This document shows positions 1 through 64,000 of a DNA stretch of 64,000 bases, piece after piece. The DNA is taken from contig NZ_CP101154.1 in the NCBI RefSeq assembly GCF_024298905.1, positions 3,498,932 through 3,562,931 on the forward strand. Reading direction: 5' to 3'. The stretch's first letter is position 1. Every line of letters begins with the position of its first letter. Below the pieces are notes generated by a model that was not told where the DNA came from, ran no database searches, and saw only the letters and a list, made by a program, of their open reading frames with translations. A program made the translations under genes and the position numbers. Source of the stretch: Natronomonas marina (GTDB lineage: Archaea; Halobacteriota; Halobacteria; Halobacteriales; Haloarculaceae).

Positions 1-136
1 GAAACTCGACGGCAGCGAGTTCCTCGATGTCCGGACCGTGCCGCTCGATGACGCGCTCGACGTCGCCCGCGGCGGGTCGGCCAACGACGCCACCATCGAG
101 GGGCTGCTGCTGGCGGAGGCGGACGGCTATCTGTAG
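1..136 (+). CDS. C-terminal end of a probable NUDIX hydrolase (5' end outside window)
   Basis: Only the last 44 codons are present; the frame is open from base 2 to the TAG at 134-136. The tail has a hydrophobic strand with an acidic loop (VRTVPLDDALD) followed by a helix containing NDATIEGLLL. This order resembles the C-terminus of ADP-ribose pyrophosphatase-like NUDIX enzymes, where P-L-D-E-A precedes a helix carrying D-A-x-T. The NUDIX box itself would lie upstream of the window, so the family is inferred from the tail alone and another family remains possible. Confidence 0.45.
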   Translation, partial: KLDGSEFLDVRTVPLDDALDVARGGSANDATIEGLLLAEADGYL

Positions 137-173
137 CCCGGTCGCTTAAGCCGCTCGTGGCCCTTCCGTCGGT

Positions 174-533
174 ATGGACGGCGAGATTTCGGCCGAGGAA
201 CTGCGCGAGCTACTCGATAGCGGCGCGGACGTCCGGGTCGTCGACATCCGATCGCCGGCGGCGTTCCGCCGCGGACACATCCCCGGCAGCGAGAACGTCC
301 CCTTCGAGGCGCTGACCGACCGCATCGAGTCCGTCGCCGACGCCGAACGGGTCGTCACGGTCTGTCCCCACGGGCAGGCCAGCGTCCAGGCGGCCCGCCT
401 CGTCGGCGCCTTCGAGGGTTTCACCGGCCGCGTCGATTCGCTGGCGCCGGGCATCGAGGGGTGGCCCTACGACCTGGAGACCGACGGCGAACGGGAGTCG
501 GCGCCGGACGAGGGGCCGGAAGCGCCGTTCTGA
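174..533 (+). CDS. Single-domain rhodanese-like protein
   Basis: 119 aa, about the length of one rhodanese domain. It has the opening ISAEELRELL, the DIRSPAAFRRGHIPGS strand and turn typical of the fold, and the active-site loop CPHGQAS near residue 64, where the cysteine would carry a persulfide. A 20-residue acidic, proline-rich tail follows the domain. Such proteins move sulfur from thiosulfate or a persulfide donor to acceptors such as thiols or cofactor-synthesis proteins; the partner here is unknown. The gene starts 37 bp after the previous stop and converges with the aSUI1 gene. Confidence 0.85.
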   Translation: MDGEISAEELRELLDSGADVRVVDIRSPAAFRRGHIPGSENVPFEALTDRIESVADAERVVTVCPHGQASVQAARLVGAFEGFTGRVDSLAPGIEGWPYDLETDGERESAPDEGPEAPF

Positions 534-599
534 CCGCTGGCGGCGCTCGCGAACGGCGAAAAACGGGAGAACGGCGCTCGACGCGCGGTCAGAGGGCGG

Positions 600-905
<306 letters not shown>

Positions 906-928
906 CTACACGACGGCCGTATTAAACA

Positions 929-3145
929 CTATCGGGACCCTGTATCCGGCTTTTTTAGTCGATGCGGCAGTCGAGACCGCTCCTCGAGCAGGTCGGCCAG
1001 CAGGTCGGCGGCCTCGGCGGCATCGGCCTCGTCGACGCCGTGGCCGTACCTGGCGCGCTCGTGCAGTTCCCCGAGCCGCCTGGCCCGCTCGTCGCTGTGA
1101 GCGAGGAACGCCCGGGCCGTCTCGCCGGGGGCCCGCTCCCGGCCCGCCCGCTCCTCGAGGTGGACGACCCGGTGGAAGGCGCCGGTGACGACCGCCTCCG
1201 GCGGGCCGTCGGGGAGCCGCCGCAGCCACAGTTCCCGGTAGAGGCGGCGGTCGGCGCCGGTCCGGCGACCCACGGCGGCCAGCCCCGCCAGCACGACGAG
1301 TCCGAAGCCCGCCTGCTCGCGGCTCGGCAGCGGTACCGCCGGGACGGTGGGACCGTCGCCGCCGCTGCCGCCGGCGGTTTCGTCGCCGCCGGGCGTCGGG
1401 CCGGCACTGCCGGAGTCGTTCCCGGGCGACGGGGCGCTCCCGTCGTCGGTGGGCGTGGCGGTCGGCTCGGGGGTCCCGCTATCCAATTCGGAGTCGCCGG
1501 AGTCGTTCGTGTCGACGGCCGGAGCGCCGTCCTCGCGGGCGGCGGCCAGCCGCTGGCGCTCGGCCCGCTCGCGGGGCGTCGACGGCGTCGGGTCGAACTT
1601 CACCCAGCCCTGCTCCGGGAAGTAGACCTCGACCCACGCGTGGGAGTTGTACCCCCGGACGACCCACTCGTCGTCGGCGACCTGCTGGCCCGGCGTGTAG
1701 CCGACCGCGAAGCGGGCGGGAATCCCCTGCGTTCGCAGCATTGTCACCATCGTGGTTGCGAAGTAGGTACAGTAGCCGGCGTCCATCCCGAAGAGGAACC
1801 GGTCGGCGACGTTGCCGCTCGGCCGATCGACGTCCAGCGAGTACTCGTAGTTGTTCTCGAGGTACCGTTCGACGACGCGGGCGGTGTCGTAGGGGTTGTC
1901 GGCGTTGGCCGTCAGCCGGGCGGTCCGCTCGCCGACCCGGTCGGGGGTGCTGGCGGGCAACTGGGTGTAGCGCCGCTCGATTCCGTCCGGGTACTCCGTG
2001 CCGGCGGCCTGTAGCTCCGCCGCCCCGGCGGTCGGTCGCTCGCTTATCACCTCGTAGGACTCGCCGGCCTGCAGCGGGCTGGCCGGCTGGAAGGAGCCGG
2101 CGGCGGTCACCTGGACCGGGACGGGAACGTCACGGATGGCGGTCGGCTTGTTCGCGGCCGGCAGCGTCGCGATGGCGGTCTCGGCAGTGTAGGTCTGCCG
2201 GAGGGCCCGCGTCCGTCCCGGTGGTTCGGGGAGCGGCCCCCGGTAGTTCCGGCGTTCGCCGGTCCGGACCCAGCCGCCGCCGGTGTAGCGGTCGTAGGTG
2301 CTGACGCGCCAGTAGGCCGACTCCTCGGCCTCGACGGTGTAGCGGACCCCGGGGGACAGCTCCACCGAGCCGGCGACGGCGAGGCTGTCGCCCGCGTAGA
2401 CGAGACTGGACTCCACCGTGGAGGTCTCGCTGCCGATCCCGTCCGTCGAGACGAACGACCCCGCGGCCCCCGGAACGACGCCGACGAAAAGCGTCAGCAC
2501 GACCATCGTCGCCAGGACGACGACGACGCCGTCGGCGTTGCGGAGCCGTTCGCCCCGGCGGTCGCAGTCGCCGAAGGCGACCGACAGCGTCACCCCGAGG
2601 ACACCGACGAGCGTCGTCGTCGTCGTCGCGTCGCCGGTCAGCACGACCAGTCCCAGCCCGGCCCCGGCGACCCCGCTTGCCGCGACGTAGCGACGGCGAA
2701 CGGCCAGATACCACGCGAGGAAGACGGGTGCCGGCGCCGCCGCAAGCGCCCAGACGTCGGCGTTGACGATGCGGAGCACCGACAGCCCCGACAGCAGCGC
2801 GACGGCGTCGCCGAGCATCGGCTTCAGCAACGCGAGAAAGCCGAAGCCGCCCGGCAGCGAGGTGACGTAGAGGTACATCCCTGCGGCGATGCCGACGATG
2901 CCGATGGTCGCCGCGGTTCGCGGTCGGATGAGGCGTGCCAGGACGGTCCCCGACAGCACCGCCCCGCCGACGACGTAGTAGAGCGACTCGGGGTCGCCCG
3001 TGATCACGAGAATCTCGTGAAGCACCGACAGGAAGGCCCCGAGGGTGAGGCCGATCCCGACGAGTGCGACGCCCCTGGCGACCGGGACGCCGTCGACCAG
3101 TCCGGCGAGGCGCCCGCGGGCGTCGCCTGTCGTGGTGCTGCTCAC
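929..3145 (-). CDS. Membrane transglutaminase-like protein (TgpA type, with DUF4129 tail)
   Basis: 738 aa. The first roughly 230 residues form six or seven membrane helices (TgpA N-terminal region). An extracytoplasmic transglutaminase-like domain follows, with a complete catalytic triad: Cys459 in AGYCTYFATT, His502 in YNSHAWVEVYF and Asp518 in VKFDPTPST. A Thr/Pro/Ser-rich acidic spacer of about 75 residues leads to one more membrane helix and a charged C-terminal DUF4129-like tail. Last gene of a three-gene operon after moxR and DUF58, overlapping DUF58 by 4 bp. This trio is widespread in archaea and bacteria and is thought to act in assembly or folding of surface proteins; the substrate is unknown. 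Confidence 0.9.
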   Translation of the reverse strand: MSSTTTGDARGRLAGLVDGVPVARGVALVGIGLTLGAFLSVLHEILVITGDPESLYYVVGGAVLSGTVLARLIRPRTAATIGIVGIAAGMYLYVTSLPGGFGFLALLKPMLGDAVALLSGLSVLRIVNADVWALAAAPAPVFLAWYLAVRRRYVAASGVAGAGLGLVVLTGDATTTTTLVGVLGVTLSVAFGDCDRRGERLRNADGVVVVLATMVVLTLFVGVVPGAAGSFVSTDGIGSETSTVESSLVYAGDSLAVAGSVELSPGVRYTVEAEESAYWRVSTYDRYTGGGWVRTGERRNYRGPLPEPPGRTRALRQTYTAETAIATLPAANKPTAIRDVPVPVQVTAAGSFQPASPLQAGESYEVISERPTAGAAELQAAGTEYPDGIERRYTQLPASTPDRVGERTARLTANADNPYDTARVVERYLENNYEYSLDVDRPSGNVADRFLFGMDAGYCTYFATTMVTMLRTQGIPARFAVGYTPGQQVADDEWVVRGYNSHAWVEVYFPEQGWVKFDPTPSTPRERAERQRLAAAREDGAPAVDTNDSGDSELDSGTPEPTATPTDDGSAPSPGNDSGSAGPTPGGDETAGGSGGDGPTVPAVPLPSREQAGFGLVVLAGLAAVGRRTGADRRLYRELWLRRLPDGPPEAVVTGAFHRVVHLEERAGRERAPGETARAFLAHSDERARRLGELHERARYGHGVDEADAAEAADLLADLLEERSRLPHRLKKPDTGSR

Positions 3146-4152
3146 GCCACCACCTCCCGCCCGCGCCGCTTTCCGGCGACACCGTCGAACGACAGTTCGC
3201 GGTCCGAAAGCGAGAGCCTCGCCCGGTCGTCGTCGCCGACGACACGGACCTCAGCCCCGCTGCGGCCGTCCGCATCGACGGACCCGGCGCCCGTGAGCGC
3301 GAGCAGTCGGAGCATCGCGGTCGTCTCGCCCGGGTGGGCGACGCACCGTCCACCGGGGGCGACGACCGTCACCGGAATCCCGGCGTCGTTGAGGAAGGCA
3401 ACGACGCTGGCGACCGTCGAGGCCATCGCGTCCACGCCGTCCGACTCGGCCTCCCCGACGACGGTGACGGCGTCGACGACCGCGTCGCTGTCGTACTCGG
3501 CGACGACGAACTCCTCGGACCCCCGCTTCGCGCTCGCTCGCCAGTGGATGTCCCGCATCGTGTCGCCCCGCGTGAACTCCCGGAGCCGGTCGAAGGAACG
3601 CCGCTCGTCGCCGCGGACGCGCCGGACGAGCGCGGATAGCTCCCCGCCGTCGACCTCGTAGACGTTCGGGTACACCAGTGTGGTCGCGGTCGCCTCGACT
3701 TCGACCTCGACGGCGAACAGCCCCAGCGAGTCGGTGAGCCGGCAGGTCGCCGGCCCGAGGCGGTGGTCGCCCCGCCGTTGCAGACCGACCTCGTACTCGA
3801 AGCTGCCGCCGTGCCCGACCGACACTGCCGGGTCCGCCCCGGTCGTCAGTCCGTCCCCGACGGCGTCGCGCACCCGGCAGGGGACCGCCGACTCGACGGT
3901 GACCGCGACGGTTCGGCGCTCGCCCGGGAACCCCGGTTCGGGGACGGACCGCTCGACGGTCGGCGGATCGGCGCGGGAAAGCTGGACGGCGCCGGCCGCC
4001 ACCGCGACCAGTGCCGGCACCACGACGGCGTTCAGCGAGCGGGCTCCCGTCGTCGCCCCGGCCAGGAAGGCCAGGCCGGCGATGGCGGCGACGGCGACGC
4101 CGCGACGGGTCGGCCGCAGCTCGCGAAACTTGTGACCCATCGACCGGGTCAC
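3142..4152 (-). CDS. DUF58 domain protein of the MoxR operon
   Basis: 336 aa. A short basic N-terminus precedes two hydrophobic helices (about residues 18-55), then a beta-rich region with PEPGFPGERRTVAVTVES and the DUF58 signature around residue 200: FDRLREFTRGDTMRDIHWRA. The C-terminal half resembles a von Willebrand A-like fold. The start is a GTG that overlaps the MoxR stop in a GTGA junction, which supports translational coupling. In family context DUF58 proteins are the partner of MoxR ATPases; a chaperone-like role in metal or complex insertion is proposed but not established. Confidence 0.9.
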   Translation of the reverse strand: MTRSMGHKFRELRPTRRGVAVAAIAGLAFLAGATTGARSLNAVVVPALVAVAAGAVQLSRADPPTVERSVPEPGFPGERRTVAVTVESAVPCRVRDAVGDGLTTGADPAVSVGHGGSFEYEVGLQRRGDHRLGPATCRLTDSLGLFAVEVEVEATATTLVYPNVYEVDGGELSALVRRVRGDERRSFDRLREFTRGDTMRDIHWRASAKRGSEEFVVAEYDSDAVVDAVTVVGEAESDGVDAMASTVASVVAFLNDAGIPVTVVAPGGRCVAHPGETTAMLRLLALTGAGSVDADGRSGAEVRVVGDDDRARLSLSDRELSFDGVAGKRRGREVVA

Positions 4153-5111
4153 TCCTCGACGGGGACGTCCTCGAGGGCTCGCTGGACGACGCTCTCGGCG
4201 TCGTCGGCGCCCGGGTCGGTCCGAATCCGGTGGGGGAAGACGACCGGCGCCGACGCCTGGACGTCGTCGGGGACGACGTACGAGCGCGAGTCCAGAAGCG
4301 CCTGCCCCTGTGCGGCCCGAACCAGGGCGATGGAGCCGCGGGGACTGGCGCCCAACTGGGCGTGTTCGCGGGTGTAGTTCGCCAGCCGGGTGACGTAGCT
4401 CCCGACGGCGTCGCTCACCTCGACGTCGGCGGTCGCGGTCCGTGCGGCCCGCAGGTCCTCGGCCCTTGCCACCGGGCGGATGTCCTCGATGGCGTGGCCG
4501 CCGACCGCGCGGTCGATGACCGTCGCCTCCTCACTCTCGTCGGGATAGCCCAGGTGGAGTTTCAGCATGAACCGGTCGAGTTCGGCCGCCGGGAGTTCGT
4601 AGGTCCGCTCGCGCTCGACGGAGTTCTGCGTCGCAATGACGACGAAGGGGTCCGGGACGCCGTGGGTCTCGCCGTCGACGCTGACCTGCTCTTCCTCCAT
4701 GGCCTCGAGCAGTGCGGCCTGCGTCTTCGGCGGCGCGCGGTTTATCTCGTCGCCCAGCACGACGTTTGCGAACACCGGGCCGGCGCGGAACTCGAACTCG
4801 CTTTCCTTCCGGTTGTAAACGTTCGCGCCCGTGATGTCGGCCGGCAGGAGGTCCGGTGTGAACTGCACCCGGTTGAACGAGCAGTCGAAGGACTCGGCGA
4901 CCGCACGCGCAAGCATCGTCTTCCCCACCCCGGGTACGTCCTCCAGCAGGACGTGGCCGCCGCCCAGCAGAGCGGTCACGAGGTGTTCGATGGCTTCGTC
5001 GTTGCCGACGATGACCCGCTGGACGTTGTCGATGACGGCACGGGCCGTCTCGCCGGCCGCCTCGACGCCGGGACCGGACCGCGCCGTCGCCTGGTTCGTG
5101 GTGTCGTTCAT
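4149..5111 (-). CDS. MoxR-family AAA+ ATPase
   Basis: 320 aa, standard for MoxR. Walker A is in LLEDVPGVGKTMLARA (about residues 56-71), Walker B in VVLGDEINRAPPKTQ, and sensor 1 is in VIATQNSVE. The RLANYTREHAQLGASPRGSIAL segment corresponds to the AAA lid with its conserved GASPR. Acts in the cytosol, probably remodelling the DUF58 protein encoded next. First gene of the MoxR-DUF58-transglutaminase operon, so its promoter must lie in the 248 bp between it and the cold-shock gene. Confidence 0.93.
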   Translation of the reverse strand: MNDTTNQATARSGPGVEAAGETARAVIDNVQRVIVGNDEAIEHLVTALLGGGHVLLEDVPGVGKTMLARAVAESFDCSFNRVQFTPDLLPADITGANVYNRKESEFEFRAGPVFANVVLGDEINRAPPKTQAALLEAMEEEQVSVDGETHGVPDPFVVIATQNSVERERTYELPAAELDRFMLKLHLGYPDESEEATVIDRAVGGHAIEDIRPVARAEDLRAARTATADVEVSDAVGSYVTRLANYTREHAQLGASPRGSIALVRAAQGQALLDSRSYVVPDDVQASAPVVFPHRIRTDPGADDAESVVQRALEDVPVEE

Positions 5112-5359
5112 GGAGGGCCTACCGGCTCCGGGGACAACTTCGGCATACGTCTTTCGGTCGCTGCGGGCCTGACATTGTGCCCCGAAAGGACCGAAGCGAC
5201 GTAAGGGTCACGGGGGTTGTGTGTATGTATCACAACGGAGCGGTACCGAGGGACCGCCGTTCCGACGGATCTGGGGAGCGCCGTCGCTCGTCGGTGAAAA
5301 AATAACCGCAGTACAGTTCAGTCGCGCGAGGCGACGTGTTCTTCCGGGCTACGGGGGCC

Positions 5360-5554
5360 TTACAGGCGGGTGAGGTTGGCCGCGCGCGGGCCCTTCTCCG
5401 CCTCTTCGATGTCGAATTCGACTTCCTGCCCCTCTTCGAGGTCCGGACCGCCGACGTCTTCCATGTGGAAGAACACGTCTTCGTCCGCGTCGTCAGTCGA
5501 GATGAAACCGTAGCCGCCAGTGTCGTTGAAGAAGTCAACTTCTCCGTTCGCCAT
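5360..5554 (-). CDS. Cold-shock domain protein
   Basis: 64 aa with the RNP1-like stretch GGYGFISTDD and the RNP2-like stretch DVFFHMEDV of the five-stranded cold-shock barrel, ending in KGPRAANLTRL. Binds single-stranded nucleic acid and acts as an RNA chaperone. Aromatic residues at the usual Phe/Tyr/Phe positions are kept. An in-frame upstream extension exists but lacks any family similarity; the methionine of MANGEVDFF is the conserved start. A TTATCC element 28-34 bp upstream on the coding strand could be the TATA box of a leaderless message. Haloarchaea usually carry several paralogs. Confidence 0.93.
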   Translation of the reverse strand: MANGEVDFFNDTGGYGFISTDDADEDVFFHMEDVGGPDLEEGQEVEFDIEEAEKGPRAANLTRL

Positions 5555-5666
5555 TGCGAGTAGAGGAAGACGGGTCAGACGGATAAGGGTTCCGAATATC
5601 TCCCCATCGTGATACGTCCTCTCGGGAGCCCGGAACGACACCCCTCCAGGGACGGGTTCGGGAGCC

Positions 5667-5945
5667 TCACCAGCGCTTGCACGACGCACACACCAGGCCG
5701 CCGTCCTCGTGCCAGCGCCGGTCGGTCTCGTCGCCGCAGGTCTCGCAGGTCGCCCCCTCGGGCGTCCAGTCGAACGTCGGGACGGCCCCCTCGACGCCCT
5801 CGCCGTCGGGTTCGTCCGCTGCCTCGGGCGTCGGGTCGTCGTCCGTCGGGGACGCCGCCGCCGCCCGCTCGCTTTCGGCGTCCTCGGTGTCGGCGTCCTC
5901 GCTTTCCGCCCCGCGTGCGAAGTCGTCGAGCGAGGTGTCGCGCAT
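5667..5945 (-). CDS. Small acidic protein with C-terminal zinc ribbon
   Basis: 92 aa. The first 55 residues are very acidic and low-complexity, beginning with RDTSLDDFARG, a start shared by several uncharacterised haloarchaeal proteins. The last 25 residues hold a zinc ribbon: CETCGDETDRRWHEDGGLVC with a final CASC. A GATATAAG element about 27-33 bp upstream of the ATG fits a leaderless promoter. No enzymatic domain is visible; a nucleic-acid or protein-binding adaptor role is possible but not shown. Confidence 0.75.
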   Translation of the reverse strand: MRDTSLDDFARGAESEDADTEDAESERAAAASPTDDDPTPEAADEPDGEGVEGAVPTFDWTPEGATCETCGDETDRRWHEDGGLVCASCKRW

Positions 5946-6021
5946 GGTCGATACAGGGCCGCCGCCGGCTTATATCGTCCGGGACGGACACACACAAGTA
6001 GGAGGCGCCGAACCGTTGGGT

Positions 6022-6252
6022 ATGGCAGAAGTCGAAATCCAGTCCGGCCTCTACGAGAACACGGTCGGCCTCGTCGAGCGGTTCCTCGAGGTGGCGACCA
6101 CGGACCCCATCGCGGCCGCGATGTTGCTCTCGGGTGCGCTGTTCGTCACGCTCGCGGCGGGCGTTTTCGGCGTGCTGACGCTGGGTGGCGTCCTCTCGAC
6201 GCTCAGGCGCGCGCTCCCGAGCGGCCGAGCACCGCCCCAGCGAGCTCGATAG
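6022..6252 (+). CDS. Small membrane protein of unknown function
   Basis: 76 aa starting at MAEVEIQSGLYENTV. An amphipathic N-terminal segment is followed by one long, alanine- and glycine-rich hydrophobic helix (about residues 28-60) and a basic arginine- and proline-rich tail, suggesting a single-span protein with the tail in the cytoplasm. GGAGG at 6001-6005 is rather far from the ATG. It overlaps the end of the convergent F420-dependent reductase gene by 50 bp. Not recognised. Confidence 0.6.
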   Translation: MAEVEIQSGLYENTVGLVERFLEVATTDPIAAAMLLSGALFVTLAAGVFGVLTLGGVLSTLRRALPSGRAPPQRAR

Positions 6253-7192
6253 CCGCATCGAGGTCCGGTCCCAGCGGCGCGCCGGCGACGAAACTGTCGG
6301 CGTACTCCAGCACCGCCTCGACCCGTTCTTCGACCGTCGCCGGCGTCCCGGCGATACAGAAGGCGTCTATCATCCCGTCGGTCACCGCCTCGAAGGCCGC
6401 CTCGAACTCGCCGCCGGAGATCAGTTCGCCGATTTCCCCGGCCAACTCGGCGTCGACGCCGTGCCGTTCGAGGACCGGCGGGGCCGCCCCGGCCGCGATG
6501 AACGCCACCGGCGGGCGGGCGGCCCGACGCGCCGCCTCGCCGTCCTCGGCGACCGAGACCGCGGCGTAGGCCGCGAAGTCGAACTCGCCCCGACGGTCGG
6601 GCCGGTCGGCAAGCCCCTCCTCGACCCGCTCGTGGGCCCACTCGAAGTCCCGCGGGTGCGACCCGTTCAGCAGCACGCCGTCGGCGTGTTTTGCCGCCAT
6701 CCGTATCATGTGCGGTCCCTGGGCGCCGACGTAGACCGGTGTCGATCCGAGTTCGTCGGCGAAGTTCAGGCCGGCGTCGTGGGCCCGGAAAGTCCCGTCG
6801 TGGTCCACCCGCTCGCCGTCGAAGAGGTCCTGTGCTACCTTGAACGTCTCCAGCACGCGCCGGAGCGGCCGCTCGTGGTCGTAGCCGAGGTTCGCAAGCG
6901 TCGATCTGTCGCCGGCGCCGACCCCGAAGACGGCCCGCCCGCCGGAGGCCTCCGAAAGCGTCGCCACTCGGGAGGCCAGCGCGACCGGGTGGCTCTCGTA
7001 GGGGTTCGCGACCCCCGGGCCGAGCGCGACATCGTCGGTCCGGCGGGCGATTCGGTCCAGGGCGACGAACGGGTCGCGGTTGTTGTAGTGACACGAGGCG
7101 AAGACCGCATCGAAGCCCTCCGCTTCGGCGCGTTCGCCAAGTTCCGCGATTCGGTCGACCGGATGCTCCGGCGTGAGTTCGATTCCTATCAT
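6203..7192 (-). CDS. F420-dependent LLM-class oxidoreductase, methylenetetrahydromethanopterin-reductase type
   Basis: 329 aa, an (alpha/beta)8 luciferase-like protein starting at MIGIELTPEHP. Family features include FDAVFASCHYNNRDPFVAL, the FGVGAGDRSTLANLGY loop and VYVGAQGPHMIRMAA near the F420 site. In methanogens this family (Mer) reduces methylene-tetrahydromethanopterin with reduced F420. Haloarchaea lack methanogenesis, so the annotation is by homology and the true folate-type substrate is uncertain. The cofE gene for F420 glutamylation lies directly upstream on the same strand (79-bp gap), a sensible pairing. Confidence 0.85.
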   Translation of the reverse strand: MIGIELTPEHPVDRIAELGERAEAEGFDAVFASCHYNNRDPFVALDRIARRTDDVALGPGVANPYESHPVALASRVATLSEASGGRAVFGVGAGDRSTLANLGYDHERPLRRVLETFKVAQDLFDGERVDHDGTFRAHDAGLNFADELGSTPVYVGAQGPHMIRMAAKHADGVLLNGSHPRDFEWAHERVEEGLADRPDRRGEFDFAAYAAVSVAEDGEAARRAARPPVAFIAAGAAPPVLERHGVDAELAGEIGELISGGEFEAAFEAVTDGMIDAFCIAGTPATVEERVEAVLEYADSFVAGAPLGPDLDAAIELAGAVLGRSGARA

Positions 7193-7271
7193 CTGATGCG
7201 GGGTTCCTCGTGTTCGCCGTCTTCGTTCCGGACGCTCTTGTAACGGCGGCGTAGGGGCAAAACCCGTCGGC

Positions 7272-8027
7272 CTACCCGTCGCCGAACTCCCAGCCGCGGA
7301 GCGCCTCTCGCACGATGTCGTCCTCGTCGGCCCGAAAGAGGTCGTCGCTCTCGCCGTGGTCGCCGAACTCCCAGCCGCGGACGACCACCGCGGGCGTGCC
7401 GCCCGCACCCTCGCCGGCGACGAGGTTGGCGGTCGCGGCCAGTTCGTCGACGACGGCCTGGACGGTGACGCCGAGTTCGCGGCCGTCGCGGTCGTGTTCG
7501 CCCCGCCAGTCGCGGGCGGCGGGGAGGCCGTGCCACCCGACGGCGACGCCGCGCTGGCCGTAGCGGAACGGTCGGCCCGAGGTGTCGGTGACGACGACCG
7601 GCACCTCCAGCGCCGCCGAGAGCCGCTCCGCGGAGACAGTCGGCTCTTCCGGCAGCAACAGCAGGTCCGCACCCGGGACGTTCGAGCGGTCGATGCCCGC
7701 GTTGACCGTGACGTGGCCGAACCGGGTCACCGCCAGCAAGAAGGGCGCCTCGGTGAGCAACTCCTCGCTCTCCTCGAGGACCGCCTGGGCGAACCGGGGG
7801 TCCTTCGGTTCGCCCGTGAGGCTCTCCAGCCGGTCGGCGATGGCAACGGCGCGGTCGCTCGCCGGGAACGCATCGAGGTCGGCCTTCCGGCCCTCGGCCT
7901 TCGAGACGACGGTACTCGCCACGCAGAGGACGTCGCCGTCCTCGAGGTCGACCCGCTCCTCGATCAGCGCGGCGAGGTCGTCTCCCTCCCGGACCTCCGG
8001 CAATCCCTCGACGGCGAACGCTTCCAT
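7272..8027 (-). CDS. cofE: Coenzyme F420-0:L-glutamate ligase
   Basis: 251 aa, matching archaeal CofE. Visible signatures are DVLCVASTVVSKAEGR near the N-terminus, VTVNAGIDRSNVPG in the middle and VVVTDTSGRPFRYGQRGVAVG, followed by the DELAATANLVAGEGAGG segment that binds GTP and metal. It adds one or more gamma-linked glutamates to F420-0 using GTP. It sits upstream of an F420-dependent oxidoreductase on the same strand, linking cofactor maturation to a user enzyme. Confidence 0.95.
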   Translation of the reverse strand: MEAFAVEGLPEVREGDDLAALIEERVDLEDGDVLCVASTVVSKAEGRKADLDAFPASDRAVAIADRLESLTGEPKDPRFAQAVLEESEELLTEAPFLLAVTRFGHVTVNAGIDRSNVPGADLLLLPEEPTVSAERLSAALEVPVVVTDTSGRPFRYGQRGVAVGWHGLPAARDWRGEHDRDGRELGVTVQAVVDELAATANLVAGEGAGGTPAVVVRGWEFGDHGESDDLFRADEDDIVREALRGWEFGDG

Positions 8028-8075
8028 ACCCGCAGTGCGGGAGAGCGGGTCAAAAGGGTCGCGGTCCCGGCCGAA

Positions 8076-8570
8076 TCACGCCCGCCGGACCTCGACGTCC
8101 AGGTCACCGGCCTCGACGTCGACCGCCAGGAACGTGGTCTCGCCCGCCGGCCAGGCGCCCGTCGCGCTGCCGGGGTTCAGCAGGCGGTAGCCGTCGACCC
8201 GGGTGTCCAGCAGGCGGTGGGTGTGGCCCGAGACGCCGACGGTCGGGCGGTCCGCGGCGGCGTTCTCGGCGACGATTCCGGCGACGCGCTCCTCGTAGCC
8301 CGCGTCCGGGCCGGTGCCGTGCGTGACGACGAACCTGACGCCACCGAGGTCGGCGGTCGCCACCTCGGAGAGACCGTAGTTGCCGTCGGTGTTGCCGCGG
8401 ACGGCGGTGAGGTCGGCCGCGAGGTCGGCCACCGTCTCGTAGGCCGGCCGGGAGTCGAAGTCGCCGGCGTGGATGGCGTGGTCGGCGTCGGCTATCGCCG
8501 CCCGGACCCACTCCGATATCTCGGGCGCGCGTGACTTGACGTGCGTGTCGCTGAGGACGACGACCTGCAT
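8076..8570 (-). CDS. YfcE/MJ0936-type metallophosphoesterase
   Basis: 164 aa with the calcineurin-like metal motifs in order: LSDTHVKSR, HAGDFDSRPA, AVRGNTDGN, VTHGTGPD and VSGHTHRLLDTR. The start at MQVVVLSDTH matches the family; in-frame sequence upstream is not conserved. Members are dinuclear-metal phosphodiesterases acting on small phosphodiesters in vitro; the natural substrate is unknown. Divergently transcribed from the NUDIX/eIF2B fusion gene with 55 bp between starts. Confidence 0.9.
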   Translation of the reverse strand: MQVVVLSDTHVKSRAPEISEWVRAAIADADHAIHAGDFDSRPAYETVADLAADLTAVRGNTDGNYGLSEVATADLGGVRFVVTHGTGPDAGYEERVAGIVAENAAADRPTVGVSGHTHRLLDTRVDGYRLLNPGSATGAWPAGETTFLAVDVEAGDLDVEVRRA

Positions 8571-8625
8571 ACCGTCCCGTAGGGCGCCCCGGACGTATAA
8601 CCGCCCGTGGCTCCTGTCCCCGGTC

Positions 8626-9909
8626 ATGGAGGAAAAGGCCGTCGTCACCTGCTTTCTCCGCCACGGCACCGAGGTGCTGCTGGTCCGCCGCAGCGGCGCC
8701 GTCGGCTCCTACCGCGGCCGGTGGGGCGCCGTCTCCGGCTACGCCGAGGGCGTTCCCGAGGAGGCCGCCCGCCGGGAGATAGACGAGGAGGTCGGCCTGC
8801 TGGACGCCGTCGAGTTCGTCCGCTCGGCCGACCCGCTGGCGGTCGACGACGAGGGCCGCGGCACCCGGTGGCTGGTCCACCCGTTCCTCTTCGACTGTGC
8901 GTCGACCGATGTCGACCCCAACGAGGAGATAGCCGCCCACGAGTGGGTCCAGCCGCCCGAAATCCTGGCCCGCGAGACCGTGCCGCGGCTCTGGGAGACC
9001 TACGAGGCGGTCGCGCCGACCGTCGAGACGGTCGCCGGCGACGCCGACCACGGATCGGCCTACGTCGCCCTGCGCGCCCTGGAGGTCATCCGGGACGCCG
9101 CCGCGGCGGCCGCGGCGACGGGCGAGGGCGCCGACGCGGTCCTCGAAACCGCCGCCGACCTCCGGGCCGCCCGGCCCTCGATGGGCGTCGTCCGCAACCG
9201 CGTCAATCGCGTGGTTGCGGCCGACGACCGGGACCCGGCCGCGCTGCGGGACCGCGCGGCTTCGGCCTGCGAGCGCGCGGTGGCGGTCGACGCGGAGGCG
9301 GCCGCCGAGGCCGCCGCCCGGATCGGCGAGCGGGTCCTGACGCTCTCGCGGTCCGGGACGGTCCTGGAGGCGCTCCGTCGGGCCGACCCCGAGGCGGTCT
9401 ACGTCGCCGAATCCCGCCCGGCGCGCGAGGGGGTCGGCGTCGCCGAGGAACTGGCCGACGACGGCGTCGCCGTCTCGCTCTGCGTCGACGCCGCCGTCGG
9501 GCACGTCCTCGCCGAGTACGACGTCGACACCGTCCTCGTCGGTGCCGACACGGTGCTGGCCGACGGGGCCGTCGTCAACAAGGTCGGCACTCGACCCGCG
9601 GCCCTCTCGGCGGCCGACGCCGGCGCCGACTGCTACGCCGTCTGCGCGCAGGACAAGATAGTCCCCGAGACGGACGCCGACCTCGAATCGGGTCCGCCCG
9701 GGGCGGTCCACGACGCGGCCGGCGCCTTCGACGTCCTGAACCCGACCTTCGAGGCGACGCCAGCGGACCGGTTCACCGGCCTGATAACCGAGACGGGCGT
9801 GCTGTCGCCCGAGGGAATCGCGGCCGTCGCCGACGAGCACGCCGCCCTGGCCGAGCGTGCCGGGGAGCGGACGGGAGCGGACGGCGGGGACGACGGGACC
9901 GACCGTTAA
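8626..9909 (+). CDS. NUDIX domain fused to an eIF2B alpha/beta/delta-like domain
   Basis: 427 aa. Residues 1-140 are a NUDIX hydrolase with the box GYAEGVPEEAARREIDEEVG (G-x5-E-x5-[UA]-x-R-E-x2-E-E-x-G). Residues 160-420 are an eIF2B-like Rossmann domain with VSLCVDAAVGHVLAEYDVD, VLVGADTVLADGAVVNKVGT and a C-terminal NPTFEATPADRFTGLITE. This second family includes the translation factor eIF2B and ribose-1,5-bisphosphate isomerase of the archaeal AMP pathway. The fusion suggests hydrolysis of a nucleotide or sugar diphosphate coupled to a sugar-phosphate reaction; which one is not determined. The ATG at 8626 gives the full NUDIX N-terminus. Confidence 0.88.
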   Translation: MEEKAVVTCFLRHGTEVLLVRRSGAVGSYRGRWGAVSGYAEGVPEEAARREIDEEVGLLDAVEFVRSADPLAVDDEGRGTRWLVHPFLFDCASTDVDPNEEIAAHEWVQPPEILARETVPRLWETYEAVAPTVETVAGDADHGSAYVALRALEVIRDAAAAAAATGEGADAVLETAADLRAARPSMGVVRNRVNRVVAADDRDPAALRDRAASACERAVAVDAEAAAEAAARIGERVLTLSRSGTVLEALRRADPEAVYVAESRPAREGVGVAEELADDGVAVSLCVDAAVGHVLAEYDVDTVLVGADTVLADGAVVNKVGTRPAALSAADAGADCYAVCAQDKIVPETDADLESGPPGAVHDAAGAFDVLNPTFEATPADRFTGLITETGVLSPEGIAAVADEHAALAERAGERTGADGGDDGTDR

Positions 9910-9946
9910 GCCGGTCGGGACCCAAGCCGGACCGACGGCAACCACG

Positions 9947-10705
9947 ATGTCCATCCGACTCCTCACCTACAACGTCCGGTACGCGACGCTGGACGGCGAC
10001 CCGAACGCCTGGCCGGAGCGCCGCGACGGCGTCGCCAGCCTCGTCCGCTTTCACCGTCCCGACGTGGTCTGTCTGCAGGAGGTCTGGGAGACGCAACTGG
10101 CCGACCTCGAGGCGCGACTGCCGGGCTACGAGTGGGTCAGCGAGCGGACCTCCAGCGGCGAGCACACGCCGGTCGGCTACCGGGCCGACCGACTGTCGGT
10201 TCTCGACCGGGAGGTGTTCTCGCTGTCGGAGACGCCCGAAGACCTCCACGCGATGGACTGGGAGACGACGGTCCCCCGCGTGACGACGGCGGCCCGCTTC
10301 CGGGACGCCGAGACTGGCGCGGCCGTCGTCGTCGCCAGCACGCACCTCGACCACGACAGCGAGCGGGCCCGGCGGGAGGGGGCGGCCCTGCTCGCCGACC
10401 GGTTCGGGGACCGACCCCCGGCCGTGGTCGCGGGCGACTTCAACTGCACGCCGGACGACCGACCCTACCGGACGATGACCGAGGCCGGATTCCGGGACGC
10501 ACGCGCCGTCGCCGACGCGCCCCACGGCCCCGAGACGACGTTCAACGACTTCGAGCACCCACAGGAGGGCAAACGTATCGACCACGTCTTCGTCAGCGAC
10601 GACGTCGATGTCGGCCGGTTCGCCGTCCTCGCGGACCTCGACGACCGGGGGCTGTACCCCTCCGACCACTTCGCGGTGCTGGCGGACCTGGAACTACCTC
10701 CCTGA
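9947..10705 (+). CDS. Endonuclease/exonuclease/phosphatase-family hydrolase
   Basis: 252 aa with all motifs of the EEP fold: LTYNVRY, CLQEVWETQ, STHLDHDSERA, VVAGDFNCTPDDRP, KRIDHVFVSDDV and the terminal YPSDHFAVLADL. Metal-dependent phosphodiester or phosphomonoester cleavage is expected, and this subgroup acts on small molecules or lipids rather than clearly on DNA. No signal peptide, so cytosolic. It follows the NUDIX/eIF2B gene by 37 bp and may be co-transcribed. Confidence 0.9.
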   Translation: MSIRLLTYNVRYATLDGDPNAWPERRDGVASLVRFHRPDVVCLQEVWETQLADLEARLPGYEWVSERTSSGEHTPVGYRADRLSVLDREVFSLSETPEDLHAMDWETTVPRVTTAARFRDAETGAAVVVASTHLDHDSERARREGAALLADRFGDRPPAVVAGDFNCTPDDRPYRTMTEAGFRDARAVADAPHGPETTFNDFEHPQEGKRIDHVFVSDDVDVGRFAVLADLDDRGLYPSDHFAVLADLELPP

Positions 10706-10784
10706 GGGCGCGGCGGCGCTTTCCCGCGGACTCCGCAGGACCGCCAAACGGGTAATCGGCCGGCGGGCGAACGGCCGCCCACGA

Positions 10785-11291
10785 ATGAGCACGTCAGCAC
10801 ACGACTTCGAGTTGTCCAACGTCGCGGCCGGTCCCGACCCATTCCGCCTCTCGGAGGTCGCATCCGACGAGGGCGTCGACGCCGTCGTCCTGCTGTTCCA
10901 GCGGGACTACCACTGCACGAAGTGCCGGAGCCAGGTACAGGACGTGGCCGCCCGTTACGAGGAGTTCGAGGCCGAGGACGCCGTCGTCGCGGCGGTACTC
11001 CCGGAACCCGACGACCGCGCGGCCGACTGGCAGGACAGCTACGACCTCCCGTTCCCGCTTTTGGCCGACGCCTCGAAGGCCGTCAGCGACGAGTACGACC
11101 AGCCGACCCGGTTCGGTGCCCTGGGGTCGCTGCACGACCTCGTCGGCCGGATGCCGAAGGCGGTCGTCTTCGACGCCCGCTCCGGAACCCCGGAGGTCGC
11201 CGCCGTCGACGAGGGGTCGACGCCCGCCGACCGGCCGGACGTCGAGGCGTTCCTCGCGGCCGTCCGGGACCTCGACTCGGCCGCGCTGTGA
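10785..11291 (+). CDS. Peroxiredoxin-like (AhpC/TSA superfamily) protein
   Basis: 168 aa thioredoxin-fold protein. The strand VVLLFQRDYHCTKCRSQVQD places a CxxC pair (about residues 39-42) where peroxiredoxin-like proteins keep their reactive cysteine. A DLPFPLLADASKAVSDEY segment follows, characteristic of the AhpC/TSA group. CxxC spacing points to a thiol-disulfide or peroxide-reducing role in the cytosol. It has its own start 79 bp after the EEP gene. Function is by fold only; no partner reductase is adjacent. Confidence 0.8.
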   Translation: MSTSAHDFELSNVAAGPDPFRLSEVASDEGVDAVVLLFQRDYHCTKCRSQVQDVAARYEEFEAEDAVVAAVLPEPDDRAADWQDSYDLPFPLLADASKAVSDEYDQPTRFGALGSLHDLVGRMPKAVVFDARSGTPEVAAVDEGSTPADRPDVEAFLAAVRDLDSAAL

Positions 11292-11444
11292 GACCCGCCG
11301 GGGAATCGGATGGAAAGGCCCTTGCGGTTCGCTCCGTCTATTGTCCGCACGAGACGTGACGGGACAGCAACCAGGAGGTCGCGACGCGGGGGCGTCGTCC
11401 TCGCCGGCAGTGTCCCGGTTGCGTGCGTGGATGAGTGACTGACC

Positions 11445-12143
11445 GTGGCCGACTACCTCACCGTCGTCGCCGTCGCCTTCGTCGCCCAGCTGGCGGTCCT
11501 GCCGGGCGAGAAGGTGCAGTTCATCATCGCCGGGCTGTCGACCCGGTATCACCCGCTCGGGGTAGTCGCCGCGGCCGGCGCGGCCTTCGCCGGCTGGACG
11601 GCGCTCGAAATCTGGCTCGGCAGCGCGCTCCGGTCGGCGTTCCCGACGGTCGTCCTCGACGCGGTCACCGCCGGGCTGTTTCTGGTCTTCGCGGTCCTGC
11701 TCGCGCGGTCGGCGCCGGCGTCCGACCGGGAGGTGCCGACCGAGACGGACGGCGGTCGCCTGGCCGTCGACGACGTCCGCGTCCCCGTCGTCGACCGGAC
11801 GGTCCCGGACGCCCTCGGCGGCTATCTGCCCATCTTCGTACTCATGGCTGTCGGCGAGGTCGGCGACAAGACCCAGCTCGTCACCATCGGGCTGGCCGCA
11901 CAGTACGGCGCAACCTCGGCTATCTGGGTCGGCGAGATGGCCGCCATCGTCCCCGTCAGCCTCCTGAACGCGTACTTCTTCCACCGGTTCGCCCACCTCT
12001 TCGAGATGCGGACGGCCCACTTCGTCGCCGCCGGTCTCTTCGCGTTCTTCGGGCTGGACACCGTGCTGGCGATACTGACCGGCTTCTCGGTGTGGGAGAC
12101 GGTCGTCGAGACGGTCGCGGAGTTGCTCGTCGCGCTCGCGTAG
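11445..12143 (+). CDS. GDT1/TMEM165-family membrane cation transporter
   Basis: 232 aa, two-repeat membrane protein with six or seven helices. The second repeat has the family signature GEVGDKTQLVTIGLA. The first has a diverged counterpart, LPGEKVQFIIAGLS, in which the E-x-G-D-K-T core has lost the Asp and Thr. Family members move Mn2+ or Ca2+, often in exchange for protons. The central loop (about residues 85-130) is acidic and hydrophilic. Translation starts at GTG 11445. The altered first motif could change ion selectivity. Confidence 0.85.
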   Translation: MADYLTVVAVAFVAQLAVLPGEKVQFIIAGLSTRYHPLGVVAAAGAAFAGWTALEIWLGSALRSAFPTVVLDAVTAGLFLVFAVLLARSAPASDREVPTETDGGRLAVDDVRVPVVDRTVPDALGGYLPIFVLMAVGEVGDKTQLVTIGLAAQYGATSAIWVGEMAAIVPVSLLNAYFFHRFAHLFEMRTAHFVAAGLFAFFGLDTVLAILTGFSVWETVVETVAELLVALA

Positions 12144-12287
12144 GGTCGAAACGCCCCGTCGTCGGTGACGGCGGCACGGTGTGCGGCTACCGGGGGTCGC
12201 ACCACGGCGCCGACGCGATGACGGAACCGATACGGGTTCCCGTCGAGATGGAACTGGGCGTCCGCGAGGTGCCCGACCGCCACCGGG

Positions 12288-12743
12288 CTACGGCGCGTAG
12301 GTTCCCTCGAGCGTCGCCTTCTCGACGATGTGGCCGGTGACGGCGTCGGCGACGTCGTCCCGGGTGGCCGACGGCGGCAGGCCCAACTCGGCGTCCAGCG
12401 CGTACAGCCGGAACCGGTAGGTGTGCTCGCCGTCGGGCGGGTTCGGGCCGCCGTAGCCCTGCTCGCCGTAGTCGTTCTGCCCCTCGACGGCACCCTCGGC
12501 GTCCCAGTCCTCGGGAATCTCCTCGGTGTCGGGCGGGACGTCCCACACGAGCCAGTGGTCCCAGATGTGACCCGCCGGTTCGACGGCGTCGGGGTCGTCG
12601 ACGAGCAAAAGGAGCGACACCGTGCCGTCGGGGACGCCCGCGATGGACAGCGGGGGATTGACGTTCTCGGCCGTGTAGCCGTACCTGTCGGGAATCGGTC
12701 CGCCGTCGTCGAACGCTGGACTGGAGATGGTGAGTTCTGTCAT
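12288..12743 (-). CDS. YbhB/YbcL-type phosphatidylethanolamine-binding-like protein
   Basis: 151 aa, the usual length for the bacterial/archaeal PEBP (Raf-kinase-inhibitor-like) family. Conserved ligand-pocket motifs are present: LLLVDDPDAVEPAGHIWDHW (the D-P-D and G-H-x-x-H-W positions), WDVPPDTEEIPE, and GYGGPNPPDGEHTYRFRLYA. The family fold is certain, but no enzymatic role is known in archaea. Single gene, with a 229-bp region upstream that contains a probable guide RNA on the opposite strand. Confidence 0.93.
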   Translation of the reverse strand: MTELTISSPAFDDGGPIPDRYGYTAENVNPPLSIAGVPDGTVSLLLLVDDPDAVEPAGHIWDHWLVWDVPPDTEEIPEDWDAEGAVEGQNDYGEQGYGGPNPPDGEHTYRFRLYALDAELGLPPSATRDDVADAVTGHIVEKATLEGTYAP

Positions 12744-12857
12744 GGGTGTCGGGACCCCTGTCCCGTTCGTAGTTCGGACCGTGACACAAAAGCGTGGGTG
12801 GTGGTCCCGGCCGGGCGCGGAGGGACGGGTTTTTGCGCCCCGGCGCCGGAGAACCGA

Positions 12858-12922
12858 TGGTGGCGATGACGAGCGATTACCCCCGCTGAGCCCCTTGTGA
12901 TGAGGGATTCATCCGAGCCACC
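12858..12922 (+). ncRNA. Probable C/D box guide RNA
   Basis: The intergenic region holds all four boxes in correct order and spacing: C box GCGATGA 12863-12869, D' box CTGA 12886-12889, C' box GTGATGA 12897-12903 (perfect consensus) and D box CCGA 12913-12916. The ends can pair as a kink-turn stem, TGGT at 12858-12861 with GCCA at 12917-12920 (one G-U wobble). Guide stretches are CGATTACCCCCG before D' and GGGATTCAT before D. The D box has C for U at position 2 and the C box has C for U, both mild deviations. A T-run (GGTTTTTG) about 25 bp upstream may be the TATA region. RNAs of this class direct 2'-O-methylation of rRNA or tRNA; the target is not identified. Confidence 0.6.
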
Positions 12923-12972
12923 GCTCGACTCGACCGCCAGTGGCCACGCCGTCGGCGCGTTCGAGAGTGGGT

Positions 12973-13593
12973 TCAGAAGAACTTGAACAGGTCGTCCCGC
13001 TGCTGCTCGTGGAGGTGGTGTCGGACGGCCTCGTTCAGCGGGTCGATACTGCCGCGTTTCGCGGAGACGGGCGCCAGAACGTGGTCGAACTGCTGCCAGG
13101 GCGGGTAGAGACCGAGGCGCTCGGCGAGTTCGTTCAGGCGCTCGTCGCGGTCGTCGACCTTGTCCATCTTGTTGACGGCGACGACGGCCGGCACCCCGAC
13201 CTCCTGCAGGAAGCCGAACATCTCGACGTCGTGGGGGATTTCGTCGGGGCCGGAGTGGCGGTCGATGATGTCGACGGCGGCCTTCCCGTCGACGACGAGG
13301 ATGCCGACGAGGATGTTCTCGGCGTACTCCTCGACGTAGCGGACGACGTCGGTCTTGATGCGCTCGCGGACGTCCTCGGGGACGCCGGCCATGAAGCCGA
13401 AGCCGGGCAGGTCGGTGACGACGAAATCCTCGGCGGCCCAGTCGAAGTGGTTCGGTTCCGTCGTGACGCCGGGGCTGCCGCCGGTCGCAAACGAGTCGTG
13501 GCCGGTGATCTCGCGCATCAACGTCGACTTCCCGACGTTGGACCGCCCGACCAGCACGATTTCGGCGTCGCGGTCCGGGCGCGTGTCGAACAT
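12973..13593 (-). CDS. engB: EngB/YihA-family ribosome-assembly GTPase
   Basis: 206 aa with G1 [18 protein letters not shown]2 region around [15 protein letters not shown]3 [14 protein letters not shown]4 [11 protein letters not shown] and G5 [15 protein letters not shown]-class GTPase; bacterial EngB is needed for 50S assembly, and archaeal copies are assumed to act similarly. It has a clear ATG start and ends 51 bp after the probable guide RNA, which is encoded on the other strand. Confidence 0.93.
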
Positions 13594-13679
13594 ACCGTCG
13601 GTTGGCCGCTGGCGCTGATAAGGCGACCGGTCCCGTCGCCGGTCGGTAGCGTTATCGGTGCGGGGTTCGACCCTCGGGC

Positions 13680-14978
13680 GTGCGACTCGTTCAGGTGACC
13701 ATCCCCGCCGGCAAGCGGGAGGCGGTACTGGACCTCCTCGACGAGGAGGGCATCGACTACGTCGTCACCGACGAGACGAGCGGCCGGGAGTACACCGCGG
13801 TCGCGTACTTCCCGCTGCCGACCAACGCCGTCGAGCCGATACTGGAGGCCCTCCGGGAGGCCGGCCTCGAACGGGAGGCCTACACCGTCGTCGTGAGCGC
13901 GGAGACGGTCGCCTCCGAGAAGTTCGAGGCGCTCCAGGAGGAGTACGCCGAGCGCGAGGAGAGCGAGGAGCGCATCGCCCGCCAGGAACTGGAGGCCCGT
14001 GCCAACGACCTCGCGCCGTCGCTGCCGACGTACCTCGTGATGACGGTGGTGTCGGCGGTCATCGCGACGGCCGGTCTCCTGCTGGACTCGCCGGCGACCG
14101 TGGTCGGGTCGATGGTCATCGCGCCGCTCATCGGGCCCGCGATGTCGGCGGCGGTCGGCAGCGTCGTCGACGACGCCGAGATGTTCCGCCGCGGGGTCGT
14201 CCTGCAGGCGCTCGGCGTCACGCTCGCCGTTGCCGCGGCGACGGCCTTCGCCATCCTCGTGCAGGCGACGAACCTCGTCCCGCCGGGGCTTGACCCGCTG
14301 GCGCTGTCGGAGGTCGAGGAACGGCTCTCGCCGAACTTCCTGTCGCTCGCGGTCGCCATCGGCGCGGGCGTCGCCGGCGCAATCAGCCTCACGACGGGCG
14401 TCTCGACGGCGCTGGTCGGCGTCATGATAGCCGTGGCGCTCATCCCGCCGGCCGCGACGGTCGGTATCGGCATCGCCTACGGCGAACCGGCGCTGGCGCT
14501 CGGGTCGGTCGTCCTCGTCGCGGTGAACGTCCTCTCGATCAACCTCGCCGCCCTGGTCGTCCTGTGGTACTCGGGGTACCGCCCGGAGCAGTTCTTCCGG
14601 CAGGACGAAGCCCGCGTGGCGACGCTCAAGCGAGTGGCCGTCCTCGTGGCCGCCATCGCGGTGCTGTCGCTGTTCCTCGGCGGCGTCACCTACGACTCCT
14701 ACCGGACGGCCCAGACCGAACAGGAGATACGCGGCGCGGTCGTCGCCGAGTTGAACGGCTCGGCCTACCAGGCGTACGAACTCATCGAAATCGAGGTCAG
14801 CAACGAGGCCCAGCGGGTGCTCTTCCGGCAGCCGCGGAACGTCACCGTCACCGTCGGCGTCCCGCCCGACGCCCCCCGTCCCGGGCTAGCCGACCCCATC
14901 GAGCAGCGCCTCGCGGCCCGCCACGAAGTGAACGTCACCGTCGACGTGCTCTACCTCGAAATCGAGCGGAGCGGGTAG
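13680..14978 (+). CDS. TIGR00341/DUF389 membrane protein
   Basis: 432 aa starting with GTG. The first 110 residues are soluble (an ACT-like alpha/beta region with [20 protein letters not shown]). A glutamate-rich linker leads to six or seven transmembrane helices (about 115-335) including [20 protein letters not shown] and [20 protein letters not shown], the DUF389 signature. The C-terminal 90 residues are outside the membrane and beta-rich. The function of the family is not established. The gene ends directly against a perfect 20-bp palindrome. Confidence 0.85.
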
Positions 14979-14998
14979 GCTCAAACGGCCGTTTGAGC
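14979..14998. terminator. Perfect 20-bp palindrome directly after the DUF389 stop
   Basis: GCTCAAACGGCCGTTTGAGC is self-complementary over its whole length and begins on the base after the TAG at 14976-14978. It is followed by TTACG and, 8 bp later, by the TATA box of the next gene. As RNA it forms a 10-bp stem with no proper loop and no T-run, so a classic terminator is doubtful; a dyad operator for the downstream gene is equally likely. Confidence 0.5.
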
Positions 14999-15006
14999 TT
15001 ACGTCG

Positions 15007-15014
15007 TTTATAAG
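15007..15014 (+). promoter_or_regulatory. TATA box of the SIMPL-domain gene
   Basis: TTTATAAG ends 26 bp before the ATG at 15041, the spacing expected for leaderless haloarchaeal transcription starting at or next to the start codon. The 20-bp palindrome at 14979-14998 lies just upstream, over the region where TFB would contact DNA. Confidence 0.6.
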
Positions 15015-15040
15015 CGCTATCCGGTCGTCCACCGTCACGT

Positions 15041-15787
15041 ATGCAGCGAGACAGACTCCCCATCCTGGTCGTCGTCGCGGCGCTGCTGGCCGCGACGCTG
15101 GCCGGGGCCGCCCTGGTGGCGCCGACCGGCGCCCAGGACCCCGACGCGAACGCCGACCGGACCATCTCCGTCGACGCGACCGGCGACGCCGACGCCGCCC
15201 CCGACGAGGCCGTCGTCAGGGTCGCCGCGACCGCCGCGGGCGACGACCCCGGCGCCGTCCGGGACAACCTCTCGGCGAACGCCGACGCGCTCCGTTCGGA
15301 ACTGGCCGCCGCCGGCGTCAACGAGAGCAACTACGAGACCGAGGAGTACCGCATCCAGGAGTACCGACGGCCGCCCGAGGAGGGCGGCGAGACCCCCGAC
15401 TACCGGGGCATCCACGGCTTCGTCGTCACACTCGACGACCCCCAGAAGGCGGGTGACGTCGTCGACGCCGCCGCGAACGCCGGCGCCGAAATCCAGGTCG
15501 TCCGGTTCACCCTCTCGGAGGAGCGCCGCACCGAACTCCGCGAGCGGGCAATCGAGAACGCGATGGACGACGCGCGAGCGCAGGCCGTCACCATCGCCGA
15601 CAACGGCGACCTGCAGGTGACGAGCGTCGCCCGCGTCGACGCCTCCCAGCAGCAGTACCGCCCCGTCGCCTACGAGTCGGCCGCTCCCCGCGCGGCCGAC
15701 GCCGGCGGTGCCGACACGTCCGTCGAGACCGGCGAGGTCTCGGTCAGCTACCAGGTGCGCGTGACCTACAACGCGACCCGCGCCTGA
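15041..15787 (+). CDS. Exported SIMPL-domain (DUF541) protein
   Basis: 248 aa. A Sec-type signal or anchor occupies residues 1-30 (RLPILVVVAALLAATLAGAA, then APTGAQ). The SIMPL/DUF541 domain follows: repeated beta-alpha units with ISVDATGDADAAPDEAVVRV, then NYETEEYRIQEY and LRERAIENAMDDARAQAVTI near residue 180. Members are periplasmic or surface proteins of poorly known function, linked in bacteria to oxidative stress and signalling. It is probably transcribed alone from the TATA box 27 bp upstream. Confidence 0.88.
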   Translation: MQRDRLPILVVVAALLAATLAGAALVAPTGAQDPDANADRTISVDATGDADAAPDEAVVRVAATAAGDDPGAVRDNLSANADALRSELAAAGVNESNYETEEYRIQEYRRPPEEGGETPDYRGIHGFVVTLDDPQKAGDVVDAAANAGAEIQVVRFTLSEERRTELRERAIENAMDDARAQAVTIADNGDLQVTSVARVDASQQQYRPVAYESAAPRAADAGGADTSVETGEVSVSYQVRVTYNATRA

Positions 15788-15906
15788 ACCTCCGACGTTC
15801 GGTTTCGCTTCGTTTTCACCCGATTACCTACCCGGGATAGCCGTGAGACCCGGCGTGCGAACGTACCGCCGTAGATTCTACCGGATTGCGTTGATGTTCA
15901 CGGAGC

Positions 15907-15917
15907 GCTGCTGAATA
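15907..15917. repeat. Left arm of a diverged inverted repeat around the AT-rich island
   Basis: GCTGCTGAATA here matches, in reverse complement, TATTCAGCAAC at 17315-17325 (10 of 11 bases). Similarity continues imperfectly on both sides: GGAGC outside and GAGGG inside both arms. The repeats enclose the hydrophobic repeat-protein gene and the insertion sequence, and may be the worn ends of an older mobile element. Confidence 0.35.
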
Positions 15918-16005
15918 GAGGGCGCGTATGCAGTATAAGTTCTCCCGATTGATCTCCCGCACTCGCCCCCACACCTATATTCATAAGCCCGATAAATTGT
16001 CGTAT

Positions 16006-16344
16006 ATGAACGTAGATTGGCAAAACTCAGGTGGTATTGTTGCGCTTGGTTTGTTGGCAATTGCGTTGGTGTTGACGCTGGCCGGGATCGAGACTGTCGC
16101 AGGATACGAAGTGCTTTCGGCTGGACAATCGGCCTTCGGATTCCTCGCAGCGGGGAATTTCAGTCTTGGTGTGCTCTCTGCAGGCATCTTCTCGGTCGGA
16201 ATCTTCTCCGCAGGTGTCTTTGCGGTCGGGATTTTTTCAGTCGGTATCTTCGCCATCGGACCGTTTGCATTCGGAATCTATGCCGTCGGATTCTACGCGA
16301 CACAACGCTACGTTGCATCCTCAGAAGCGACTTCCCAGGAATAA
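16006..16344 (+). CDS. Hydrophobic pentapeptide-repeat membrane protein
   Basis: 112 aa from MNVDWQNSGG. One N-terminal membrane helix (GIVALGLLAIALVLTLAG) is followed by about 14 tandem five-residue units with a glycine every fifth position, for example SVGIF, SAGVF, AVGIF and AIGPF, then a short polar tail. The unit resembles a pentapeptide-repeat beta-helix but is almost wholly hydrophobic, so a membrane-embedded or glycine-zipper structure is also possible. The coding sequence is clearly richer in A and T than neighbouring genes and sits beside an insertion sequence, both signs of transfer. CTATATTCATAAG about 20-30 bp upstream is a plausible TATA region. Function unknown. Confidence 0.7.
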   Translation: MNVDWQNSGGIVALGLLAIALVLTLAGIETVAGYEVLSAGQSAFGFLAAGNFSLGVLSAGIFSVGIFSAGVFAVGIFSVGIFAIGPFAFGIYAVGFYATQRYVASSEATSQE

Positions 16345-16371
16345 TCGGTGGTGGGTGCTGAACTTATCCCT

Positions 16372-16379
16372 CTGTATTC
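16372..16379. repeat. Target-site duplication, left copy
   Basis: CTGTATTC, identical to 17312-17319 on the other side of the insertion sequence. An exact 8-bp duplication indicates a fairly recent insertion. Confidence 0.9.
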
Positions 16380-16395
16380 TGCTCTATTGAAAATG
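16380..16395. repeat. Left terminal inverted repeat of the IS
   Basis: TGCTCTATTGAAAATG, perfectly complementary to the right end at 17296-17311; the match stops abruptly after 16 bases. Confidence 0.92.
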
Positions 16396-16411
16396 CGGTA
16401 CGGCAGTAGGA

Positions 16412-17236
16412 TCATAACGTTTTGGCGAGCTTCTTGAGGTTGTTGAGAGCGAACAAGAGAACGATCTCACGGAACTGTCGGTACCAGAACCGCGAACGCA
16501 GGGCGGAGTCCTGTGTTCGCTTGACCGTCGAGTAGGACGTTTCTGCCATCCATCGCTGCGTGTAGCCCTTTGCCCGGATGAGTGCGTTATTCGCAGTTGC
16601 CTTCGCTGTTGAACCGCGGTAGTGAACGAGGTAGTCGATGTCCAGTGCAGCGACCTCGTACTCAGTGTGCCAGTCTTGGAAGCCGTTATCGGCGGCGACG
16701 GCCCGCAGGTCGTCCGCGTTCCGGCGGACGACCCGCGGGCCAGCCCTTGTATCGTGTTCACGCTCGATACAACAGTGGACATCCAGCACCGCCAACGATT
16801 CTGTATCGGTCAGCGTCGTCGCTTTGATCGTCTTGACGCTTCGCCCACACCGCTGGAGGTAGTGTTGTGAGGCTTGTTCCCGTTCAAAGAACGTGCTGTC
16901 TAATGCGGCGTGACCAGACTGCGGGTGTTGCTGCGCGGAGATGCGCAGCAACGCCCGCCAGACGTACATCGCGTAGCGGTCGAAGGAGTGGTAGAACGTG
17001 GTTGGATCAGGCGGTGCGTCTGGGTGGATGCCGAGCCGATCACACACCGCTGGCATGAGGCTCACTCGATCAACGAGTTCGGCGTAGCTGTGACCTTCTT
17101 CTTTGCGAATACAGTGCGCGACGATGTGGGCCTCGCGGGCAAGCCCGCCCGAGTCGGGCTTGCCCGCTCGATTCCCCAACGCTTGTTTAGCTACACGTAG
17201 TGCTGTCTCAACGAGGTCGAGCAACGCGACGCCCAT
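16412..17236 (-). CDS. IS5-family DDE transposase
   Basis: 274 aa. A DDE catalytic triad is visible: first Asp in HAALDSTFFERE, second in AVAADNGFQDWH, and Glu in RWMAETSYSTVKRT with the Y-x2-R/K-like continuation. The N-terminal 60 residues are basic and helical (ETALRVAKQALGNRAGK), suitable for binding the terminal repeats. Length and intact triad suggest the enzyme is functional. Base composition is less GC-rich than that of neighbouring chromosomal genes. Confidence 0.92.
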   Translation of the reverse strand: MGVALLDLVETALRVAKQALGNRAGKPDSGGLAREAHIVAHCIRKEEGHSYAELVDRVSLMPAVCDRLGIHPDAPPDPTTFYHSFDRYAMYVWRALLRISAQQHPQSGHAALDSTFFEREQASQHYLQRCGRSVKTIKATTLTDTESLAVLDVHCCIEREHDTRAGPRVVRRNADDLRAVAADNGFQDWHTEYEVAALDIDYLVHYRGSTAKATANNALIRAKGYTQRWMAETSYSTVKRTQDSALRSRFWYRQFREIVLLFALNNLKKLAKTL

Positions 17237-17295
17237 AATCGCCTTCTCGACCTCATTTCCTCAAACCGTTACGGAGTAATCCTGCCGCTGTCTTC

Positions 17296-17311
17296 CATTT
17301 TCAATAGAGCA
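17296..17311. repeat. Right terminal inverted repeat of the IS
   Basis: CATTTTCAATAGAGCA, the exact reverse complement of the left end at 16380-16395. Confidence 0.92.
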
Positions 17312-17319
17312 CTGTATTC
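17312..17319. repeat. Target-site duplication, right copy
   Basis: CTGTATTC, identical to 16372-16379. Removing one copy and the element restores a continuous pre-insertion sequence. Confidence 0.9.
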
Positions 17320-17325
17320 AGCAAC
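17315..17325. repeat. Right arm of the diverged inverted repeat around the island
   Basis: TATTCAGCAAC, the partner of 15907-15917. The IS landed in this arm, so its inner part (CCCTCTGTATTC) now lies at 16368-16379 on the other side of the element. Confidence 0.35.
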
Positions 17326-17477
17326 TGGCTCCTGACAGATGTTAGCAAGCTACCGGGTCAGTCTGATATAGCAATCCACTTTCCTGAACAGTACTGGCGA
17401 CCGTCGGTCTCCGTCGCCCGCCGGTGACCGCCCGGGCGGTCCGACGGCTATTTGACCGCCGAGGCGCACCCCCGGAT

Positions 17478-20093
17478 ATGGACGAGGCGCTGGGGCCGCC
17501 GCCCGCGATGGCCGGGAAGGCCGACGAGCTGACACCGATGCTGTCGCAGTACCTCCAGTTGTGCGAGCGCTACGACGACGCACTCGTGCTGTTCCAGGTC
17601 GGCGACTTCTACGAGACGTTCTGCGAGGCCGCCGAGGCGACCGCGCGCATCCTCGAAATCACGCTCACCCAGCGGGAGGACTCGACCGGCACGTACCCGA
17701 TGGCAGGCATCCCCATCGACAACGCCGAGTCGTACATCGAGACGCTACTGGACGCGGGCTACCGGGTCGCCGTCGCCGACCAGGTCCAGGAACCCGAGGA
17801 GACGACGGGCCTGGTCGACCGCGCGGTCACGCGGGTGGTCACGCCCGGAACGCTGACGGAGACGGAACTGCTCGCCGACGCCGACAACAACTTCGTCGCC
17901 TGCCTCACCGAGGGGTACGGGCTGGCGCTGCTCGACGTCTCGACGGGCGAGTTCTACGCGACACGGCTGGACCGCCTCGAGGCCGTCGAGGCCGAACTCG
18001 AGCGGTTCGACCCCGCCGAGGCCGTCGTCGGACCCGACGCGCCGACCGACCCGTTCGGCGCCGACTGCATGGTGACGCCCTACGAGCGGTCGGCCTTCGA
18101 CCTCGGGAACGCCCGCGAGACGGTCGAGGCGTACTTCGGGTCGGCGTCGCTGGCCGACGAGTCCGAAATCCGGGCCTGCGGCGCGCTGCTCGCGTACGCC
18201 GAGTACGCCCGCGGGACGAGCACCGACGGCGACGTCGAGCGACTCGACTACATCAACCACCTCACCCGCTACGACCCCCGCGAGTACATGCTGCTGGACG
18301 CGGTTGCGCTGCGCTCGCTGGAGGTGTTCGAGCCGAGACACGTCCACGGGCTGGAGGGGGCGGCGCTGGTCGAGACCGTCGACGAAACGGCGAGCGCGCT
18401 GGGCGGCCGGACGCTCCGGGACTGGCTGCGCCGGCCGCTGCTCGACGCCGACCGCATCGACGCCCGCCTGGACGCCGTCGAGGCGCTCGTTGCCCGGGTC
18501 GGCGACCGCGAGCGGGCGACGGATCTCCTGGCGGAGGTCTACGACCTCGAACGGCTCGTCTCGCGGGTCTCCCGCGGCCGGGCCGACGCCCGCGACCTGC
18601 GGGCCCTGGAGTCGACGCTGTCGGTCGTGCCCGACCTCCGGGAGTGTATCGCGGCGGCGACCGACGACAGCGATCTGCTTTCGGCGATCCACGACGACCT
18701 CGACGACTGCCCCGAGGTGCGGGACCTGATCGACCGCGCTGTCGTCGACTCCCCGCCAGTCGAGATAACCGAGGGCGGCGTCGTCAGGGAGGGCTACGAC
18801 GACCGACTGGACGAGTTGCGGGCGACCGAACGCGAGGGGAAAGCGTGGATCGACGACCTCGAACAGCGGGAGCGCGAGCGGACGGGCGTCGACTCGCTGA
18901 AGGTCGGCCACAACTCCGTGCACGGCTACTACATCGAGGTGACGAACCCGAACCTGGATGCGGTGCCCGACGACTACCAGCGGCGCCAGACCCTGAAGAA
19001 CGCCGAACGGTTCTACACGCCCGAACTGAAGGAACGCGAGGACGAGATCATCAGCGCGACCGAACGGGCCGACGAACTCGAGTACGAACTGTTCCGCGAG
19101 GTCCGCGAGGAGGTGGCCGAGGCGACCGAGCGCATCCAGGCGACGGCGGCCGCCGTGGGCCGACTCGACGCCCTCTGCTCGCTCTCGACGGTCGCCGCCC
19201 GGTACGACTACTGCCGGCCGACGGTCGAGAGCGAGGGGATCAGCATCGATGGCGGCCGCCACCCCGTCGTCGAGCGGACCGAGGCGGCGTTCGTCCCGAA
19301 CCCGACCGACCTGCCGGCCGACCGACCGATGGCGGTCGTCACCGGGCCGAACATGTCCGGGAAGTCGACCTACATGCGGCAGGTCGCGCTGGTCTGTGTC
19401 ATGGCACAGATGGGGTCGTTCGTCCCCGCCGAGCGCGCCGAGTTGCCGGTCGTCGACCGGGTGTTCACCCGCGTCGGCGCCTCCGACGACATCGCGGGCG
19501 GCCGCTCGACGTTCATGGTCGAGATGACCGAACTCGCCGCCATCCTCGAGGACGCCGGTCCCGACTCGCTGGTCGTCCTCGACGAGGTGGGTCGCGGCAC
19601 CTCGACGGCGGACGGCTACGCCATCGCACAGGCGGCGACCGAGTACCTCCACGACGAGGTGGGCGCGTTCACGCTGTTTGCGACCCACCACCACGAGTTG
19701 ACCGACGTGGCGGCCGAACTTCCCCGGACGAAGAACTACCACTTCTCGGCCGACCGCACGGCCGACGGCGTGGCCTTCGAGCACGACCTCCGGGAGGGAC
19801 CGGCGACGGCCTCCTACGGCGTCGAGGTGGCCGAGATGGCAGGCGTCCCGCCGCGGGTCGTCCAGCGGGCCGACGCCCTGCTGGGCGAGGAGACGACCGG
19901 GGCCCCGGACGACCCCCCCGCTTCGGGTCGAACGGCAGACGCTACCGTCTCCACCGCCGACGCGACCGCCTCCACCGACGGCGGCGAACTGCCCGAGGAG
20001 CTGCTCGCCGAACTGCGGGCGGTCGACCTCGCCGACACGACGCCGCTGGAGGCGCTGAACCTGCTGGCACGGCTCCAGAAGCGCGTGGAGTAG
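17478..20093 (+). CDS. mutS: DNA mismatch recognition protein MutS
   Basis: 871 aa, standard MutS1 size. The N-terminal mismatch-contact motif is intact ([10 protein letters not shown] near residue 40, with the Phe-x-Glu pair). Connector, lever and clamp regions follow, then the ATPase: Walker [15 protein letters not shown] near residue 625, Walker B with [15 protein letters not shown], and the ATHHHELTD switch. A C-terminal disordered stretch precedes the last helix pair [23 protein letters not shown]. Start at ATG 17478; an in-frame upstream extension to 17424 lacks similarity. Unlike many haloarchaeal loci, no mutL follows. The region upstream is the IS-bearing island. Confidence 0.96.
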
Positions 20094-20133
20094 CCGGGTA
20101 ATACTTATCCAGTATTACTCGAAATCCCTTACC

Positions 20134-20400
20134 ATGCCACGAGTAACGACGAAGGGGCAGGTGACGATTCCCAAGCGGATACGCGAAGAACTCGGCATCG
20201 AACCGGGCGACGAGGTGACGTTCGTCGAGACGGGGTCGGGATACGAGATACGGAAGGAGGCCCCGACGACGGAAGCCGGCGGGGACCCCTTCGAGCGGCA
20301 TCGTGGCGCGGCGGGCGACGGGGCGATGCCCGAACGGATGCGGCGACTCCGCGGCGAGTACCCCCGTCGAGTCGAGAACGACGGAGAGGCGGACTCGTGA
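20134..20400 (+). CDS. AbrB/SpoVT-type antitoxin-like DNA-binding protein
   Basis: 88 aa. Residues 1-45 form the swapped-hairpin AbrB domain: RVTTKGQVTIPKRIREELGI then EPGDEVTFVETGSGYEIR. The remaining 40 residues are charged and probably bind the toxin. The stop overlaps the PIN-domain gene start in a GTGA junction, the usual antitoxin-toxin coupling. Family knowledge predicts autorepression of the pair by the antitoxin-toxin complex. A TACTTATCCAGTATTACT sequence just upstream (20103-20120) is AT-rich and contains TACT/AGTA half-sites suitable as promoter and operator. Confidence 0.88.
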   Translation: MPRVTTKGQVTIPKRIREELGIEPGDEVTFVETGSGYEIRKEAPTTEAGGDPFERHRGAAGDGAMPERMRRLRGEYPRRVENDGEADS

Positions 20401-20876
20401 CGACGACGGTGGTGGACACGAACGCGTTGCTCGCGCTCCTGTACGACGACGAGTACGCCGACGAGAGCGAGGCCGCCCTCCGGGAGGCCTACCGGGAGGG
20501 CCGTCTCGTCGTCCCGCCGGTGGTCTACGCCGAACTCGCCGCCGACGGCCACTTCGAGGAGTCCACCGACCTGGACGCGTTCCTGTCGGATTTCAGCATC
20601 CGGCTGGAACCGCCTTCCAGCGACGCGACGTTCCGCGCCGGCGAGTCGTTCCGCGAGTACCTGGACCGGCGGCCCGACGGCCTCGCGTGTCCCGCCTGCG
20701 GAACCGAGCGGACCGCCGACTGTCCCGACTGCGGCGAGTCGCTCGCCGACCGGCAGCACATCGCGGCGGACTTCCTCGTCGGCGCCCAAGCCAGTGTCGA
20801 CGCCGACGCGCTCGTCAGCTTCGACGCCGCGTTCTACGGGACGTACTTCCCGTCCACGTTGGTCCTGACGGAGTAA
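20397..20876 (+). CDS. PIN-domain (VapC-like) toxin with an internal zinc ribbon
   Basis: 159 aa from a GTG that overlaps the antitoxin stop. PIN acidic residues are visible: Asp in TVVDTNALLALL, Glu in VVYAELAADG, Asp in HIAADFLVGAQA and Asp in ALVSFDAAFYGTYFP, so the Mg2+ nuclease centre looks complete. Between the second and third is an inserted zinc ribbon, CPACGTERTADCPDCG (about residues 99-114), which typical VapC proteins lack. Expected action is RNA cleavage when freed from the antitoxin. The insert may contribute to substrate choice or antitoxin binding. Confidence 0.87.
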   Translation: MTTTVVDTNALLALLYDDEYADESEAALREAYREGRLVVPPVVYAELAADGHFEESTDLDAFLSDFSIRLEPPSSDATFRAGESFREYLDRRPDGLACPACGTERTADCPDCGESLADRQHIAADFLVGAQASVDADALVSFDAAFYGTYFPSTLVLTE

Positions 20877-20921
20877 CCGCCCGCCGTCGGGTTTTTGTCG
20901 GCCGCCACCCACACGCCGGCA

Positions 20922-22244
20922 GTGACGCTGCTCGACGACCTCTCCGGCCACGAGTTCGAGGACGCGGTGGCGTCGCTGTTCCGCGCCCACGGCTACGAGG
21001 ACGTCGCGGTCGCGGCCCGGGTCGCCGACGAGGGCCGCGACGTGACGATGCGGGACGGCGACGCCGCCTACGTCGTCGAGTGCAAGCACACCGACACCGT
21101 CTCGCGGCCGACGGTCCAGAAGACCCACTCGGCGGCCGCGACCTACGACCACGACGGGCCGACCCGCGGGATGGTCGTCACCTCCGGGCGGTTCACCGGC
21201 CCGGCCGAGACCTACGCCGACGAACTACGCGACAGCGGCGACCCCCACCCGGTCGAACTCGTCGACGGCGACGACCTCCGCGAACTCAGCGAGGCCGTCG
21301 GGATGGACCTCTACAACGGCCGCATCGAGATTCTCTGCGAGGAGACGCTGCCGGTCGGCGAGCCCGCACTTGCCGTCGCCGAGGCCTTCGAGACCGTCGC
21401 CAACGCGCCGCCGCGGGCCGAACTCCCGGCACCGGAGACGTCGGTCGTCTACCGGCCGGTCGTCGACGTCGAGGCGGTCACGCGGGCCACCTTCGAGACG
21501 AGCGTCGGCGTCATCCACCGCATCGACCGCCGGGACCACCTCGTCCTCGAGGCCGACCGGGAGGGGCCGGAACCGGCACCGGAGGGCGTCGTCGAGTTGG
21601 TCGGCGTCGATCCCGTCGACCTCGGGCGCGAGCGGGACCGCCACGGCGGCGAGGCCCGCCGGTTCGGGGCGACCGAGGCGGAGTACCGCGAGGCCGCCAA
21701 GGAGACGCTGTGTTCGGCCCTGGAGACGACGGTCACCTACACCGGTGACAACAACGTCACGTACCGGCGGGAGTGCCGTCCCTCGCCCGACGACGTCGAA
21801 CTGCACCGGGTGCGGCCGCTGTACGTCCCCCGGGTCGAGGCGAGCGTCGAACTCAGCGGGTACGAGCACGGTCTCGCGTACGACGCCGCCGGCCCGCGGC
21901 GGGCGATTCGCCGGGACGCGGTGCGGCGCTGCGTCCACTGCGGGGCGTCGGGCGAGGGGGAGACCTACACCTACTGCGAGAACTGCGGCAGCGTCAGTTG
22001 CGAGGCCCACACCGAAACCGAGCGACTCACCGGCGAGGTCGTCTGTACCGGCTGTTCGGTCACGGCGGAGTTCTTCTACGCCGAGAAGCACTTCTTCGAC
22101 GAGAGCAACGCCGCCGCGTTCCGCGAGGAGTACGAGGCGATGCCGCCCCACCGGAAGGCCATGGAGAACCCGAAACTGGCGGCTGCCGCGGCGCTCGCGG
22201 TCGTTCTGGTCGTCCTGCTGGTCGTCGCCGTGGCCGCGCTCTAG
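20922..22244 (+). CDS. Mrr-like restriction endonuclease with zinc ribbons and C-terminal membrane anchor
   Basis: 440 aa from GTG 20922; an earlier TTG at 20895 is possible but adds only nine residues. Residues 1-130 are an Mrr-type PD-(D/E)xK nuclease: GHEFEDAVASLFRAHGYEDV, then Asp in DEGRDVTMR and ECK in YVVECKHTDTVSRPTVQK. A long middle region of unknown fold follows. Near residue 335 there are CVHCG, CENCG and CTGCS cysteine pairs, predicted to bind zinc. The last 25 residues are a hydrophobic helix (LAAAAALAVVLVVLLVVAVA), so the enzyme is likely membrane-tethered with the nuclease inside. Its stop overlaps the stop of nucS, which is convergent. Confidence 0.82.
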   Translation: MTLLDDLSGHEFEDAVASLFRAHGYEDVAVAARVADEGRDVTMRDGDAAYVVECKHTDTVSRPTVQKTHSAAATYDHDGPTRGMVVTSGRFTGPAETYADELRDSGDPHPVELVDGDDLRELSEAVGMDLYNGRIEILCEETLPVGEPALAVAEAFETVANAPPRAELPAPETSVVYRPVVDVEAVTRATFETSVGVIHRIDRRDHLVLEADREGPEPAPEGVVELVGVDPVDLGRERDRHGGEARRFGATEAEYREAAKETLCSALETTVTYTGDNNVTYRRECRPSPDDVELHRVRPLYVPRVEASVELSGYEHGLAYDAAGPRRAIRRDAVRRCVHCGASGEGETYTYCENCGSVSCEAHTETERLTGEVVCTGCSVTAEFFYAEKHFFDESNAAAFREEYEAMPPHRKAMENPKLAAAAALAVVLVVLLVVAVAAL

Positions 22245-22984
22245 TCGCCCCGGGGAGTCAGCGGGACGAACTCCAGGCCCTTCTCGGCCAGCAGGGCCTC
22301 GGCGCGCTCGGTGACCGAGGGAGCGACCAGGGCGCCGCGGACCTCGGCGTCGGCGTGGAGGTCCCGCTGGAGCGCCTCGACGTAGCGGTTCAGTTGCCCG
22401 ACGGCGTCGGGACCGACCCGCCGCCGCTTCAACTCGAGGACGACGGTCCGGCCGGCGTCGTCCTCGCCGTAGACGTCGACGGCGCCGGCAGGCGTCTCCC
22501 GCTCGGTCGCCAGCGGCGTGAAGCCGGCCTCGACGAGTTCCGGGTCCTCGAGGACGCGCTCCTTGAGGTCGGCCTCGGTGCCGACCACCTCCAGGCTCTC
22601 GGGGTCGGAGACGTCGAAGGCGGCGGCGTGGGCGACCGCCGAGAAGCGGACGACCAGCGACTCCTCGGGGGTCGTCCGGTGGCTCTCGACGACCACCTCG
22701 CCGTCCGCCGCGCGACAGCCGTGCTCGCAGCCGGGGGGCTGCCAGTTGACCGGCTGCTGGCCCTCGTCGGTGTGGACCAGCGCCGCGCCGTCGGGCTTGA
22801 GCATGACGTGGCGGTCGCCCGGGCCCAGTTCCGAGGCCGCCCGACCCTCGTAGTCGACGGTACAGCGCCCGAACAGCGTGACCAGGGCGCCGTCCTCGAC
22901 GCCGTCGGTCACGAACCCGGCGGCGGTTTCGGCGTCCGGGGCCGCGAGCGTGCGGGCGTCGGTCGTCGCGTCGTCGGGGGACAC
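22241..22984 (-). CDS. nucS: NucS/EndoMS mismatch-specific endonuclease
   Basis: 247 aa, the usual NucS length, starting at GTG 22984. The N-terminal half is the DNA-binding and dimerisation domain, with LFGRCTVDYEGRA and DRHVMLKPDGAALVHTDEGQ. The C-terminal half is a RecB-like nuclease with AGAVDVYGEDDAGRTVVLEL followed by KRRRVGPDAVGQLNRYVEAL (catalytic Asp, Glu and Lys). Archaeal NucS cleaves both strands at mismatches. It lies less than 2.2 kb from mutS, so two mismatch-handling systems are neighbours here. Confidence 0.93.
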   Translation of the reverse strand: MSPDDATTDARTLAAPDAETAAGFVTDGVEDGALVTLFGRCTVDYEGRAASELGPGDRHVMLKPDGAALVHTDEGQQPVNWQPPGCEHGCRAADGEVVVESHRTTPEESLVVRFSAVAHAAAFDVSDPESLEVVGTEADLKERVLEDPELVEAGFTPLATERETPAGAVDVYGEDDAGRTVVLELKRRRVGPDAVGQLNRYVEALQRDLHADAEVRGALVAPSVTERAEALLAEKGLEFVPLTPRGD

Positions 22985-23009
22985 ACGCCCGGGTAGCGGT
23001 GTCGTGCGC

Positions 23010-23543
23010 TTAAGCGCCTCGCTCGTCGTCGAGGGGATAGACGACGGTGCCGCGGCCGGGGTCGAGCCACCGCAGCGCCGCGAGGACGGCGCCGGGAGCG
23101 GGGGCGGCGACGGCACGGACCGCGCGGGCGCCGGCCAGCCACCCCCGGAGGTAGGCGGCGTCGCGTGCGTCGTCGTAGCCGACGAGGGCGGTCCGCGGGC
23201 CGGCGCGGTCGTCCCGGAGCGCGAAGACGAGGTAGCGACGGACCGCGAAGTCCGGGTCGACGACGTACAGCGCCTCGTGTTCGACGGGGTCGAGACGGGC
23301 ACACGCCTCCTCGAAGGTCAGGCCGGTCGCAAGCGGGTCCGGGTCGACCGCGGTCCGTCGCTCGTCGGTCAGGCGGCCCCCCGACGGGTCCAGCAGGTCG
23401 GCGGCGCGCTCACGGACGGTCCCGTCGTCGGGCGGGCCGCCGAACGGCGTCTCCGGCGTGAGGTCGGCGGGGTCGACGCCCCAGTGGGCGTAGTGGAGGT
23501 CGTAGCCGTCGCGGTCGTAGGCGACGAGCGTCCGGTGTCCCAT
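23010..23543 (-). CDS. DUF6735-type haloarchaeal protein
   Basis: 177 aa starting at MGHRTLVAYDRDGYDLHYAH, a start I recognise from a haloarchaeal family of unknown function with conserved HYAHWG. The body contains LTFEEACARLDPVEHEALYV and YLRGWLAGARAVRAVAAPA. No signal peptide, membrane helix or cysteine motif. It lies 25 bp upstream of nucS on the same strand, so the two may share a transcript. No function can be assigned. Confidence 0.72.
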   Translation of the reverse strand: MGHRTLVAYDRDGYDLHYAHWGVDPADLTPETPFGGPPDDGTVRERAADLLDPSGGRLTDERRTAVDPDPLATGLTFEEACARLDPVEHEALYVVDPDFAVRRYLVFALRDDRAGPRTALVGYDDARDAAYLRGWLAGARAVRAVAAPAPGAVLAALRWLDPGRGTVVYPLDDERGA

Positions 23544-23585
23544 GGGGCGGGTAGCCGCGCCTTCGGCCATAAACTCGCGGCCGAC

Positions 23586-24743
23586 TCAGGCGTAGCCGTC
23601 GGGTGCCTCGATGCGGTGCCCCGGGCCGAGTCCCTGCAGGACCTCGATGGCGTCGAGGAAGTCGGCGTTCGTGATTTGGCCGACGAACCGGCCGTCCTCG
23701 ACGACCAGCACGCGGTCGCTCCCCGCCTCGCTCATCGTCCGCAGCGCGTCGAAGGCGTCGGCGTCCGGTCCCACCGACGGCGGTGCCGCGCCCATCAGGT
23801 CGGCGACGGTCCGCGACCGCCGTTCGGCGGAAGGCACGTCGCGGACCGCCGCGAGGGCGACGAGGCCGGTCACGGTGTCGCGGTCCACGACGGGGTAGGC
23901 CGTCGTCCGCTCGGTGACGACGCGTTCGAGGAACTCGTCGACGGTCGTGTCGGGCGCGACGGCCCGGACGTCGGTCGACATCAGGTCGCGGACGATCATG
24001 TCGGCGAGCAGGTCCCGGAGGACGGTCGCCCGGGACTCGGCGCCGGCGGCGACGTAGACGAACATCGCCACGAGCAGCAGGATGGGCGCAAACGAGAAGA
24101 CGGCCGCCAGCGCGAGCAGGAGGGCCATCCCCTTGCCGACGCTCGCGGCGGTCCGGGTGGCGTCGGCGTAGGGGCGCGACCGGGCGAGGAGTGCCCGCAG
24201 GACGCGGCCGCCGTCCATCGGGAACGCCGGGAGCATGTTGAACACCGCAAGCGTCGCGTTGATGACCGCGAGCCAGCCGACGACGAAGACGACGACCGGC
24301 GAGGCGGGAATCACGAACAGGAGCCCGTAGCAGACCGCTGCGACGAGGAGGCTCATCGCCGGACCCGCCAGGGCGACGTAGAACTCGACGTTCCAGTCCT
24401 CCGGGAGGTCCTCCATGTGGGCCATGCCGCCGAATATCCACAGCGTGATGGAGGTGATGGTGATGCCGTACCGGCGTGCCGTCCAAGAGTGGCCGAGTTC
24501 GTGCAGCAGCACGCCGACGAACAGGCCGACCGCGGCGCCGACGCCGAGGACGATGGGGGTGTTGCCGGCCTGGAGCGCGGCGAGGTCGACGGGGTGCGGC
24601 GATATCCACTCCACGGCGCCCGCGTAGAACGCCAGTTGTTCCGGGCGGCTGATGAGCCACGCCAGCACGGGCAGAAAGACGAGGAAGGTGACGTTCAGCC
24701 GTATCGGGATGTCGGTGACGGTGCCGACCCGGAAGTTCCACAT
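23586..24743 (-). CDS. Site-2-type intramembrane metalloprotease with CBS domains
   Basis: 385 aa. Membrane helices fill the first 215 residues and carry the zinc motif LLHELGHSWTARRYG (H-E-x-x-H) and the second motif NMLPAFPMDGGRVLRAL with its Asp ligand. Two CBS domains follow (about 245-385), including VRDLMSTDVRAVAPDTTVDE and VEDGRFVGQITNADFL. The start at MWNFRVGTVTDIPI is the family start. Cuts membrane proteins within the bilayer; CBS pairs usually sense adenine nucleotides. The substrate is unknown; archaeal copies are often linked to regulated release of membrane-held factors. Confidence 0.92.
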   Translation of the reverse strand: MWNFRVGTVTDIPIRLNVTFLVFLPVLAWLISRPEQLAFYAGAVEWISPHPVDLAALQAGNTPIVLGVGAAVGLFVGVLLHELGHSWTARRYGITITSITLWIFGGMAHMEDLPEDWNVEFYVALAGPAMSLLVAAVCYGLLFVIPASPVVVFVVGWLAVINATLAVFNMLPAFPMDGGRVLRALLARSRPYADATRTAASVGKGMALLLALAAVFSFAPILLLVAMFVYVAAGAESRATVLRDLLADMIVRDLMSTDVRAVAPDTTVDEFLERVVTERTTAYPVVDRDTVTGLVALAAVRDVPSAERRSRTVADLMGAAPPSVGPDADAFDALRTMSEAGSDRVLVVEDGRFVGQITNADFLDAIEVLQGLGPGHRIEAPDGYA

Positions 24744-24803
24744 GGGTCGTACCGACACGGGGGAGCGAAAAAAGCCTGTGGGGCCATCCACGCCGCCACC
24801 GGG

Positions 24804-25169
24804 TCAGCCGGTCAGCGCCCGGAGTCGCTCGCGCAGTTCGCTCGGGCTGAACGGCTTGGCGACGTAGTCGACCTCCTCGCCGACCGCCGCCACGAGGTCC
24901 GACTCGTCGCGCCCGGTGAGAAAGACGACGGACACCGTCGAGAGCCGGTCGTCCGCCTGCACCCGGTCGTACAGGTCCAGGCCGTCGGTTCCGGGCAGCA
25001 TCACGTCGAGCAGGAGGACGTCCGGGGGCGGTCCCGACTCCAGCCGTTCCCAGCAGGCGGTTCCGCTCTCGAACGCCTCGACCTCGAACTCGCCATCGAG
25101 CGTCCGGGTGACGAGCGTGCGGATGTCCTCGTCGTCCTCCGCGAGGACGACCCGTCGCGTCTCGCCCAT
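24804..25169 (-). CDS. Stand-alone response-regulator receiver domain
   Basis: 121 aa CheY-like domain: acidic pair in VVLAEDDEDIRTLV, phospho-accepting Asp in VLLLDVMLPGTDGLDLY, Thr in VVFLTGRDES and Lys in DYVAKPFSPSELRERL. No output domain and no histidine kinase next to it. Such single-domain regulators in haloarchaea work as phosphate shuttles or by binding partners. It is 60 bp upstream of the site-2 protease on the same strand, a possible but unproven operon. Confidence 0.92.
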   Translation of the reverse strand: MGETRRVVLAEDDEDIRTLVTRTLDGEFEVEAFESGTACWERLESGPPPDVLLLDVMLPGTDGLDLYDRVQADDRLSTVSVVFLTGRDESDLVAAVGEEVDYVAKPFSPSELRERLRALTG

Positions 25170-25265
25170 ACCGTGGTCTGAGCCCCGCCCGGGTTGTATC
25201 TATCGGCATCGCGCGACGGCGGTAGGTTCCGAAAAAACGAGCGACGAAGGCCGTCCGGGTGCGGA

Positions 25266-25856
25266 CTACTTGCCGCGTTTGTCGTTGGCGCGGATGCTCG
25301 GGCGGGTCTTCTCGGTGCCCGTGCCGCGCTTCTGCTGGCCGCGGCCGCGCTGGCCGGCGGAGGTGCGGCCGCGGAACGCCCGGCCGCGCTGGCTGTCGTC
25401 GCATATCCAGTTCAGGTCGTCGTCGTTCTCGATGGCGCCGTGCTCCGGGTCCAGCAGGATGACCTCGAACCACTTCTGGGAGCCGTCCTCGCCGACCCAG
25501 TAGCTGTTGAGGACGCGCAGGTTGCGGAACTTCCGGCTGACGCGCTCCTCGCCGATGCGCTGGAGGTTCTTCCGGCGCGTTATCTTGTTGACGCCCTGGC
25601 GCTTCGAGCGGCGGCCGGCCTTGAAGCGCTGCTTGCGGGCGCTGCCCTTGCGGACAGACACCCGGGCGACGACGATGCCCTGCTTGGCCTTGTAGCCGAG
25701 CGAGCGGGCCTTGTCCAGCCGGGTCGGGCGCTCGATTCGCTCGATGGCGCCCTGGTCGCGCCACTCCTGCTGGCGCTGCCACTGCAGTTCGGCGAGCTTT
25801 CCTTCCTTCGGCGTCTTCCACGCCTCGCGGATGTGCGAGTAGAAGCTTCGTGCCAT
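25266..25856 (-). CDS. rpl15e: 50S ribosomal protein L15e
   Basis: 196 aa, rich in arginine and lysine over most of its length, matching archaeal/eukaryal L15e. Typical segments are [56 protein letters not shown] and [20 protein letters not shown], with a basic [20 protein letters not shown] tail. Component of the large subunit. An AAATTGAA element 27-34 bp before the ATG is a candidate TATA box and overlaps one arm of an 18-of-20-bp palindrome, suggesting regulated transcription. Confidence 0.97.
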
Positions 25857-25886
25857 GTGTGTTCACCACGGGCGTTGCGTGGTTCA

Positions 25887-25906
25887 ATTTCCCCGAGCGG
25901 GGAAAT
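25887..25906. promoter_or_regulatory. Palindrome over the rpl15e core promoter
   Basis: ATTTCCCCGAGCGGGGAAAT has 9-bp perfect arms around a 2-base centre. On the coding strand its downstream arm runs into AAATTGAA, which sits about 27-34 bp before the start codon. The position suits an operator that blocks TBP or TFB, or a hairpin if transcription starts further upstream. Confidence 0.5.
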
Positions 25907-26172
25907 CACATCCCGACCTGCGTAGACAGGCGCCCGCTGGTGCCCGTCGTCCAGCGAGTTGTCGTGAATTCCCCGCGATATCGGTTAAGCGCTTCGAAAG
26001 CCACTGCGCTCGCGGCCGGGCGCGGTAGCACCACTGCCGACGAGGCCCGCTTTCGCAGGCCCCTCTCTGCCGGACGACCGAGTTTCGTATTGCGACATAC
26101 AGTTTATACCGGCAGGTCGGGAGGAGATCCGTCACGAACGGAAAACCGGCGGAGAACGGCTCCGAATCGCCT
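25907..26172 (-). other. Long non-coding stretch between rpl15e and rio2, with a possible structured transcript
   Basis: No credible open frame is seen in the 316 bp between the two genes. On the minus strand a good TATA sequence (GGTATAAAC, TATA part 26104-26109) would start a transcript near 26079, leading towards rpl15e. Soon after comes a 9-bp hairpin closed by a GAAA tetraloop (26042-26063). Its two G-U wobbles pair only on this strand, which hints that the minus transcript is the selected one. It could be a long leader of rpl15e or an independent RNA; it does not resemble tRNA, RNase P RNA or 7S RNA. Confidence 0.3.
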
Positions 26173-27078
26173 TCAGGCCGTCTCGGCGACGCCGTCGAAG
26201 GTGTCGGCCGCCAGCGCCGCCGCCAGCGCCGTGCGGTCGACGTCGGGGGTCTCGTTGGGATACTTTCGCTCGAAGTGACCGAGCAGGTTCTCGACGTCCC
26301 GCTGGAGCAGTTCGCGGCTGTTCTCGTGGTCGGTCGGCACCGCCTGGGGCCAGTCGAATATCGTGACGCCATCGCTGGCGACGAAGACGTTGTACTCGCT
26401 CATGTCGGCGTGGACGTAGCCGGCCCGGTGGGCGGCGGCCATCTCCTCCAGAATCAACTCCAGGACGCCGACCACCTGTCCCGGGTCGAGTTTCGCCCGC
26501 GAGAGTTCGACGCCGTCGACCTTCTCCATGACGATGGCGTGGCGGTTCTGGTCGACCGGCTTGGGCACCGCAACGTCTGGATACAGTGCCTCGAGCGCCT
26601 CGTACTCCCGTTCGGCGGCCTTTCGGGCGGTGTAGAGCCACGACCGGTGTTCCTTCTCGGCGGTGTACTCCCGCTCCTTCTGGACCTCCCGGAAGTTGGT
26701 GTACCCCTCGCGGTGGTACTTCAGGGCGAGCGGTTCGAACGAGCGGGCCTCGTAGACGTCGCTCTCCTTGCCGACGCCCAGCGGCGCGCCGACGCCCTCG
26801 ACGGTGTCCCGCTCGGCGAAGGCCCGCAGCGCCAGGGCGTCGTACCCCTCGAACGTCAGCCGATACCCCGTGTACTGGATGGTCTTGCGCTCGACGAGGC
26901 CGCGGTCCATACAGCGGTCGATCCGGTAGTCGACCTCCTCCTCGTCGAGTCGGGAGAACTCCGGGATCTTGCCCGCCGCGACCCACTTCGAGAAGCGCAT
27001 CCCGTGTTCGAGCCCCGACAGGAGGTGGAAGTCCTCCGGTTCCAACTCGGCCATCTGCGTGGCGACGTTCTGGACCAT
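26173..27078 (-). CDS. rio2: RIO2-family serine/threonine kinase
   Basis: 301 aa. The N-terminal 90 residues form the RIO2 winged helix (LSGLEHGMRFSKWVAAGKIP, then KTIQYTGYRLTFEGYDALAL). The kinase follows: nucleotide loop GVGKESDVYEARSF, catalytic loop GYVHADMSEYNVFVASDG and metal-binding IFDWPQAVPTDH. In eukaryotes and archaea Rio2 binds pre-40S/30S particles and acts mainly as an ATPase in small-subunit maturation. The start codon fits the conserved N-terminus. It is transcribed towards rpl15e but separated by 316 bp. Confidence 0.95.
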   Translation of the reverse strand: MVQNVATQMAELEPEDFHLLSGLEHGMRFSKWVAAGKIPEFSRLDEEEVDYRIDRCMDRGLVERKTIQYTGYRLTFEGYDALALRAFAERDTVEGVGAPLGVGKESDVYEARSFEPLALKYHREGYTNFREVQKEREYTAEKEHRSWLYTARKAAEREYEALEALYPDVAVPKPVDQNRHAIVMEKVDGVELSRAKLDPGQVVGVLELILEEMAAAHRAGYVHADMSEYNVFVASDGVTIFDWPQAVPTDHENSRELLQRDVENLLGHFERKYPNETPDVDRTALAAALAADTFDGVAETA

Positions 27079-27185
27079 CTCACCCTACGTAGCGCGTGCA
27101 CGCCCAAAAGCGCCCCGCGTGCGGCGTCGTTTATCTGATAAACCACATATCGGGATATAGAAATCGCTGGCGCCGGATAGAGACC

Positions 27186-27250
27186 CACCCGAATCGAGTC
27201 GTTCGTCCACTGCACTCCCGTGTGCTTTGACGATTCGGGTGAACGTCACC
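27186..27250. promoter_or_regulatory. Inverted repeats upstream of a small winged-helix gene
   Basis: CACCCGAATCG at 27186-27196 and its exact reverse complement at 27231-27241 are 34 bp apart. A second shorter dyad, GGTGA-ACG-TCACC, occupies 27238-27250 and overlaps the right arm. Together they sit 80-140 bp before the DUF7344-type gene and may form an operator array or a looped structure. No such element is seen before neighbouring genes. Confidence 0.35.
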
Positions 27251-27328
27251 GATATCCGCTAGCCATGTGAAGTATTCAATCCATGTTCGTGCGAGCTGGA
27301 GTCCCGACTGAGCATGGAGGGACCACAC

Positions 27329-27682
27329 ATGAGCGACGTACAACAGCCGATATCGACCGAGACAGCACTACGGTTGCTGGCCGAACAGCAGCGACGAAGC
27401 ATCCTCCGCCGGGTGACTGACACGCCCGACGGGACGACCGTCGATCAACTCAGGAGCCACCTGGGAGGGAAAGACGCGGGAGATCCGGCCGGGAACGGGA
27501 GCGCAGGAGGTGACGGTATCCGTCTCCACCACGTCCACCTGCCGATGTTACGGGAAGCGAACGTCATCGACTACGATGCCGAGCGGGGAGTCGTGCGTCG
27601 AGGTCGGAGATTCGACGACGTGCTCTCCCTGCTGGAGGTGATCGAAGACCACCGGGAGGAGACGCCGACGGAGCTGTCCTGA
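27329..27682 (+). CDS. DUF7344-type winged-helix protein
   Basis: 117 aa. The helix-turn-helix core contains ETALRLLAEQQRRSILRRV and VDQLRSHLGG, then a glycine-rich wing or loop and IRLHHVHLPMLREANVIDYD, a pattern common to small haloarchaeal winged-helix proteins with a halved recognition domain. The ATG at 27329 was chosen because GGAGGG lies 7 bp before it; an earlier in-frame ATG at 27314 overlaps that ribosome-binding site. Probably a DNA-binding regulator; its target is unknown, though the dyads upstream make autoregulation plausible. Confidence 0.78.
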   Translation: MSDVQQPISTETALRLLAEQQRRSILRRVTDTPDGTTVDQLRSHLGGKDAGDPAGNGSAGGDGIRLHHVHLPMLREANVIDYDAERGVVRRGRRFDDVLSLLEVIEDHREETPTELS

Positions 27683-27775
27683 CCGCCGCAGTCCTCCCAC
27701 GACGGGCGGGGGCTGGCCGAATAGAGGAACCGTCAGGTGTGCCTCAGCAGTCTACACACTACTCGTCGTCTCCGG

Positions 27776-28090
27776 TTATGGGGGATCGTCGATCCGGATT
27801 TCGACGCTGCCGTTCGATGTTACCGTGACGCCGGTACCGGCGTACCGAAACGAGACCGTCACTGACGAGGACCGTCCGTCGAGCAGCGTATCGAGTGCGT
27901 CCGTGTCGACGGTCCCGTGCAGGGGCGGCAGATCGGTCGTCCTCCGGCCGGTCGCCGCAGCAACCGCCTCGACGAGGGTCACACTTGGCCGCCCCGCCTG
28001 CGTCCAGTCGTGTCGAACCGTCGTCGGTCCCGCATCTACACTCCCGTTCCGTTCGGTCGTATCCGAATCCTCGTCCCTGTCGTTGCTCAT
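27776..28090 (-). CDS. Stand-alone HalOD1 output-domain protein
   Basis: 104 aa. After an acidic N-terminus the HalOD1 domain is recognisable: VRHDWTQAGRPSVTLVEAVA, AAATGRRTTDLPPLHGTVDT and DALDTLLDGR, ending in VTVSFRYAGTGVTVTSNGSV. HalOD1 occurs in haloarchaea either alone or attached to receiver and PAS domains, and is regarded as a signal output module of unknown action. It is convergent with the winged-helix gene and lies in a run of regulators. Confidence 0.82.
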   Translation of the reverse strand: MSNDRDEDSDTTERNGSVDAGPTTVRHDWTQAGRPSVTLVEAVAAATGRRTTDLPPLHGTVDTDALDTLLDGRSSSVTVSFRYAGTGVTVTSNGSVEIRIDDPP

Positions 28091-28192
28091 CGTGTACTCC
28101 TTGCTGAATCTCGAAGGCCTCGATACCGTTTGGCGGGGTTCGACACCCGTCGGTATAGTCTTGTTGTGATTGTTCGGGTTAACAGAATGAGT

Positions 28193-28987
28193 TCACTCAT
28201 ACTCGTTCCCGAGTTGCCAGGTGAACAGCGCCTTCAGGACGACCACGAGGCTGTTGTTCCGGCCCGTCCCCCAGATGGCGGTTTCGTCGCGCGGTTCGGG
28301 CGGGTGTGCACCGTTGCCGTCGACGAGCACGCTCACGAGGGTCTTCTTCCAGTCCACCATCAGGAGACGACCGGCGGGCGTATCCGACCAGTCCCACAGC
28401 GACTCGAACAGTTGTGCGTCGGGGACCGCCTCGGCGAGTTCGTCCTCGGCGGACTGGGACATCTCCGCGAGCCGAATCGACGCTCCACGAGCATTCGTAC
28501 TCGACAGGGCCTCGGCGATGTCGTCGGTCAGGAGCGCCTCGGCCGTCATGTAGACGACCTCGTCGTCGGCCGTCGAGACGAAATCGACCACGCGCTCGGA
28601 GACGGTGTCCCGGCCGGTCACCGTCCAGACCCCCCGCTGTTCCGCGGTGTTAGTTTCGGTTTCGAGCCTGTCGAGGGCGTCCGTCAGCGCGGTCACGCGG
28701 TGGTCGTACTCCTGCTGGAAGTGGCGGCCGGCCGTCTCGGTGGAGATGGCCCAGTAGCGCTTGGGACTCGACTGTTTGACGTCGACGAGGCCGCGGCCAC
28801 GGAGTTCGTCGGCCGCGTCGTAGACGCGCGTTCGCGGCACGTCGGCCAACTCGCTCACCTCCTGGGCGGTTCCCTCGCCGAGGCTGACGAGCGCGACGAA
28901 CGTCCGGGCGGCGTAGGTACTGAGGCCGAGCGCTTCGAGTTGTTCGACCGCCGTGGACCGTGTCCGATCCGATGGGTCGCGGGTCAT
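28193..28987 (-). CDS. TrmB-family transcriptional regulator
   Basis: 264 aa. N-terminal winged helix of the TrmB type: LGLSTYAARTFVALVSLGEG, AQEVSELADVPRTRVYDAAD and ELRGRGLVDVKQSSPKRYW. A coiled-coil linker around residues 95-110 leads to a C-terminal effector region (VYMTAEALLTDDIAEALSST, RLLMVDWKKTLVSVLVDGNG). Family members sense sugars or other metabolites, or act globally. It is divergent from a second, related TrmB gene across 290 bp and has an 8-bp inverted repeat 23-44 bp before its start. Confidence 0.9.
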   Translation of the reverse strand: MTRDPSDRTRSTAVEQLEALGLSTYAARTFVALVSLGEGTAQEVSELADVPRTRVYDAADELRGRGLVDVKQSSPKRYWAISTETAGRHFQQEYDHRVTALTDALDRLETETNTAEQRGVWTVTGRDTVSERVVDFVSTADDEVVYMTAEALLTDDIAEALSSTNARGASIRLAEMSQSAEDELAEAVPDAQLFESLWDWSDTPAGRLLMVDWKKTLVSVLVDGNGAHPPEPRDETAIWGTGRNNSLVVVLKALFTWQLGNEYE

Positions 28988-29009
28988 TGACGCGTCACCG
29001 GTCTCGTGA

Positions 29010-29031
29010 AAACCACCGAGTGAGGTGGTTT
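29010..29031. promoter_or_regulatory. Inverted repeat before the first TrmB gene
   Basis: AAACCACC-GAGTGA-GGTGGTTT: perfect 8-bp arms around 6 bases, 23-44 bp upstream of the minus-strand ATG at 28987. This is where a TATA box or transcription start would lie, so an operator, perhaps for autoregulation, is likely. Confidence 0.45.
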
Positions 29032-29247
29032 CGGCGTGTAGCGACAGAGAGGTTGGGACCAGTTCTGCGGCTCCACGCCACTTCCCTCTCCGTGCTGCCC
29101 GTACATAGAATTACTGTGATTAAGTGAGTGAACGCCCCGGACGGTCGGGGTGCTGGGGGGTGTACGCCCCGGAATTCCCCAGAGTTGTGTGATGATTCGA
29201 GTTACACACTACAATCACGGTGCGACGTACTAAACCCCTGGGGGACC

Positions 29248-29258
29248 AAGGAGGTGAT
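29248..29258 (+). promoter_or_regulatory. Full-length Shine-Dalgarno sequence before the second TrmB gene
   Basis: AAGGAGGTGAT is complementary to the whole archaeal 16S 3' tail (ATCACCTCCTT). It lies 19 bases before the ATG at 29278 but 10 bases before an in-frame TTG at 29269, so it may decide for the non-ATG start. Such complete sites are unusual in mostly leaderless haloarchaeal genes. Confidence 0.6.
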
Positions 29259-29277
29259 TGCAGTCGGGTTGGGACCA

Positions 29278-30111
29278 ATGGACGACACCTCAAACCAGGA
29301 CCAAGCGATAGAACTGCTCCAGCAACTCGGGCTCAAGGAGTACGAGGCCAAATCGTTCGTGGCGCTCGCACGCCGGCAGCGCGGGACGGCCAAGGACATC
29401 AGCGAGACCTCCGAAGTGCCCCGAACGCGCGTCTACGACGCGATTCGCGTACTGGAATCGAAGGGGCTCGTTGAGACGCAGCACTCGAACCCGCAGGTGT
29501 TTCGCGCCGTCACGATCGACGAGGCCGTCGACACCCTCCAGTCGGAGTACGTCGAGCGGACGGAGACCCTCCGGGACGCACTGGGCGGGCTCGAACCGAC
29601 TGAAGAGGACCGGACGGTGGACGCGACCCACGAGGTGTGGGCTCTCTCGGGCGATCAGGGTCTCACGAGCCGGACACGGCAACTGGTCGAGGATGCGACG
29701 AGCGAGGTGATTCTCGTCATCGGCCACGAGGGTATCTTCACCGACCAGTTGGCCGGGCAGTTGCGAGCGGCTCGAGAACGCGGAGTCAACGTCATCGTCG
29801 GGGCAGTAGACGAGGAACTCCGGGACGAGATTCGGGACGCACTCCCGGGCGTCGAGGTGTTCGTGTCGGGGCTGGACTGGTTGAGCGGGTCGCCGTTCCC
29901 GTCCGACGACACGGAGATAAGCCGGCTGTTGCTGGCCGACCGCGAGGCGATTCTCGTGAGCTCCTTCACCGAAACCGACGTGGACGGCCGTAGGCACGAA
30001 CAGGGCGTGTTCGGCCGCGGGTTCGACAACGGGCTGGTCGCGATAGTTCGGCGGCTGATGGCGACCGGGTTGCCGGTCGGCGACGACCCGGGCGACGGCC
30101 GGCACGATTAG
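29278..30111 (+). CDS. TrmB-family transcriptional regulator, paralog of the divergent gene
   Basis: 277 aa. Winged helix LGLKEYEAKSFVALARRQRG, AKDISETSEVPRTRVYDAIR, LESKGLVETQHSNPQVFRAV; coiled-coil linker; C-terminal region with VILVIGHEGIFTDQLAGQLR and VFVSGLDWLSG. Both TrmB proteins share the PRTRVYDA recognition helix, so they may bind related sites. Start uncertain: ATG 29278 is conserved in position with the family, but TTG 29269 and GTG 29254 are in frame and nearer the strong ribosome-binding site. An imperfect dyad (GTTGTGTG...ACACACTAC, 29185-29212) upstream could be its operator. Confidence 0.88.
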   Translation: MDDTSNQDQAIELLQQLGLKEYEAKSFVALARRQRGTAKDISETSEVPRTRVYDAIRVLESKGLVETQHSNPQVFRAVTIDEAVDTLQSEYVERTETLRDALGGLEPTEEDRTVDATHEVWALSGDQGLTSRTRQLVEDATSEVILVIGHEGIFTDQLAGQLRAARERGVNVIVGAVDEELRDEIRDALPGVEVFVSGLDWLSGSPFPSDDTEISRLLLADREAILVSSFTETDVDGRRHEQGVFGRGFDNGLVAIVRRLMATGLPVGDDPGDGRHD

Positions 30112-30123
30112 TAATCCGCGGCG

Positions 30124-30807
30124 CTACGAGTCGGTCGAAATCGCCCGCGCCGCGGTCGTCTTGAACGCCGCGACCACCTCCCGGCCCACCTCGATGTCGA
30201 GTTCCTCGACGCTCTCCTCGGTCACGACCGACTCGACGGTCACACCGTCGGCGACATCGACCGTCACGGTGGCTATCGCCGCCTCGATCGTGAGGTCGCT
30301 GACGACGCCCGGAAGCCGGTTCCGGAGGCTCGTGGCCCCCTCCGAGCGGGGGTCCATCAGGACGACGGCGTCGGCCCGCACGGCTATCTCGACGTCCGTC
30401 GTTCCCGCCGGGACGCGGGCGGTCACCTCGCCGGCGGGCGTCCGGACCGTCGCCAGTTCGCCGTCCTGTTCGGTGACGGTCCCGGAGACGACCGACTCGG
30501 GGACGGCCGTGACGCCCGAGAGTTCGACCCGTAGCCGCTCGAAGCGCTGGATGAGGTCGACGGCCGCCGGCGTCAACTGCGTGCCGCCGCCGTCCTTGCC
30601 GCCCCGGTCCCGCCGCGTCAACTGACCGAGGGCCTCCTCGAGTTCGACCACGCGCCGCTGGAGGTGCGGGTACGACCGGCCCAGTTCCTCGGCGGCGGCG
30701 TGCATCGACCCGTGGCGGTCGATGCCGCGGAGCATCTCGACGTCGCGGCCGGTGACGGTCGTCTCCCCGACGGCGAGGTGGGGTTCGAAACCTTTCCTGA
30801 GAGTCAT
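30124..30807 (-). CDS. ModE-like HTH-TOBE regulator of the tungstate transport operon
   Basis: 227 aa. The N-terminus is a LysR/ModE-type winged helix: TGRDVEMLRGIDRHGSMHAA, AEELGRSYPHLQRRVVELEE and the wing DGGGTQLTPAAVDLIQRFER. The C-terminal half (about 100-190) is a TOBE/Mop-like oxyanion-binding fold (SVVSGTVTEQDGELATVRTP, LRNRLPGVVSDLTIEAAIAT). The combination is that of molybdate- or tungstate-sensing ModE proteins. It is the last gene of the tup operon, 31 bp after the ATPase gene, so it probably represses or adjusts the operon when oxyanion is plentiful. Confidence 0.87.
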   Translation of the reverse strand: MTLRKGFEPHLAVGETTVTGRDVEMLRGIDRHGSMHAAAEELGRSYPHLQRRVVELEEALGQLTRRDRGGKDGGGTQLTPAAVDLIQRFERLRVELSGVTAVPESVVSGTVTEQDGELATVRTPAGEVTARVPAGTTDVEIAVRADAVVLMDPRSEGATSLRNRLPGVVSDLTIEAAIATVTVDVADGVTVESVVTEESVEELDIEVGREVVAAFKTTAARAISTDS

Positions 30808-30838
30808 CGGTTGTCGTTCCTGGTCCGTACGGGTGCCA

Positions 30839-31603
30839 TCAGTATACCAACTCCCCCGAGATGAACTTCCGGGTGCGCTCGTCCGAGGGGTTCTCGAAGA
30901 CCACCTCCGTCGGGGCCACCTCGGTGATACTGTCATCGAGCAGTACGGCGACCCGGTCGGCGACGCGCTCGGCCTGGTGCATGTCGTGCGTCGCCACCAC
31001 GACCCCGATGCCCCGGTCGCACGCCTTCCCGATCGCCTCCTCGATGACCGCGGTGTTCCGCGGATCCAGATCCGACGTGGGTTCGTCCAGCAACAGGACA
31101 TCGGGGTCGTAGGCCAGGGCGCGAGCGAAGGCGACCCGCTGGGCCTCCCCGCCCGACAGCGAGCCCGCGTGCTGGCCCATCCTGTCGGCGAGTCCGACGA
31201 CGTCCAGGGACTCCCGGACCGCGTCGGCGGTGCCGTTCGAGCCGACGACTGCGCGGAGTTCGTCCCGGAGCCGGTCGGCCCACGACCGGCGGACCCGGAG
31301 TCCGTACTCGACGTTCCGGGCGACGGAGGCGTCGAAGAGGCTCGCCGCCTGGAAGACCATCCCGACCCGTCGGCGCAACGAGAGGCGGTCGTCCTCCTCG
31401 ATGGCCCAGGCGTCGGTGCCGTCGAACTCGACGGTGCCGTCGTCGGGTTCCAGCGAGAGCGCCAGCACCCGAAGCAGCGTCGTCTTCCCGACCCCCGACG
31501 GGCCGATGACGGCGAGGACCTCGCCGGGGTCGACCTCGATAGAGAGGTCCTTGAGGACCCACTCGCCGCCGTAGGCCTGCGAGACCTCGACGGCCCGGAG
31601 CAT
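30839..31603 (-). CDS. tupC: Tungstate-type ABC transporter ATP-binding protein
   Basis: 254 aa. Walker [15 protein letters not shown], signature motif [19 protein letters not shown], Walker [17 protein letters not shown] and switch histidine in [16 protein letters not shown]. An inserted stretch around residues 105-130 ([20 protein letters not shown]) is longer than in most import ATPases. Start ATG shares one base with the permease stop (TGATG). Energises uptake with the permease and binding protein encoded upstream. Confidence 0.87.
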
Positions 31604-32313
31604 CAGCGCTGCACCCCTCTGTCCCCGTACCGGACGACGACGGTGTTGATGGCCAACACGAGCGCGAGCAGGATGCCCCCCAGCACCATCGCTGTGCGGT
31701 ACTGTCCCTGACGGGCCTCCAGTTGGATGGCGGTCGTCAGCGTCCGCGTCTTCGAGATGCCGTCGGCGCTCGTGATGTTGCCGCCGACGATGAGGACGGA
31801 ACCCACCTCGCTGATGGCGCGGCCGAACCCCGCAAGGACGGCCGTGGCGATGCCGTAGCGCGCCTCCTTGATGACGACGAGCGCCACGTCCAGGCGCGTC
31901 CCGCCGAGGACGTGAGCGGCGTCGCGGACGTTCTCGTCGACGCCGGTGATGGCCGCCAGGCTGATGGCCGTAATCGGCGGCGTTGCGAGCACGAACTGGG
32001 ACATGATCATCGCCTCCTTCGTGAAGACGAGTTCCAGCGGCCCGAGCGGGCCCTGGTTGGAGACGGCGAACAGCACGAGCAGGCCGACGACCACGCTGGG
32101 AAAGCCCATCCCGGTGTTGATGACCGACCTGACGAGCCCCTGGCCGGGGAAGTCGGTGAACGCCATCGTGATGGCGACCGAGAGGCTGAACAGCGTGCTC
32201 AGCGTCACCGCGGTGAGGCTCACGTACAGCGAGACGTAGATGATGCTCGAGACGTAGCCGTCCCTGAACGGCAGGTCGACGACCGGCAACAGCAGGGCCG
32301 ATTCCAGCGGCAC
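31603..32313 (-). CDS. tupB: Tungstate-type ABC transporter permease
   Basis: 236 aa with five or six membrane helices. The EAA-like loop conserved in the family is [20 protein letters not shown], followed by [20 protein letters not shown], which is characteristic of TupB-type permeases. The start is GTG, 2 bp after the binding-protein stop. Substrate by homology is tungstate; sulfate or molybdate permeases are related, so specificity depends mainly on the binding protein. Confidence 0.88.
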
Positions 32314-32315
32314 GC

Positions 32316-33242
32316 CTACTCGTCGGCGCCGTCGCTACTCCACCCTTCCGGAACGTACTGCTGGAAGTCGGGGTCCTCCGAGACCGCCTCGGGGAAGAAC
32401 AGCTGTTCGCCGTTGACCTGGTACTCGGCGATGGAGCTCTGGACGTCGGGACTCGTGATCCACCCGACGTAGGCCATCGCCAGGTCGTAGTTGGCGTTGC
32501 CGTGGACGCCGGGGTTGACCGGCATGATGCCGTAGGGGTTGGCGAGTATCTCCGGGCCGTCCTCGATGGGGCCCTGCACCAGGATGACGAGGTCGATCTC
32601 CGAGCGCTGTGAGAGGAAGGTCCCGCGGTCCGAGAGCGTGTAGGCGCCCTGCTGGTTGGCGATGTTCAGCGCCTCGCCCATCCCGCTGCCGGTCTCCTGG
32701 TACCAGTCGCCGCCGGGGTCGGCCGCCGCCGCCTCCCAGAGGTTGAGCTCCTTGGTGTGGGTCCCGGAGTTGTCCCCCCGCGAGACGAAGGTCGCCTCCG
32801 CCTCCGCGATGGCGGTCAACGCCTCCGTCGCCGAGTCCATCCCCTCGATGCCCGCCGGGTCGTCCTCCGGCCCGACGATGACGAAGTCGTTGAACATGAG
32901 GTCCCGGCGGTTGACCCCGTAGCCGTTGCGCATGAACTCGTCTTCGAGACCGCGGGCGTGGACCATCACGATGTCCGAGTCCCCGTTTCGGGCCGTCTCG
33001 AGGGCGGCGCCGGTTCCCTTGGGCACCGGGTCGACGGTGACCCCGTACATCTCCTCGAAGTCGGGGTGAATCGCGTCGAGCAGCCCCGTGTCGTAGGTGC
33101 TCGTCGTCGTCGTCAGGGTCAGCGTCTCGCCGGCGACGCCCGGCTGACTCCCGTCGCCCCCGCCGAGTTGGGCACAGCCAGCCGTGCTCGCCAGTGCTCC
33201 CGCGCCTATCGCCGTGATGAACTGTCGGCGTTGTATCGGCAT
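32316..33242 (-). CDS. tupA: TAT-exported lipoprotein, tungstate-binding protein of the ABC transporter
   Basis: 308 aa. Twin-arginine signal [20 protein letters not shown] with lipobox cysteine, then a mature protein starting near AQLGGGDGS. The TupA hallmark [20 protein letters not shown] is present at the ligand site, with [13 protein letters not shown] and [19 protein letters not shown] further on. These separate tungstate-binding TupA proteins from ModA. First gene of tupABC-regulator. A TATA-like CTATAT at about 33269-33275 and the palindromic element at 33286-33307 lie just upstream. Confidence 0.9.
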
Positions 33243-33285
33243 GGAAACATCGTTGCGCCCGGCGTCGCATATAGCTTCCCCCGTC

Positions 33286-33307
33286 GGGTAACCCGAATCG
33301 ATTACCC
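33286..33307. promoter_or_regulatory. Palindromic element upstream of the tup promoter
   Basis: GGGTAA at 33286-33291 and TTACCC at 33302-33307 form 6-bp arms 10 bp apart. The left arm is also part of CGGGTAACCCG, which is nearly symmetrical by itself. It lies directly upstream of the candidate TATA box, where an activator or repressor would touch TFB. The HTH-TOBE protein encoded in the operon is the obvious candidate to bind it. Confidence 0.45.
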
Positions 33308-33463
33308 CCGTGTCGAGGACACCTGCGGTCCGCCCTCGCTGGACTCGTTTCTGCCGGTAGTGGCGCCCTGTCGAGCACGAAGCGTAGACACGAACGGTTT
33401 CGCCGGGGAACGGATCCGAACTCCGAATTCGGGTATCGTGAAGACGGGGGCCGCTCCCGGCGG

Positions 33464-34366
33464 CTACGTCAGGCGGGCCTCGAACGCCGCGAGGGTTTCC
33501 CCGACGGCCTCGTCGGCGGCCGGGACGCGGTCGGTCAGTGAGCAGAAGCCGTGACACAGCGACGGCGCGTGGTGGTGTTCGACGTCGACGCCGGCGTCCG
33601 CCAGTCGGTCGGCATAGGCGACCCCCTCCGAGCGGAGCGGGTCGTGGCCGGCCGTGGCGACGACCGGCGGCGCCACCCCGTCGAGGGCCGGCGCCCGCAG
33701 CGGGGCCGCCAGCGGGTTGTACCGGTCGGCGCCGCTGTCGAGGTACTGCTCCCAGAACCACGCCAGGTCCGCCCGGGTGAGCAGCGGCGCGTCGGCGTGC
33801 TCCCGGCAGGAGTCGGTGTCGAGACCCGGGTCGAGCATCGGGTAGAGGAGCAGTTGTGCGGCCAGCGAGCGGTCCCGCTCGCGCGCCCGAAGTGCGGTCG
33901 CGGCGGCCAGCCCCCCGCCGGCGCTCGTCCCACCGACCGCGACGGTGCCGTCGCCGCCCAGCGACTCGGCGTGGTCGTCGGCCCACTCGAAAGCGGCCCA
34001 CGCGTCCTCGACGGCCGCCGGGAAGGGGTGTTCCGGCGCCAGCCGGTAGTCGACCGACAGGACGAGACAGCCGGCCCGCTCGGCCACCTCGGTGCAGACG
34101 CCCTCGACGGAGTCGAGCGTCCCGAGCGTCCAGCCGCCGCCGTGATAGAAGACGACCGTCGGGAGCGGTCCCGCCGCCGGCCGGTAGCTCCGCACCGGTA
34201 GTTCGCCGCCGGGGCCGTCGATGGCGAACGCCCGGACGGTGCAGTCGTGGGCGGCGTCGCTCGAGAACAGTTCGTCCTCGAGCCGTCTTGCGCCCTCGAC
34301 GGACAGCGCGTGCCACGGCGGGACGTCGGGGAGTTCGTCGAGGACCGCCTCGAGGTCGGAATCCAT
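33464..34366 (-). CDS. Alpha/beta hydrolase of the hormone-sensitive-lipase family
   Basis: 300 aa. Oxyanion motif [19 protein letters not shown] (HGGG), nucleophile in [18 protein letters not shown] (G-T-S-A-G), acid in [20 protein letters not shown] and histidine in [14 protein letters not shown]. Typical of family IV esterases acting on short- or medium-chain esters. No signal peptide. It is divergent from kynureninase with 57 bp between starts; kynurenine pathways sometimes include a related formamidase, so N-formylkynurenine is one possible substrate, though plain esterase is the safer reading. Confidence 0.88.
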
Positions 34367-34423
34367 ACGGGCCGCTCGGCTGCCGGGAAAAAGCCACTTG
34401 TGGACGCCAGCCCACGTCGGCCC

Positions 34424-35668
34424 ATGGACACGAGCCGCGGGTACGCCCGGGAGTGCGACGAGGCCGACCCGCTCTCGGCCTTCGCCGACCGCTTCGACGC
34501 CCCGGGCTGCTACATGGACGGCAACTCGCTGGGGCCCGTCTCGCGGGACGCCGAGCGGACGCTCGAACGGGTCCGCGAGGAGTGGCGGGACCTCGCCATC
34601 GAGGGCTGGACGGACGGCGACCCGCCGTGGTTCGACTACGCCGAACGGCTCGGCGACCGGCTGGCGGGGCTGGTCGGCGCCTCCGCCGGCGAATGCGTCG
34701 TCGCCAACTCCACGACGGTCAACATCCACGCGCTCGTCGACACGTTCCTCGACGGCGGCCGCATCGTCGTCAACGAACTCGACTTTCCCTCCGACCACTA
34801 CGCGCTCCGGGCGCAGTTGCGGCGCCGGGGGCTCGACCCCGACGACCACCTCGTCGTCGTCGAGTCCCGCGACGGCCGCACCATCGAGGAGGCCGACGTG
34901 GTCGACGCCCTCGGCGGCGACGTCGACCTCCTGTTCATGCCCTCGGTGCTGTATCGGTCGGGCCAGTTGCTCGACGTCGAGCGACTGACCGAGGCGGCCC
35001 ACGACCACGGCGCGCTGGCGGGGTTCGACCTCGCGCACTCCGTCGGCGTCGTCGACCACGACCTCTCGGCGGCCGGCGTCGACTTCGCCGTCTGGTGTCA
35101 CTACAAGTACTGCAACGCCGGTCCCGGCGCGCCCGGCGGTCTGTACGTCGACGAGCGGCACTTCGACCGCCGGCCCGCACTGCCGGGGTGGTGGGGCCAC
35201 GAGAAGGCCACCCAGTTCGAGATGAACCTCGAGTTCACGCCGGCGGCCGACGCCGGCGCCTACCAGATCGGCACGCCGCCGGTGCTCGCCGTGGCGCCGC
35301 TGGAGGGCGCACTCGACGTCGTCGAGGCGGCGGGCATCGGGACCATCCGGGAGAAGTCGGTCGCGCTCACCGACTACCTGATCGGTCTCGTCGACGAGCG
35401 ACTGCCGGCGTGTTCGGTCGGGACGCCCCGCGACCCGGCCCGGCGCGGCGGCCACGTCGCCGTCGAGCACCCCGACGCCGAGCGGGTCAGCGCCGCCCTG
35501 AAGGAGCGCGACGTGGTGGTCGACTACCGCCCGCCGAACGTGATCCGGGTCTGTCCGTCGCCGCTGTACACGGGGTTCGAGGACGTCCACCGGGCGGTCG
35601 AGCGGCTCCGGTCGGTTCTCGACGAGGGTGCCCACGAGACGGTCGACCTCGACGCCGACGTGACCTGA
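34424..35668 (+). CDS. kynU: Kynureninase
   Basis: 414 aa, a fold-type I PLP enzyme. Family signatures: [65 protein letters not shown], and the PLP lysine in [15 protein letters not shown], then [11 protein letters not shown]. Cleaves kynurenine (or 3-hydroxykynurenine) to anthranilate (or its hydroxy form) plus alanine. No tryptophan dioxygenase is in the window. The adjacent divergent alpha/beta hydrolase could act as formamidase, which would make a compact tryptophan-degradation pair, but this is inference. Confidence 0.93.
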
Positions 35669-35724
35669 GTCGGGGCGCGGGCGAGGCCGCGGGGCCGTCT
35701 ACCGACACCCGTCCGTCGCGGTCG

Positions 35725-36648
35725 TCACTTCTCGTCCTGCAGGTCCTCGGCGTACGCCCGGACCACCTCGTCGTCGAACTGCTCGAGCATCCGCCGCTGT
35801 CCCTCCCGGTCGCGGCGGCGGCGCTCGTCGGCGTCGACCTCGCGGGCGAGGTAGCCGGCCTTCAGTTCCGCCAGCGCGGTCTCGGCGAGGTCGGGGTCGA
35901 CACCGTCGACGAGGACGTCCTCCTCGAACCACTCGCGGGTGTGCTCGTCCCAGTCGTCGCCGCCGTAGCGGCCCTCGTGGACCACCCAGTCGACGTACTG
36001 GTCGGCGACGCCCGGCCAGTACCGCGCGGCGACGTCGTCCCGAATCAGCGAGACGGCCGCGCGCGCGCCGTGGCCGGCGTTGACGAGCGCCTGGTGGACG
36101 GTCTCGGTCGTCATCCACCCGGCCCCGTAGAGCCCCTCGATGGCGGTCCGGCCGTGGTCGGTTTCGGCCATGCCGAACTCGTCGCCGGTCTCTATCTCGT
36201 CGACGAACGGCGCGAACATGTCGCCGTCGTAGGCCGTCGCCGCCAGGACGTACCGGGTCCGGTACTCGCCCTCGTCGCTCTCGACGCGGAAGCCGCCGAC
36301 CCCGGGCGCCTCGCCGCCGTCCTCCGTCCGCGGCTCCTCGATGTCGACCCGTTCGACCGTCTCGACGGCCTCCTCCCGGACGACGCCGCCCTCGTGGGTC
36401 ACCTGCGCCCGGCCCAGCGCGAGGAACCGCTGGGGGGTGATGCCGCCCGGGAAGCCGAGGAAGTTCTCCAGGACGGCGCACTGGCCGATGGCCGACTTGC
36501 CGCGAGCGAGAACGAGCGTCTCCAGGCCGTACCGCGCCAGGAACACCGCCGCCGACAGGCCGGCGGCCCCGCCGCCGACGACGACGGCGTCCCACTCGAC
36601 CGCCGACCCGGGGGCGGCCGCGGCGGTCCGTCCCGGCCCCACCGTCAT
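35725..36648 (-). CDS. Short FAD-only thioredoxin-reductase-like flavoprotein of the iron cluster
   Basis: 307 aa. FAD-binding GxGxxG in VVVGGGAAGLSAAVFLARYG, followed by AVLENFLGFPGGI, which matches the FAD-contact loop of thioredoxin reductases. The late G-D motif is TAIEGLYGAGWMTTETVHQA. The central NAD(P)H-binding Rossmann motif and the CxxC redox pair are absent. An extra C-terminal region of about 90 residues is charged and helical (AELKAGYLAREVDADERRRR). Overlaps the binding-protein gene by 4 bp (ATGA). A second copy of the same length is paired with another binding protein in the same cluster. Reduction or modification of a ferric siderophore is a plausible role, not proven. Confidence 0.78.
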   Translation of the reverse strand: MTVGPGRTAAAAPGSAVEWDAVVVGGGAAGLSAAVFLARYGLETLVLARGKSAIGQCAVLENFLGFPGGITPQRFLALGRAQVTHEGGVVREEAVETVERVDIEEPRTEDGGEAPGVGGFRVESDEGEYRTRYVLAATAYDGDMFAPFVDEIETGDEFGMAETDHGRTAIEGLYGAGWMTTETVHQALVNAGHGARAAVSLIRDDVAARYWPGVADQYVDWVVHEGRYGGDDWDEHTREWFEEDVLVDGVDPDLAETALAELKAGYLAREVDADERRRRDREGQRRMLEQFDDEVVRAYAEDLQDEK

Positions 36649-37832
36649 TCCAGGTCCCCCCGCACGATGGCCGCGACGCGCTCGCGGTCGAACAGCGGGT
36701 CGGCGGGCCGCTCGCCGAAGCCGGGGAACTCGCCGAACCGGTCGGGGTACTGCTGGGTGGCGAACAGTTCCGTCTGGAACAGCGAGAGGATGGGCCCCTG
36801 CTCGGCGCTGCCGCCGCGGTATATCTCGCCGTTCCGGACGGCGGTCACCTCGCTGCCGACCGGGTGCTCGCGCATCGGCTCGACGAACTCCGACTCGAAG
36901 GCGTCGGGGTCGTCCTGCAGCCGCCAGTGGAAGACGACGAGTTCGGGGTCGGCCTCCAGCAGCGCCTCGTAGTCGATGCGCGTGAACACGCCCCGGTTGT
37001 CGTCGGTGTACTCCGCGAGGGCGTTGCCGACGCCGAGGTCCCGGTACTGCTTGGTCTCGTAGCCGAGCCGGGTCGGGTCCATCGCGAAGAACTCCCCCTT
37101 CGTGGGATCGGAGCCGCCGGCCAGCAACGCGACGGACGGCCGCTCCTCCGCCGGCGGCAGCCGTTCCTCGATGCGGGCCTGGACGTCCGCGTGGAGGTCG
37201 ACCCAGGCGTCGTAGCGGTCCCGCCGCTGGAAGACCTGCGCCACGCGTTCGAGGACCTCGTACAGCGAGTAGAACCGGTAGTCCCGCGGTAGCTTCCGGC
37301 GGGCGAAACTGCCGAAGAAGGGTGCGACCCGCTCGCTGATCCTCTCGACGTCCTCCTCGCTCCAGTCGAAGTAGAATTTCGGGACCCGGGGGTCGAGGAG
37401 GTGGAGGTCGGCGGCCATCTCGTAGAAGGTCTCCTCGTCGATTGAGCCGCCGCCCCGGATGTCGGTAACCCCGTCGGCGGCCGGAACCGGTACGTCCGGG
37501 AGCTGGCCGTAGAACAGTTCCCGCATCGGCGTGAGGTACCTGCCGGGACGGTCGAGCCCGACCAGCCCGTCGCCGACCCCGAGCGCGAAGGCGACGTCGG
37601 CGTACCCCATCTTGTAGGTGACCCACCGCTCGGGGACGGACTCGAAGGTGACCTCGCCGACCGGCTCGATGCTGGCGGTGTAGGGCGTCTCGACCGTCGA
37701 GGTCGGCGTTCCGGTCGTCGAGTCCGCCGGTCCCGGGGGAGGGTCGTCGCCGCCCCGTTCCGCGCAACCGGCCAAGAGCGCCGCGCCCCCGGCCACGCCG
37801 GTCAGTACCGACCGCCTGCTCCGCCGGGTCAC
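36645..37832 (-). CDS. TAT lipoprotein, iron/siderophore ABC binding protein
   Basis: 395 aa from GTG 37832, which overlaps the preceding stop (GTGA). Twin-arginine signal and lipobox: TRRSRRSVLTGVAGGAALLA then GC. After a Thr/Pro linker the Peripla_BP_2-type domain begins (IEPVGEVTFESVPERWVTYK, DVAFALGVGDGLVGLDRPG), ending in DPLFDRERVAAIVRGDLE. Two homologs lie 6-8 kb upstream. It captures a ferric siderophore or related chelate outside the membrane. There is no permease in this unit, so it presumably shares the FecCD permease of the neighbouring one. Confidence 0.86.
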   Translation of the reverse strand: MTRRSRRSVLTGVAGGAALLAGCAERGGDDPPPGPADSTTGTPTSTVETPYTASIEPVGEVTFESVPERWVTYKMGYADVAFALGVGDGLVGLDRPGRYLTPMRELFYGQLPDVPVPAADGVTDIRGGGSIDEETFYEMAADLHLLDPRVPKFYFDWSEEDVERISERVAPFFGSFARRKLPRDYRFYSLYEVLERVAQVFQRRDRYDAWVDLHADVQARIEERLPPAEERPSVALLAGGSDPTKGEFFAMDPTRLGYETKQYRDLGVGNALAEYTDDNRGVFTRIDYEALLEADPELVVFHWRLQDDPDAFESEFVEPMREHPVGSEVTAVRNGEIYRGGSAEQGPILSLFQTELFATQQYPDRFGEFPGFGERPADPLFDRERVAAIVRGDLE

Positions 37833-38848
37833 CGCGACCACCGCCGGCGCGCGAGCGCAGTTGCGACCACGGACGCGAGCGCCACGACCCCCACGAACGG
37901 GCCGAACCCGTCGCCGCTCCCGTCCGTCCCGGTCGCGGCCTCGGTCGGCGTCGCCGTCGGTCCCGCGTCCGCTCCCGCGGCCGCCGTCGGTGTCGGCGTT
38001 GCCGTCGTCGTCGAAGGCCGTTCGGTGCCGGCCTCGATCGCCGTCGGTGTCGGCGTTGCCGTCGGCGTCGGGGTCGACGTTGCAGTCGCCGTTACCGTCG
38101 GCGTCGCTGTTGCCGTCGGGGTCGGGGTCGGTTCGGACGGCGGCGGACCCAGTCGGGATCGGGCCTGGCTTTCGTTCTCGCAGTCGCAGATCCAGACGTA
38201 GTGGGAGGTGTAGGTCTCCGATTCGTTCTCGGCGCCCGTGAACATCGACTCCATCAGGTACCAGCCGGGGTCGTCGGGGTTCTGGAGGCAGTCGGCGACC
38301 GAGAGGACCAACTGGTCGCCGGCCGCGAGGTTGGTCGACGTGCCGAGCGGGTCGCTTCGGTCGTTGAACTCGATCACGACCTCGTGGGTGGAGCGCTGCG
38401 TGCCGGCGACGTACTGGAACAGCGACTCGTCGACGGTCGCGCCGCCGGCGTCGTCGTCGCGGTCGATGCCCAGCGACCGCACGTCCGAGGTGTAACACTT
38501 GCTCGGGACGCCGGCGGGGTACCGGAAGGCCGCCTCCTCGAGGTAGCCGATGTCGACGGTGTTGACCGACAGAAGCGCCGCGGAGGCGTTGTTCTCTCCG
38601 GGTTCGTGGTCCGCTGGGCCGTCGAAGTCGACCGTGTAGTTGCCGGTGCCGCCGTGGCTGGCGCTGGCCCCGCCCGCGAACGCGACGAGGCCGAACAGTA
38701 CCACGACGGCACAGGCCGCCAGTCGTCGCCACCGGTTCGATCCGCCGGAGGCCCGCCCCCCGAGGGACGGGTCGCCGGCGCCCGGTTCGGACGCTGTGCG
38801 TTGGCCGGCAGGAAGCCAGCCGTTCCGAGGGTTCCGTTCGTCTGTCAT
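37829..38848 (-). CDS. Iron-regulated surface protein with Thr/Pro stalk and PGF-CTERM-like anchor
   Basis: 339 aa. Signal sequence near residues 42-65 (LAACAVVVLFGLVAFAGGAS) after a long polar N-terminus. The extracellular domain (about 66-235) has four cysteines, including an ICDCEN pair, and no family I recognise. A stalk of Thr-Pro-rich repeats (about 238-310) precedes GFGPFVGVVALASVVATALA and RRR, the layout of archaeosortase-processed PGF-CTERM proteins. First gene after the 38851-38868 iron box and co-directional with a siderophore-binding protein and a flavoprotein. Possibly the first contact for iron or haem at the cell surface. Confidence 0.75.
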   Translation of the reverse strand: MTDERNPRNGWLPAGQRTASEPGAGDPSLGGRASGGSNRWRRLAACAVVVLFGLVAFAGGASASHGGTGNYTVDFDGPADHEPGENNASAALLSVNTVDIGYLEEAAFRYPAGVPSKCYTSDVRSLGIDRDDDAGGATVDESLFQYVAGTQRSTHEVVIEFNDRSDPLGTSTNLAAGDQLVLSVADCLQNPDDPGWYLMESMFTGAENESETYTSHYVWICDCENESQARSRLGPPPSEPTPTPTATATPTVTATATSTPTPTATPTPTAIEAGTERPSTTTATPTPTAAAGADAGPTATPTEAATGTDGSGDGFGPFVGVVALASVVATALARRRWSR

Positions 38849-38850
38849 AT

Positions 38851-38868
38851 TTTTAGGCTAGCCTAAAA
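38851..38868. promoter_or_regulatory. DtxR/IdeR-type iron box before the surface protein gene
   Basis: TTTTAGGCTAGCCTAAAA is an 18-bp perfect palindrome whose core TTAGGCTAGCCTAA matches the DtxR-family operator pattern (TTAGG...CCTAA). It starts 3 bp before the minus-strand ATG and sits between that codon and an AT-rich TATA region (TATTAT near 38869-38875). Binding here would block transcription start. A related box lies before the other unit at 46189-46202. Confidence 0.78.
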
Positions 38869-38901
38869 AATAATAGTAGTTCCGGTTTCGGCGCAACCGG
38901 G

Positions 38902-40863
38902 TCAGGTCCGGCCGTCGGCGGACGGTTCCGTGGCGCGCTCGAGGAACCCGTCGGGGAGGGAGTCGACCTCGCCGGCCTGGATACCCCAGAGGTTCGCGTA
39001 CAGGCCGTCGGCGGCCAGCAGTTCCTCGTGGGTGCCCCGCTCGACCACCTCGCCGTCGTCCAGCACGACGATGCGGTCGGCGTCCTTCACCGTCGACAGG
39101 CGGTGGGCGATGACGAGCGTCGTCCGGTCCTCGGCCAGCCGGTCCAGCGAGCGTTGGATGAGGTACTCCGTCTCGGTGTCGACGGCGCTGGTCGCCTCGT
39201 CGAGCAGGAGGATTTCGGGGTCCTGCAGGACCGTGCGCGCGATGGCGATGCGCTGCCGCTGGCCGCCCGAGAGCTTGACGCCCCGCTCGCCGACGCGGGT
39301 GTCGTACCCCTCCGGGAGTCGCTCGACGAAGCCGTGGGCCTCGGCGGCCTCGGCGGCGGCCACCACCTCCTCGCGGTCTGTGTCGAAGCGACCGTAGCGG
39401 ACGTTCTCGGCGACCGTGCCGTCGAAGAGGAAGGTCTCCTGGCTCACGTAGCCGATTGCCGACCGGAGGTCCGCCAGCCCGACGTCCCGGACGTCGTGGC
39501 CGTCGACCCGGACCGCGCCGTCGGTGGCGTCGTACAGCCGCAGGAGGAGCTTGGCGACGGTCGACTTGCCCGCGCCCGTCGGCCCCACGATGGCGACCGT
39601 CTCGCCCGGTTCGACCGAGAGGTCCACGCCGTCGAGCACCACCTCGCCGTCCCCGGTCTCGGGTCGCTCCCCGGTCGACTCCTTCGAGCCCCGGAGCGGG
39701 CCGCCGTACGCGAAGGTCACGTCGTCGTACTCGATGCGGCCGTCCGGGTCCTCCAGCGGGTCGGGGTCGGGCCCGTCCTCGATGCGGACGGGCACGTCCA
39801 TCAGCCCGCAGATGCGCTTGCCGGAGGCCTTGGCGTTCTGGTACCAGTCGACGACGTTCGAAAGCTGGGCCATCGGGCCGGTCAGACGCTGGGTCAACAG
39901 CACGAACACGACGAAATCGCCGGTGGTCAACTCGCCGGAGAAGAACAGCGGCGGTCCCGAGAACACCCACAGCCCGCCGAGGACGAACGTCGCCAGCAGC
40001 GCCGCGCCGGTGATGAGCTGCATCCCCGGCCGGTAGAAGTAGCTCAGTTTCAGGACGTCCATCTGGGCGTCGAAGACGTCCTGGGAGACGCCCCGGAGGC
40101 GCTCGTTCTCGTAGGACTCGGTGGCGGTCGTCTTGACCAGTTCGATGCCACCGAGACCGTTCTCGATGCGGGTGTTCAGATCGCCGACCGTCTCGCGGTG
40201 ACGGGCGTACCGCGGTTCGATGAGCCGGACGAACCACCAGGTGAAGCCGACCAGTAGCGGAACCGCCCCCAGCGTCACCAGCGCGAGCTGGTAGTTCGTG
40301 TACAGCAGCACGGCGAGGATGCCGCCGACGATGACGACGATGCGGACGCTGTCGCCGAGGGCGTTGTCGAAGAACGTCTCCAGGTTCGAGGTGTCGTTGT
40401 TGAGGATGGACATCACCTCGCCCGTCTCCTTGTTGTCGAAGAAGGTCATGTCCAGCCGCTGCATCTTCTCGTAGGCGTCGACGCGAATGCTGTACATCAC
40501 GCCGTGGGCGAAGAAGTTCATCGCCACGCCGCGGACCCACTGCAGGACCGCGCCGCCGAAAAGCGAGACCCCGACGACGGCCGCCGACAGCCGGAACTGC
40601 GCCGCCCGGTCGGTCGGAAGCCACGCCGCCGGCACCAGCGGCAGCGTGTAGGCGCCCTTGCCGTTGAACACCGCGTCGATGGTCGTCCCGAGCACGACCG
40701 GCGTCACCAGAAGGGCGCCGTACGCGAGGACACTGCCGACGATTCCGACGAGGAGCCACCACCGCTGGCCCGCCGCGTAGCCCCGGAACAGTCGCACGAG
40801 CGGCCGCTCCACCCGGTTCCGGTAGGCATCCAGTTCGGTCTCGAACGTCTCGGCGCGGCTCAT
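38902..40863 (-). CDS. Exporter-fold ABC protein (membrane domain fused to ATPase) in the iron operon
   Basis: 653 aa. Six-helix type IV/exporter membrane domain (about 1-345) followed by an ATPase domain: Walker A IVGPTGAGKSTVAKLL, signature GVKLSGGQRQRIAIARTVLQ, Walker B EILLLDEATSAVDTETE and switch VIAHRLSTVKDADR. It would act as a homodimer. An insertion (GPLRGSKESTGERPETGDGE) precedes the Walker A strand. It overlaps the FecCDE-type ATPase gene by 4 bp and ends the six-gene unit. Export of a used siderophore is one reading; import with an exporter fold, as in mycobacterial IrtAB, is another. Confidence 0.88.
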   Translation of the reverse strand: MSRAETFETELDAYRNRVERPLVRLFRGYAAGQRWWLLVGIVGSVLAYGALLVTPVVLGTTIDAVFNGKGAYTLPLVPAAWLPTDRAAQFRLSAAVVGVSLFGGAVLQWVRGVAMNFFAHGVMYSIRVDAYEKMQRLDMTFFDNKETGEVMSILNNDTSNLETFFDNALGDSVRIVVIVGGILAVLLYTNYQLALVTLGAVPLLVGFTWWFVRLIEPRYARHRETVGDLNTRIENGLGGIELVKTTATESYENERLRGVSQDVFDAQMDVLKLSYFYRPGMQLITGAALLATFVLGGLWVFSGPPLFFSGELTTGDFVVFVLLTQRLTGPMAQLSNVVDWYQNAKASGKRICGLMDVPVRIEDGPDPDPLEDPDGRIEYDDVTFAYGGPLRGSKESTGERPETGDGEVVLDGVDLSVEPGETVAIVGPTGAGKSTVAKLLLRLYDATDGAVRVDGHDVRDVGLADLRSAIGYVSQETFLFDGTVAENVRYGRFDTDREEVVAAAEAAEAHGFVERLPEGYDTRVGERGVKLSGGQRQRIAIARTVLQDPEILLLDEATSAVDTETEYLIQRSLDRLAEDRTTLVIAHRLSTVKDADRIVVLDDGEVVERGTHEELLAADGLYANLWGIQAGEVDSLPDGFLERATEPSADGRT

Positions 40864-41756
40864 CGCTCGCCGCCCCGGTCGACGCGTTCGGTCGGGCGCT
40901 CCCGGTCGTGACGGGGCCGCAACGGCTCGATGCGCGGCCCGCGCGGCGTCGACTCCACCTCGGCTTCGATTTCGAACACCTCCGCGAGCAACTCCTCGGT
41001 GACGACCTCCTCGGGCGTCCCGCGGGCCCGTATCTCGCCGTCCTTGAGCGCGACCATCTCGTCGGCGAGCCGCGCCGCCTGCTCGATGTCGTGCAGGACG
41101 ACGACGACGGTGATGTCGCTGTCCTCCCGCAGCGTCTCGACTATCTCCATCACCTCCAGCTGGTGGTGGAGGTCGAGGAACGTCGTCGGCTCGTCCAGCA
41201 GGAGGACGTCGGTGTCCTGGGCGAGCACCATCGCTATCCAGGCGAGCTGTTTCTGCCCGCCGCTCAGCTGTCCGACCTCGCGGCCCCGCAGGTGCCCACA
41301 GCCCGCCAGTTCGATGGCGCGGTCGACCGCCCGCTCGTCCTCGGCGGTGACGCTCTCGAAGAAGCCGCGGTGCGGGTACCGGCCGTGGTACACGAGGTCC
41401 TCGACCGTGATGCTGTCGGGCGAGGTACTCTCCTGTGAGAGCAGGCCCACCCGCCGGGCCAGTTCCTTCGCGTCGAGGGCGTCTATCTCCCGGCCGTCGA
41501 GGAGGACCGACCCGGCGTCGGGCGCGAGCTGGTCGGCCAGCCCCTTCAGGAGCGTGCTCTTGCCGGAGCCGTTCGGCCCGACGAGTGCCGTGACCGCCCC
41601 GTCCCGGGCCGCGATGGTCTCCCCGTCGACGACCGGCGTCTCGCCCGTCGGGTACGAGAGCACGAGATTCTCGCCGGCGAGGCTCGCCTCCTCCGCGTCG
41701 GGGGCCGGTTCGTGGCCGTTCGTCCGCGGGTCGGACGCCTGCTCTCCCGGCATCAT
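40860..41756 (-). CDS. Iron/siderophore ABC transporter ATP-binding protein
   Basis: 298 aa, FepC/FecE class: Walker A LVGPNGSGKSTLLKGL, the Q-loop region LLSQESTSPDSITVEDLVYH, signature GQLSGGQKQLAWIAMVLAQ, Walker [21 protein letters not shown] and VVVLHDIEQAARLADE. A 25-residue polar N-terminus and a short basic C-terminal tail extend the usual 260 residues. Start ATG overlaps the permease stop, and its own stop overlaps the next gene, so translation is coupled. Drives uptake through the FecCD permease. Confidence 0.93.
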   Translation of the reverse strand: MMPGEQASDPRTNGHEPAPDAEEASLAGENLVLSYPTGETPVVDGETIAARDGAVTALVGPNGSGKSTLLKGLADQLAPDAGSVLLDGREIDALDAKELARRVGLLSQESTSPDSITVEDLVYHGRYPHRGFFESVTAEDERAVDRAIELAGCGHLRGREVGQLSGGQKQLAWIAMVLAQDTDVLLLDEPTTFLDLHHQLEVMEIVETLREDSDITVVVVLHDIEQAARLADEMVALKDGEIRARGTPEEVVTEELLAEVFEIEAEVESTPRGPRIEPLRPRHDRERPTERVDRGGER

Positions 41757-42919
41757 ATCTCACCCATCCGTTCCTGCCTGCGCATCAGGTAGAGGAAGTA
41801 CGGGCCGCCGACGAGTCCCGTCACGATGCCGACGGGTATCTGGACGGGGCTCAGCGCCAGGCGGGCGCCCACGTCGGCGGCGACCATCAGCGCCGGCCCG
41901 GCGAACAGGCAGCCGACGACCAGTTTCCGGTAGTCGCTGCCGACGACGTTGCGGACCATGTGCGGGACGATGAGGCCGACGAAGCCGACGATGCCGGCGA
42001 CGGCGATGCTCGCGGCGGCGGCCAGCACCGCGACGCCCGACAGCGCGAACCGGACCCGCTCGACGTTCATCCCCAGCGAGGAGGCGGTGTTCTCGCCGAG
42101 CAGGAGGACGTTCAGCTGCCGGGAACTGACGAGCGCCAGCACCATCGCGACCACGGACCACGGCAGCGCCATCCGCACCTGCTCCCAGTCGGTGCCGGTG
42201 AGCGAGCCGGTCGTCCAGGCGATGGCCGACTGGACGACGCCGATGCTGTCGGCGAAGAAAAAAAGCGCCGTCTGCAGCGAGGTGAACACCGTCCCGACGA
42301 TGACGCCGGCCAGGACGAGCCGCACGGGGCTGGTCCCGTTCTTCCAGGCGATGGCGTAGACGACGAGGAAGGCGGCGATGCCGCCCACGGAGGCGATGAC
42401 CGGGAGCAACGCCGAGGCGTTCAGTACCACCGCGCCGGCAACCAGCGGGAGCACGATGGTGGCGGTCATCCCCGAGAACACGACCAGCGTCAGCAGTATC
42501 ATCAGCCCCGCCCCCGAGGAGACACCGAGGATGAACGGGCTGGCGAGTTCGTTCCGGGTGACGGCCTGGAAGATGGCCCCCGAGACGGCGAGGTTCATGC
42601 CGACCAGCGCGGCGACGAACACGCGCGGCAGCCGGATGTTCCAGACGATGAGGCTGCGCTCGTTCATCTCCGGCACCTCCCCGCCCAGCAGGAACGCCTC
42701 CCAGGCCTGCCAGCTGAACACCACGTCGGGGTTGAACACGGCCCGCCAGGCCTCGACGATGGTCATCGAGTACGCGCCGAAGCTCACCTGCACGAGTCCG
42801 CTGACGACAACGACTGCGACGCTGCCGGCACAGAGGGCCGCGAGCGAGCCGTCGAACCAGCCGAGCCACGCCTCGCGCCAGCCGCTCGCGCCCGCGTCCG
42901 ACCCCGTCTCCGTGGCCAT
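41753..42919 (-). CDS. FecCD-family iron/siderophore permease
   Basis: 388 aa with about ten membrane helices, the BtuC/FecCD fold. Recognisable stretches are RLPRVFVAALVGMNLAVSGA, FQAVTRNELASPFILGVSSG, WTTGSLTGTDWEQVRMALPW, LGMNVERVRFALSGVAVLAA and the coupling segment GLIVPHMVRNVVGSDYRKLV. About 45 extra residues precede the first conserved helix. Its ATG follows directly after the stop of the flavoprotein gene. It forms the membrane channel for the siderophore delivered by the lipoproteins of this cluster. Confidence 0.94.
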   Translation of the reverse strand: MATETGSDAGASGWREAWLGWFDGSLAALCAGSVAVVVVSGLVQVSFGAYSMTIVEAWRAVFNPDVVFSWQAWEAFLLGGEVPEMNERSLIVWNIRLPRVFVAALVGMNLAVSGAIFQAVTRNELASPFILGVSSGAGLMILLTLVVFSGMTATIVLPLVAGAVVLNASALLPVIASVGGIAAFLVVYAIAWKNGTSPVRLVLAGVIVGTVFTSLQTALFFFADSIGVVQSAIAWTTGSLTGTDWEQVRMALPWSVVAMVLALVSSRQLNVLLLGENTASSLGMNVERVRFALSGVAVLAAAASIAVAGIVGFVGLIVPHMVRNVVGSDYRKLVVGCLFAGPALMVAADVGARLALSPVQIPVGIVTGLVGGPYFLYLMRRQERMGEI

Positions 42920-43843
42920 CTACCGGCTCACCTCCGCCCCGTCGAGTTCGGCGGCACGTTCGAGTACCAGTTCGTCGTCAACGGCGTCGAGCACCCGCCC
43001 GGTTCCGAGCACCTCGACGAGTCGCTCGACGCCCCGCTCGGCGGCCGCCTCGACCTCCTCGTCGGTGCGGCGCGTCTCGAAGGCGCCGTCGATGTAGCGC
43101 TCGCGGAGTTCGACGAACCGCTCCTCGTCGACGCCGCCGTGCATTTCGTTTTCGAACCACTCCCGCCAGCGGTCGCGGTCGGCCCACTCCCCCGAGAACT
43201 CGGCGTCGGACCTGAGCCAGTCGTAGTGGGGGGCGACCTCGCCGGCGTACCCCCGTTCCCGCCGTCGGTCCTCGAGGAGGCACCGGGCGACGTGGGCGCC
43301 GTGGCCGGCGACGACGATGGTCTGTGCGCTCCGGTCGCCGGCGGGGGAGGCGACGTAGAGCCCGTCGACCGGGGTCCGACCGTCGTCGTCGGGGTAGGTC
43401 GGGTCGAACCGCTCTTCGAGTTCGCCGTGGTGCTCCTGCTCTTCGAACATGGCCTCGACGCCCAGCCCGCGGAGGTAGGAGCCGTCGTACCACGTCGCGG
43501 CGACGACGTACTCGGCGGTGTACTCCCGCCCCGCGCCGGTCTCGACGACGAAGTTCGAGTCGGCCCCCGCGCGCTCGACCGAGTCGACCCGCTCCTCGAG
43601 GCGGTCACAGCCCGCCTCCCGGACGTGGGCGTGCATCAGGTCGTAGAAGACGTCGACGTCGACGCCTGCGGGGAACCCGAGATAGTTCTCCAGGTAGGCA
43701 CACCGCCGCAGGGCCGCGCTTCCCTTGTCGAACACCGCGGTGTCGAGGCCGTACCGGGCCGTGAAGAGAGCCGTCGAACAGCCCGCCGGCCCGCCACCGA
43801 CGACGACGACGTCGTACTCGGTCGTCCGCTCAGATGTTCCCAT
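42920..43843 (-). CDS. Second short FAD-only flavoprotein of the iron cluster
   Basis: 307 aa, the same length as the flavoprotein at 35725-36648 and clearly related: VVVGGGPAGCSTALFTARYG, CAYLENYLGFPAGV, EYVVAATWYDGSYL and the late VDGLYVASPAGDRSAQTIVV motif. As in the paralog there is no second nucleotide-binding motif and no CxxC, and a charged C-terminal region (RWREWFENEMHGGVDEERF) follows. It overlaps the end of the binding-protein gene by 14 bp and abuts the permease gene, so it is an integral part of the transport operon. Confidence 0.8.
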   Translation of the reverse strand: MGTSERTTEYDVVVVGGGPAGCSTALFTARYGLDTAVFDKGSAALRRCAYLENYLGFPAGVDVDVFYDLMHAHVREAGCDRLEERVDSVERAGADSNFVVETGAGREYTAEYVVAATWYDGSYLRGLGVEAMFEEQEHHGELEERFDPTYPDDDGRTPVDGLYVASPAGDRSAQTIVVAGHGAHVARCLLEDRRRERGYAGEVAPHYDWLRSDAEFSGEWADRDRWREWFENEMHGGVDEERFVELRERYIDGAFETRRTDEEVEAAAERGVERLVEVLGTGRVLDAVDDELVLERAAELDGAEVSR

Positions 43844-44990
43844 TGACGATGTCGGCGACCCGCTGTCGGTCGAACAGCTGTTCTCCGCCGAATTCGTCGG
43901 GGTACAGCCCCTGGGCGGCAGTTTCGAGCTGGAAGAGGTGGATGATGGGGCCCTGGTACGTCATCCCGCCGTAGACGACGCGGTCGTTCCGGACGGCCGC
44001 GAGTTCACTCGCGACGGAGTGGTCCCGCATGTGGGCGGTGACGTTCTCGTCGACCCACTCCTGGGTAATCTCGCCGGGGAGCCGAATGGCGATGACCTCG
44101 GGGTCGATTTCCAGCAGCGTCTCGTAGTCGATCTTCCCCCCGCCCACCTGTGCGTCCGTGACGTCGTTCTCGGCGAGCGCATCCCGGACGTTCAGGTCGT
44201 TCCAGTGTTTGGACTGGGTCCCGGAGCCGATGCGGTACGGCCAGAACTCCTCCGGCGGGGTGCCCGCCGGGACTAGGACAGCGACGTCGAGCGTCTCGGC
44301 CGGGAGCCGCCCCTCGACGTCGGCGAGTATCTCGTCGTGGTACTGCTCGAACGCCTCGTAGCGTTCCCGCTCGTCGAAGACCTCCGCGAGCTTCTCGAAG
44401 GCCCCGTACATCGAGTAGTACTCGTAGTCGTGCCAGCCGTAGACCCGCGTGAACGTCGTGTTGCCGAAGAACGGCGCGACGTTCTCGCCGATCTCGTCGA
44501 CATCCCCCTGGTCCCACTGGATCCGGTTTATCATGAACTCGGGGTCGACGACGTGGATGTCGGCGTCGAGTTCGTAGAAGACCTCCTTGTCGGTCCCATC
44601 CTGCCACAGTTGCGTGAGTTCGCTCTTGTCCACCGAAACGCCCGGAAGTTCCTCGTAGTGGTGCGCCCCGAACCGCCGGCGGATGCCGATAGCCTCCAGG
44701 CCGTCGCCCCGACCGAGCGCGACGCCCATGTCCGCGTAGTCGCCGGTGTACGGGAACCACGTCTCGGGCACTTCCTCGAACTCGACGGACCCGACTGGCT
44801 CCATCGACACCGAATACGACTCGTCGACCGTCCCAGTCGGCGTCGGGTCGTCGCCCTGGTTCGCCCCGCCCGGACTGTCAGGCCCGCCCGTACAGCCCGT
44901 CAGCAGCCCGCCCCCGACGACCGCGCCGGCGTACTCGATGTAGTCACGCCGAGCCGGCCCCTCGGCCGTCCCGGGGGCGTCCTCGGCCAT
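43830..44990 (-). CDS. TAT lipoprotein, iron/siderophore ABC binding protein
   Basis: 386 aa. Unusual signal: one arginine pair ARRDYIEYAGAVVGGGLLTG followed by the lipobox cysteine, with 14 residues before the pair. The mature part starts with a Gly/Pro/Thr spacer, then VSMEPVGSVEFEEVPETWFP and DMGVALGRGDGLEAIGIRRR; it ends in EQLFDRQRVADIVNGNI. Related in sequence and length to the neighbouring 396-aa protein and to the 395-aa one in the other unit. Begins 2 bp after the previous gene. Confidence 0.88.
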   Translation of the reverse strand: MAEDAPGTAEGPARRDYIEYAGAVVGGGLLTGCTGGPDSPGGANQGDDPTPTGTVDESYSVSMEPVGSVEFEEVPETWFPYTGDYADMGVALGRGDGLEAIGIRRRFGAHHYEELPGVSVDKSELTQLWQDGTDKEVFYELDADIHVVDPEFMINRIQWDQGDVDEIGENVAPFFGNTTFTRVYGWHDYEYYSMYGAFEKLAEVFDERERYEAFEQYHDEILADVEGRLPAETLDVAVLVPAGTPPEEFWPYRIGSGTQSKHWNDLNVRDALAENDVTDAQVGGGKIDYETLLEIDPEVIAIRLPGEITQEWVDENVTAHMRDHSVASELAAVRNDRVVYGGMTYQGPIIHLFQLETAAQGLYPDEFGGEQLFDRQRVADIVNGNI

Positions 44991-44992
44991 CG

Positions 44993-46183
44993 TCAGGCCC
45001 CTCCGTTGACGATGTCCGCGACCGCGTCGCGGTCGAACAGGTCGCCCGAGTAGACCTCGGGGAAGTACAGTTTCGCGTACCGCTCGGTCAGGAATAGGTT
45101 GTGCAGCGGCCCGGCGTAGATGGGCCCACCGCGGAACACCCGCCCGTCCTCGACCGCCGTCAACTCCGAGGCCGTCTCGTGGCTCCGCATGAATGCGAGG
45201 ACGGTGTCCTCGAACTCCTCGCGGCTCTTGTCCTCGTGGCCGCGCACGAGTACCGAGTCGGGGTCGACCTCGAGCATCGTCTCGTAGTCGATCTGCCCCC
45301 GGTCGGTCGTCGAGAGACCCTCGATGCCCGTCCCGGCCAGCGCGTCCGTGATGCCGAGGTCGTGGAACTGCTTCTTGTTCGTCCCCTGGTCGCTGACGCG
45401 GTAGGGGTAGAACGCCTCCGGCTGGTCGGGAGCGGCGAACGTCAGGAGGGCGTTCGGCCGGTCGTCCGCGGGCGGGAGGTCCGCCTGGATTCGGGCGATG
45501 AACTCGTCGTGGAGCTCCTTGAGCCGGGTGAACTTCCCGTGTTCCTGGTGGACGCGGGCGACCTTCTCGAAGGCACCGTACAGGTCGTAGTAGCGGTAGG
45601 TGTGCCACTCGTCGGTCCGCCGGAAGATCGTGTTCCCGACGAAGGGGGCGACCTTGCCGGCCAGTTCCTCGACGTCGGCCTCGTCGAGACCGAAGAAGGT
45701 GTTGTTGACGAGCCACCTCGGGTCGATGAGGTGAACGTCGCCGTCCAGTTCGTAGAAGATCTCCTTGTCGATGCCCTCCTCGCCGTTCAGCTTGGTAATC
45801 GACTCCGTGTCGACGTCCACGCCGTCGAGTTCGTCGTAGTGGTCGGTGTGGAACCGCGACGGCAGACCCAGCGAGAGGACCGAGTCGCCGTGGCCCAGCG
45901 CCACCGCCATGTCCGCGTAATCGGGGAAGTAGTGGGTGACGCGCTCCGGTGGCTCGTCGAACGCCACCTCCCCGGCCGGCGCCATCTCGACGGTGTAGGA
46001 GCCGCCGGATTCGGTCGCCGTGTCGGTCCCACCTGTGGGCGTCGGCCCCTCGCCGTCCGGCGTCGAGTCGGACCCGCCCAGGTCGGTACAGCCAGCCAAC
46101 AGTCCGCCGCCGACGACCGCGCCGCCGTACTTCACACAGTCGCGCCGCGTCGCCCCCTCGTACTCCGGTGTCTCGTCTGCCAT
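44993..46183 (-). CDS. TAT lipoprotein, iron/siderophore ABC binding protein (first gene of the unit)
   Basis: 396 aa. Signal ATRRDCVKYGGAVVGGGLLA then GC, a 40-residue Thr/Gly-rich spacer, then the binding domain with MAPAGEVAFDEPPERVTHYF, DMAVALGHGDSVLSLGLPSR, KVAPFVGNTIFRRTDEWHTY and a terminal DLFDRDAVADIVNGGA. The start is 5 bp downstream of the iron box at 46189-46202. Two binding proteins in a row serving one permease suggests different ligands, for example two siderophore types. Confidence 0.88.
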   Translation of the reverse strand: MADETPEYEGATRRDCVKYGGAVVGGGLLAGCTDLGGSDSTPDGEGPTPTGGTDTATESGGSYTVEMAPAGEVAFDEPPERVTHYFPDYADMAVALGHGDSVLSLGLPSRFHTDHYDELDGVDVDTESITKLNGEEGIDKEIFYELDGDVHLIDPRWLVNNTFFGLDEADVEELAGKVAPFVGNTIFRRTDEWHTYRYYDLYGAFEKVARVHQEHGKFTRLKELHDEFIARIQADLPPADDRPNALLTFAAPDQPEAFYPYRVSDQGTNKKQFHDLGITDALAGTGIEGLSTTDRGQIDYETMLEVDPDSVLVRGHEDKSREEFEDTVLAFMRSHETASELTAVEDGRVFRGGPIYAGPLHNLFLTERYAKLYFPEVYSGDLFDRDAVADIVNGGA

Positions 46184-46188
46184 ACTTT

Positions 46189-46202
46189 TTAGGCCCGCCT
46201 AA
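46189..46202. promoter_or_regulatory. DtxR/IdeR-type iron box before the transport operon
   Basis: TTAGGCCCGCCTAA carries the same TTAGG/CCTAA arms as the box at 38851 with a different centre, and is likewise placed immediately before the start codon (5 bp). A weaker similar sequence, TTAGGCAGACCGAA, follows at 46225-46238, suggesting two tandem sites. TATA-like TTTTGTATTG lies between them on the coding strand. Confidence 0.72.
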
Positions 46203-46243
46203 CAATACAAAACGGTTCCGAACTTTAGGCAGACCGAAAACAG

Positions 46244-47242
46244 TCAGTGAGGCGCCCCGCAGCGGGGACACATCGGCGGTGCGCCGTCGGGTAGTTCGAG
46301 TCCGCAGTGGGGACACTCGCCGTCGCCGTCGGTCGACCGAATCGCCGCGACGGCCTCGTCGGTGCCCCGCCGAATCGACTCGACGGTTCCGACCCCGTCC
46401 GGCGTCCGCCCGGTATCGTCGCCGAGGGACGCGCGTGCGAACCGCACACGGTCGGTCAAGAACGGCGGGGCGTCGTCGTCGGCCACCCCGCCAAGGCCCG
46501 GCACCGGGTCGGCCGGCGCACCCGACCGTGCGAGCAGGGCGACGGCCTCCACGGCCCGCCCCTGGACGTACGGACTCTCGTCGGCCAGTCGGGCCCGGAG
46601 CGGGTCGGCCGCCTCCGAGAGGTTCTCCGGGTGCTCGCAACCGACGGCCGCGAGCGCCGTACAGAGGTGGTACCGGACGAGAACGCGGTCGTCGTCGAGG
46701 TGTTCGGCCAGCGACGGGACCAGGTGCCGGAGCCGGTCCGGGTCGCCCAGTGCGACGCAGGCGAGGCCCTTCGCCAGTTTTTCCCTGACCTCGGGTTCGT
46801 CGAACGAGAGGCCGACCCGGAGGTCGGCCAGCACCGCCGGGTCCTCGACCGCGCCGGGGGCCTCGAGCGTGACGTAGCCGAGGGCCTCGGCGCACCGCCC
46901 CCGCACGTAGTAGAACTCCCCGTCGTCGGCCAGTCGGTCGGCGAGCGACTCGACGGCTGGCAGGACGACGTCGGGTACCGACTGGGCCAGCGCGACGAAC
47001 AGTTTGGCGGTGGTCAGTCGGACGGCCCGCTCTTCGTCGTCCAGAAAGGTCGCGAGCGTCCCGGCGAAGTCTCCGAAGGCCTCCGGCCGCTCCTCGGCGA
47101 GGTTCCGGAGTTCCCGCAGCGCCCGCTTGCGGGCGTCGGCGTCGTCGAGTCGGCCCAGACACGCCGCCGCACCCTCGCGGTCACCGGCCGCGAGGAGTTC
47201 GGCCGGGCGGCCGGGCGACGGCGGCTGGGCGGGGTCCGTCAT
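46244..47242 (-). CDS. HEAT-repeat protein with C-terminal zinc ribbon
   Basis: 332 aa from MTDPAQPPSPG. Residues 20-245 are repeated helix pairs of the HEAT type, for example DARKRALRELRNLAEERPEA, RAVRLTTAKLFVALAQSVPD and PEVREKLAKGLACVALGDPD. The last 25 residues are a zinc ribbon: CPHCGLELPDGAPPMCPRCG. Such proteins are scaffolds; no catalytic motif is seen. It lies 41 bp beyond the iron box but on the same strand as the cluster, so it ends just upstream of that promoter. Divergent from the next gene. Confidence 0.8.
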   Translation of the reverse strand: MTDPAQPPSPGRPAELLAAGDREGAAACLGRLDDADARKRALRELRNLAEERPEAFGDFAGTLATFLDDEERAVRLTTAKLFVALAQSVPDVVLPAVESLADRLADDGEFYYVRGRCAEALGYVTLEAPGAVEDPAVLADLRVGLSFDEPEVREKLAKGLACVALGDPDRLRHLVPSLAEHLDDDRVLVRYHLCTALAAVGCEHPENLSEAADPLRARLADESPYVQGRAVEAVALLARSGAPADPVPGLGGVADDDAPPFLTDRVRFARASLGDDTGRTPDGVGTVESIRRGTDEAVAAIRSTDGDGECPHCGLELPDGAPPMCPRCGAPH

Positions 47243-47437
47243 CGGTTCCTGCTCCGTGCCCGGCCTTCGGCACGGCGGCGTATAGTTCGTCCTCATCTGC
47301 AGGCATCCTCACGTCGGGCATTGACCCGGCGTCGAGTCTCGTCGAACGGAAGCGCGGCGGCGACGTCGCCGGAGCGGTCGCCGACGAACCGGAACGCGAG
47401 CGAGCCATTTAGGTCCCCCGACGACGCAGGGACATCC

Positions 47438-48169
47438 GTGCGCCTGGAGAACACCTACATCGGCGTCGAGGGGGTCGGCGAGACCACCGAGCGGCGTCTC
47501 TGGGAGCGGGGCGCCCGCACCTGGTCGGAGTTCGACCCCTCGCTGTGCGGGTCGACCACCGCCGACCGCATCGAGTCGTTCATCGAGACCGCCCGCCCTC
47601 GCTTGGCGGCCGACGACTCGGAGTTCTTCGAGGAGCAGTTGCCCTCCGCCGAGCGGTGGCGACTCTACGAGGACTTCCGAGAGTCGGCCTGTTTCTTCGA
47701 CATCGAGACGACGGGACTCGACCACGACCGCGACAGGGTCACCTGCGTCAGCGCCCACCGGAACGGGACCACCGAGACGCTCGTCCGCGGCGACGACCTC
47801 ACCCGCGGGAACCTCCGGGAGTTGCTCGACGCGCCGCTGCTGGTGACGTTCAACGGCGCCCGCTTCGACGTGCCCTTCCTCGAGACGTCGTTCGACCTCT
47901 CGGTCGACGCGCCGCACCTCGACCTGATGTACCCCTGCCGGCGGGCCGGGCTGACGGGCGGGCTGAAAACCATCGAACCCGAGGTCGGCGTCGAGCGCGA
48001 CCGGCCGGACATCTCCGGCGAGGACGCCGTCCGCCTGTGGCGCGAGCACGAACGGGGCGTCGACGGGTCCCTGGAGACGCTCGTCTCCTACAACCGCGAG
48101 GACGCGGTGAACCTGCGGACGGTCGCCGACGAGACCGTCGACCGCCTCGACGGCGAACTGTTGCCGTAG
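47438..48169 (+). CDS. RNase H-like (YprB-type) exonuclease domain protein
   Basis: 243 aa from GTG. DEDD nuclease motifs are visible: CFFDIETTGLDHDRDRVTCV (Asp-x-Glu), LLVTFNGARFDVPFLET, and SLETLVSYNREDAVNLRTVA with the last Asp. The N-terminal 70 residues include a helix-hairpin-helix-like GVGETTERRLWERGARTWSE. A 3'-5' exonuclease on DNA or RNA is predicted. Possibly co-transcribed with the lipoate ligase gene 36 bp downstream. Confidence 0.82.
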   Translation: MRLENTYIGVEGVGETTERRLWERGARTWSEFDPSLCGSTTADRIESFIETARPRLAADDSEFFEEQLPSAERWRLYEDFRESACFFDIETTGLDHDRDRVTCVSAHRNGTTETLVRGDDLTRGNLRELLDAPLLVTFNGARFDVPFLETSFDLSVDAPHLDLMYPCRRAGLTGGLKTIEPEVGVERDRPDISGEDAVRLWREHERGVDGSLETLVSYNREDAVNLRTVADETVDRLDGELLP

Positions 48170-48205
48170 CGCAACCGCTTTGCCGCCGCCGGCACAACGC
48201 CGGGT

Positions 48206-49051
48206 ATGGACTGGCGGCTCGTCCCCGAGGAGATGCTCGACGGCGCGGTGTCGATGGCGCTCGACGAGGTCGCCGCCGAGACCGTCGCCGCCGGCGGTCC
48301 GGCGACCGTCCGGCTCTACCGGTGGCTCCCGAGCACGCTCTCTCTGGGCTACGGCAACGACGCCGACGTCGTCGACTGGGAGTTCTGCGAGGAGATGGGC
48401 ATCACGGTCACGCGCCGGCCGACCGGCGGCGGCGCCATCTACCACGGCTCGGCCGAGGACATCGCCTACTCAATCATCGCGCCCGCCGAGGAGTTCTCCG
48501 GCGACGTCACCGAGAGCTACCGACAGCTTCTCGAACCGGTCGTCGAGGCCTTCGAGACGTTCGGCGTCGACGTCTCCTTCGCCGACGACGAGCGGGAGGC
48601 AATCTGGTCGCCGGCCTGCTACCTCCGCGAACTGGACCCGGCCCACGACCTCGTCGGCCCGGACGGCCGGAAGATAGCCGGCAACGCCCAGTACCGGACC
48701 CGCGACGCCATCGTCCAGCACGGCTCGCTGTCCTTCGACGTCGACGCCGAGACCCACCTCGGCTGTTTCGAGGACCCGCCCGTCACCGCCGACGAGTTCG
48801 AGGAGCGCGTCTGTGGCGCACTCGAGTTCCGCGAGCACGACGACGTCGTCGAGACCGGCGTGGGGGCGCTCGGCGGCTACGACCTCCACCGCTCGCGGCT
48901 GGTCGCCGACCTCGAGGACGCACTGTCCGAGTGGGCCGGCGCCGAGGAGGGCGAGTGGACCGACGCCGAGACCGACCGCGCCGGCGAGATTCTCGACGCG
49001 AAGTACGGCGCCGACGAGTGGGTCCGTGGACGCACCGACCCGCTGGATTGA
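48206..49051 (+). CDS. Lipoate-protein ligase A family protein
   Basis: 281 aa of the LplA/biotin-ligase fold. Key segments are VRLYRWLPSTLSLGYGNDAD, the lipoyl-AMP loop TVTRRPTGGGAIYHGSAEDI, and the lysine motif DGRKIAGNAQYRTRDAIVQH. Attaches lipoate or octanoate to the swinging arms of 2-oxoacid dehydrogenases or the glycine cleavage H protein; those substrates are not in the window. The central INSERT region WSPACYLRELDPAHDLVG is typical of archaeal members. Length suggests a complete enzyme without a separate accessory domain. Confidence 0.92.
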   Translation: MDWRLVPEEMLDGAVSMALDEVAAETVAAGGPATVRLYRWLPSTLSLGYGNDADVVDWEFCEEMGITVTRRPTGGGAIYHGSAEDIAYSIIAPAEEFSGDVTESYRQLLEPVVEAFETFGVDVSFADDEREAIWSPACYLRELDPAHDLVGPDGRKIAGNAQYRTRDAIVQHGSLSFDVDAETHLGCFEDPPVTADEFEERVCGALEFREHDDVVETGVGALGGYDLHRSRLVADLEDALSEWAGAEEGEWTDAETDRAGEILDAKYGADEWVRGRTDPLD

Positions 49052-49213
49052 CCGGGGCTCCCTCGTCGTGTGACTGGCGTTGTTTTTAGCCACATCGCCC
49101 CCCAGTTTCGATGTTCTTTACAACAACGGCAGCGTCGATATCCGCGGCCCCGGAGCCGCGACGTTCCCGTGGACCGAAACCGCTTTGCCCGACGCCGGCC
49201 TCGCCACGATTCC

Positions 49214-49999
49214 ATGACCCTCCTCGACGACGCCGAGTCGGTGGCGGTCGACGCCTGTCTTGCGGGCGGCGAGTACCTCCGCGACGTCTACCACGACGGT
49301 AGCTCCGAGGCGAACCACTCGGCGGTCGACACGAAGTCCAGCGCCGACGTCGGGGCCGAACGGCGCATGCTGGACGTCCTGTGCGAATCGTTCCCGGGAC
49401 ACGCCGTCGACGCCGAGGAGTCCGGCCACCACTCGGGCGACGACCGATACCGATGGGTCGTCGACCCCCTCGACGGCACGAACAACTTCGAGGCCGGACT
49501 GCCCGCGTTCGCCTCGGCGGTCACGCTGCTGGTCGAGGACGAACCGGCGCTTGCGGCGGCCTACGTTCCCATTCCCGACGACCTCTACGTCTGCCGTCAC
49601 GACCGGGGGCTGCGGTACGGCGCGACCCCCGTCGACGGCGCCGAGACGCCGGCACCGGCGCCCGAGGCCGCGACGGTGATGTCCGTCATCGGCCACGACG
49701 TCAAGCGCGACCCAGAGGCCAGCGCCGTCTCCGAGGCGATAAACCGCGACGTCGAGGCGACCTGCAAGCGACGCCTCGAAAGCTGGAGTCCGACGGTCCA
49801 CTGGGGACTGCTCGCCCGCGGCCGCATCGACGGGGCCGTCTGCTATCGCCCCGACGCAGAGGAACAACTGCTGGGCGAACTGTTCGTCGAGTCGGTCGGT
49901 CACGAGACGGCGGCCGGCGACGACGGCGAGTGGTTCGTCGCGGCCCGGACCGAACGGCTGGCGGCCGACCTCCGGGCGGTCGTCGAGGACGCGCTGTAG
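49214..49999 (+). CDS. Inositol monophosphatase-family phosphatase
   Basis: 261 aa. Metal-binding motifs: DTKSSADVGAERRM, Glu pair in VDAEESGHHSGD, WVVDPLDGTNNFEAGLPAFA (D-P-L-D-G-T). The C-terminal motif is ESWSPTVHWGLLARGRIDGA instead of the W-D-x-A-A pattern of true IMPases, so the third metal ligand region is altered. Substrates in archaea include inositol phosphate and fructose-1,6-bisphosphate; neither can be chosen here. Its start was set at the first ATG after an AT-poor leader. Confidence 0.87.
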   Translation: MTLLDDAESVAVDACLAGGEYLRDVYHDGSSEANHSAVDTKSSADVGAERRMLDVLCESFPGHAVDAEESGHHSGDDRYRWVVDPLDGTNNFEAGLPAFASAVTLLVEDEPALAAAYVPIPDDLYVCRHDRGLRYGATPVDGAETPAPAPEAATVMSVIGHDVKRDPEASAVSEAINRDVEATCKRRLESWSPTVHWGLLARGRIDGAVCYRPDAEEQLLGELFVESVGHETAAGDDGEWFVAARTERLAADLRAVVEDAL

Positions 50000-50000
50000 C

Positions 50001-50297
50001 CTACTGCATCGTCACGTAGGTGAGGACGGCCAGCGCGAACAGCTGTAGCGCCCGCAGCGACAGCAGCGCCCGCTGTGCGATGGGGTCACCCGAGTAGAGC
50101 ATCCCAGTGCTGAAGAAGAAGTAGACGGCCAGCAGGTTCTCGACGAGCAGGACGGCCGCGAAGGCGATGAGTCCCAGCGTCAGCGGCGTCCGGAACGTCC
50201 GGTAGTTGCGCACCCACACGGCGATGAGCCCGAGCAACAGCACGACGCTGACCGCCGAGAGCCCGCTCGCTATCATCAGATTTGTGTTCATTGCCAT
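50001..50297 (-). CDS. DUF7521-type small membrane protein
   Basis: 98 aa with three membrane helices: ASGLSAVSVVLLLGLIAVWV, TPLTLGLIAFAAVLLVENLL and LRALQLFALAVLTYVTM. Start ATG 50297 is preceded by GGAGGAACGACA, a ribosome-binding site at good distance; a GTG at 50339 overlapping the upstream stop is an alternative start. It follows a small winged-helix gene, a pairing seen repeatedly in haloarchaea, which suggests a membrane sensor or partner for the regulator. Function unknown. Confidence 0.75.
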   Translation of the reverse strand: MAMNTNLMIASGLSAVSVVLLLGLIAVWVRNYRTFRTPLTLGLIAFAAVLLVENLLAVYFFFSTGMLYSGDPIAQRALLSLRALQLFALAVLTYVTMQ

Positions 50298-50335
50298 TGT
50301 CGTTCCTCCGTCGTCACGTCGGTCCTCGCCACGGC

Positions 50336-50617
50336 TCACTCGCCCTCCATCCGTTCGGTGATGCGCTCGAACTCCTCGCGGTGACGGTCGAATCGGTCGG
50401 TGAGGAAGTACAGTTCGCCGTAGTCGTCCCCGCCGGTCTCGACGACGTCGTGGTCTTCGAGTTTTGCAAGGTGGTATCTGACGGTGTTGTACTCGAGGTC
50501 CAGCGCCTCGCTGAGTTGGTTCGCGTTCCGCGGTCGGTCGTCGATGGCCCGGACGAGTCGCGCCCGGTTCTTCCCGCCCCGCGTGCCGGCCAACAGGTAC
50601 CAGAGCGCTTTCTCCAT
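50336..50617 (-). CDS. Small winged-helix (ArsR-like) regulator
   Basis: 93 aa, all one winged helix: EKALWYLLAGTRGGKNRARL, VRAIDDRPRNANQLSEALDL and EYNTVRYHLAKLEDHDVVET, then the wing GGDDYGELYFLTDRFDRHRE. The N-R-A-R-L/N-A-N-Q-L-S-E pattern is common to haloarchaeal regulators paired with DUF7521 proteins. Coupled to the next gene by a GTGA overlap. Likely controls its own operon; no binding site was identified. Confidence 0.87.
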   Translation of the reverse strand: MEKALWYLLAGTRGGKNRARLVRAIDDRPRNANQLSEALDLEYNTVRYHLAKLEDHDVVETGGDDYGELYFLTDRFDRHREEFERITERMEGE

Positions 50618-50663
50618 CCAGTGTCCACCCGGGATTCGACCAGTGACGGTATATACGTGAGGG

Positions 50664-52175
50664 TCACGGCTCGACGGTCCTGGAGACCCACCCCGAGGGA
50701 CCGCTCGGGAACGCGTCGGTCTCGTCGGACGGCTGGACGGTTCCGTCGGTCTCGATGGCCCGGACGACCACCTCGTGTTCGCCGTCCGGCGGGTCGTAGG
50801 TGTGGACCCACTGTCGCCAGACGTCGTCGCCGGGCAGCGGCTCCGAGAGGTCCGCCTCCGTCCAGGTGTCGCCGCCGTCGATCGACACCTCGACCGACCC
50901 CACGCCGCGCGTGCCGGCGTAGGCGTGGCCGCCGACCCGAATCAGGCCGTCGTCGAGCGATTCTTCGAGGTGGAGCTTGGCCACGGTGTTGACCGGGCCG
51001 GTACCGTGCCAGCCGCGCTCCTCCCAGTAGCCGTCGGCCTCCTCCTCGAGGATCTCGATTTCGGTGATCCACTTGACGTTGATCTCGCCCCAGTGGCCGG
51101 GGATGAGCGCGCGAGCGGGGTAGCCGTGGCCCGCCGGCAGCGTCTCGCCGTTCATCCCGAACGCGAGGAAGCCGTCCTCGAGTGCCGACAGCGGGAACTC
51201 CTCGTAGAAGTCGTCGGCCGCCCGGAGCATCACGCAGCACTCCTCGGCCGGCCCGGCCGGTTCGACGAGGTCCATGATGGGCACGCCCGTCCAGAGGGCG
51301 TTGTCCATCTTCCGGCCGTTGAGGCGCTCGCCGACGCACCGGAGGCTGACGAACCTGTTCTCGGCGTCCATCTCCCGGACGTCCGCGTAGGTGTAACTGA
51401 CCTCCTCCTCGACGGCGCCGGTGACCGTCAACTCCCACTCGGCGGCGTCGAGGGTCGGGTCCGTCGCGTTGATGTCGACCTCGTAGAAGTCCTCGGAAAC
51501 GAGCGCCTCGAGCCCCTCGACGTCCAGCGACTGACCCTCCGCCTGGCTCAGCCGCTGGTCGATCTCCGCCTGCAGTACGCTGTTGACCTCCAGCGGTTCG
51601 CCGGCACCGGACGGCTCGGTGAAGCCGCCCCGCCCACCGAGGAGGTAGCCGCCGCCGACGAACGCGAGCGCGCTCGCGGCGCCGCCGAGGACGCGACGGC
51701 GCTCCTCGGAGACCGTCTCCAGGTCGGGCAGCGAGGCGAACGCCGCGGCAGCGAGGACGCCCCCGACGGCGAGGCCGGCGACCGCCGAGGGCAGCGGCAC
51801 GGCCGTCACCGCGTAGGCGGCGCCAGCGGCGAGTGCGCCGCCGACCGGCGGTCCCACCGGCGGCAGGTCGGTCCGGCGAGCGACGCCGAGGCCGACCAGC
51901 GCCGCGGCGGCGAAGACGGCCGTCGAAATCGCCAGCGCCGCGACGATGTTGAGTTTGCTGCCGAGGTCGCCCAGCACCGTGATGGCGTACCTGACGACGA
52001 CCGCCGGCATCTCGCGGGCCAGCAGTCCCGCTATCGGCCCGGCGACGAACGACGGCGTGAACGCCGCCACCGCGAAGGACCCGGCGACGCCAGCCGCGCC
52101 CGCACACGCTGCGACCAGCAGCGCCCACGCGCCAGGTAGCCGGCCCAGTACGCCGGTTCGTGACGAGTCGTTCAT
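50664..52175 (-). CDS. Membrane-anchored sulfite-oxidase-family molybdopterin oxidoreductase
   Basis: 503 aa. The first 180 residues contain about five membrane helices. The catalytic part follows: the molybdenum-ligand cysteine in RFVSLRCVGERLNGRKMD (about residue 276), ALWTGVPIMDLVEPAG, PARALIPGHWGEINVKWITE, and a C-terminal Mo-co dimerisation domain with VGSVEVSIDGGDTWTEADLS. An unusual CC pair (AEECCVMLRAADD) lies near the active site. Oxidises sulfite or reduces a sulfoxide or similar compound at the outer face; the electron partner is not encoded next to it. Confidence 0.88.
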   Translation of the reverse strand: MNDSSRTGVLGRLPGAWALLVAACAGAAGVAGSFAVAAFTPSFVAGPIAGLLAREMPAVVVRYAITVLGDLGSKLNIVAALAISTAVFAAAALVGLGVARRTDLPPVGPPVGGALAAGAAYAVTAVPLPSAVAGLAVGGVLAAAAFASLPDLETVSEERRRVLGGAASALAFVGGGYLLGGRGGFTEPSGAGEPLEVNSVLQAEIDQRLSQAEGQSLDVEGLEALVSEDFYEVDINATDPTLDAAEWELTVTGAVEEEVSYTYADVREMDAENRFVSLRCVGERLNGRKMDNALWTGVPIMDLVEPAGPAEECCVMLRAADDFYEEFPLSALEDGFLAFGMNGETLPAGHGYPARALIPGHWGEINVKWITEIEILEEEADGYWEERGWHGTGPVNTVAKLHLEESLDDGLIRVGGHAYAGTRGVGSVEVSIDGGDTWTEADLSEPLPGDDVWRQWVHTYDPPDGEHEVVVRAIETDGTVQPSDETDAFPSGPSGWVSRTVEP

Positions 52176-52257
52176 CCGTCGTCCGCCCCGCGTCGGAAAC
52201 TATCCATTCGTTCGACACATGGACTCCAGACTGTTGTAGGTTGCCACACGAGCACCG

Positions 52258-52650
52258 CTACCCCTCATCGTCCATGGAGTCGCCGTCGTCCATCGACTCG
52301 TTCATCGAATCGCCGTCGTCCATCGATTCATCGTCCATACCTTCGTCCTCCATGGACCCGTCGTCGTCCATCGATTCATTGTCCATGGAGTCACCGTCAC
52401 TGGAGTCGTCCATCGATTCATCGTCCATGGAGTCACCGTCACTGGAGTCGTCCATCGATTCATCGTCCATGGAGTCACCGTCACTGGAGTCGTCCATCGA
52501 TTCATCGTCCATGGAGTCACCGTCACTGGAGTCGTCCATCGAATCGCCGTCGTCCTCGCTCGACCCGAAGTCGGTACAGCCGGCGACCAGGACGGCCCCG
52601 ACGCTGCCGGTAACCTGTAGCGCCCGTCGTCGCGTCGTGTGTTCTCGCAT
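52258..52650 (-). CDS. Acidic repeat lipoprotein
   Basis: 130 aa. Twin-arginine lipoprotein signal TTRRRALQVTGSVGAVLVAG then C, so exported and anchored. The mature part is almost entirely Asp, Ser, Met, Glu and Gly, built of 14-residue units such as DSMDDESMDDSSDG. TATA-like ATACACTAT lies about 26-34 bp upstream. The side chains could bind cations (Ca2+, Cu or others) or simply form an acidic surface coat. It is 82 bp upstream of the sulfite-oxidase-like gene on the same strand. Confidence 0.78.
   Translation of the reverse strand: MREHTTRRRALQVTGSVGAVLVAGCTDFGSSEDDGDSMDDSSDGDSMDDESMDDSSDGDSMDDESMDDSSDGDSMDDESMDDSSDGDSMDNESMDDDGSMEDEGMDDESMDDGDSMNESMDDGDSMDDEG
52379..52546. repeat. Four tandem 42-bp repeats within the lipoprotein gene
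   Basis: Copies begin near 52379, 52421, 52463 and 52505; the middle copies are identical and the outer ones differ by a few bases. Each encodes 14 residues, so copy-number changes keep the frame. Flanking sequence contains shorter related pieces (GACGGCGATTCG-like), pointing to earlier expansion from a 12-15 bp unit. Confidence 0.9.
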
Positions 52651-52818
52651 CGTACGCCGACCGTGGACGACCTCGGTATAGTGTATTTTTCAAAGTCGGT
52701 GCGTCTTCCGTGGGAAGTCGGTTGCAGGTCTCTCTAGAATTCGGCGTCGCCGGTTGTCGCCGGCCGCGTCGGTCGCGCCGGTGTCGGCCCCCGAGGGTCG
52801 GCACCCCGCCGCTCCCGG

Positions 52819-52826
52819 GATATTCA
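52819..52826 (+). promoter_or_regulatory. Candidate TATA box of the cobalamin operon
   Basis: GATATTCA ends 27 bp before the GTG start at 52854 of the first gene, within an otherwise very GC-rich stretch. The spacing suits a leaderless transcript covering all six genes. There is no sign of a cobalamin riboswitch in the short upstream region. Confidence 0.45.
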
Positions 52827-52853
52827 AGTCGACCCGTACAGTAGGCGGCGACA

Positions 52854-53474
52854 GTGGCAGTCTCCTTCGACCTCTTCGGGACGCTCGTCGACGCCGACCG
52901 GCCGACCGACCCGGCCGCGGCCGTCGCACGGGAACTCCGTGAACGCGACGTCGCGGTCCCGTCGGACTTCGAGGCGGCATACCGGAAGACGCACGTCGAC
53001 GCCCCCGAGGGCGCCGAGGTGCCGCTGCCGGCGCACGTCTCGGCGGCGCTCGCCTCCCGCGGGGTCGACGCGCCGAACAACGCCGCACGCCGGGCGGTCG
53101 TGGCGGCCTTCGACCCCGAGGTCCGGCGACGACCGGGCGCAATCGAGGCCATCGAGGCGGCCCGCGAGCACGGGCCAGTGGGTCTCTGTTCGAACTGCAG
53201 CGTCCCCGAGTTGGCCCGCCGGGCGCTGATCCGGGCGGACCTCCGGGACGCTCTCGACTGCGTCGTCACGAGCGTCGCCTGCGGGTGGCGCAAGCCGGAC
53301 CCGCGGGCCTTCGAGACGGTCGCCAGGCGGCTCGACGTCCCCGTCGCCGAGTTGACTCACGTCGGCGACGACCCGGCGACCGACGGCGGCGTCGTCGACG
53401 CTGGCGGCCGGTTCGTCGACATCGACGAGACGCCGCTGTCGGCGCTCGACGCCGAACTGGAGGCGCCTCGGTGA
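52854..53474 (+). CDS. HAD-superfamily phosphatase, first gene of the cobalamin operon
   Basis: 206 aa from GTG. HAD motifs: I in VSFDLFGTLVDADRP, II in GLCSNCSVPE, III lysine in ACGWRKPDPRAFETV and IV in VGDDPATDGGVVDAGG, with a helical cap between I and II. Its stop overlaps the cbiB start (GTGA), so it is translated with the cobalamin genes. Late cobalamin synthesis needs a phosphatase to remove the 5'-phosphate from adenosylcobalamin phosphate or alpha-ribazole phosphate; no CobC or CobZ is visible, so this enzyme is the best candidate. Assignment by context only. Confidence 0.82.
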   Translation: MAVSFDLFGTLVDADRPTDPAAAVARELRERDVAVPSDFEAAYRKTHVDAPEGAEVPLPAHVSAALASRGVDAPNNAARRAVVAAFDPEVRRRPGAIEAIEAAREHGPVGLCSNCSVPELARRALIRADLRDALDCVVTSVACGWRKPDPRAFETVARRLDVPVAELTHVGDDPATDGGVVDAGGRFVDIDETPLSALDAELEAPR

Positions 53475-54388
53475 ACTCGGTCCCGCCCGTCACCGTCGCC
53501 GTCGGCCTCGCCGTCGCGCTGGAGTGGCTGTTCCGGGAACCGCCCGCCCGCTACCACCCGGTGGCGCTGTTCGGCCGCGTCGTCGAGGGGGTCGACGCCC
53601 GGCCGCCGGGGTCGTCGAAGCTCGCCGGCGCGGTCGTCGCGGTCGCTCTCCCGACGGCCGCCGCAGTCCTCGTGTACCTCCCCCTGTCGGCGACGGCTGG
53701 GCTGTCCGGCGTCGTCGTCGCGGGCCTCGCCGGCCTCGTCCTGTGGTCGAGTTCGAGCTTCGGGCTCCTGCTCGAGGCGGGCGAGCGAGTGATCGAGCAC
53801 AGCGATGCGGACCCCGAGGCCGCACGCGAGTCTCTGCCGGCGCTCGTCGGCCGCGACCCCGGGTCGCTGTCACCGGCGCTGATCCGCAGCGCCGCCGTCG
53901 AGAGCCTCGCGGAGAACCTCTCGGACGGCCTCGTCGCGCCGGTGCTCGCGTTCGTCCTCCTCTCGTTCGTCTCGCTGCCGGCCGCCGCCGCGGCCGCCGC
54001 CTTCGTCAAGGCCGTCAACACGATGGACTCGATGCTCGGCTACCCCGGCGACTTCGGGTGGGGCAGCGCGCGACTCGACGACGCGGTCATGTTCGTTCCC
54101 GCGCGGGTGACCGCCGCCCTGCTCGGTCCCGCGGCCGGGGACCCGGATGCGCCCTGGCGTGCGCGCCGCTACGCCCGGAAACCGGCCTCGCCCAACGCCG
54201 GATGGCCGATGGGGACGATAGCGGCCGCCCTCGACGTCCGCCTCGAGAAGCCCGGCGCCTACGTCCTCAACGATATTTCGAACCTCCCGACGGTCGCCGA
54301 CGGCGAGGCGGCGCTCGCGGCGGTCCGGCGTGCCGGCGTCGTGACGTATATACTCGCGGCGGCCGTCGGAGTGGTACTGTGGCTGTGA
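53471..54388 (+). CDS. cbiB: Adenosylcobinamide-phosphate synthase
   Basis: 305 aa with four or five membrane segments. CbiB signatures are LEWLFREPPARYHPVALFGR near the N-terminus, ESLAENLSDGLVAPVLAFVL, KAVNTMDSMLGYPGDFGWGS, and ARKPASPNAGWPMGTIAAAL. Joins the aminopropanol phosphate (or threonine phosphate derivative) to cobyric acid. GTG start overlapping the HAD stop. The next gene, cobS, begins inside its last codons. Confidence 0.94.
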   Translation: MNSVPPVTVAVGLAVALEWLFREPPARYHPVALFGRVVEGVDARPPGSSKLAGAVVAVALPTAAAVLVYLPLSATAGLSGVVVAGLAGLVLWSSSSFGLLLEAGERVIEHSDADPEAARESLPALVGRDPGSLSPALIRSAAVESLAENLSDGLVAPVLAFVLLSFVSLPAAAAAAAFVKAVNTMDSMLGYPGDFGWGSARLDDAVMFVPARVTAALLGPAAGDPDAPWRARRYARKPASPNAGWPMGTIAAALDVRLEKPGAYVLNDISNLPTVADGEAALAAVRRAGVVTYILAAAVGVVLWL

Positions 54389-55131
54389 CCGATATCGGGG
54401 CGGCGTTCCGCGGCGGCGTCGCCTTTCTCACGCGAATCCCCGTCGGGGCCGGCGAGGAGGAGTGGCGCCGCTTTCAGGCGGTCCCGGCGGTGTTCCCGCT
54501 GGTCGGCTACCTCGTCGGCGCCGTCGCGGCGGTGCCGTTCCTCCTGTTGCCCGCCGAGGCCGCCGCCCTCGCGTACGTGACCGTGCTGGTCGCACTCGTC
54601 GGCATCACGCACCTGGACGGCGTCGCCGACCTGGCCGACGCCGCCGTCGTCCACGACGCCGACGGCCGCCGAGAGGCACTCAAGGACACGACGACCGGCG
54701 TCGGCGCTATCGTGGCCGTCACCCTCGTCGTCGCGGGGCTGGCGCTGGCGGGGCTGGCGCTTTCGGGTCTTCCGCCGCTGCGGGCGGCGGGAATCGTCGT
54801 CGCCGGCGAGGTGGGCGCCAAACTCGGGATGGCGACGGTCGCCTGCGTCGGGTCGGCGAGCCACGAGGGTCTCGGCTCGGGGTTCACCCGGGCCGCCGAC
54901 CCCGCGCTGCTGGTCGGCCCGGCCGTCGTCGCCGTCCCCGCGGCCCTGCTGACCGGGCTCTCGCCGGCCGCCCCGGTTGCCGTCCTCGCCGGACCGCTCG
55001 TGGCCGTCGCCGTCGTCCGGTGGACCGACGGCGCCCTGGGCGGCGTCAACGGCGACGTCTTCGGCGCGGTGAACGAACTCGCCCGCCTCGTCGCACTGCA
55101 CGCGGGGGTGGTCGCGTGGACGCACTTCTGA
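54385..55131 (+). CDS. cobS: Cobalamin synthase (adenosylcobinamide-GDP ribazoletransferase)
   Basis: 248 aa membrane protein with about six helices. Family motifs are AFLTRIPVG at the N-terminus, ITHLDGVADLADAAVVHDAD (Mg2+-binding D-x-x-D) and LKDTTTGVGAIVAV. Joins alpha-ribazole (phosphate) to adenosylcobinamide-GDP in the membrane. The GTG start overlaps the cbiB stop by a GTGA junction, and the end overlaps cobY by 16 bp. Confidence 0.94.
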   Translation: MTDIGAAFRGGVAFLTRIPVGAGEEEWRRFQAVPAVFPLVGYLVGAVAAVPFLLLPAEAAALAYVTVLVALVGITHLDGVADLADAAVVHDADGRREALKDTTTGVGAIVAVTLVVAGLALAGLALSGLPPLRAAGIVVAGEVGAKLGMATVACVGSASHEGLGSGFTRAADPALLVGPAVVAVPAALLTGLSPAAPVAVLAGPLVAVAVVRWTDGALGGVNGDVFGAVNELARLVALHAGVVAWTHF

Positions 55132-55679
55132 TGTGCGGCGGCCGGGGGACCCGACTGGACCACGGCGAGAAACCCCTCTACGCGGTCGGTGGCGACCCGA
55201 TGGTCGACCGGGTGCTGGCCGCTCTCGAGGCCAGCGGCGTCGAGGCCGTCCACGCCGTGACGTCGCCGCACGTCCCCGAGACCGCCGCCCATCTGGAGGG
55301 CCACGTTCCCCGAATCGAGGCCGGCGGCGACGGCTACGTCGAGGACCTGACGGCCGCCCTCGAGCGCGTCGAGCTGCCCGTCCTCACCGCCGTCGCTGAC
55401 CTGCCCCTCCTCTCGGCCGAGTTGGTCGACCGGGCGCTGTCGGCACACGGCGAGGGCTCGCTCGCCGTCTGCGTGCCGACGGCTCTGAAGGAGGCCCTTG
55501 GCGTCAGCGTCGACGCGACCCGCGAGCGGGACGGCCGCCCGCTCTCCCCGTCGGGGCTGAACGTCGTCGGGTCGGGCGACGAACGCCTCCGGGTCAGCTA
55601 CGACGCCCGCCTCGCGATCAACGTCAACCGACCCGCCGACGCGGAACTCGCGGAGGTGCTCGCCGATGGACCCGGATAG
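55116..55679 (+). CDS. cobY: GTP:adenosylcobinamide-phosphate guanylyltransferase, archaeal type
   Basis: 187 aa nucleotidyltransferase: LLMCGGRGTRLDHGEKPLYA, the G-G-R-G-T-R loop that binds GTP and the K-P signature, then VLTAVADLPLLSAELVDRAL with the metal-binding Asp, and LSPSGLNVVGSGDE. Archaea use CobY in place of bacterial CobU. It begins with GTG inside the end of cobS and overlaps cobD by 14 bp. Confidence 0.93.
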   Translation: MDALLMCGGRGTRLDHGEKPLYAVGGDPMVDRVLAALEASGVEAVHAVTSPHVPETAAHLEGHVPRIEAGGDGYVEDLTAALERVELPVLTAVADLPLLSAELVDRALSAHGEGSLAVCVPTALKEALGVSVDATRERDGRPLSPSGLNVVGSGDERLRVSYDARLAINVNRPADAELAEVLADGPG

Positions 55680-56676
55680 CGTCGCCGACGCCGGGCGGGT
55701 CCCGCACGGCTCCAGCGACGACCCCGCCGTCCTCGATTTGAGCGCGAACGTCAACCCCGAGACGCCGGACGGCACGCGGGCGGTCTACGAGGAGGCCCTC
55801 GCCACCGCCCGCTCGTACCCGGACGACGGCTACCCCGAGTTCCGGGCGGCGGCGGCCGACTACGTCGGCTGTGACGTCGAGAGCGTCGTCCCGACGGCCG
55901 GCGGCCTCGCGGCCATCCGGCTGGCAATCGGCGTCACCGTCTCCCCGGGCGACGGCGTCCTCGTCCCGTACCCCTCCTTCGGCGAGTACGCCCGCGAGGT
56001 CGAACTGGCTGGCGGCGCCCCGGATTTCGTCCCGCACGACGAGGTGCTCGATGCCGACCCCGAACCGTACGCGATGGCGGTGGTCTGTACGCCGAACAAC
56101 CCGACCGGTGACTGTCCGGACGCCGACGCTCTCCGTGCGTTCGCCGACCGCTGTGCCGACGCCGGGACGGTCCTGCTCGCCGACGAGGCGTTCCTCGGCT
56201 TCACCGACCGCGCGTCGCTGGCCGGCCGCGAGGGCTGCGTCGTCGCCCGCTCGCTCACGAAACTGTTCGGTCTCCCGGGGCTCCGGGCCGGCTTCGCGGC
56301 CGCCAGCGGCGACGTCCTGGATCGACTCCGGACCGCCCGGCCGACGTGGTCGCTCGGCGGGCCCGCCGCCGCCGTCGGCGCCCACGCCATGCGGGACTCG
56401 GCCTTCGTCGAGGCGACGCGCCGTCGCGTCCGCCGCGAGCGCGCCCACCTCCGGGAGGGCCTCGCGGCGCGCGGCTTCGAGGTGTTGCCCTCGGAGGCAC
56501 CGTTCGTCCTCTGTGACGTCGGCACCGACCCCGCCGACCTGCTGGCGGACTGCCGGGAGCGCGGCGTCGTCCTGCGGGACGCGACGACGTTCCGGGGGCT
56601 GGAGAGCCACGTCCGGGTCGCCGTCCGCGACCGCGAATCGACCGACCGGCTGTTGGCCGTCCTCGACGACCGATGA
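55666..56676 (+). CDS. cobD: L-threonine-O-3-phosphate decarboxylase-like PLP enzyme
   Basis: 336 aa, aspartate-aminotransferase fold. N-terminal VLDLSANVNPETPDG, the YPDDGYPEFRAAAADYVGC substrate strand, AMAVVCTPNNPTGDCPDADA, and the PLP lysine in VARSLTKLFGLPGLRAGFAA with its R-A-G-F. The family includes HisC and CobD; the operon position supports the CobD role, supplying aminopropanol phosphate for CbiB. Its stop overlaps the cbiZ start by 4 bp. Confidence 0.9.
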   Translation: MDPDSVADAGRVPHGSSDDPAVLDLSANVNPETPDGTRAVYEEALATARSYPDDGYPEFRAAAADYVGCDVESVVPTAGGLAAIRLAIGVTVSPGDGVLVPYPSFGEYAREVELAGGAPDFVPHDEVLDADPEPYAMAVVCTPNNPTGDCPDADALRAFADRCADAGTVLLADEAFLGFTDRASLAGREGCVVARSLTKLFGLPGLRAGFAAASGDVLDRLRTARPTWSLGGPAAAVGAHAMRDSAFVEATRRRVRRERAHLREGLAARGFEVLPSEAPFVLCDVGTDPADLLADCRERGVVLRDATTFRGLESHVRVAVRDRESTDRLLAVLDDR

Positions 56677-57365
56677 CCTTCGAGTACCGCCGCACCGACG
56701 ACCGCCTGACGCTGCGCCGCCCGGGGACACGGTGGCTCTCGAACGGCTTCGATGGCGGCTACCGGACCGCCGACGCCGCCCACAATCTCACCGTTCCGGA
56801 GGGGTTCGACCGGACCGACCTCGACGCCTACGCGGCCGAACGGCTGGGCGAGTCGCCCGCGGGCCCGACGCTTCTGACCGGCGTCAGCCAGCGCCACGCC
56901 CGCGGTGCCCGGCGCGGCCCCGTCACCGCGGTGGCGACGGCGGGGCTGTCGAACCCCGCCGCGCTCCCGATGGACCCCTCGGCGGACGCGCCGCCGGCCG
57001 ACCCGGAGACCGACTGGCGGCCCGGCACGGTCAACGTCTTCGTCGGGACGACGGCGGCGCTCGATTCGGGCGGCCTCGCGGGGCTGCTGGCGACCGCCGT
57101 CGAGGCGAAGGCGGCGACGCTGCTGGACGCCGCCGGCGTCCCCGGGACGACGAGCGATGCGGTCGCCGTCGGCTGTGACCCGACCGGCGAACCGTCGGCC
57201 TTCGCCGGCAGCGCGACGGCGGTCGGCGGCGCCGCGCGGGCCTGCGTCCGCGAGGCGATTTCGGCGAGCCTCCAGGCGCGCTACGACGGCGAGTCCCCGC
57301 CGACACCCACCGAGGCCCGGTACGGCGTCTCGACGGACGCCGCCGCCGAGGTGTTCGAACCGTAG
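56673..57365 (+). CDS. cbiZ: Adenosylcobinamide amidohydrolase
   Basis: 230 aa. CbiZ features are RWLSNGFDGGYRTADAAHNL, AVATAGLSNPAALPMDPSAD (threonine/alanine-rich strand), VNVFVGTTAALDSGGLAGLL and the C-terminal GTTSDAVAVGCDPTG. It removes the aminopropanol side chain from scavenged adenosylcobinamide so that cobyric acid can re-enter synthesis. Its presence shows that the cell salvages corrinoids as well as finishing them. Last gene of the overlapping operon. Confidence 0.93.
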   Translation: MTFEYRRTDDRLTLRRPGTRWLSNGFDGGYRTADAAHNLTVPEGFDRTDLDAYAAERLGESPAGPTLLTGVSQRHARGARRGPVTAVATAGLSNPAALPMDPSADAPPADPETDWRPGTVNVFVGTTAALDSGGLAGLLATAVEAKAATLLDAAGVPGTTSDAVAVGCDPTGEPSAFAGSATAVGGAARACVREAISASLQARYDGESPPTPTEARYGVSTDAAAEVFEP

Positions 57366-57394
57366 CGGTCCCCGTCCCTCCCCGCGTCGGCCGG

Positions 57395-58168
57395 TCACTT
57401 CCGGGCGACGACCACCAGGTGCTCGGCGTTCTGGTCGTACTCGGCGCCCTCCCGGTCGCCGTAGACCTCGACCTCGTCGAACCCCACGTCCCGGAGGAGT
57501 TCGGACAGTTCCCGCGCCGAGTAGAGGCGGTGTGAGACCTCGAACTCGCGGACGTCGCCGTCGTCGACGACGACCCAGCGGTTCTCGATCCAGCTCCAGT
57601 CGTCCCGCACCTCGTGTTCCTCCAGCAGGTACGTGCCGTCGCGCTCGGACCAGGTGCGCTCGCGGAACTTCCCGGCGAGCACCTCCTTGCTCGTCAGCGA
57701 CATCACGAGCCGCCCACCGGGGCGCAGCGACTCGTAGAAGTTCCGCGCGGTCCGTCGGTCGTCGTCGCGGTCCTCGAAGTAGCCGAAGGAGGTGAAGGCG
57801 TTGACAACGAGGTCGAAGGTGTCCGGCCGGACGAACTCGCGCATGTCGGCCTCGACGAACTCGGCGTCGACGCCGGCCTCGTCGGCCCGCTGGCGTGCGG
57901 TGTCGAGGTACGCCGCCGTCGCGTCGACGCCGGTCACGTCGAAGCCGCGGTCGGCGAGTTCGACGGCGTAGCGGCCGACCCCGCAGGGCACGTCGAGAAC
58001 GCGACACGGCGCCTCGACGCCGGCCAGCGCACACAGCGCGTCGAGTTCCTCGTCGGCCGCCTCGAGCTTCTCCGGCGGGAACATCAGCCCCTCGAGCGTC
58101 TCCCAGAAGGACGGGTCCCCGTGCCACGGTGCGTCGGGCATGTCCGGCGGTTCGGCCACCGACGGCAT
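57395..58168 (-). CDS. Class I SAM-dependent methyltransferase
   Basis: 257 aa. SAM motif I VLDVPCGVGRYAVELADRGF, motif II acidic residue in VTGVDATAAYLDTARQ, motif III FVEADMREFV, and VVNAFTSFGYFEDRDDDRRT. The C-terminal half contains SHRLYSARELSELLRDVGFD, typical of small-molecule methyltransferases. It is convergent with cbiZ and separated from it by 29 bp, so it is not part of that operon. The substrate cannot be told. Confidence 0.9.
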   Translation of the reverse strand: MPSVAEPPDMPDAPWHGDPSFWETLEGLMFPPEKLEAADEELDALCALAGVEAPCRVLDVPCGVGRYAVELADRGFDVTGVDATAAYLDTARQRADEAGVDAEFVEADMREFVRPDTFDLVVNAFTSFGYFEDRDDDRRTARNFYESLRPGGRLVMSLTSKEVLAGKFRERTWSERDGTYLLEEHEVRDDWSWIENRWVVVDDGDVREFEVSHRLYSARELSELLRDVGFDEVEVYGDREGAEYDQNAEHLVVVARK

Positions 58169-58379
58169 GAACGCGGCGGACGGTTGACAACTGTTGGCAC
58201 GGAGGTCCGACGCCGAACGGGTACGTACTGCTCCCGAGAGCTACGTGGCTGCCCGTACGCCTCATAGCAGCCCTCTTGTCGCCGCGAGAGCGAGGCTCGG
58301 GCGGGTGACCGTCGATGGCACGCACTCGACGCCGGCGACGACTACGGGAGGAACCGCTCGAAGGGAAGGGTGATCGGGG

Positions 58380-58538
58380 ATGCTAGGGGCCGAAACGCTG
58401 GCCGACCCGAACGTCCTCGTCCTCTGTTTCCTCGCGCTGTTCTACGTCGGGGTGAAGGCCCTGGCGCTCTACGACAGGTTCGTCGGCGTCGACGACGGCC
58501 GTCCCGACGGCGCGGCCGACGGCCCGCGTCCCCGGTGA
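58380..58538 (+). CDS. Tiny single-span membrane protein
   Basis: 52 aa. After LGAETLADPN comes one hydrophobic helix (VLVLCFLALFYVGVKALALY), then a polar Asp/Gly/Pro/Arg tail. AAGGGTGATC at 58366-58375 before the ATG resembles a ribosome-binding site, which supports translation. Too short for family assignment; comparable micro-membrane proteins in haloarchaea are mostly uncharacterised. Confidence 0.5.
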   Translation: MLGAETLADPNVLVLCFLALFYVGVKALALYDRFVGVDDGRPDGAADGPRPR

Positions 58539-58659
58539 TCGGCCCTCCGGGCGGTCGCCGCCGCTCGCTCCCGGGAAGCGGCTCTCGATAGGATGCCGTC
58601 CACGGGACGTGGACCGTCGTGAGCGCGCGATACCGAAAAGAAGCGACGTCGCGGCGGCG

Positions 58660-59604
58660 TCAGTCCGTGATGACGGTGCTGGAGTCGCCGACGGAGACGT
58701 TGGGGTCGCCCTGGTCGACGGCCCGGAGGTTCTGGCCCGTCTCGGTGGTCTCCTCGGTCCAGGCGCCGCCGGCGTACTCGAAGACGTGCCCGCTCTCGCC
58801 GACGGCGTAGCCGGTTCCGTCGGCGACGTCGATGTCCCGCAGCGTCGGGTCCCCGAGGACCGTCTTCGTCCACGCGCCGTCGTAGCGGTAGACGACGCCG
58901 CCGCTGGCGGCCACCCAGACGTCCTGCGGGCCGTCGCTGTCGACGCCGTAGAAGCTACCGTTCGAGTCGGCGATGCCGATCTTGTCGAAGGAGGTCCCGT
59001 CGATGGTGGCGAAGACGTTGCCGTTCGTGTTGATGACGTGGCCGGACGTGACGTCGTAGAAGTCGATGCCCGCGAGCGCGTAGCCCTGGCCGACCCCCAC
59101 GGAGTTCCACTCGCCGCTCTCGCCGTTCTCGAAACTGTAGGAGACGATGCCGGAGCCGTCGGCGACGTAGACGTTGGCCTCGCCGGCCTGGCCGGTGACG
59201 GCGACGTCGAGGAAGTTGTTGGTGTTGTCCTGCGGGGAGCCGTGGTCGTTGATGTTGCCCGTCCTGACGTTGTACTCGCCGACGGCGCCGGAGGCGCCGA
59301 CGAACCACAGGCGGTCGCCGTCGTCGGTGACGTCGGCGCCGTAGAGGTCCCGGCCGTCGCCGGTGACGCCGCCGTCGGTCACCTTCCGCCAGCCCTCCTG
59401 GGTGCGCTCGAGGACGACGCCGTTGTTGCCGACCGCGTAGGCGCCCTCCGACGTGTAGGCCACGTCGTGGAGGTCGCCGTCCGTCGGCGTCTCCTCGACG
59501 GTCCACTCCGCCGGCATCGCGGAGACGGCCGGCGCGGCCGCGGCGGCGCCGACCGCGCCGATGGTCTTCAGTACTGTCCGTCGCGTCCAGAATTTTCGGA
59601 ACAT
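58660..59604 (-). CDS. TAT-exported beta-propeller-like protein
   Basis: 314 aa. N-terminal twin-arginine signal WTRRTVLKTIGAVGAAAAAP with an A-x-A cut site (VSAMPAE). The mature protein is a series of short beta repeats each ending in a G-x-V-x-E/R-Y/F-type hairpin, for example YAVGNNGVVLERTQEGWRKV, WFVGASGAVGEYNV, WVAASGGVVYRYDGAWTKTV and YAVGESGHVFEYAGGAWTEE. The pattern resembles a six- or seven-blade propeller related to photosynthesis-type HCF136/YCF48 repeats. A surface binding or assembly role is likely. AT-rich divergent promoter region lies upstream. Confidence 0.78.
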   Translation of the reverse strand: MFRKFWTRRTVLKTIGAVGAAAAAPAVSAMPAEWTVEETPTDGDLHDVAYTSEGAYAVGNNGVVLERTQEGWRKVTDGGVTGDGRDLYGADVTDDGDRLWFVGASGAVGEYNVRTGNINDHGSPQDNTNNFLDVAVTGQAGEANVYVADGSGIVSYSFENGESGEWNSVGVGQGYALAGIDFYDVTSGHVINTNGNVFATIDGTSFDKIGIADSNGSFYGVDSDGPQDVWVAASGGVVYRYDGAWTKTVLGDPTLRDIDVADGTGYAVGESGHVFEYAGGAWTEETTETGQNLRAVDQGDPNVSVGDSSTVITD

Positions 59605-59771
59605 TTCGTTTTGATGTTCCGAGTCACGGTATTAAATCCTCGTATTCTTTCTAGAATAGAAATAAGTAATTAGTACTGCTGTGGGATACCGTTCCCTCTG
59701 GAGGGATGGGTACAACCTCCCGGTCGGCGGCCCGCCGCAGGGATTTTGATGGCCGCTCCCTACGTACCCGC

Positions 59772-60437
59772 ATGACCGACAAAGAGACGCCGGGCGGCGG
59801 CCGGACGCCGGCGGCCCGCGACATCGTCCCGGCCGCACCCGAGGCGTTCGGCCTCACGCAGGTCTGGTGGGGCGACGGCAAGGGCAAGACGACGGCGACG
59901 CTGGGGATGGCGTTCCGGGCGGCGGGCCACGGTTTCCGGGTCCACGTCCTGCAGTTCATGAAAGGCGGTGCCGACAGCGTCGAGGACGTCCGCGGGGAGT
60001 ACAACGCCGTGGCGGCGATGCCGGGGCTGACCTGCGAGAACCTGGGCCACTACGGCTGGCACGCGATGAACGACGGGACCGACGAGCGCGACCACGCCGC
60101 CGAGGCGCGGGCGGGGCTCGAACGGGCCCGCGACCTGGTGGCGGCCGCCGACGCCGCCGACCTCACGACGCCGTTCGCACTCGATTCGGACCCCGACGAG
60201 GGGATGCACATGCTCGTCCTCGACGAGGTGCTGTACGCCGCCGACCGGGGGCTGGTCGACCCCGACGACGTCGTCGCCCTCGTTGAGGACGCCCCCGAGG
60301 GCCTCGAACTCGTGCTGTCGGGGAGCCACGAGCGCCCCGACTACCTCGTCGAACACGCCGACCTGGTGACGAACGTCCGCAAGGAGAAACACCCGATCGA
60401 CGCCGGCCAGCGGGCGCGGAAGGGAACCGAGTACTGA
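59772..60437 (+). CDS. cobA: Corrinoid adenosyltransferase, CobA/BtuR type
   Basis: 221 aa. P-loop QVWWGDGKGKTTATLGMAFR near residue 30, then HVLQFMKGGADSVEDV, ENLGHYGWHAM, MLVLDEVLYAADRGLVD (Walker B-like) and LVLSGSHERPDYLVEHADLV, ending in EKHPIDAGQRARKGTEY. Adds the adenosyl group to cob(I)alamin or precursor from ATP. It has a 25-residue N-terminal extension rich in Pro and Gly. Separate from the cob operon by 2.4 kb but functionally part of it; the 14-bp palindrome after its stop may end transcription. Confidence 0.94.
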   Translation: MTDKETPGGGRTPAARDIVPAAPEAFGLTQVWWGDGKGKTTATLGMAFRAAGHGFRVHVLQFMKGGADSVEDVRGEYNAVAAMPGLTCENLGHYGWHAMNDGTDERDHAAEARAGLERARDLVAAADAADLTTPFALDSDPDEGMHMLVLDEVLYAADRGLVDPDDVVALVEDAPEGLELVLSGSHERPDYLVEHADLVTNVRKEKHPIDAGQRARKGTEY

Positions 60438-60461
60438 GCGGTCGACTCGAAAAACCGCCAG

Positions 60462-60475
60462 CAGACGGCCGTCTG
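60462..60475. terminator. Short perfect palindrome after cobA
   Basis: CAGACGGCCGTCTG is fully self-complementary and lies 25 bp after the cobA stop, between convergent genes. It shares the ACGGCCGT core with the longer palindrome at 14979-14998. There is no T-run, so termination is only a guess. Confidence 0.3.
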
Positions 60476-60581
60476 ACGCGCGACCGACGCGAGCACAAAG
60501 CCCATTACGGACCCCGCCGGAGTGACGCCCGGAGGATGGGTGGGCGCACGCTCCTTCCCCTTTGTGCTCCCTTTCGGACGC

Positions 60582-60962
60582 CTACTCGAAGAGGTCCGTC
60601 TCGTACTTGACGTAGTTGCCGAGCCAGCCGCCGAGCGCGCTGAACGCGACGGTGTAGAGGGCCGACAGGACGATCACGACCAGGACGACGACGAGGAACA
60701 CGCCCGCACCGCCACCACCGCCACCACCGGGGCTGACCGCGATGAACCCGAAGAGAGCGACCGCGACGAAGAGAAACAGGGCGATGGGAATCGCGGCGAC
60801 GACGCCCGCGTAGGCGCCGACGCGGGCCCCCCCGCCCCGCTCGCCGCCCTGGAGGTAGCCGGCCACGGCTCCGCCGAGCACCGGCGAGAAGGGAACGAAC
60901 GAGAGGACTATCGAGACGACGCCGCCGATCAACGCGTTGAGGAGGGTATCTCCTTCGGCCAT
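60582..60962 (-). CDS. DUF5518-type small membrane protein
   Basis: 126 aa with four membrane helices. Typical stretches are LNALIGGVVSIVLSFVPFSP, VLGGAVAGYLQGGERGGGAR and VGAYAGVVAAIPIALFLFVA, then a poly-glycine loop and LVVIVLSALYTVAFSALGGW. The VLGGAVAGYLQGG motif is the mark of DUF5518 proteins. Single gene with no enzymatic motif; function unknown. Confidence 0.8.
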   Translation of the reverse strand: MAEGDTLLNALIGGVVSIVLSFVPFSPVLGGAVAGYLQGGERGGGARVGAYAGVVAAIPIALFLFVAVALFGFIAVSPGGGGGGGAGVFLVVVLVVIVLSALYTVAFSALGGWLGNYVKYETDLFE

Positions 60963-61073
60963 ACATCCGGCTGGACGGGGGCAGCGAATAAAAGCATCCC
61001 CGACACCGACCGGGCGGGCCCCAGGACGGCACCGGAGAGGGGACGAAGCGTGTGGGTCCACCGGTGCGGACCG

Positions 61074-61778
61074 TTACGACTCGATGAAACCGCCGGCCGC
61101 GTCGAGGACCTCGGACCTGCTTCTGGTCGTGTCGAAGGCCTCCGGGAACGGGTCCTCGTTGTTGAGGTCGTTGAGGTAGGACGCGTGTCTGGCCTCGACG
61201 GTGGCGATGGTCGCGCCCGCCTGGGTGAGTTCGGCGCTCTCGATGAACTTGATCGCGCCGTCGTAGGCGGAGACGCCGGTGTTCTCCAGCACCATCGCGA
61301 TGCCGATGAAGTCCGCGACGGTCTCGAAGCCGAAGTCGTACTCCAGTTCCCCGGCGGGATCACCGCCGAGGTCGTTGATGACGCTCGTCAGCGTCTCGGT
61401 GTGGGTCGCCTCGTGCTCGCCGATGGTGACCATCCGGTCGTAGGCCTGCTCCATGTCCCAGGGGTACTGCTCCAGGTCCTGCTCGTCGTCGTAGGCGGCC
61501 TCCCGGAAGTCTTCCTTGCTGAACTCCTCGGTTCCGCGCCGATAGAAGACGTCCTCGAGGTGCTCGAGCGTCAGCGCGTAGTTGAGCACCGCGATGTCGT
61601 CCTCGAAGGAGTCGTCCTGGGCGGCCGCGCCGCCGGCGCCGGCGCCGAGCGCGAGCAGTCCGGCGCCGGCCCCCGCGGACTTCCTGAGGACGCCGCGCCG
61701 GGTGTCCGTCCCGAGTTCGCCACGGGCTGCCGCCACGATACGGTCCGCAATCGCCGTTCCGTCGATTCCGTCGGTCAT
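61074..61778 (-). CDS. TAT-exported ferritin-like domain protein
   Basis: 234 aa. After 27 polar residues comes RRGVLRKSAGAGAGLLALGA, a twin-arginine signal. The ferritin-like four-helix domain follows, with the metal-binding pattern Glu in YALTLEHLEDVFYRRG, then E-x-x-H in GEHEATHTETL and E-x-R-H in TVEARHASYLNDLNNEDPFP. This matches the Ferritin_2 group, exported proteins in which iron storage has not been shown. Located apart from the iron cluster and without an iron box. Start at ATG 61778. Confidence 0.85.
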   Translation of the reverse strand: MTDGIDGTAIADRIVAAARGELGTDTRRGVLRKSAGAGAGLLALGAGAGGAAAQDDSFEDDIAVLNYALTLEHLEDVFYRRGTEEFSKEDFREAAYDDEQDLEQYPWDMEQAYDRMVTIGEHEATHTETLTSVINDLGGDPAGELEYDFGFETVADFIGIAMVLENTGVSAYDGAIKFIESAELTQAGATIATVEARHASYLNDLNNEDPFPEAFDTTRSRSEVLDAAGGFIES

Positions 61779-61942
61779 GGGTTGCCGTGCCTCCGGGGCA
61801 CGCCCGATGGTTCGGACGACCCTCAAAGAGGCTTCGCCGGATTCCGTCCGGACCGCGACCCAAATTGCGCCGTATTCGACGGTCGTACTAACCCGACGAG
61901 CGGCGCCTTGGGACCGAACAGTCTAGAAGGGGAAACCGCCGG

Positions 61943-62401
61943 TCAGTCGCCGCGGACGTCGACGACCAGCACCGGGACGTGCGTCTCCCGGAGCGTCCGC
62001 TCGGTGACGCTGCCCAGCAGGGCGCGCTTGACGCCCGAGCGGCCGTGCGAGCCCATCACCACGAGGTCGATGTCGTTGTTCTCCGCGTAGCTTGCGACCT
62101 TCTCGTGGGGGCGCCCCGAGGAGACGTGTTCGACCACCTCGAGGCCGCGCTCGCGGGCGCGGTCTGCGACGTAGCCGGTCGCCCGGTCGGCCGCCTCGCG
62201 GACCTCCTCCATCTCGTCGAAGCGTCCCGCCTCGATGCGGTCTAGCTGTTCGCCGCCGAGCGTCAGGCTCATCGAGTCGATGTCGACGACGTAGAGGGCA
62301 TGCACCTCCGCGTCGTACTTCTCGGCGAGGTCGAGCGCGTGCTCGACGGCGGTTTCGGCGACGTCACTCCCGTCGGTCGGAACGAGTATCTTTTCGTACA
62401 T
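61943..62401 (-). CDS. Universal stress protein (UspA family)
   Basis: 152 aa. N-terminal MYEKILVPTDGSDVAETAVE, the ATP-binding loop VVMGSHGRSGVKRALLGSVT (G-x2-G-x9-G-[ST]) and C-terminal HVPVLVVDVRG strand. Nucleotide-binding type. The symporter gene ends 4 bp upstream on the same strand, so the two form an operon; USP proteins often sit beside transporters in haloarchaea and may modulate them. Confidence 0.94.
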   Translation of the reverse strand: MYEKILVPTDGSDVAETAVEHALDLAEKYDAEVHALYVVDIDSMSLTLGGEQLDRIEAGRFDEMEEVREAADRATGYVADRARERGLEVVEHVSSGRPHEKVASYAENNDIDLVVMGSHGRSGVKRALLGSVTERTLRETHVPVLVVDVRGD

Positions 62402-62404
62402 TGG

Positions 62405-64000
62405 TCAGTCGTCGGCGGGGGTCTCGCCCCCGTCTGTCACGACGTCTTCGGCGGTCTGTTGCTGTCCCATCGGCTCGGGACTGTGGCACTGCCGCACCAG
62501 GTGCTTGGTCTCCATCGGCGGCTCCGGCGTCGCAAGCGAGACGGCGATAGTGACGAGGAAGACCAGCGGCGTCCCGACCAGCGCCGCACCGATGGGCGGG
62601 ACGTACTGGGCGTATATCGGCACCAGCGCCTGCCCGCTGCCGCCGGCGATGTCGGCGAGGAAGCCGATGTAGGCCGGCAGGACGCTGTTGACGACCGAGG
62701 CGATCCACAGGAGCAGGCCGACGATCATGCCGGCCAGTGCGCCCTGGCGGTTCGTGTTCTCCCACCACAGGCCGAGGAAGAACATCGGGAACAGCACGGT
62801 CCCGGCCAGCGAGAAGGCGTAGGCGACGAGTTCGCCGATGAGCGCCGGCGGGTTGAACGCGGTGACGGTCACCAGCGCGCCCATGCCGACGATTGTCGCA
62901 CGGCCGATGAGCACCTGCTGGCGCTGGGTCGCGTCGGGGTTGACGAGTTCCGTGTATATGTCGTGGGCGACCGCCGACGAGGCCGTGATGAACAGCCCCG
63001 CCGTGGTGGCGATGGCGGCGGCCATCCCGCCGGCAGCGACCAGTCCGACGAACCACGGCGGCAGGTCGGCGAACTGTGCGGCCAGCACGACGATGACGTC
63101 ACCCTCCGCGCCGGACATCGCCTGCTGACCGCTGAACACCGCGTCGGGGCCGATGCCGTTGACCTGCGCGAAGAGGTCGACGCCGAAGGCCGCCATCGCG
63201 GGAGCGGCCCAGTACAGCAGACAGATGAAGAACAGCCCCGAGACGGTCGACCAGCGGGCGGTCCGCTCGTTTTCGACCGTGTAGAACCGAACGAGGACGT
63301 GCGGCAGCCCGCAGGTACCGACGACGAGCGAGAAGGCCGTGGCGACCCAGACGTAGTAGCCCGCGTTCACGAACGGTTCGGAGAACTCCCGCCCGAGGTC
63401 GTTGATGAGCGCACCGTACTCGATCTGCGGCAGTATCGTCGAGTACCCCTGCGTGAAGCCGACGACGTAGACGCCCGCGAGGAACGCCACGATGAGGATG
63501 ACGTACTGGACGGCCATGTTCTTCGTCGCGCCCAGCATCCCCGACAGCGCGAGGTAGCCGACGGTGATGGTCATCATCACGACGATCATCGGGACGATGT
63601 CCAGTCCGAAGACGTACTGGCCGACGAGCCCCATGCCGCGGGCCTGCCCGACCGAGTAGACGTACGCGATGAGAAGCGTCGTGAACGCGGCCAGCGCGCG
63701 GGCCGCAGAGGAGTTGAACCGGTCGCCGACGAAGTCCGGCGCGGTGTACTTCCCGAACCGGCGCATCTGGGCGGCCAGGAAGATGAGCAGGATGAAGTAC
63801 CCGGTCGTCCAGCCGACGATGAACGCCAGCCCGTAGAAGCCCGACAGGGCGACGAGCCCCGCCAGTCCGAGGTACGACGCCGCCGACATCCAGTTGGCGC
63901 CGATGGCCATCCCGTTCTCGATGTTGCCGATGCCGCGGCCAGCGACCCACATCCCCTCGGTGTCGGCCACCTTGAACACGTAGCCGATGACGAGGAACGA
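62405..64000 (-). CDS. Sodium:solute symporter (SSS family), N-terminus outside window
   Basis: At least 531 codons; the frame stays open to the window edge at 64000, so the first residues are missing. About 12 membrane helices are visible, with family motifs WVAGRGIGNIENGMAIGANW, MSAASYLGLAGLVALSGFYG, RRFGKYTAPDFVGDRFNSSA and GCLPHVLVRFY-like GTCGLPHVLVRFYTVEN. The pattern resembles the acetate/short-chain-acid subgroup (VC_2705-like). The soluble C-terminal tail is 45 residues. Import of an organic acid with Na+ is expected; the exact substrate is unknown. Confidence 0.92.
   Translation of the reverse strand, partial: SFLVIGYVFKVADTEGMWVAGRGIGNIENGMAIGANWMSAASYLGLAGLVALSGFYGLAFIVGWTTGYFILLIFLAAQMRRFGKYTAPDFVGDRFNSSAARALAAFTTLLIAYVYSVGQARGMGLVGQYVFGLDIVPMIVVMMTITVGYLALSGMLGATKNMAVQYVILIVAFLAGVYVVGFTQGYSTILPQIEYGALINDLGREFSEPFVNAGYYVWVATAFSLVVGTCGLPHVLVRFYTVENERTARWSTVSGLFFICLLYWAAPAMAAFGVDLFAQVNGIGPDAVFSGQQAMSGAEGDVIVVLAAQFADLPPWFVGLVAAGGMAAAIATTAGLFITASSAVAHDIYTELVNPDATQRQQVLIGRATIVGMGALVTVTAFNPPALIGELVAYAFSLAGTVLFPMFFLGLWWENTNRQGALAGMIVGLLLWIASVVNSVLPAYIGFLADIAGGSGQALVPIYAQYVPPIGAALVGTPLVFLVTIAVSLATPEPPMETKHLVRQCHSPEPMGQQQTAEDVVTDGGETPADD

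Follow-up and report, generated by a model that had tools for sequence, protein, structure and literature searches.

Grosjean et al. (2008; PMC2584109) reported a box C/D candidate for G1950 of 23S rRNA that has homologues in 25 genomes of archaea. The modification itself, Gm1950, was mapped in the 23S rRNA of Haloarcula marismortui, where it is one of only three 2'-O-methyl sites found, and helix 69 (H69) is a subunit-bridge helix (PMC2584109). An orphan RNA of Pyrococcus, sR41, was suggested as the modifier of the nucleotide equivalent to G1950 (Grosjean et al. 2008, PMC2584109). The same paper places Gm1950 at E. coli position 1909 in H69; a review (PMC11542601, Table 1 and text) equates it with E. 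coli Gm2251. The numbering used here was counted back from pseudouridines 1956/1958 of H. marismortui (E. coli 1915/1917; PMC2584109).

The window, a 64,000-nt stretch of a haloarchaeal chromosome (G000:C1:3498932-3562931, Natronomonas marina), carries an RNA gene that is best filed in this predicted G1950 guide family, because such a candidate was already reported by Grosjean et al. (2008). With a probability of roughly 0.93, it would encode a haloarchaeal box C/D sRNA for 23S G1909 (E. coli), that is, G1950 of H. marismortui, with the D' guide as the working guide.

Architecture of the RNA gene

Judged from its sequence and conservation, the segment at 12859-12922 on the + strand is a real box C/D guide RNA gene (Table 1), with the full order GGTGGC-GAT-GACGA-GCGATTACCCCCG-CTGA-GCCCCTT-GTGATGA-GGGATTCAT-CCGA-GCCACC. 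The C, D', C' and D boxes follow one another within the span of about 50-70 nt expected of an archaeal box C/D sRNA, and their order on the + strand, already proposed in the initial annotation, was borne out by the sequence and by cross-genome conservation. The register of the C box had to be changed. GCGATGA (12863-12869), combined with a 4-bp terminal stem and a 16-nt D' guide interval, was rejected in favour of ATGACGA, three bases downstream, since relatives keep ATGACGA, GTGACGA or ATGATGA (the last being the canonical C box, present in several of them) followed by a guide of 12-13 nt. Because the C box sits at 12866-12872, the D' guide is 13 nt long and the terminal stem has 6 bp. In this register the stem is perfect and adjoins a 3-nt k-turn bulge (GAT); with its covariation, it is the k-turn-forming terminal stem of an archaeal box C/D sRNA.

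A scan with the box and spacing pattern gave one match with 0 mismatches in the 64 kb, while 100 shuffles gave none with up to 2 mismatches; this pattern was fixed after the site had been seen, and the independent evidence is the cross-genome conservation. The genome has adjacent genes for fibrillarin and Nop, which provide the fibrillarin/Nop5 pair of archaeal box C/D sRNAs. In the Rfam scan of the window, no family reached its gathering score for this RNA. The scan also placed an eL15-Euryarchaeota ribosomal protein leader at 25876-25930 (-), above the gathering score.

Table 1. Features of the box C/D RNA locus (positions in the window)
Feature	Position	Strand	Remarks
PEBP-like gene, other flank of the RNA gene	12288-12743	-	
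Putative promoter: BRE-like region and T-rich TATA element	12819..12834	+	TTTTT at 12830-12834; AT peaks in homologues
Box C/D guide RNA (predicted), whole conserved unit	12859..12922	+	Covariance model R1: 84.5 bits, E 5.6e-17, own genome; 288/293 genomes of the order
Terminal stem, 5' arm GGTGGC	12859..12864	+	Pairs with 12917-12922; compensatory changes at 4/6 pairs (A2)
C box ATGACGA	12866..12872	+	Alignments A1, A2
D' guide GCGATTACCCCCG, 13 nt	12873..12885	+	12877-12885 is the part paired to 23S H69 CGGGGGUAA; C12881 opposite G1909 (E. coli)
D' box CTGA	12886..12889	+	Sequence, alignment A1
D'-C' spacer GCCCCTT	12890..12896	+	Unusually conserved (alignments)
C' box GTGATGA	12897..12903	+	Sequence, alignment A1
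D-side interval GGGATTCAT	12904..12912	+	Variable in sequence and length among relatives
D box CCGA	12913..12916	+	Alignments
Terminal stem, 3' arm GCCACC	12917..12922	+	Covariation with 5' arm
engB-like GTPase gene, convergent neighbour outside the RNA	12973..13593	-	Linkage conserved: EngB match in 41 of the searched loci

Neighbouring genes and putative promoter

The RNA gene had been described as lying upstream of engB. In fact, engB is convergent and the RNA gene lies beyond its stop, on the 3' side. Several of the loci with EngB matches belong to other families. The T-rich element noted at about -25 was recovered: TTTTT occupies -29 to -25 relative to the first stem G and falls on the AT peak of the homologues. 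Counted from the first stem base, AT content in 112 homologues reached 72-90% at positions -29..-26 and 73-81% at -11/-10; TTTTT fills the first of these sites in the window, but the second reads GG. The two peaks fit an archaeal TATA box and a promoter-proximal element, with transcription from the first stem base, and would set the start at about 12859. A scan for bacterial promoters and terminators, which is not meaningful for an archaeon, gave no match.

Conservation across haloarchaea

BLAST searches with about 64-100 bases as the query gave matches to the element in 17 of the 20 genomes from the genus and in 119 of the 146 from the family. A covariance model (R1), built from an alignment of 32 members of that single family (A1), detected it in 288 of 293 genomes and 85 of 87 genera of the order. 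Every one of the 255 good-quality genomes (>=90% complete) was positive, and each of the five without a match is incomplete. Among named genomes, a pattern scan located the element in Haloferax, Halorubrum, Halorientalis, Halobaculum, Halogeometricum, Halomarina and others. The initial annotation had put forward conservation of the boxes in related genomes as a check, and they are kept across the order.

In A1, TTACCCCC in the D' guide and the core residues of all four boxes were invariant. When 55 sequences (47 distinct) were aligned to the model (A2), 99.3% of the stem cells paired, compensatory changes occurred at 4 of the 6 pairs, and none of 500 shuffles reached the covariation score.

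Paralogue and related C/D RNAs

The genome also carries a paralogue, a weaker family member (51.9 bits) at G000:C1:1630286-1630352 (-), with the order GGCGGC-GAT-GATGA-GGCTCGTACCCCCGCT-CCGA-GCCCCGT-GTGACGA-CGCCCACTT-CTGA-GCCGCC. It resembles the window RNA in stem geometry, C/D', spacer and C', but its D' guide lies two bases further 5' on H69 (9 Watson-Crick pairs and 1 G-U) and is predicted by the N+5 rule to select G1907 instead of G1909. Its D interval, unlike that of the window RNA, is conserved in relatives. Similar copies of this paralogue (L234/L301) occur in G002, G003 and G016.

Another C/D subfamily, at L081 (G113), L090 (G111), L091 (G137) and L092 (G083), has the D' guide GTTACCCC[TA], shorter by one C, together with a similar D guide (C.CGGGA), which suggests an additional guide RNA in which both guides would work. 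In addition, one genome of another family of the order (G296) had five covariance-model matches.

The D' guide and its probable 23S rRNA target

Archaeal box C/D sRNAs carry, directly upstream of D' or D, an antisense element of 8-12 nt to rRNA or tRNA of their own cell. The D' guide of the window RNA forms 9 consecutive Watson-Crick pairs with CGGGGGUAA of H69 in the 23S rRNA of the same genome, directly against box D', as the predicted complementarity to a stable RNA would have it. Over all 16S and 23S rRNA, H69 was the lowest-energy site for this guide (-16.2 kcal/mol), and the next distinct site (-15.7 kcal/mol) contained internal mismatches. Two further candidates, 16S h11 GGGGUAACGG (8 bp) and the near-rival site at LSU 2758, each had a mismatch next to D' and ranked below H69.

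The D' guides of relatives form 10-11 bp with H69, at about -20 kcal/mol on the same target. For each of the 10 genomes that had both rRNAs available, the best D' match was the same H69 site, with 9 Watson-Crick pairs in the window organism and 10 in the others. The window guide GATTACCCCCG carries a G-to-A change that sets an A opposite C1914, so that one pair is lost compared with most relatives and the duplex is shorter. In the shuffle test of run length, 39 of 300 shuffles equalled the window guide, and 3-9 of 300 equalled the guides of other genomes. With shuffles matching these run lengths, the pairing by itself is of only moderate significance, and the weight of the target assignment lies on the invariance of the guide and on where its fifth base lands. 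By the N+5 rule, C12881 stands opposite the fourth G of GGGGG in CGGGGGUAACUAU, which is G1909 in E. coli and G1950 in H. marismortui. The fifth G marked for methylation in the initial annotation thus falls on the mapped Gm1950/G1909 site. The RNA very probably directs 2'-O-methylation of 23S G1909.

In the proposed mechanism, transcription of the sRNA would begin at about 12859, from a promoter of its own, and the 6-bp terminal stem would fold it into the C/D k-turn, with an internal C'/D' motif besides. L7Ae, Nop5 and fibrillarin would then bind, the D' guide would pair with the 5' strand of H69 (CGGGGGUAA), and fibrillarin would 2'-O-methylate the nucleotide opposite the guide base 5 upstream of D'. 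For the D side, a role in assembly only is probable. As regards expression, RNP assembly and methylation in this organism, this course is inferred.

Haloarchaea have very few rRNA 2'-O-methylations. Given so few such sites, a guide kept in every good-quality genome examined would place Gm1909, in the bridge helix 69, among the few methylations that haloarchaea retain.

Alternative readings of the spacer and the D interval

D'-C' spacers are normally free to vary. The spacer GCCCCTT (12890-12896) is conserved across the order nearly as strongly as the boxes, which the G1909-guide model does not account for. A C/D RNP with a main role beyond methylation guiding, for instance as a chaperone of rRNA folding to which this spacer would also contribute, would agree with a spacer so conserved beside a D interval that is free to vary, and with the position of H69 in a subunit bridge (PMC2584109). 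We consider such a role improbable, since the bare spacer had no match to rRNA or tRNA better than its own shuffles and archaeal C/D RNAs with one functional guide do not need it. Pairing of the spacer as a third antisense to the 16S h44 region CAAGGGGGC reached 8 Watson-Crick pairs and a G-U only when part of D' was included; this reading was rejected as unsupported, because shuffles did as well as the bare spacer and the D' box is not available for pairing.

Less probable still, and in our view quite unlikely, are two working guides, with the D' guide serving G1909 and the D guide a second site at LSU position 1384, in GUGAAUCCC here. The D interval does have an rRNA site in its own genome with 8 Watson-Crick pairs and 1 G-U (LSU 1380-1388), directly against box D. 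However, 28 of 300 shuffles equalled this best match, and even the nearest relatives differ in this interval, both in sequence and in length (9-13 nt). Among nine other genomes, one had a weak match (G005, 7 Watson-Crick pairs, 45/300 shuffles) and the rest stayed at chance; against tRNAs nothing rose above chance (best match 7 Watson-Crick pairs, equalled by 53 of 300 shuffles). The D interval was accordingly dropped as a functional guide, and with it the 'fifth A' target that the initial annotation had assigned to it. The conserved D guide with a target that marks a double-guide C/D sRNA was not found, and we treat the RNA as a presumably single-guide species.

A chance arrangement of boxes in GC-rich intergenic DNA, which could be argued from the degenerate C and D boxes, from their discovery by eye and from the lack of an Rfam match at the gathering threshold, is refuted by what is conserved between variable flanks in 288 of 293 genomes, namely exactly the boxes, the stem and the D' guide, and by the compensatory stem changes.

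Half-copies and toxin-antitoxin-type modules in other haloarchaea

Half-copies of the sRNA gene were observed in genera g3, g11 and g13 and in one genome of another family (G154). Each contains the promoter, the 5' stem arm, the C box, the D' guide and the D' box, followed by ACCCAGTTTCTATTAATAGAT, the core of which, TCTATTAATAGA, is a perfect palindrome. The loci include L080 (G113), L085 (G031), L238 (G040), L240 (G030), L241 (G047), L242 (G048), L087 (G042), L251 (G099) and L253 (G154). The pattern of a half-copy plus ACCCAGTTTCTATTAATAGAT occurred in 10 of 392 genomes, and the reversed control gave 0. A half-copy is found about 0.7-14 kb upstream of a full copy and runs in the same direction; some loci have two or three of them in an array.

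The short gaps between copies hold single modules of toxin-antitoxin (TA) type (Pfam): Fic proteins, Fic/Doc, RHH with a PIN-like protein, a nucleotidyltransferase with a HEPN-like protein, MazE/AbrB with a PIN-like protein, and HicA with a DUF7387 partner. The labels PIN-like and HEPN-like were given by eye to proteins that had no Pfam match. No integrase was seen in the stretches read around the half-copies. The window's own gene has no such insertion or cassette neighbour.

The sRNA gene in other haloarchaea looks like an integration hot-spot, and site-specific insertion is the simplest reading of the half-copies; a regulatory role of the half-RNAs is also conceivable. We give even odds to the idea that, besides guiding, the sRNA gene is a site-specific landing place for small TA cassettes in other haloarchaea, where each insertion brings its own promoter and a replacement 5' half of the sRNA, so that the gene stays intact and a displaced half-copy is left beside the TCTATTAATAGA palindrome. 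No specific report of TA cassettes at C/D genes came up in a literature search. If confirmed, such cassettes would add a non-tRNA RNA gene to the integration hot-spots.

Comparison with known guide RNAs

The exact gene, start site and guide make the role as a Gm1909 guide testable. Moreover, the covariance model could fill an annotation gap, as the window RNA is reported by no Rfam family. Three Rfam families, sR1, sR47 and sR49, align with it end to end in box order and spacing, but their guides are unrelated and their scores lie far below the gathering scores (20.3 against 45, 19.0 against 40 and 18.5 against 50 bits, respectively). Pyrococcus sR41 shares its suggested target nucleotide and RNA class with the window RNA, a likeness by description, not by sequence; no sR41 family was reported in the Rfam scan of the window.

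A guide for G1950/G1909 has been predicted since 2008, so the window RNA is well supported but ordinary, and the TA-cassette lead is the more novel. The G1950 guide of Grosjean et al. (2008) has the same target site and guide class as the window RNA, which is near-universal in haloarchaea. The window variant differs by the G-to-A change in the guide and a duplex one pair shorter. On the grounds of its target and its distribution rather than of an alignment, the RNA of the window is most likely an orthologue of that guide.
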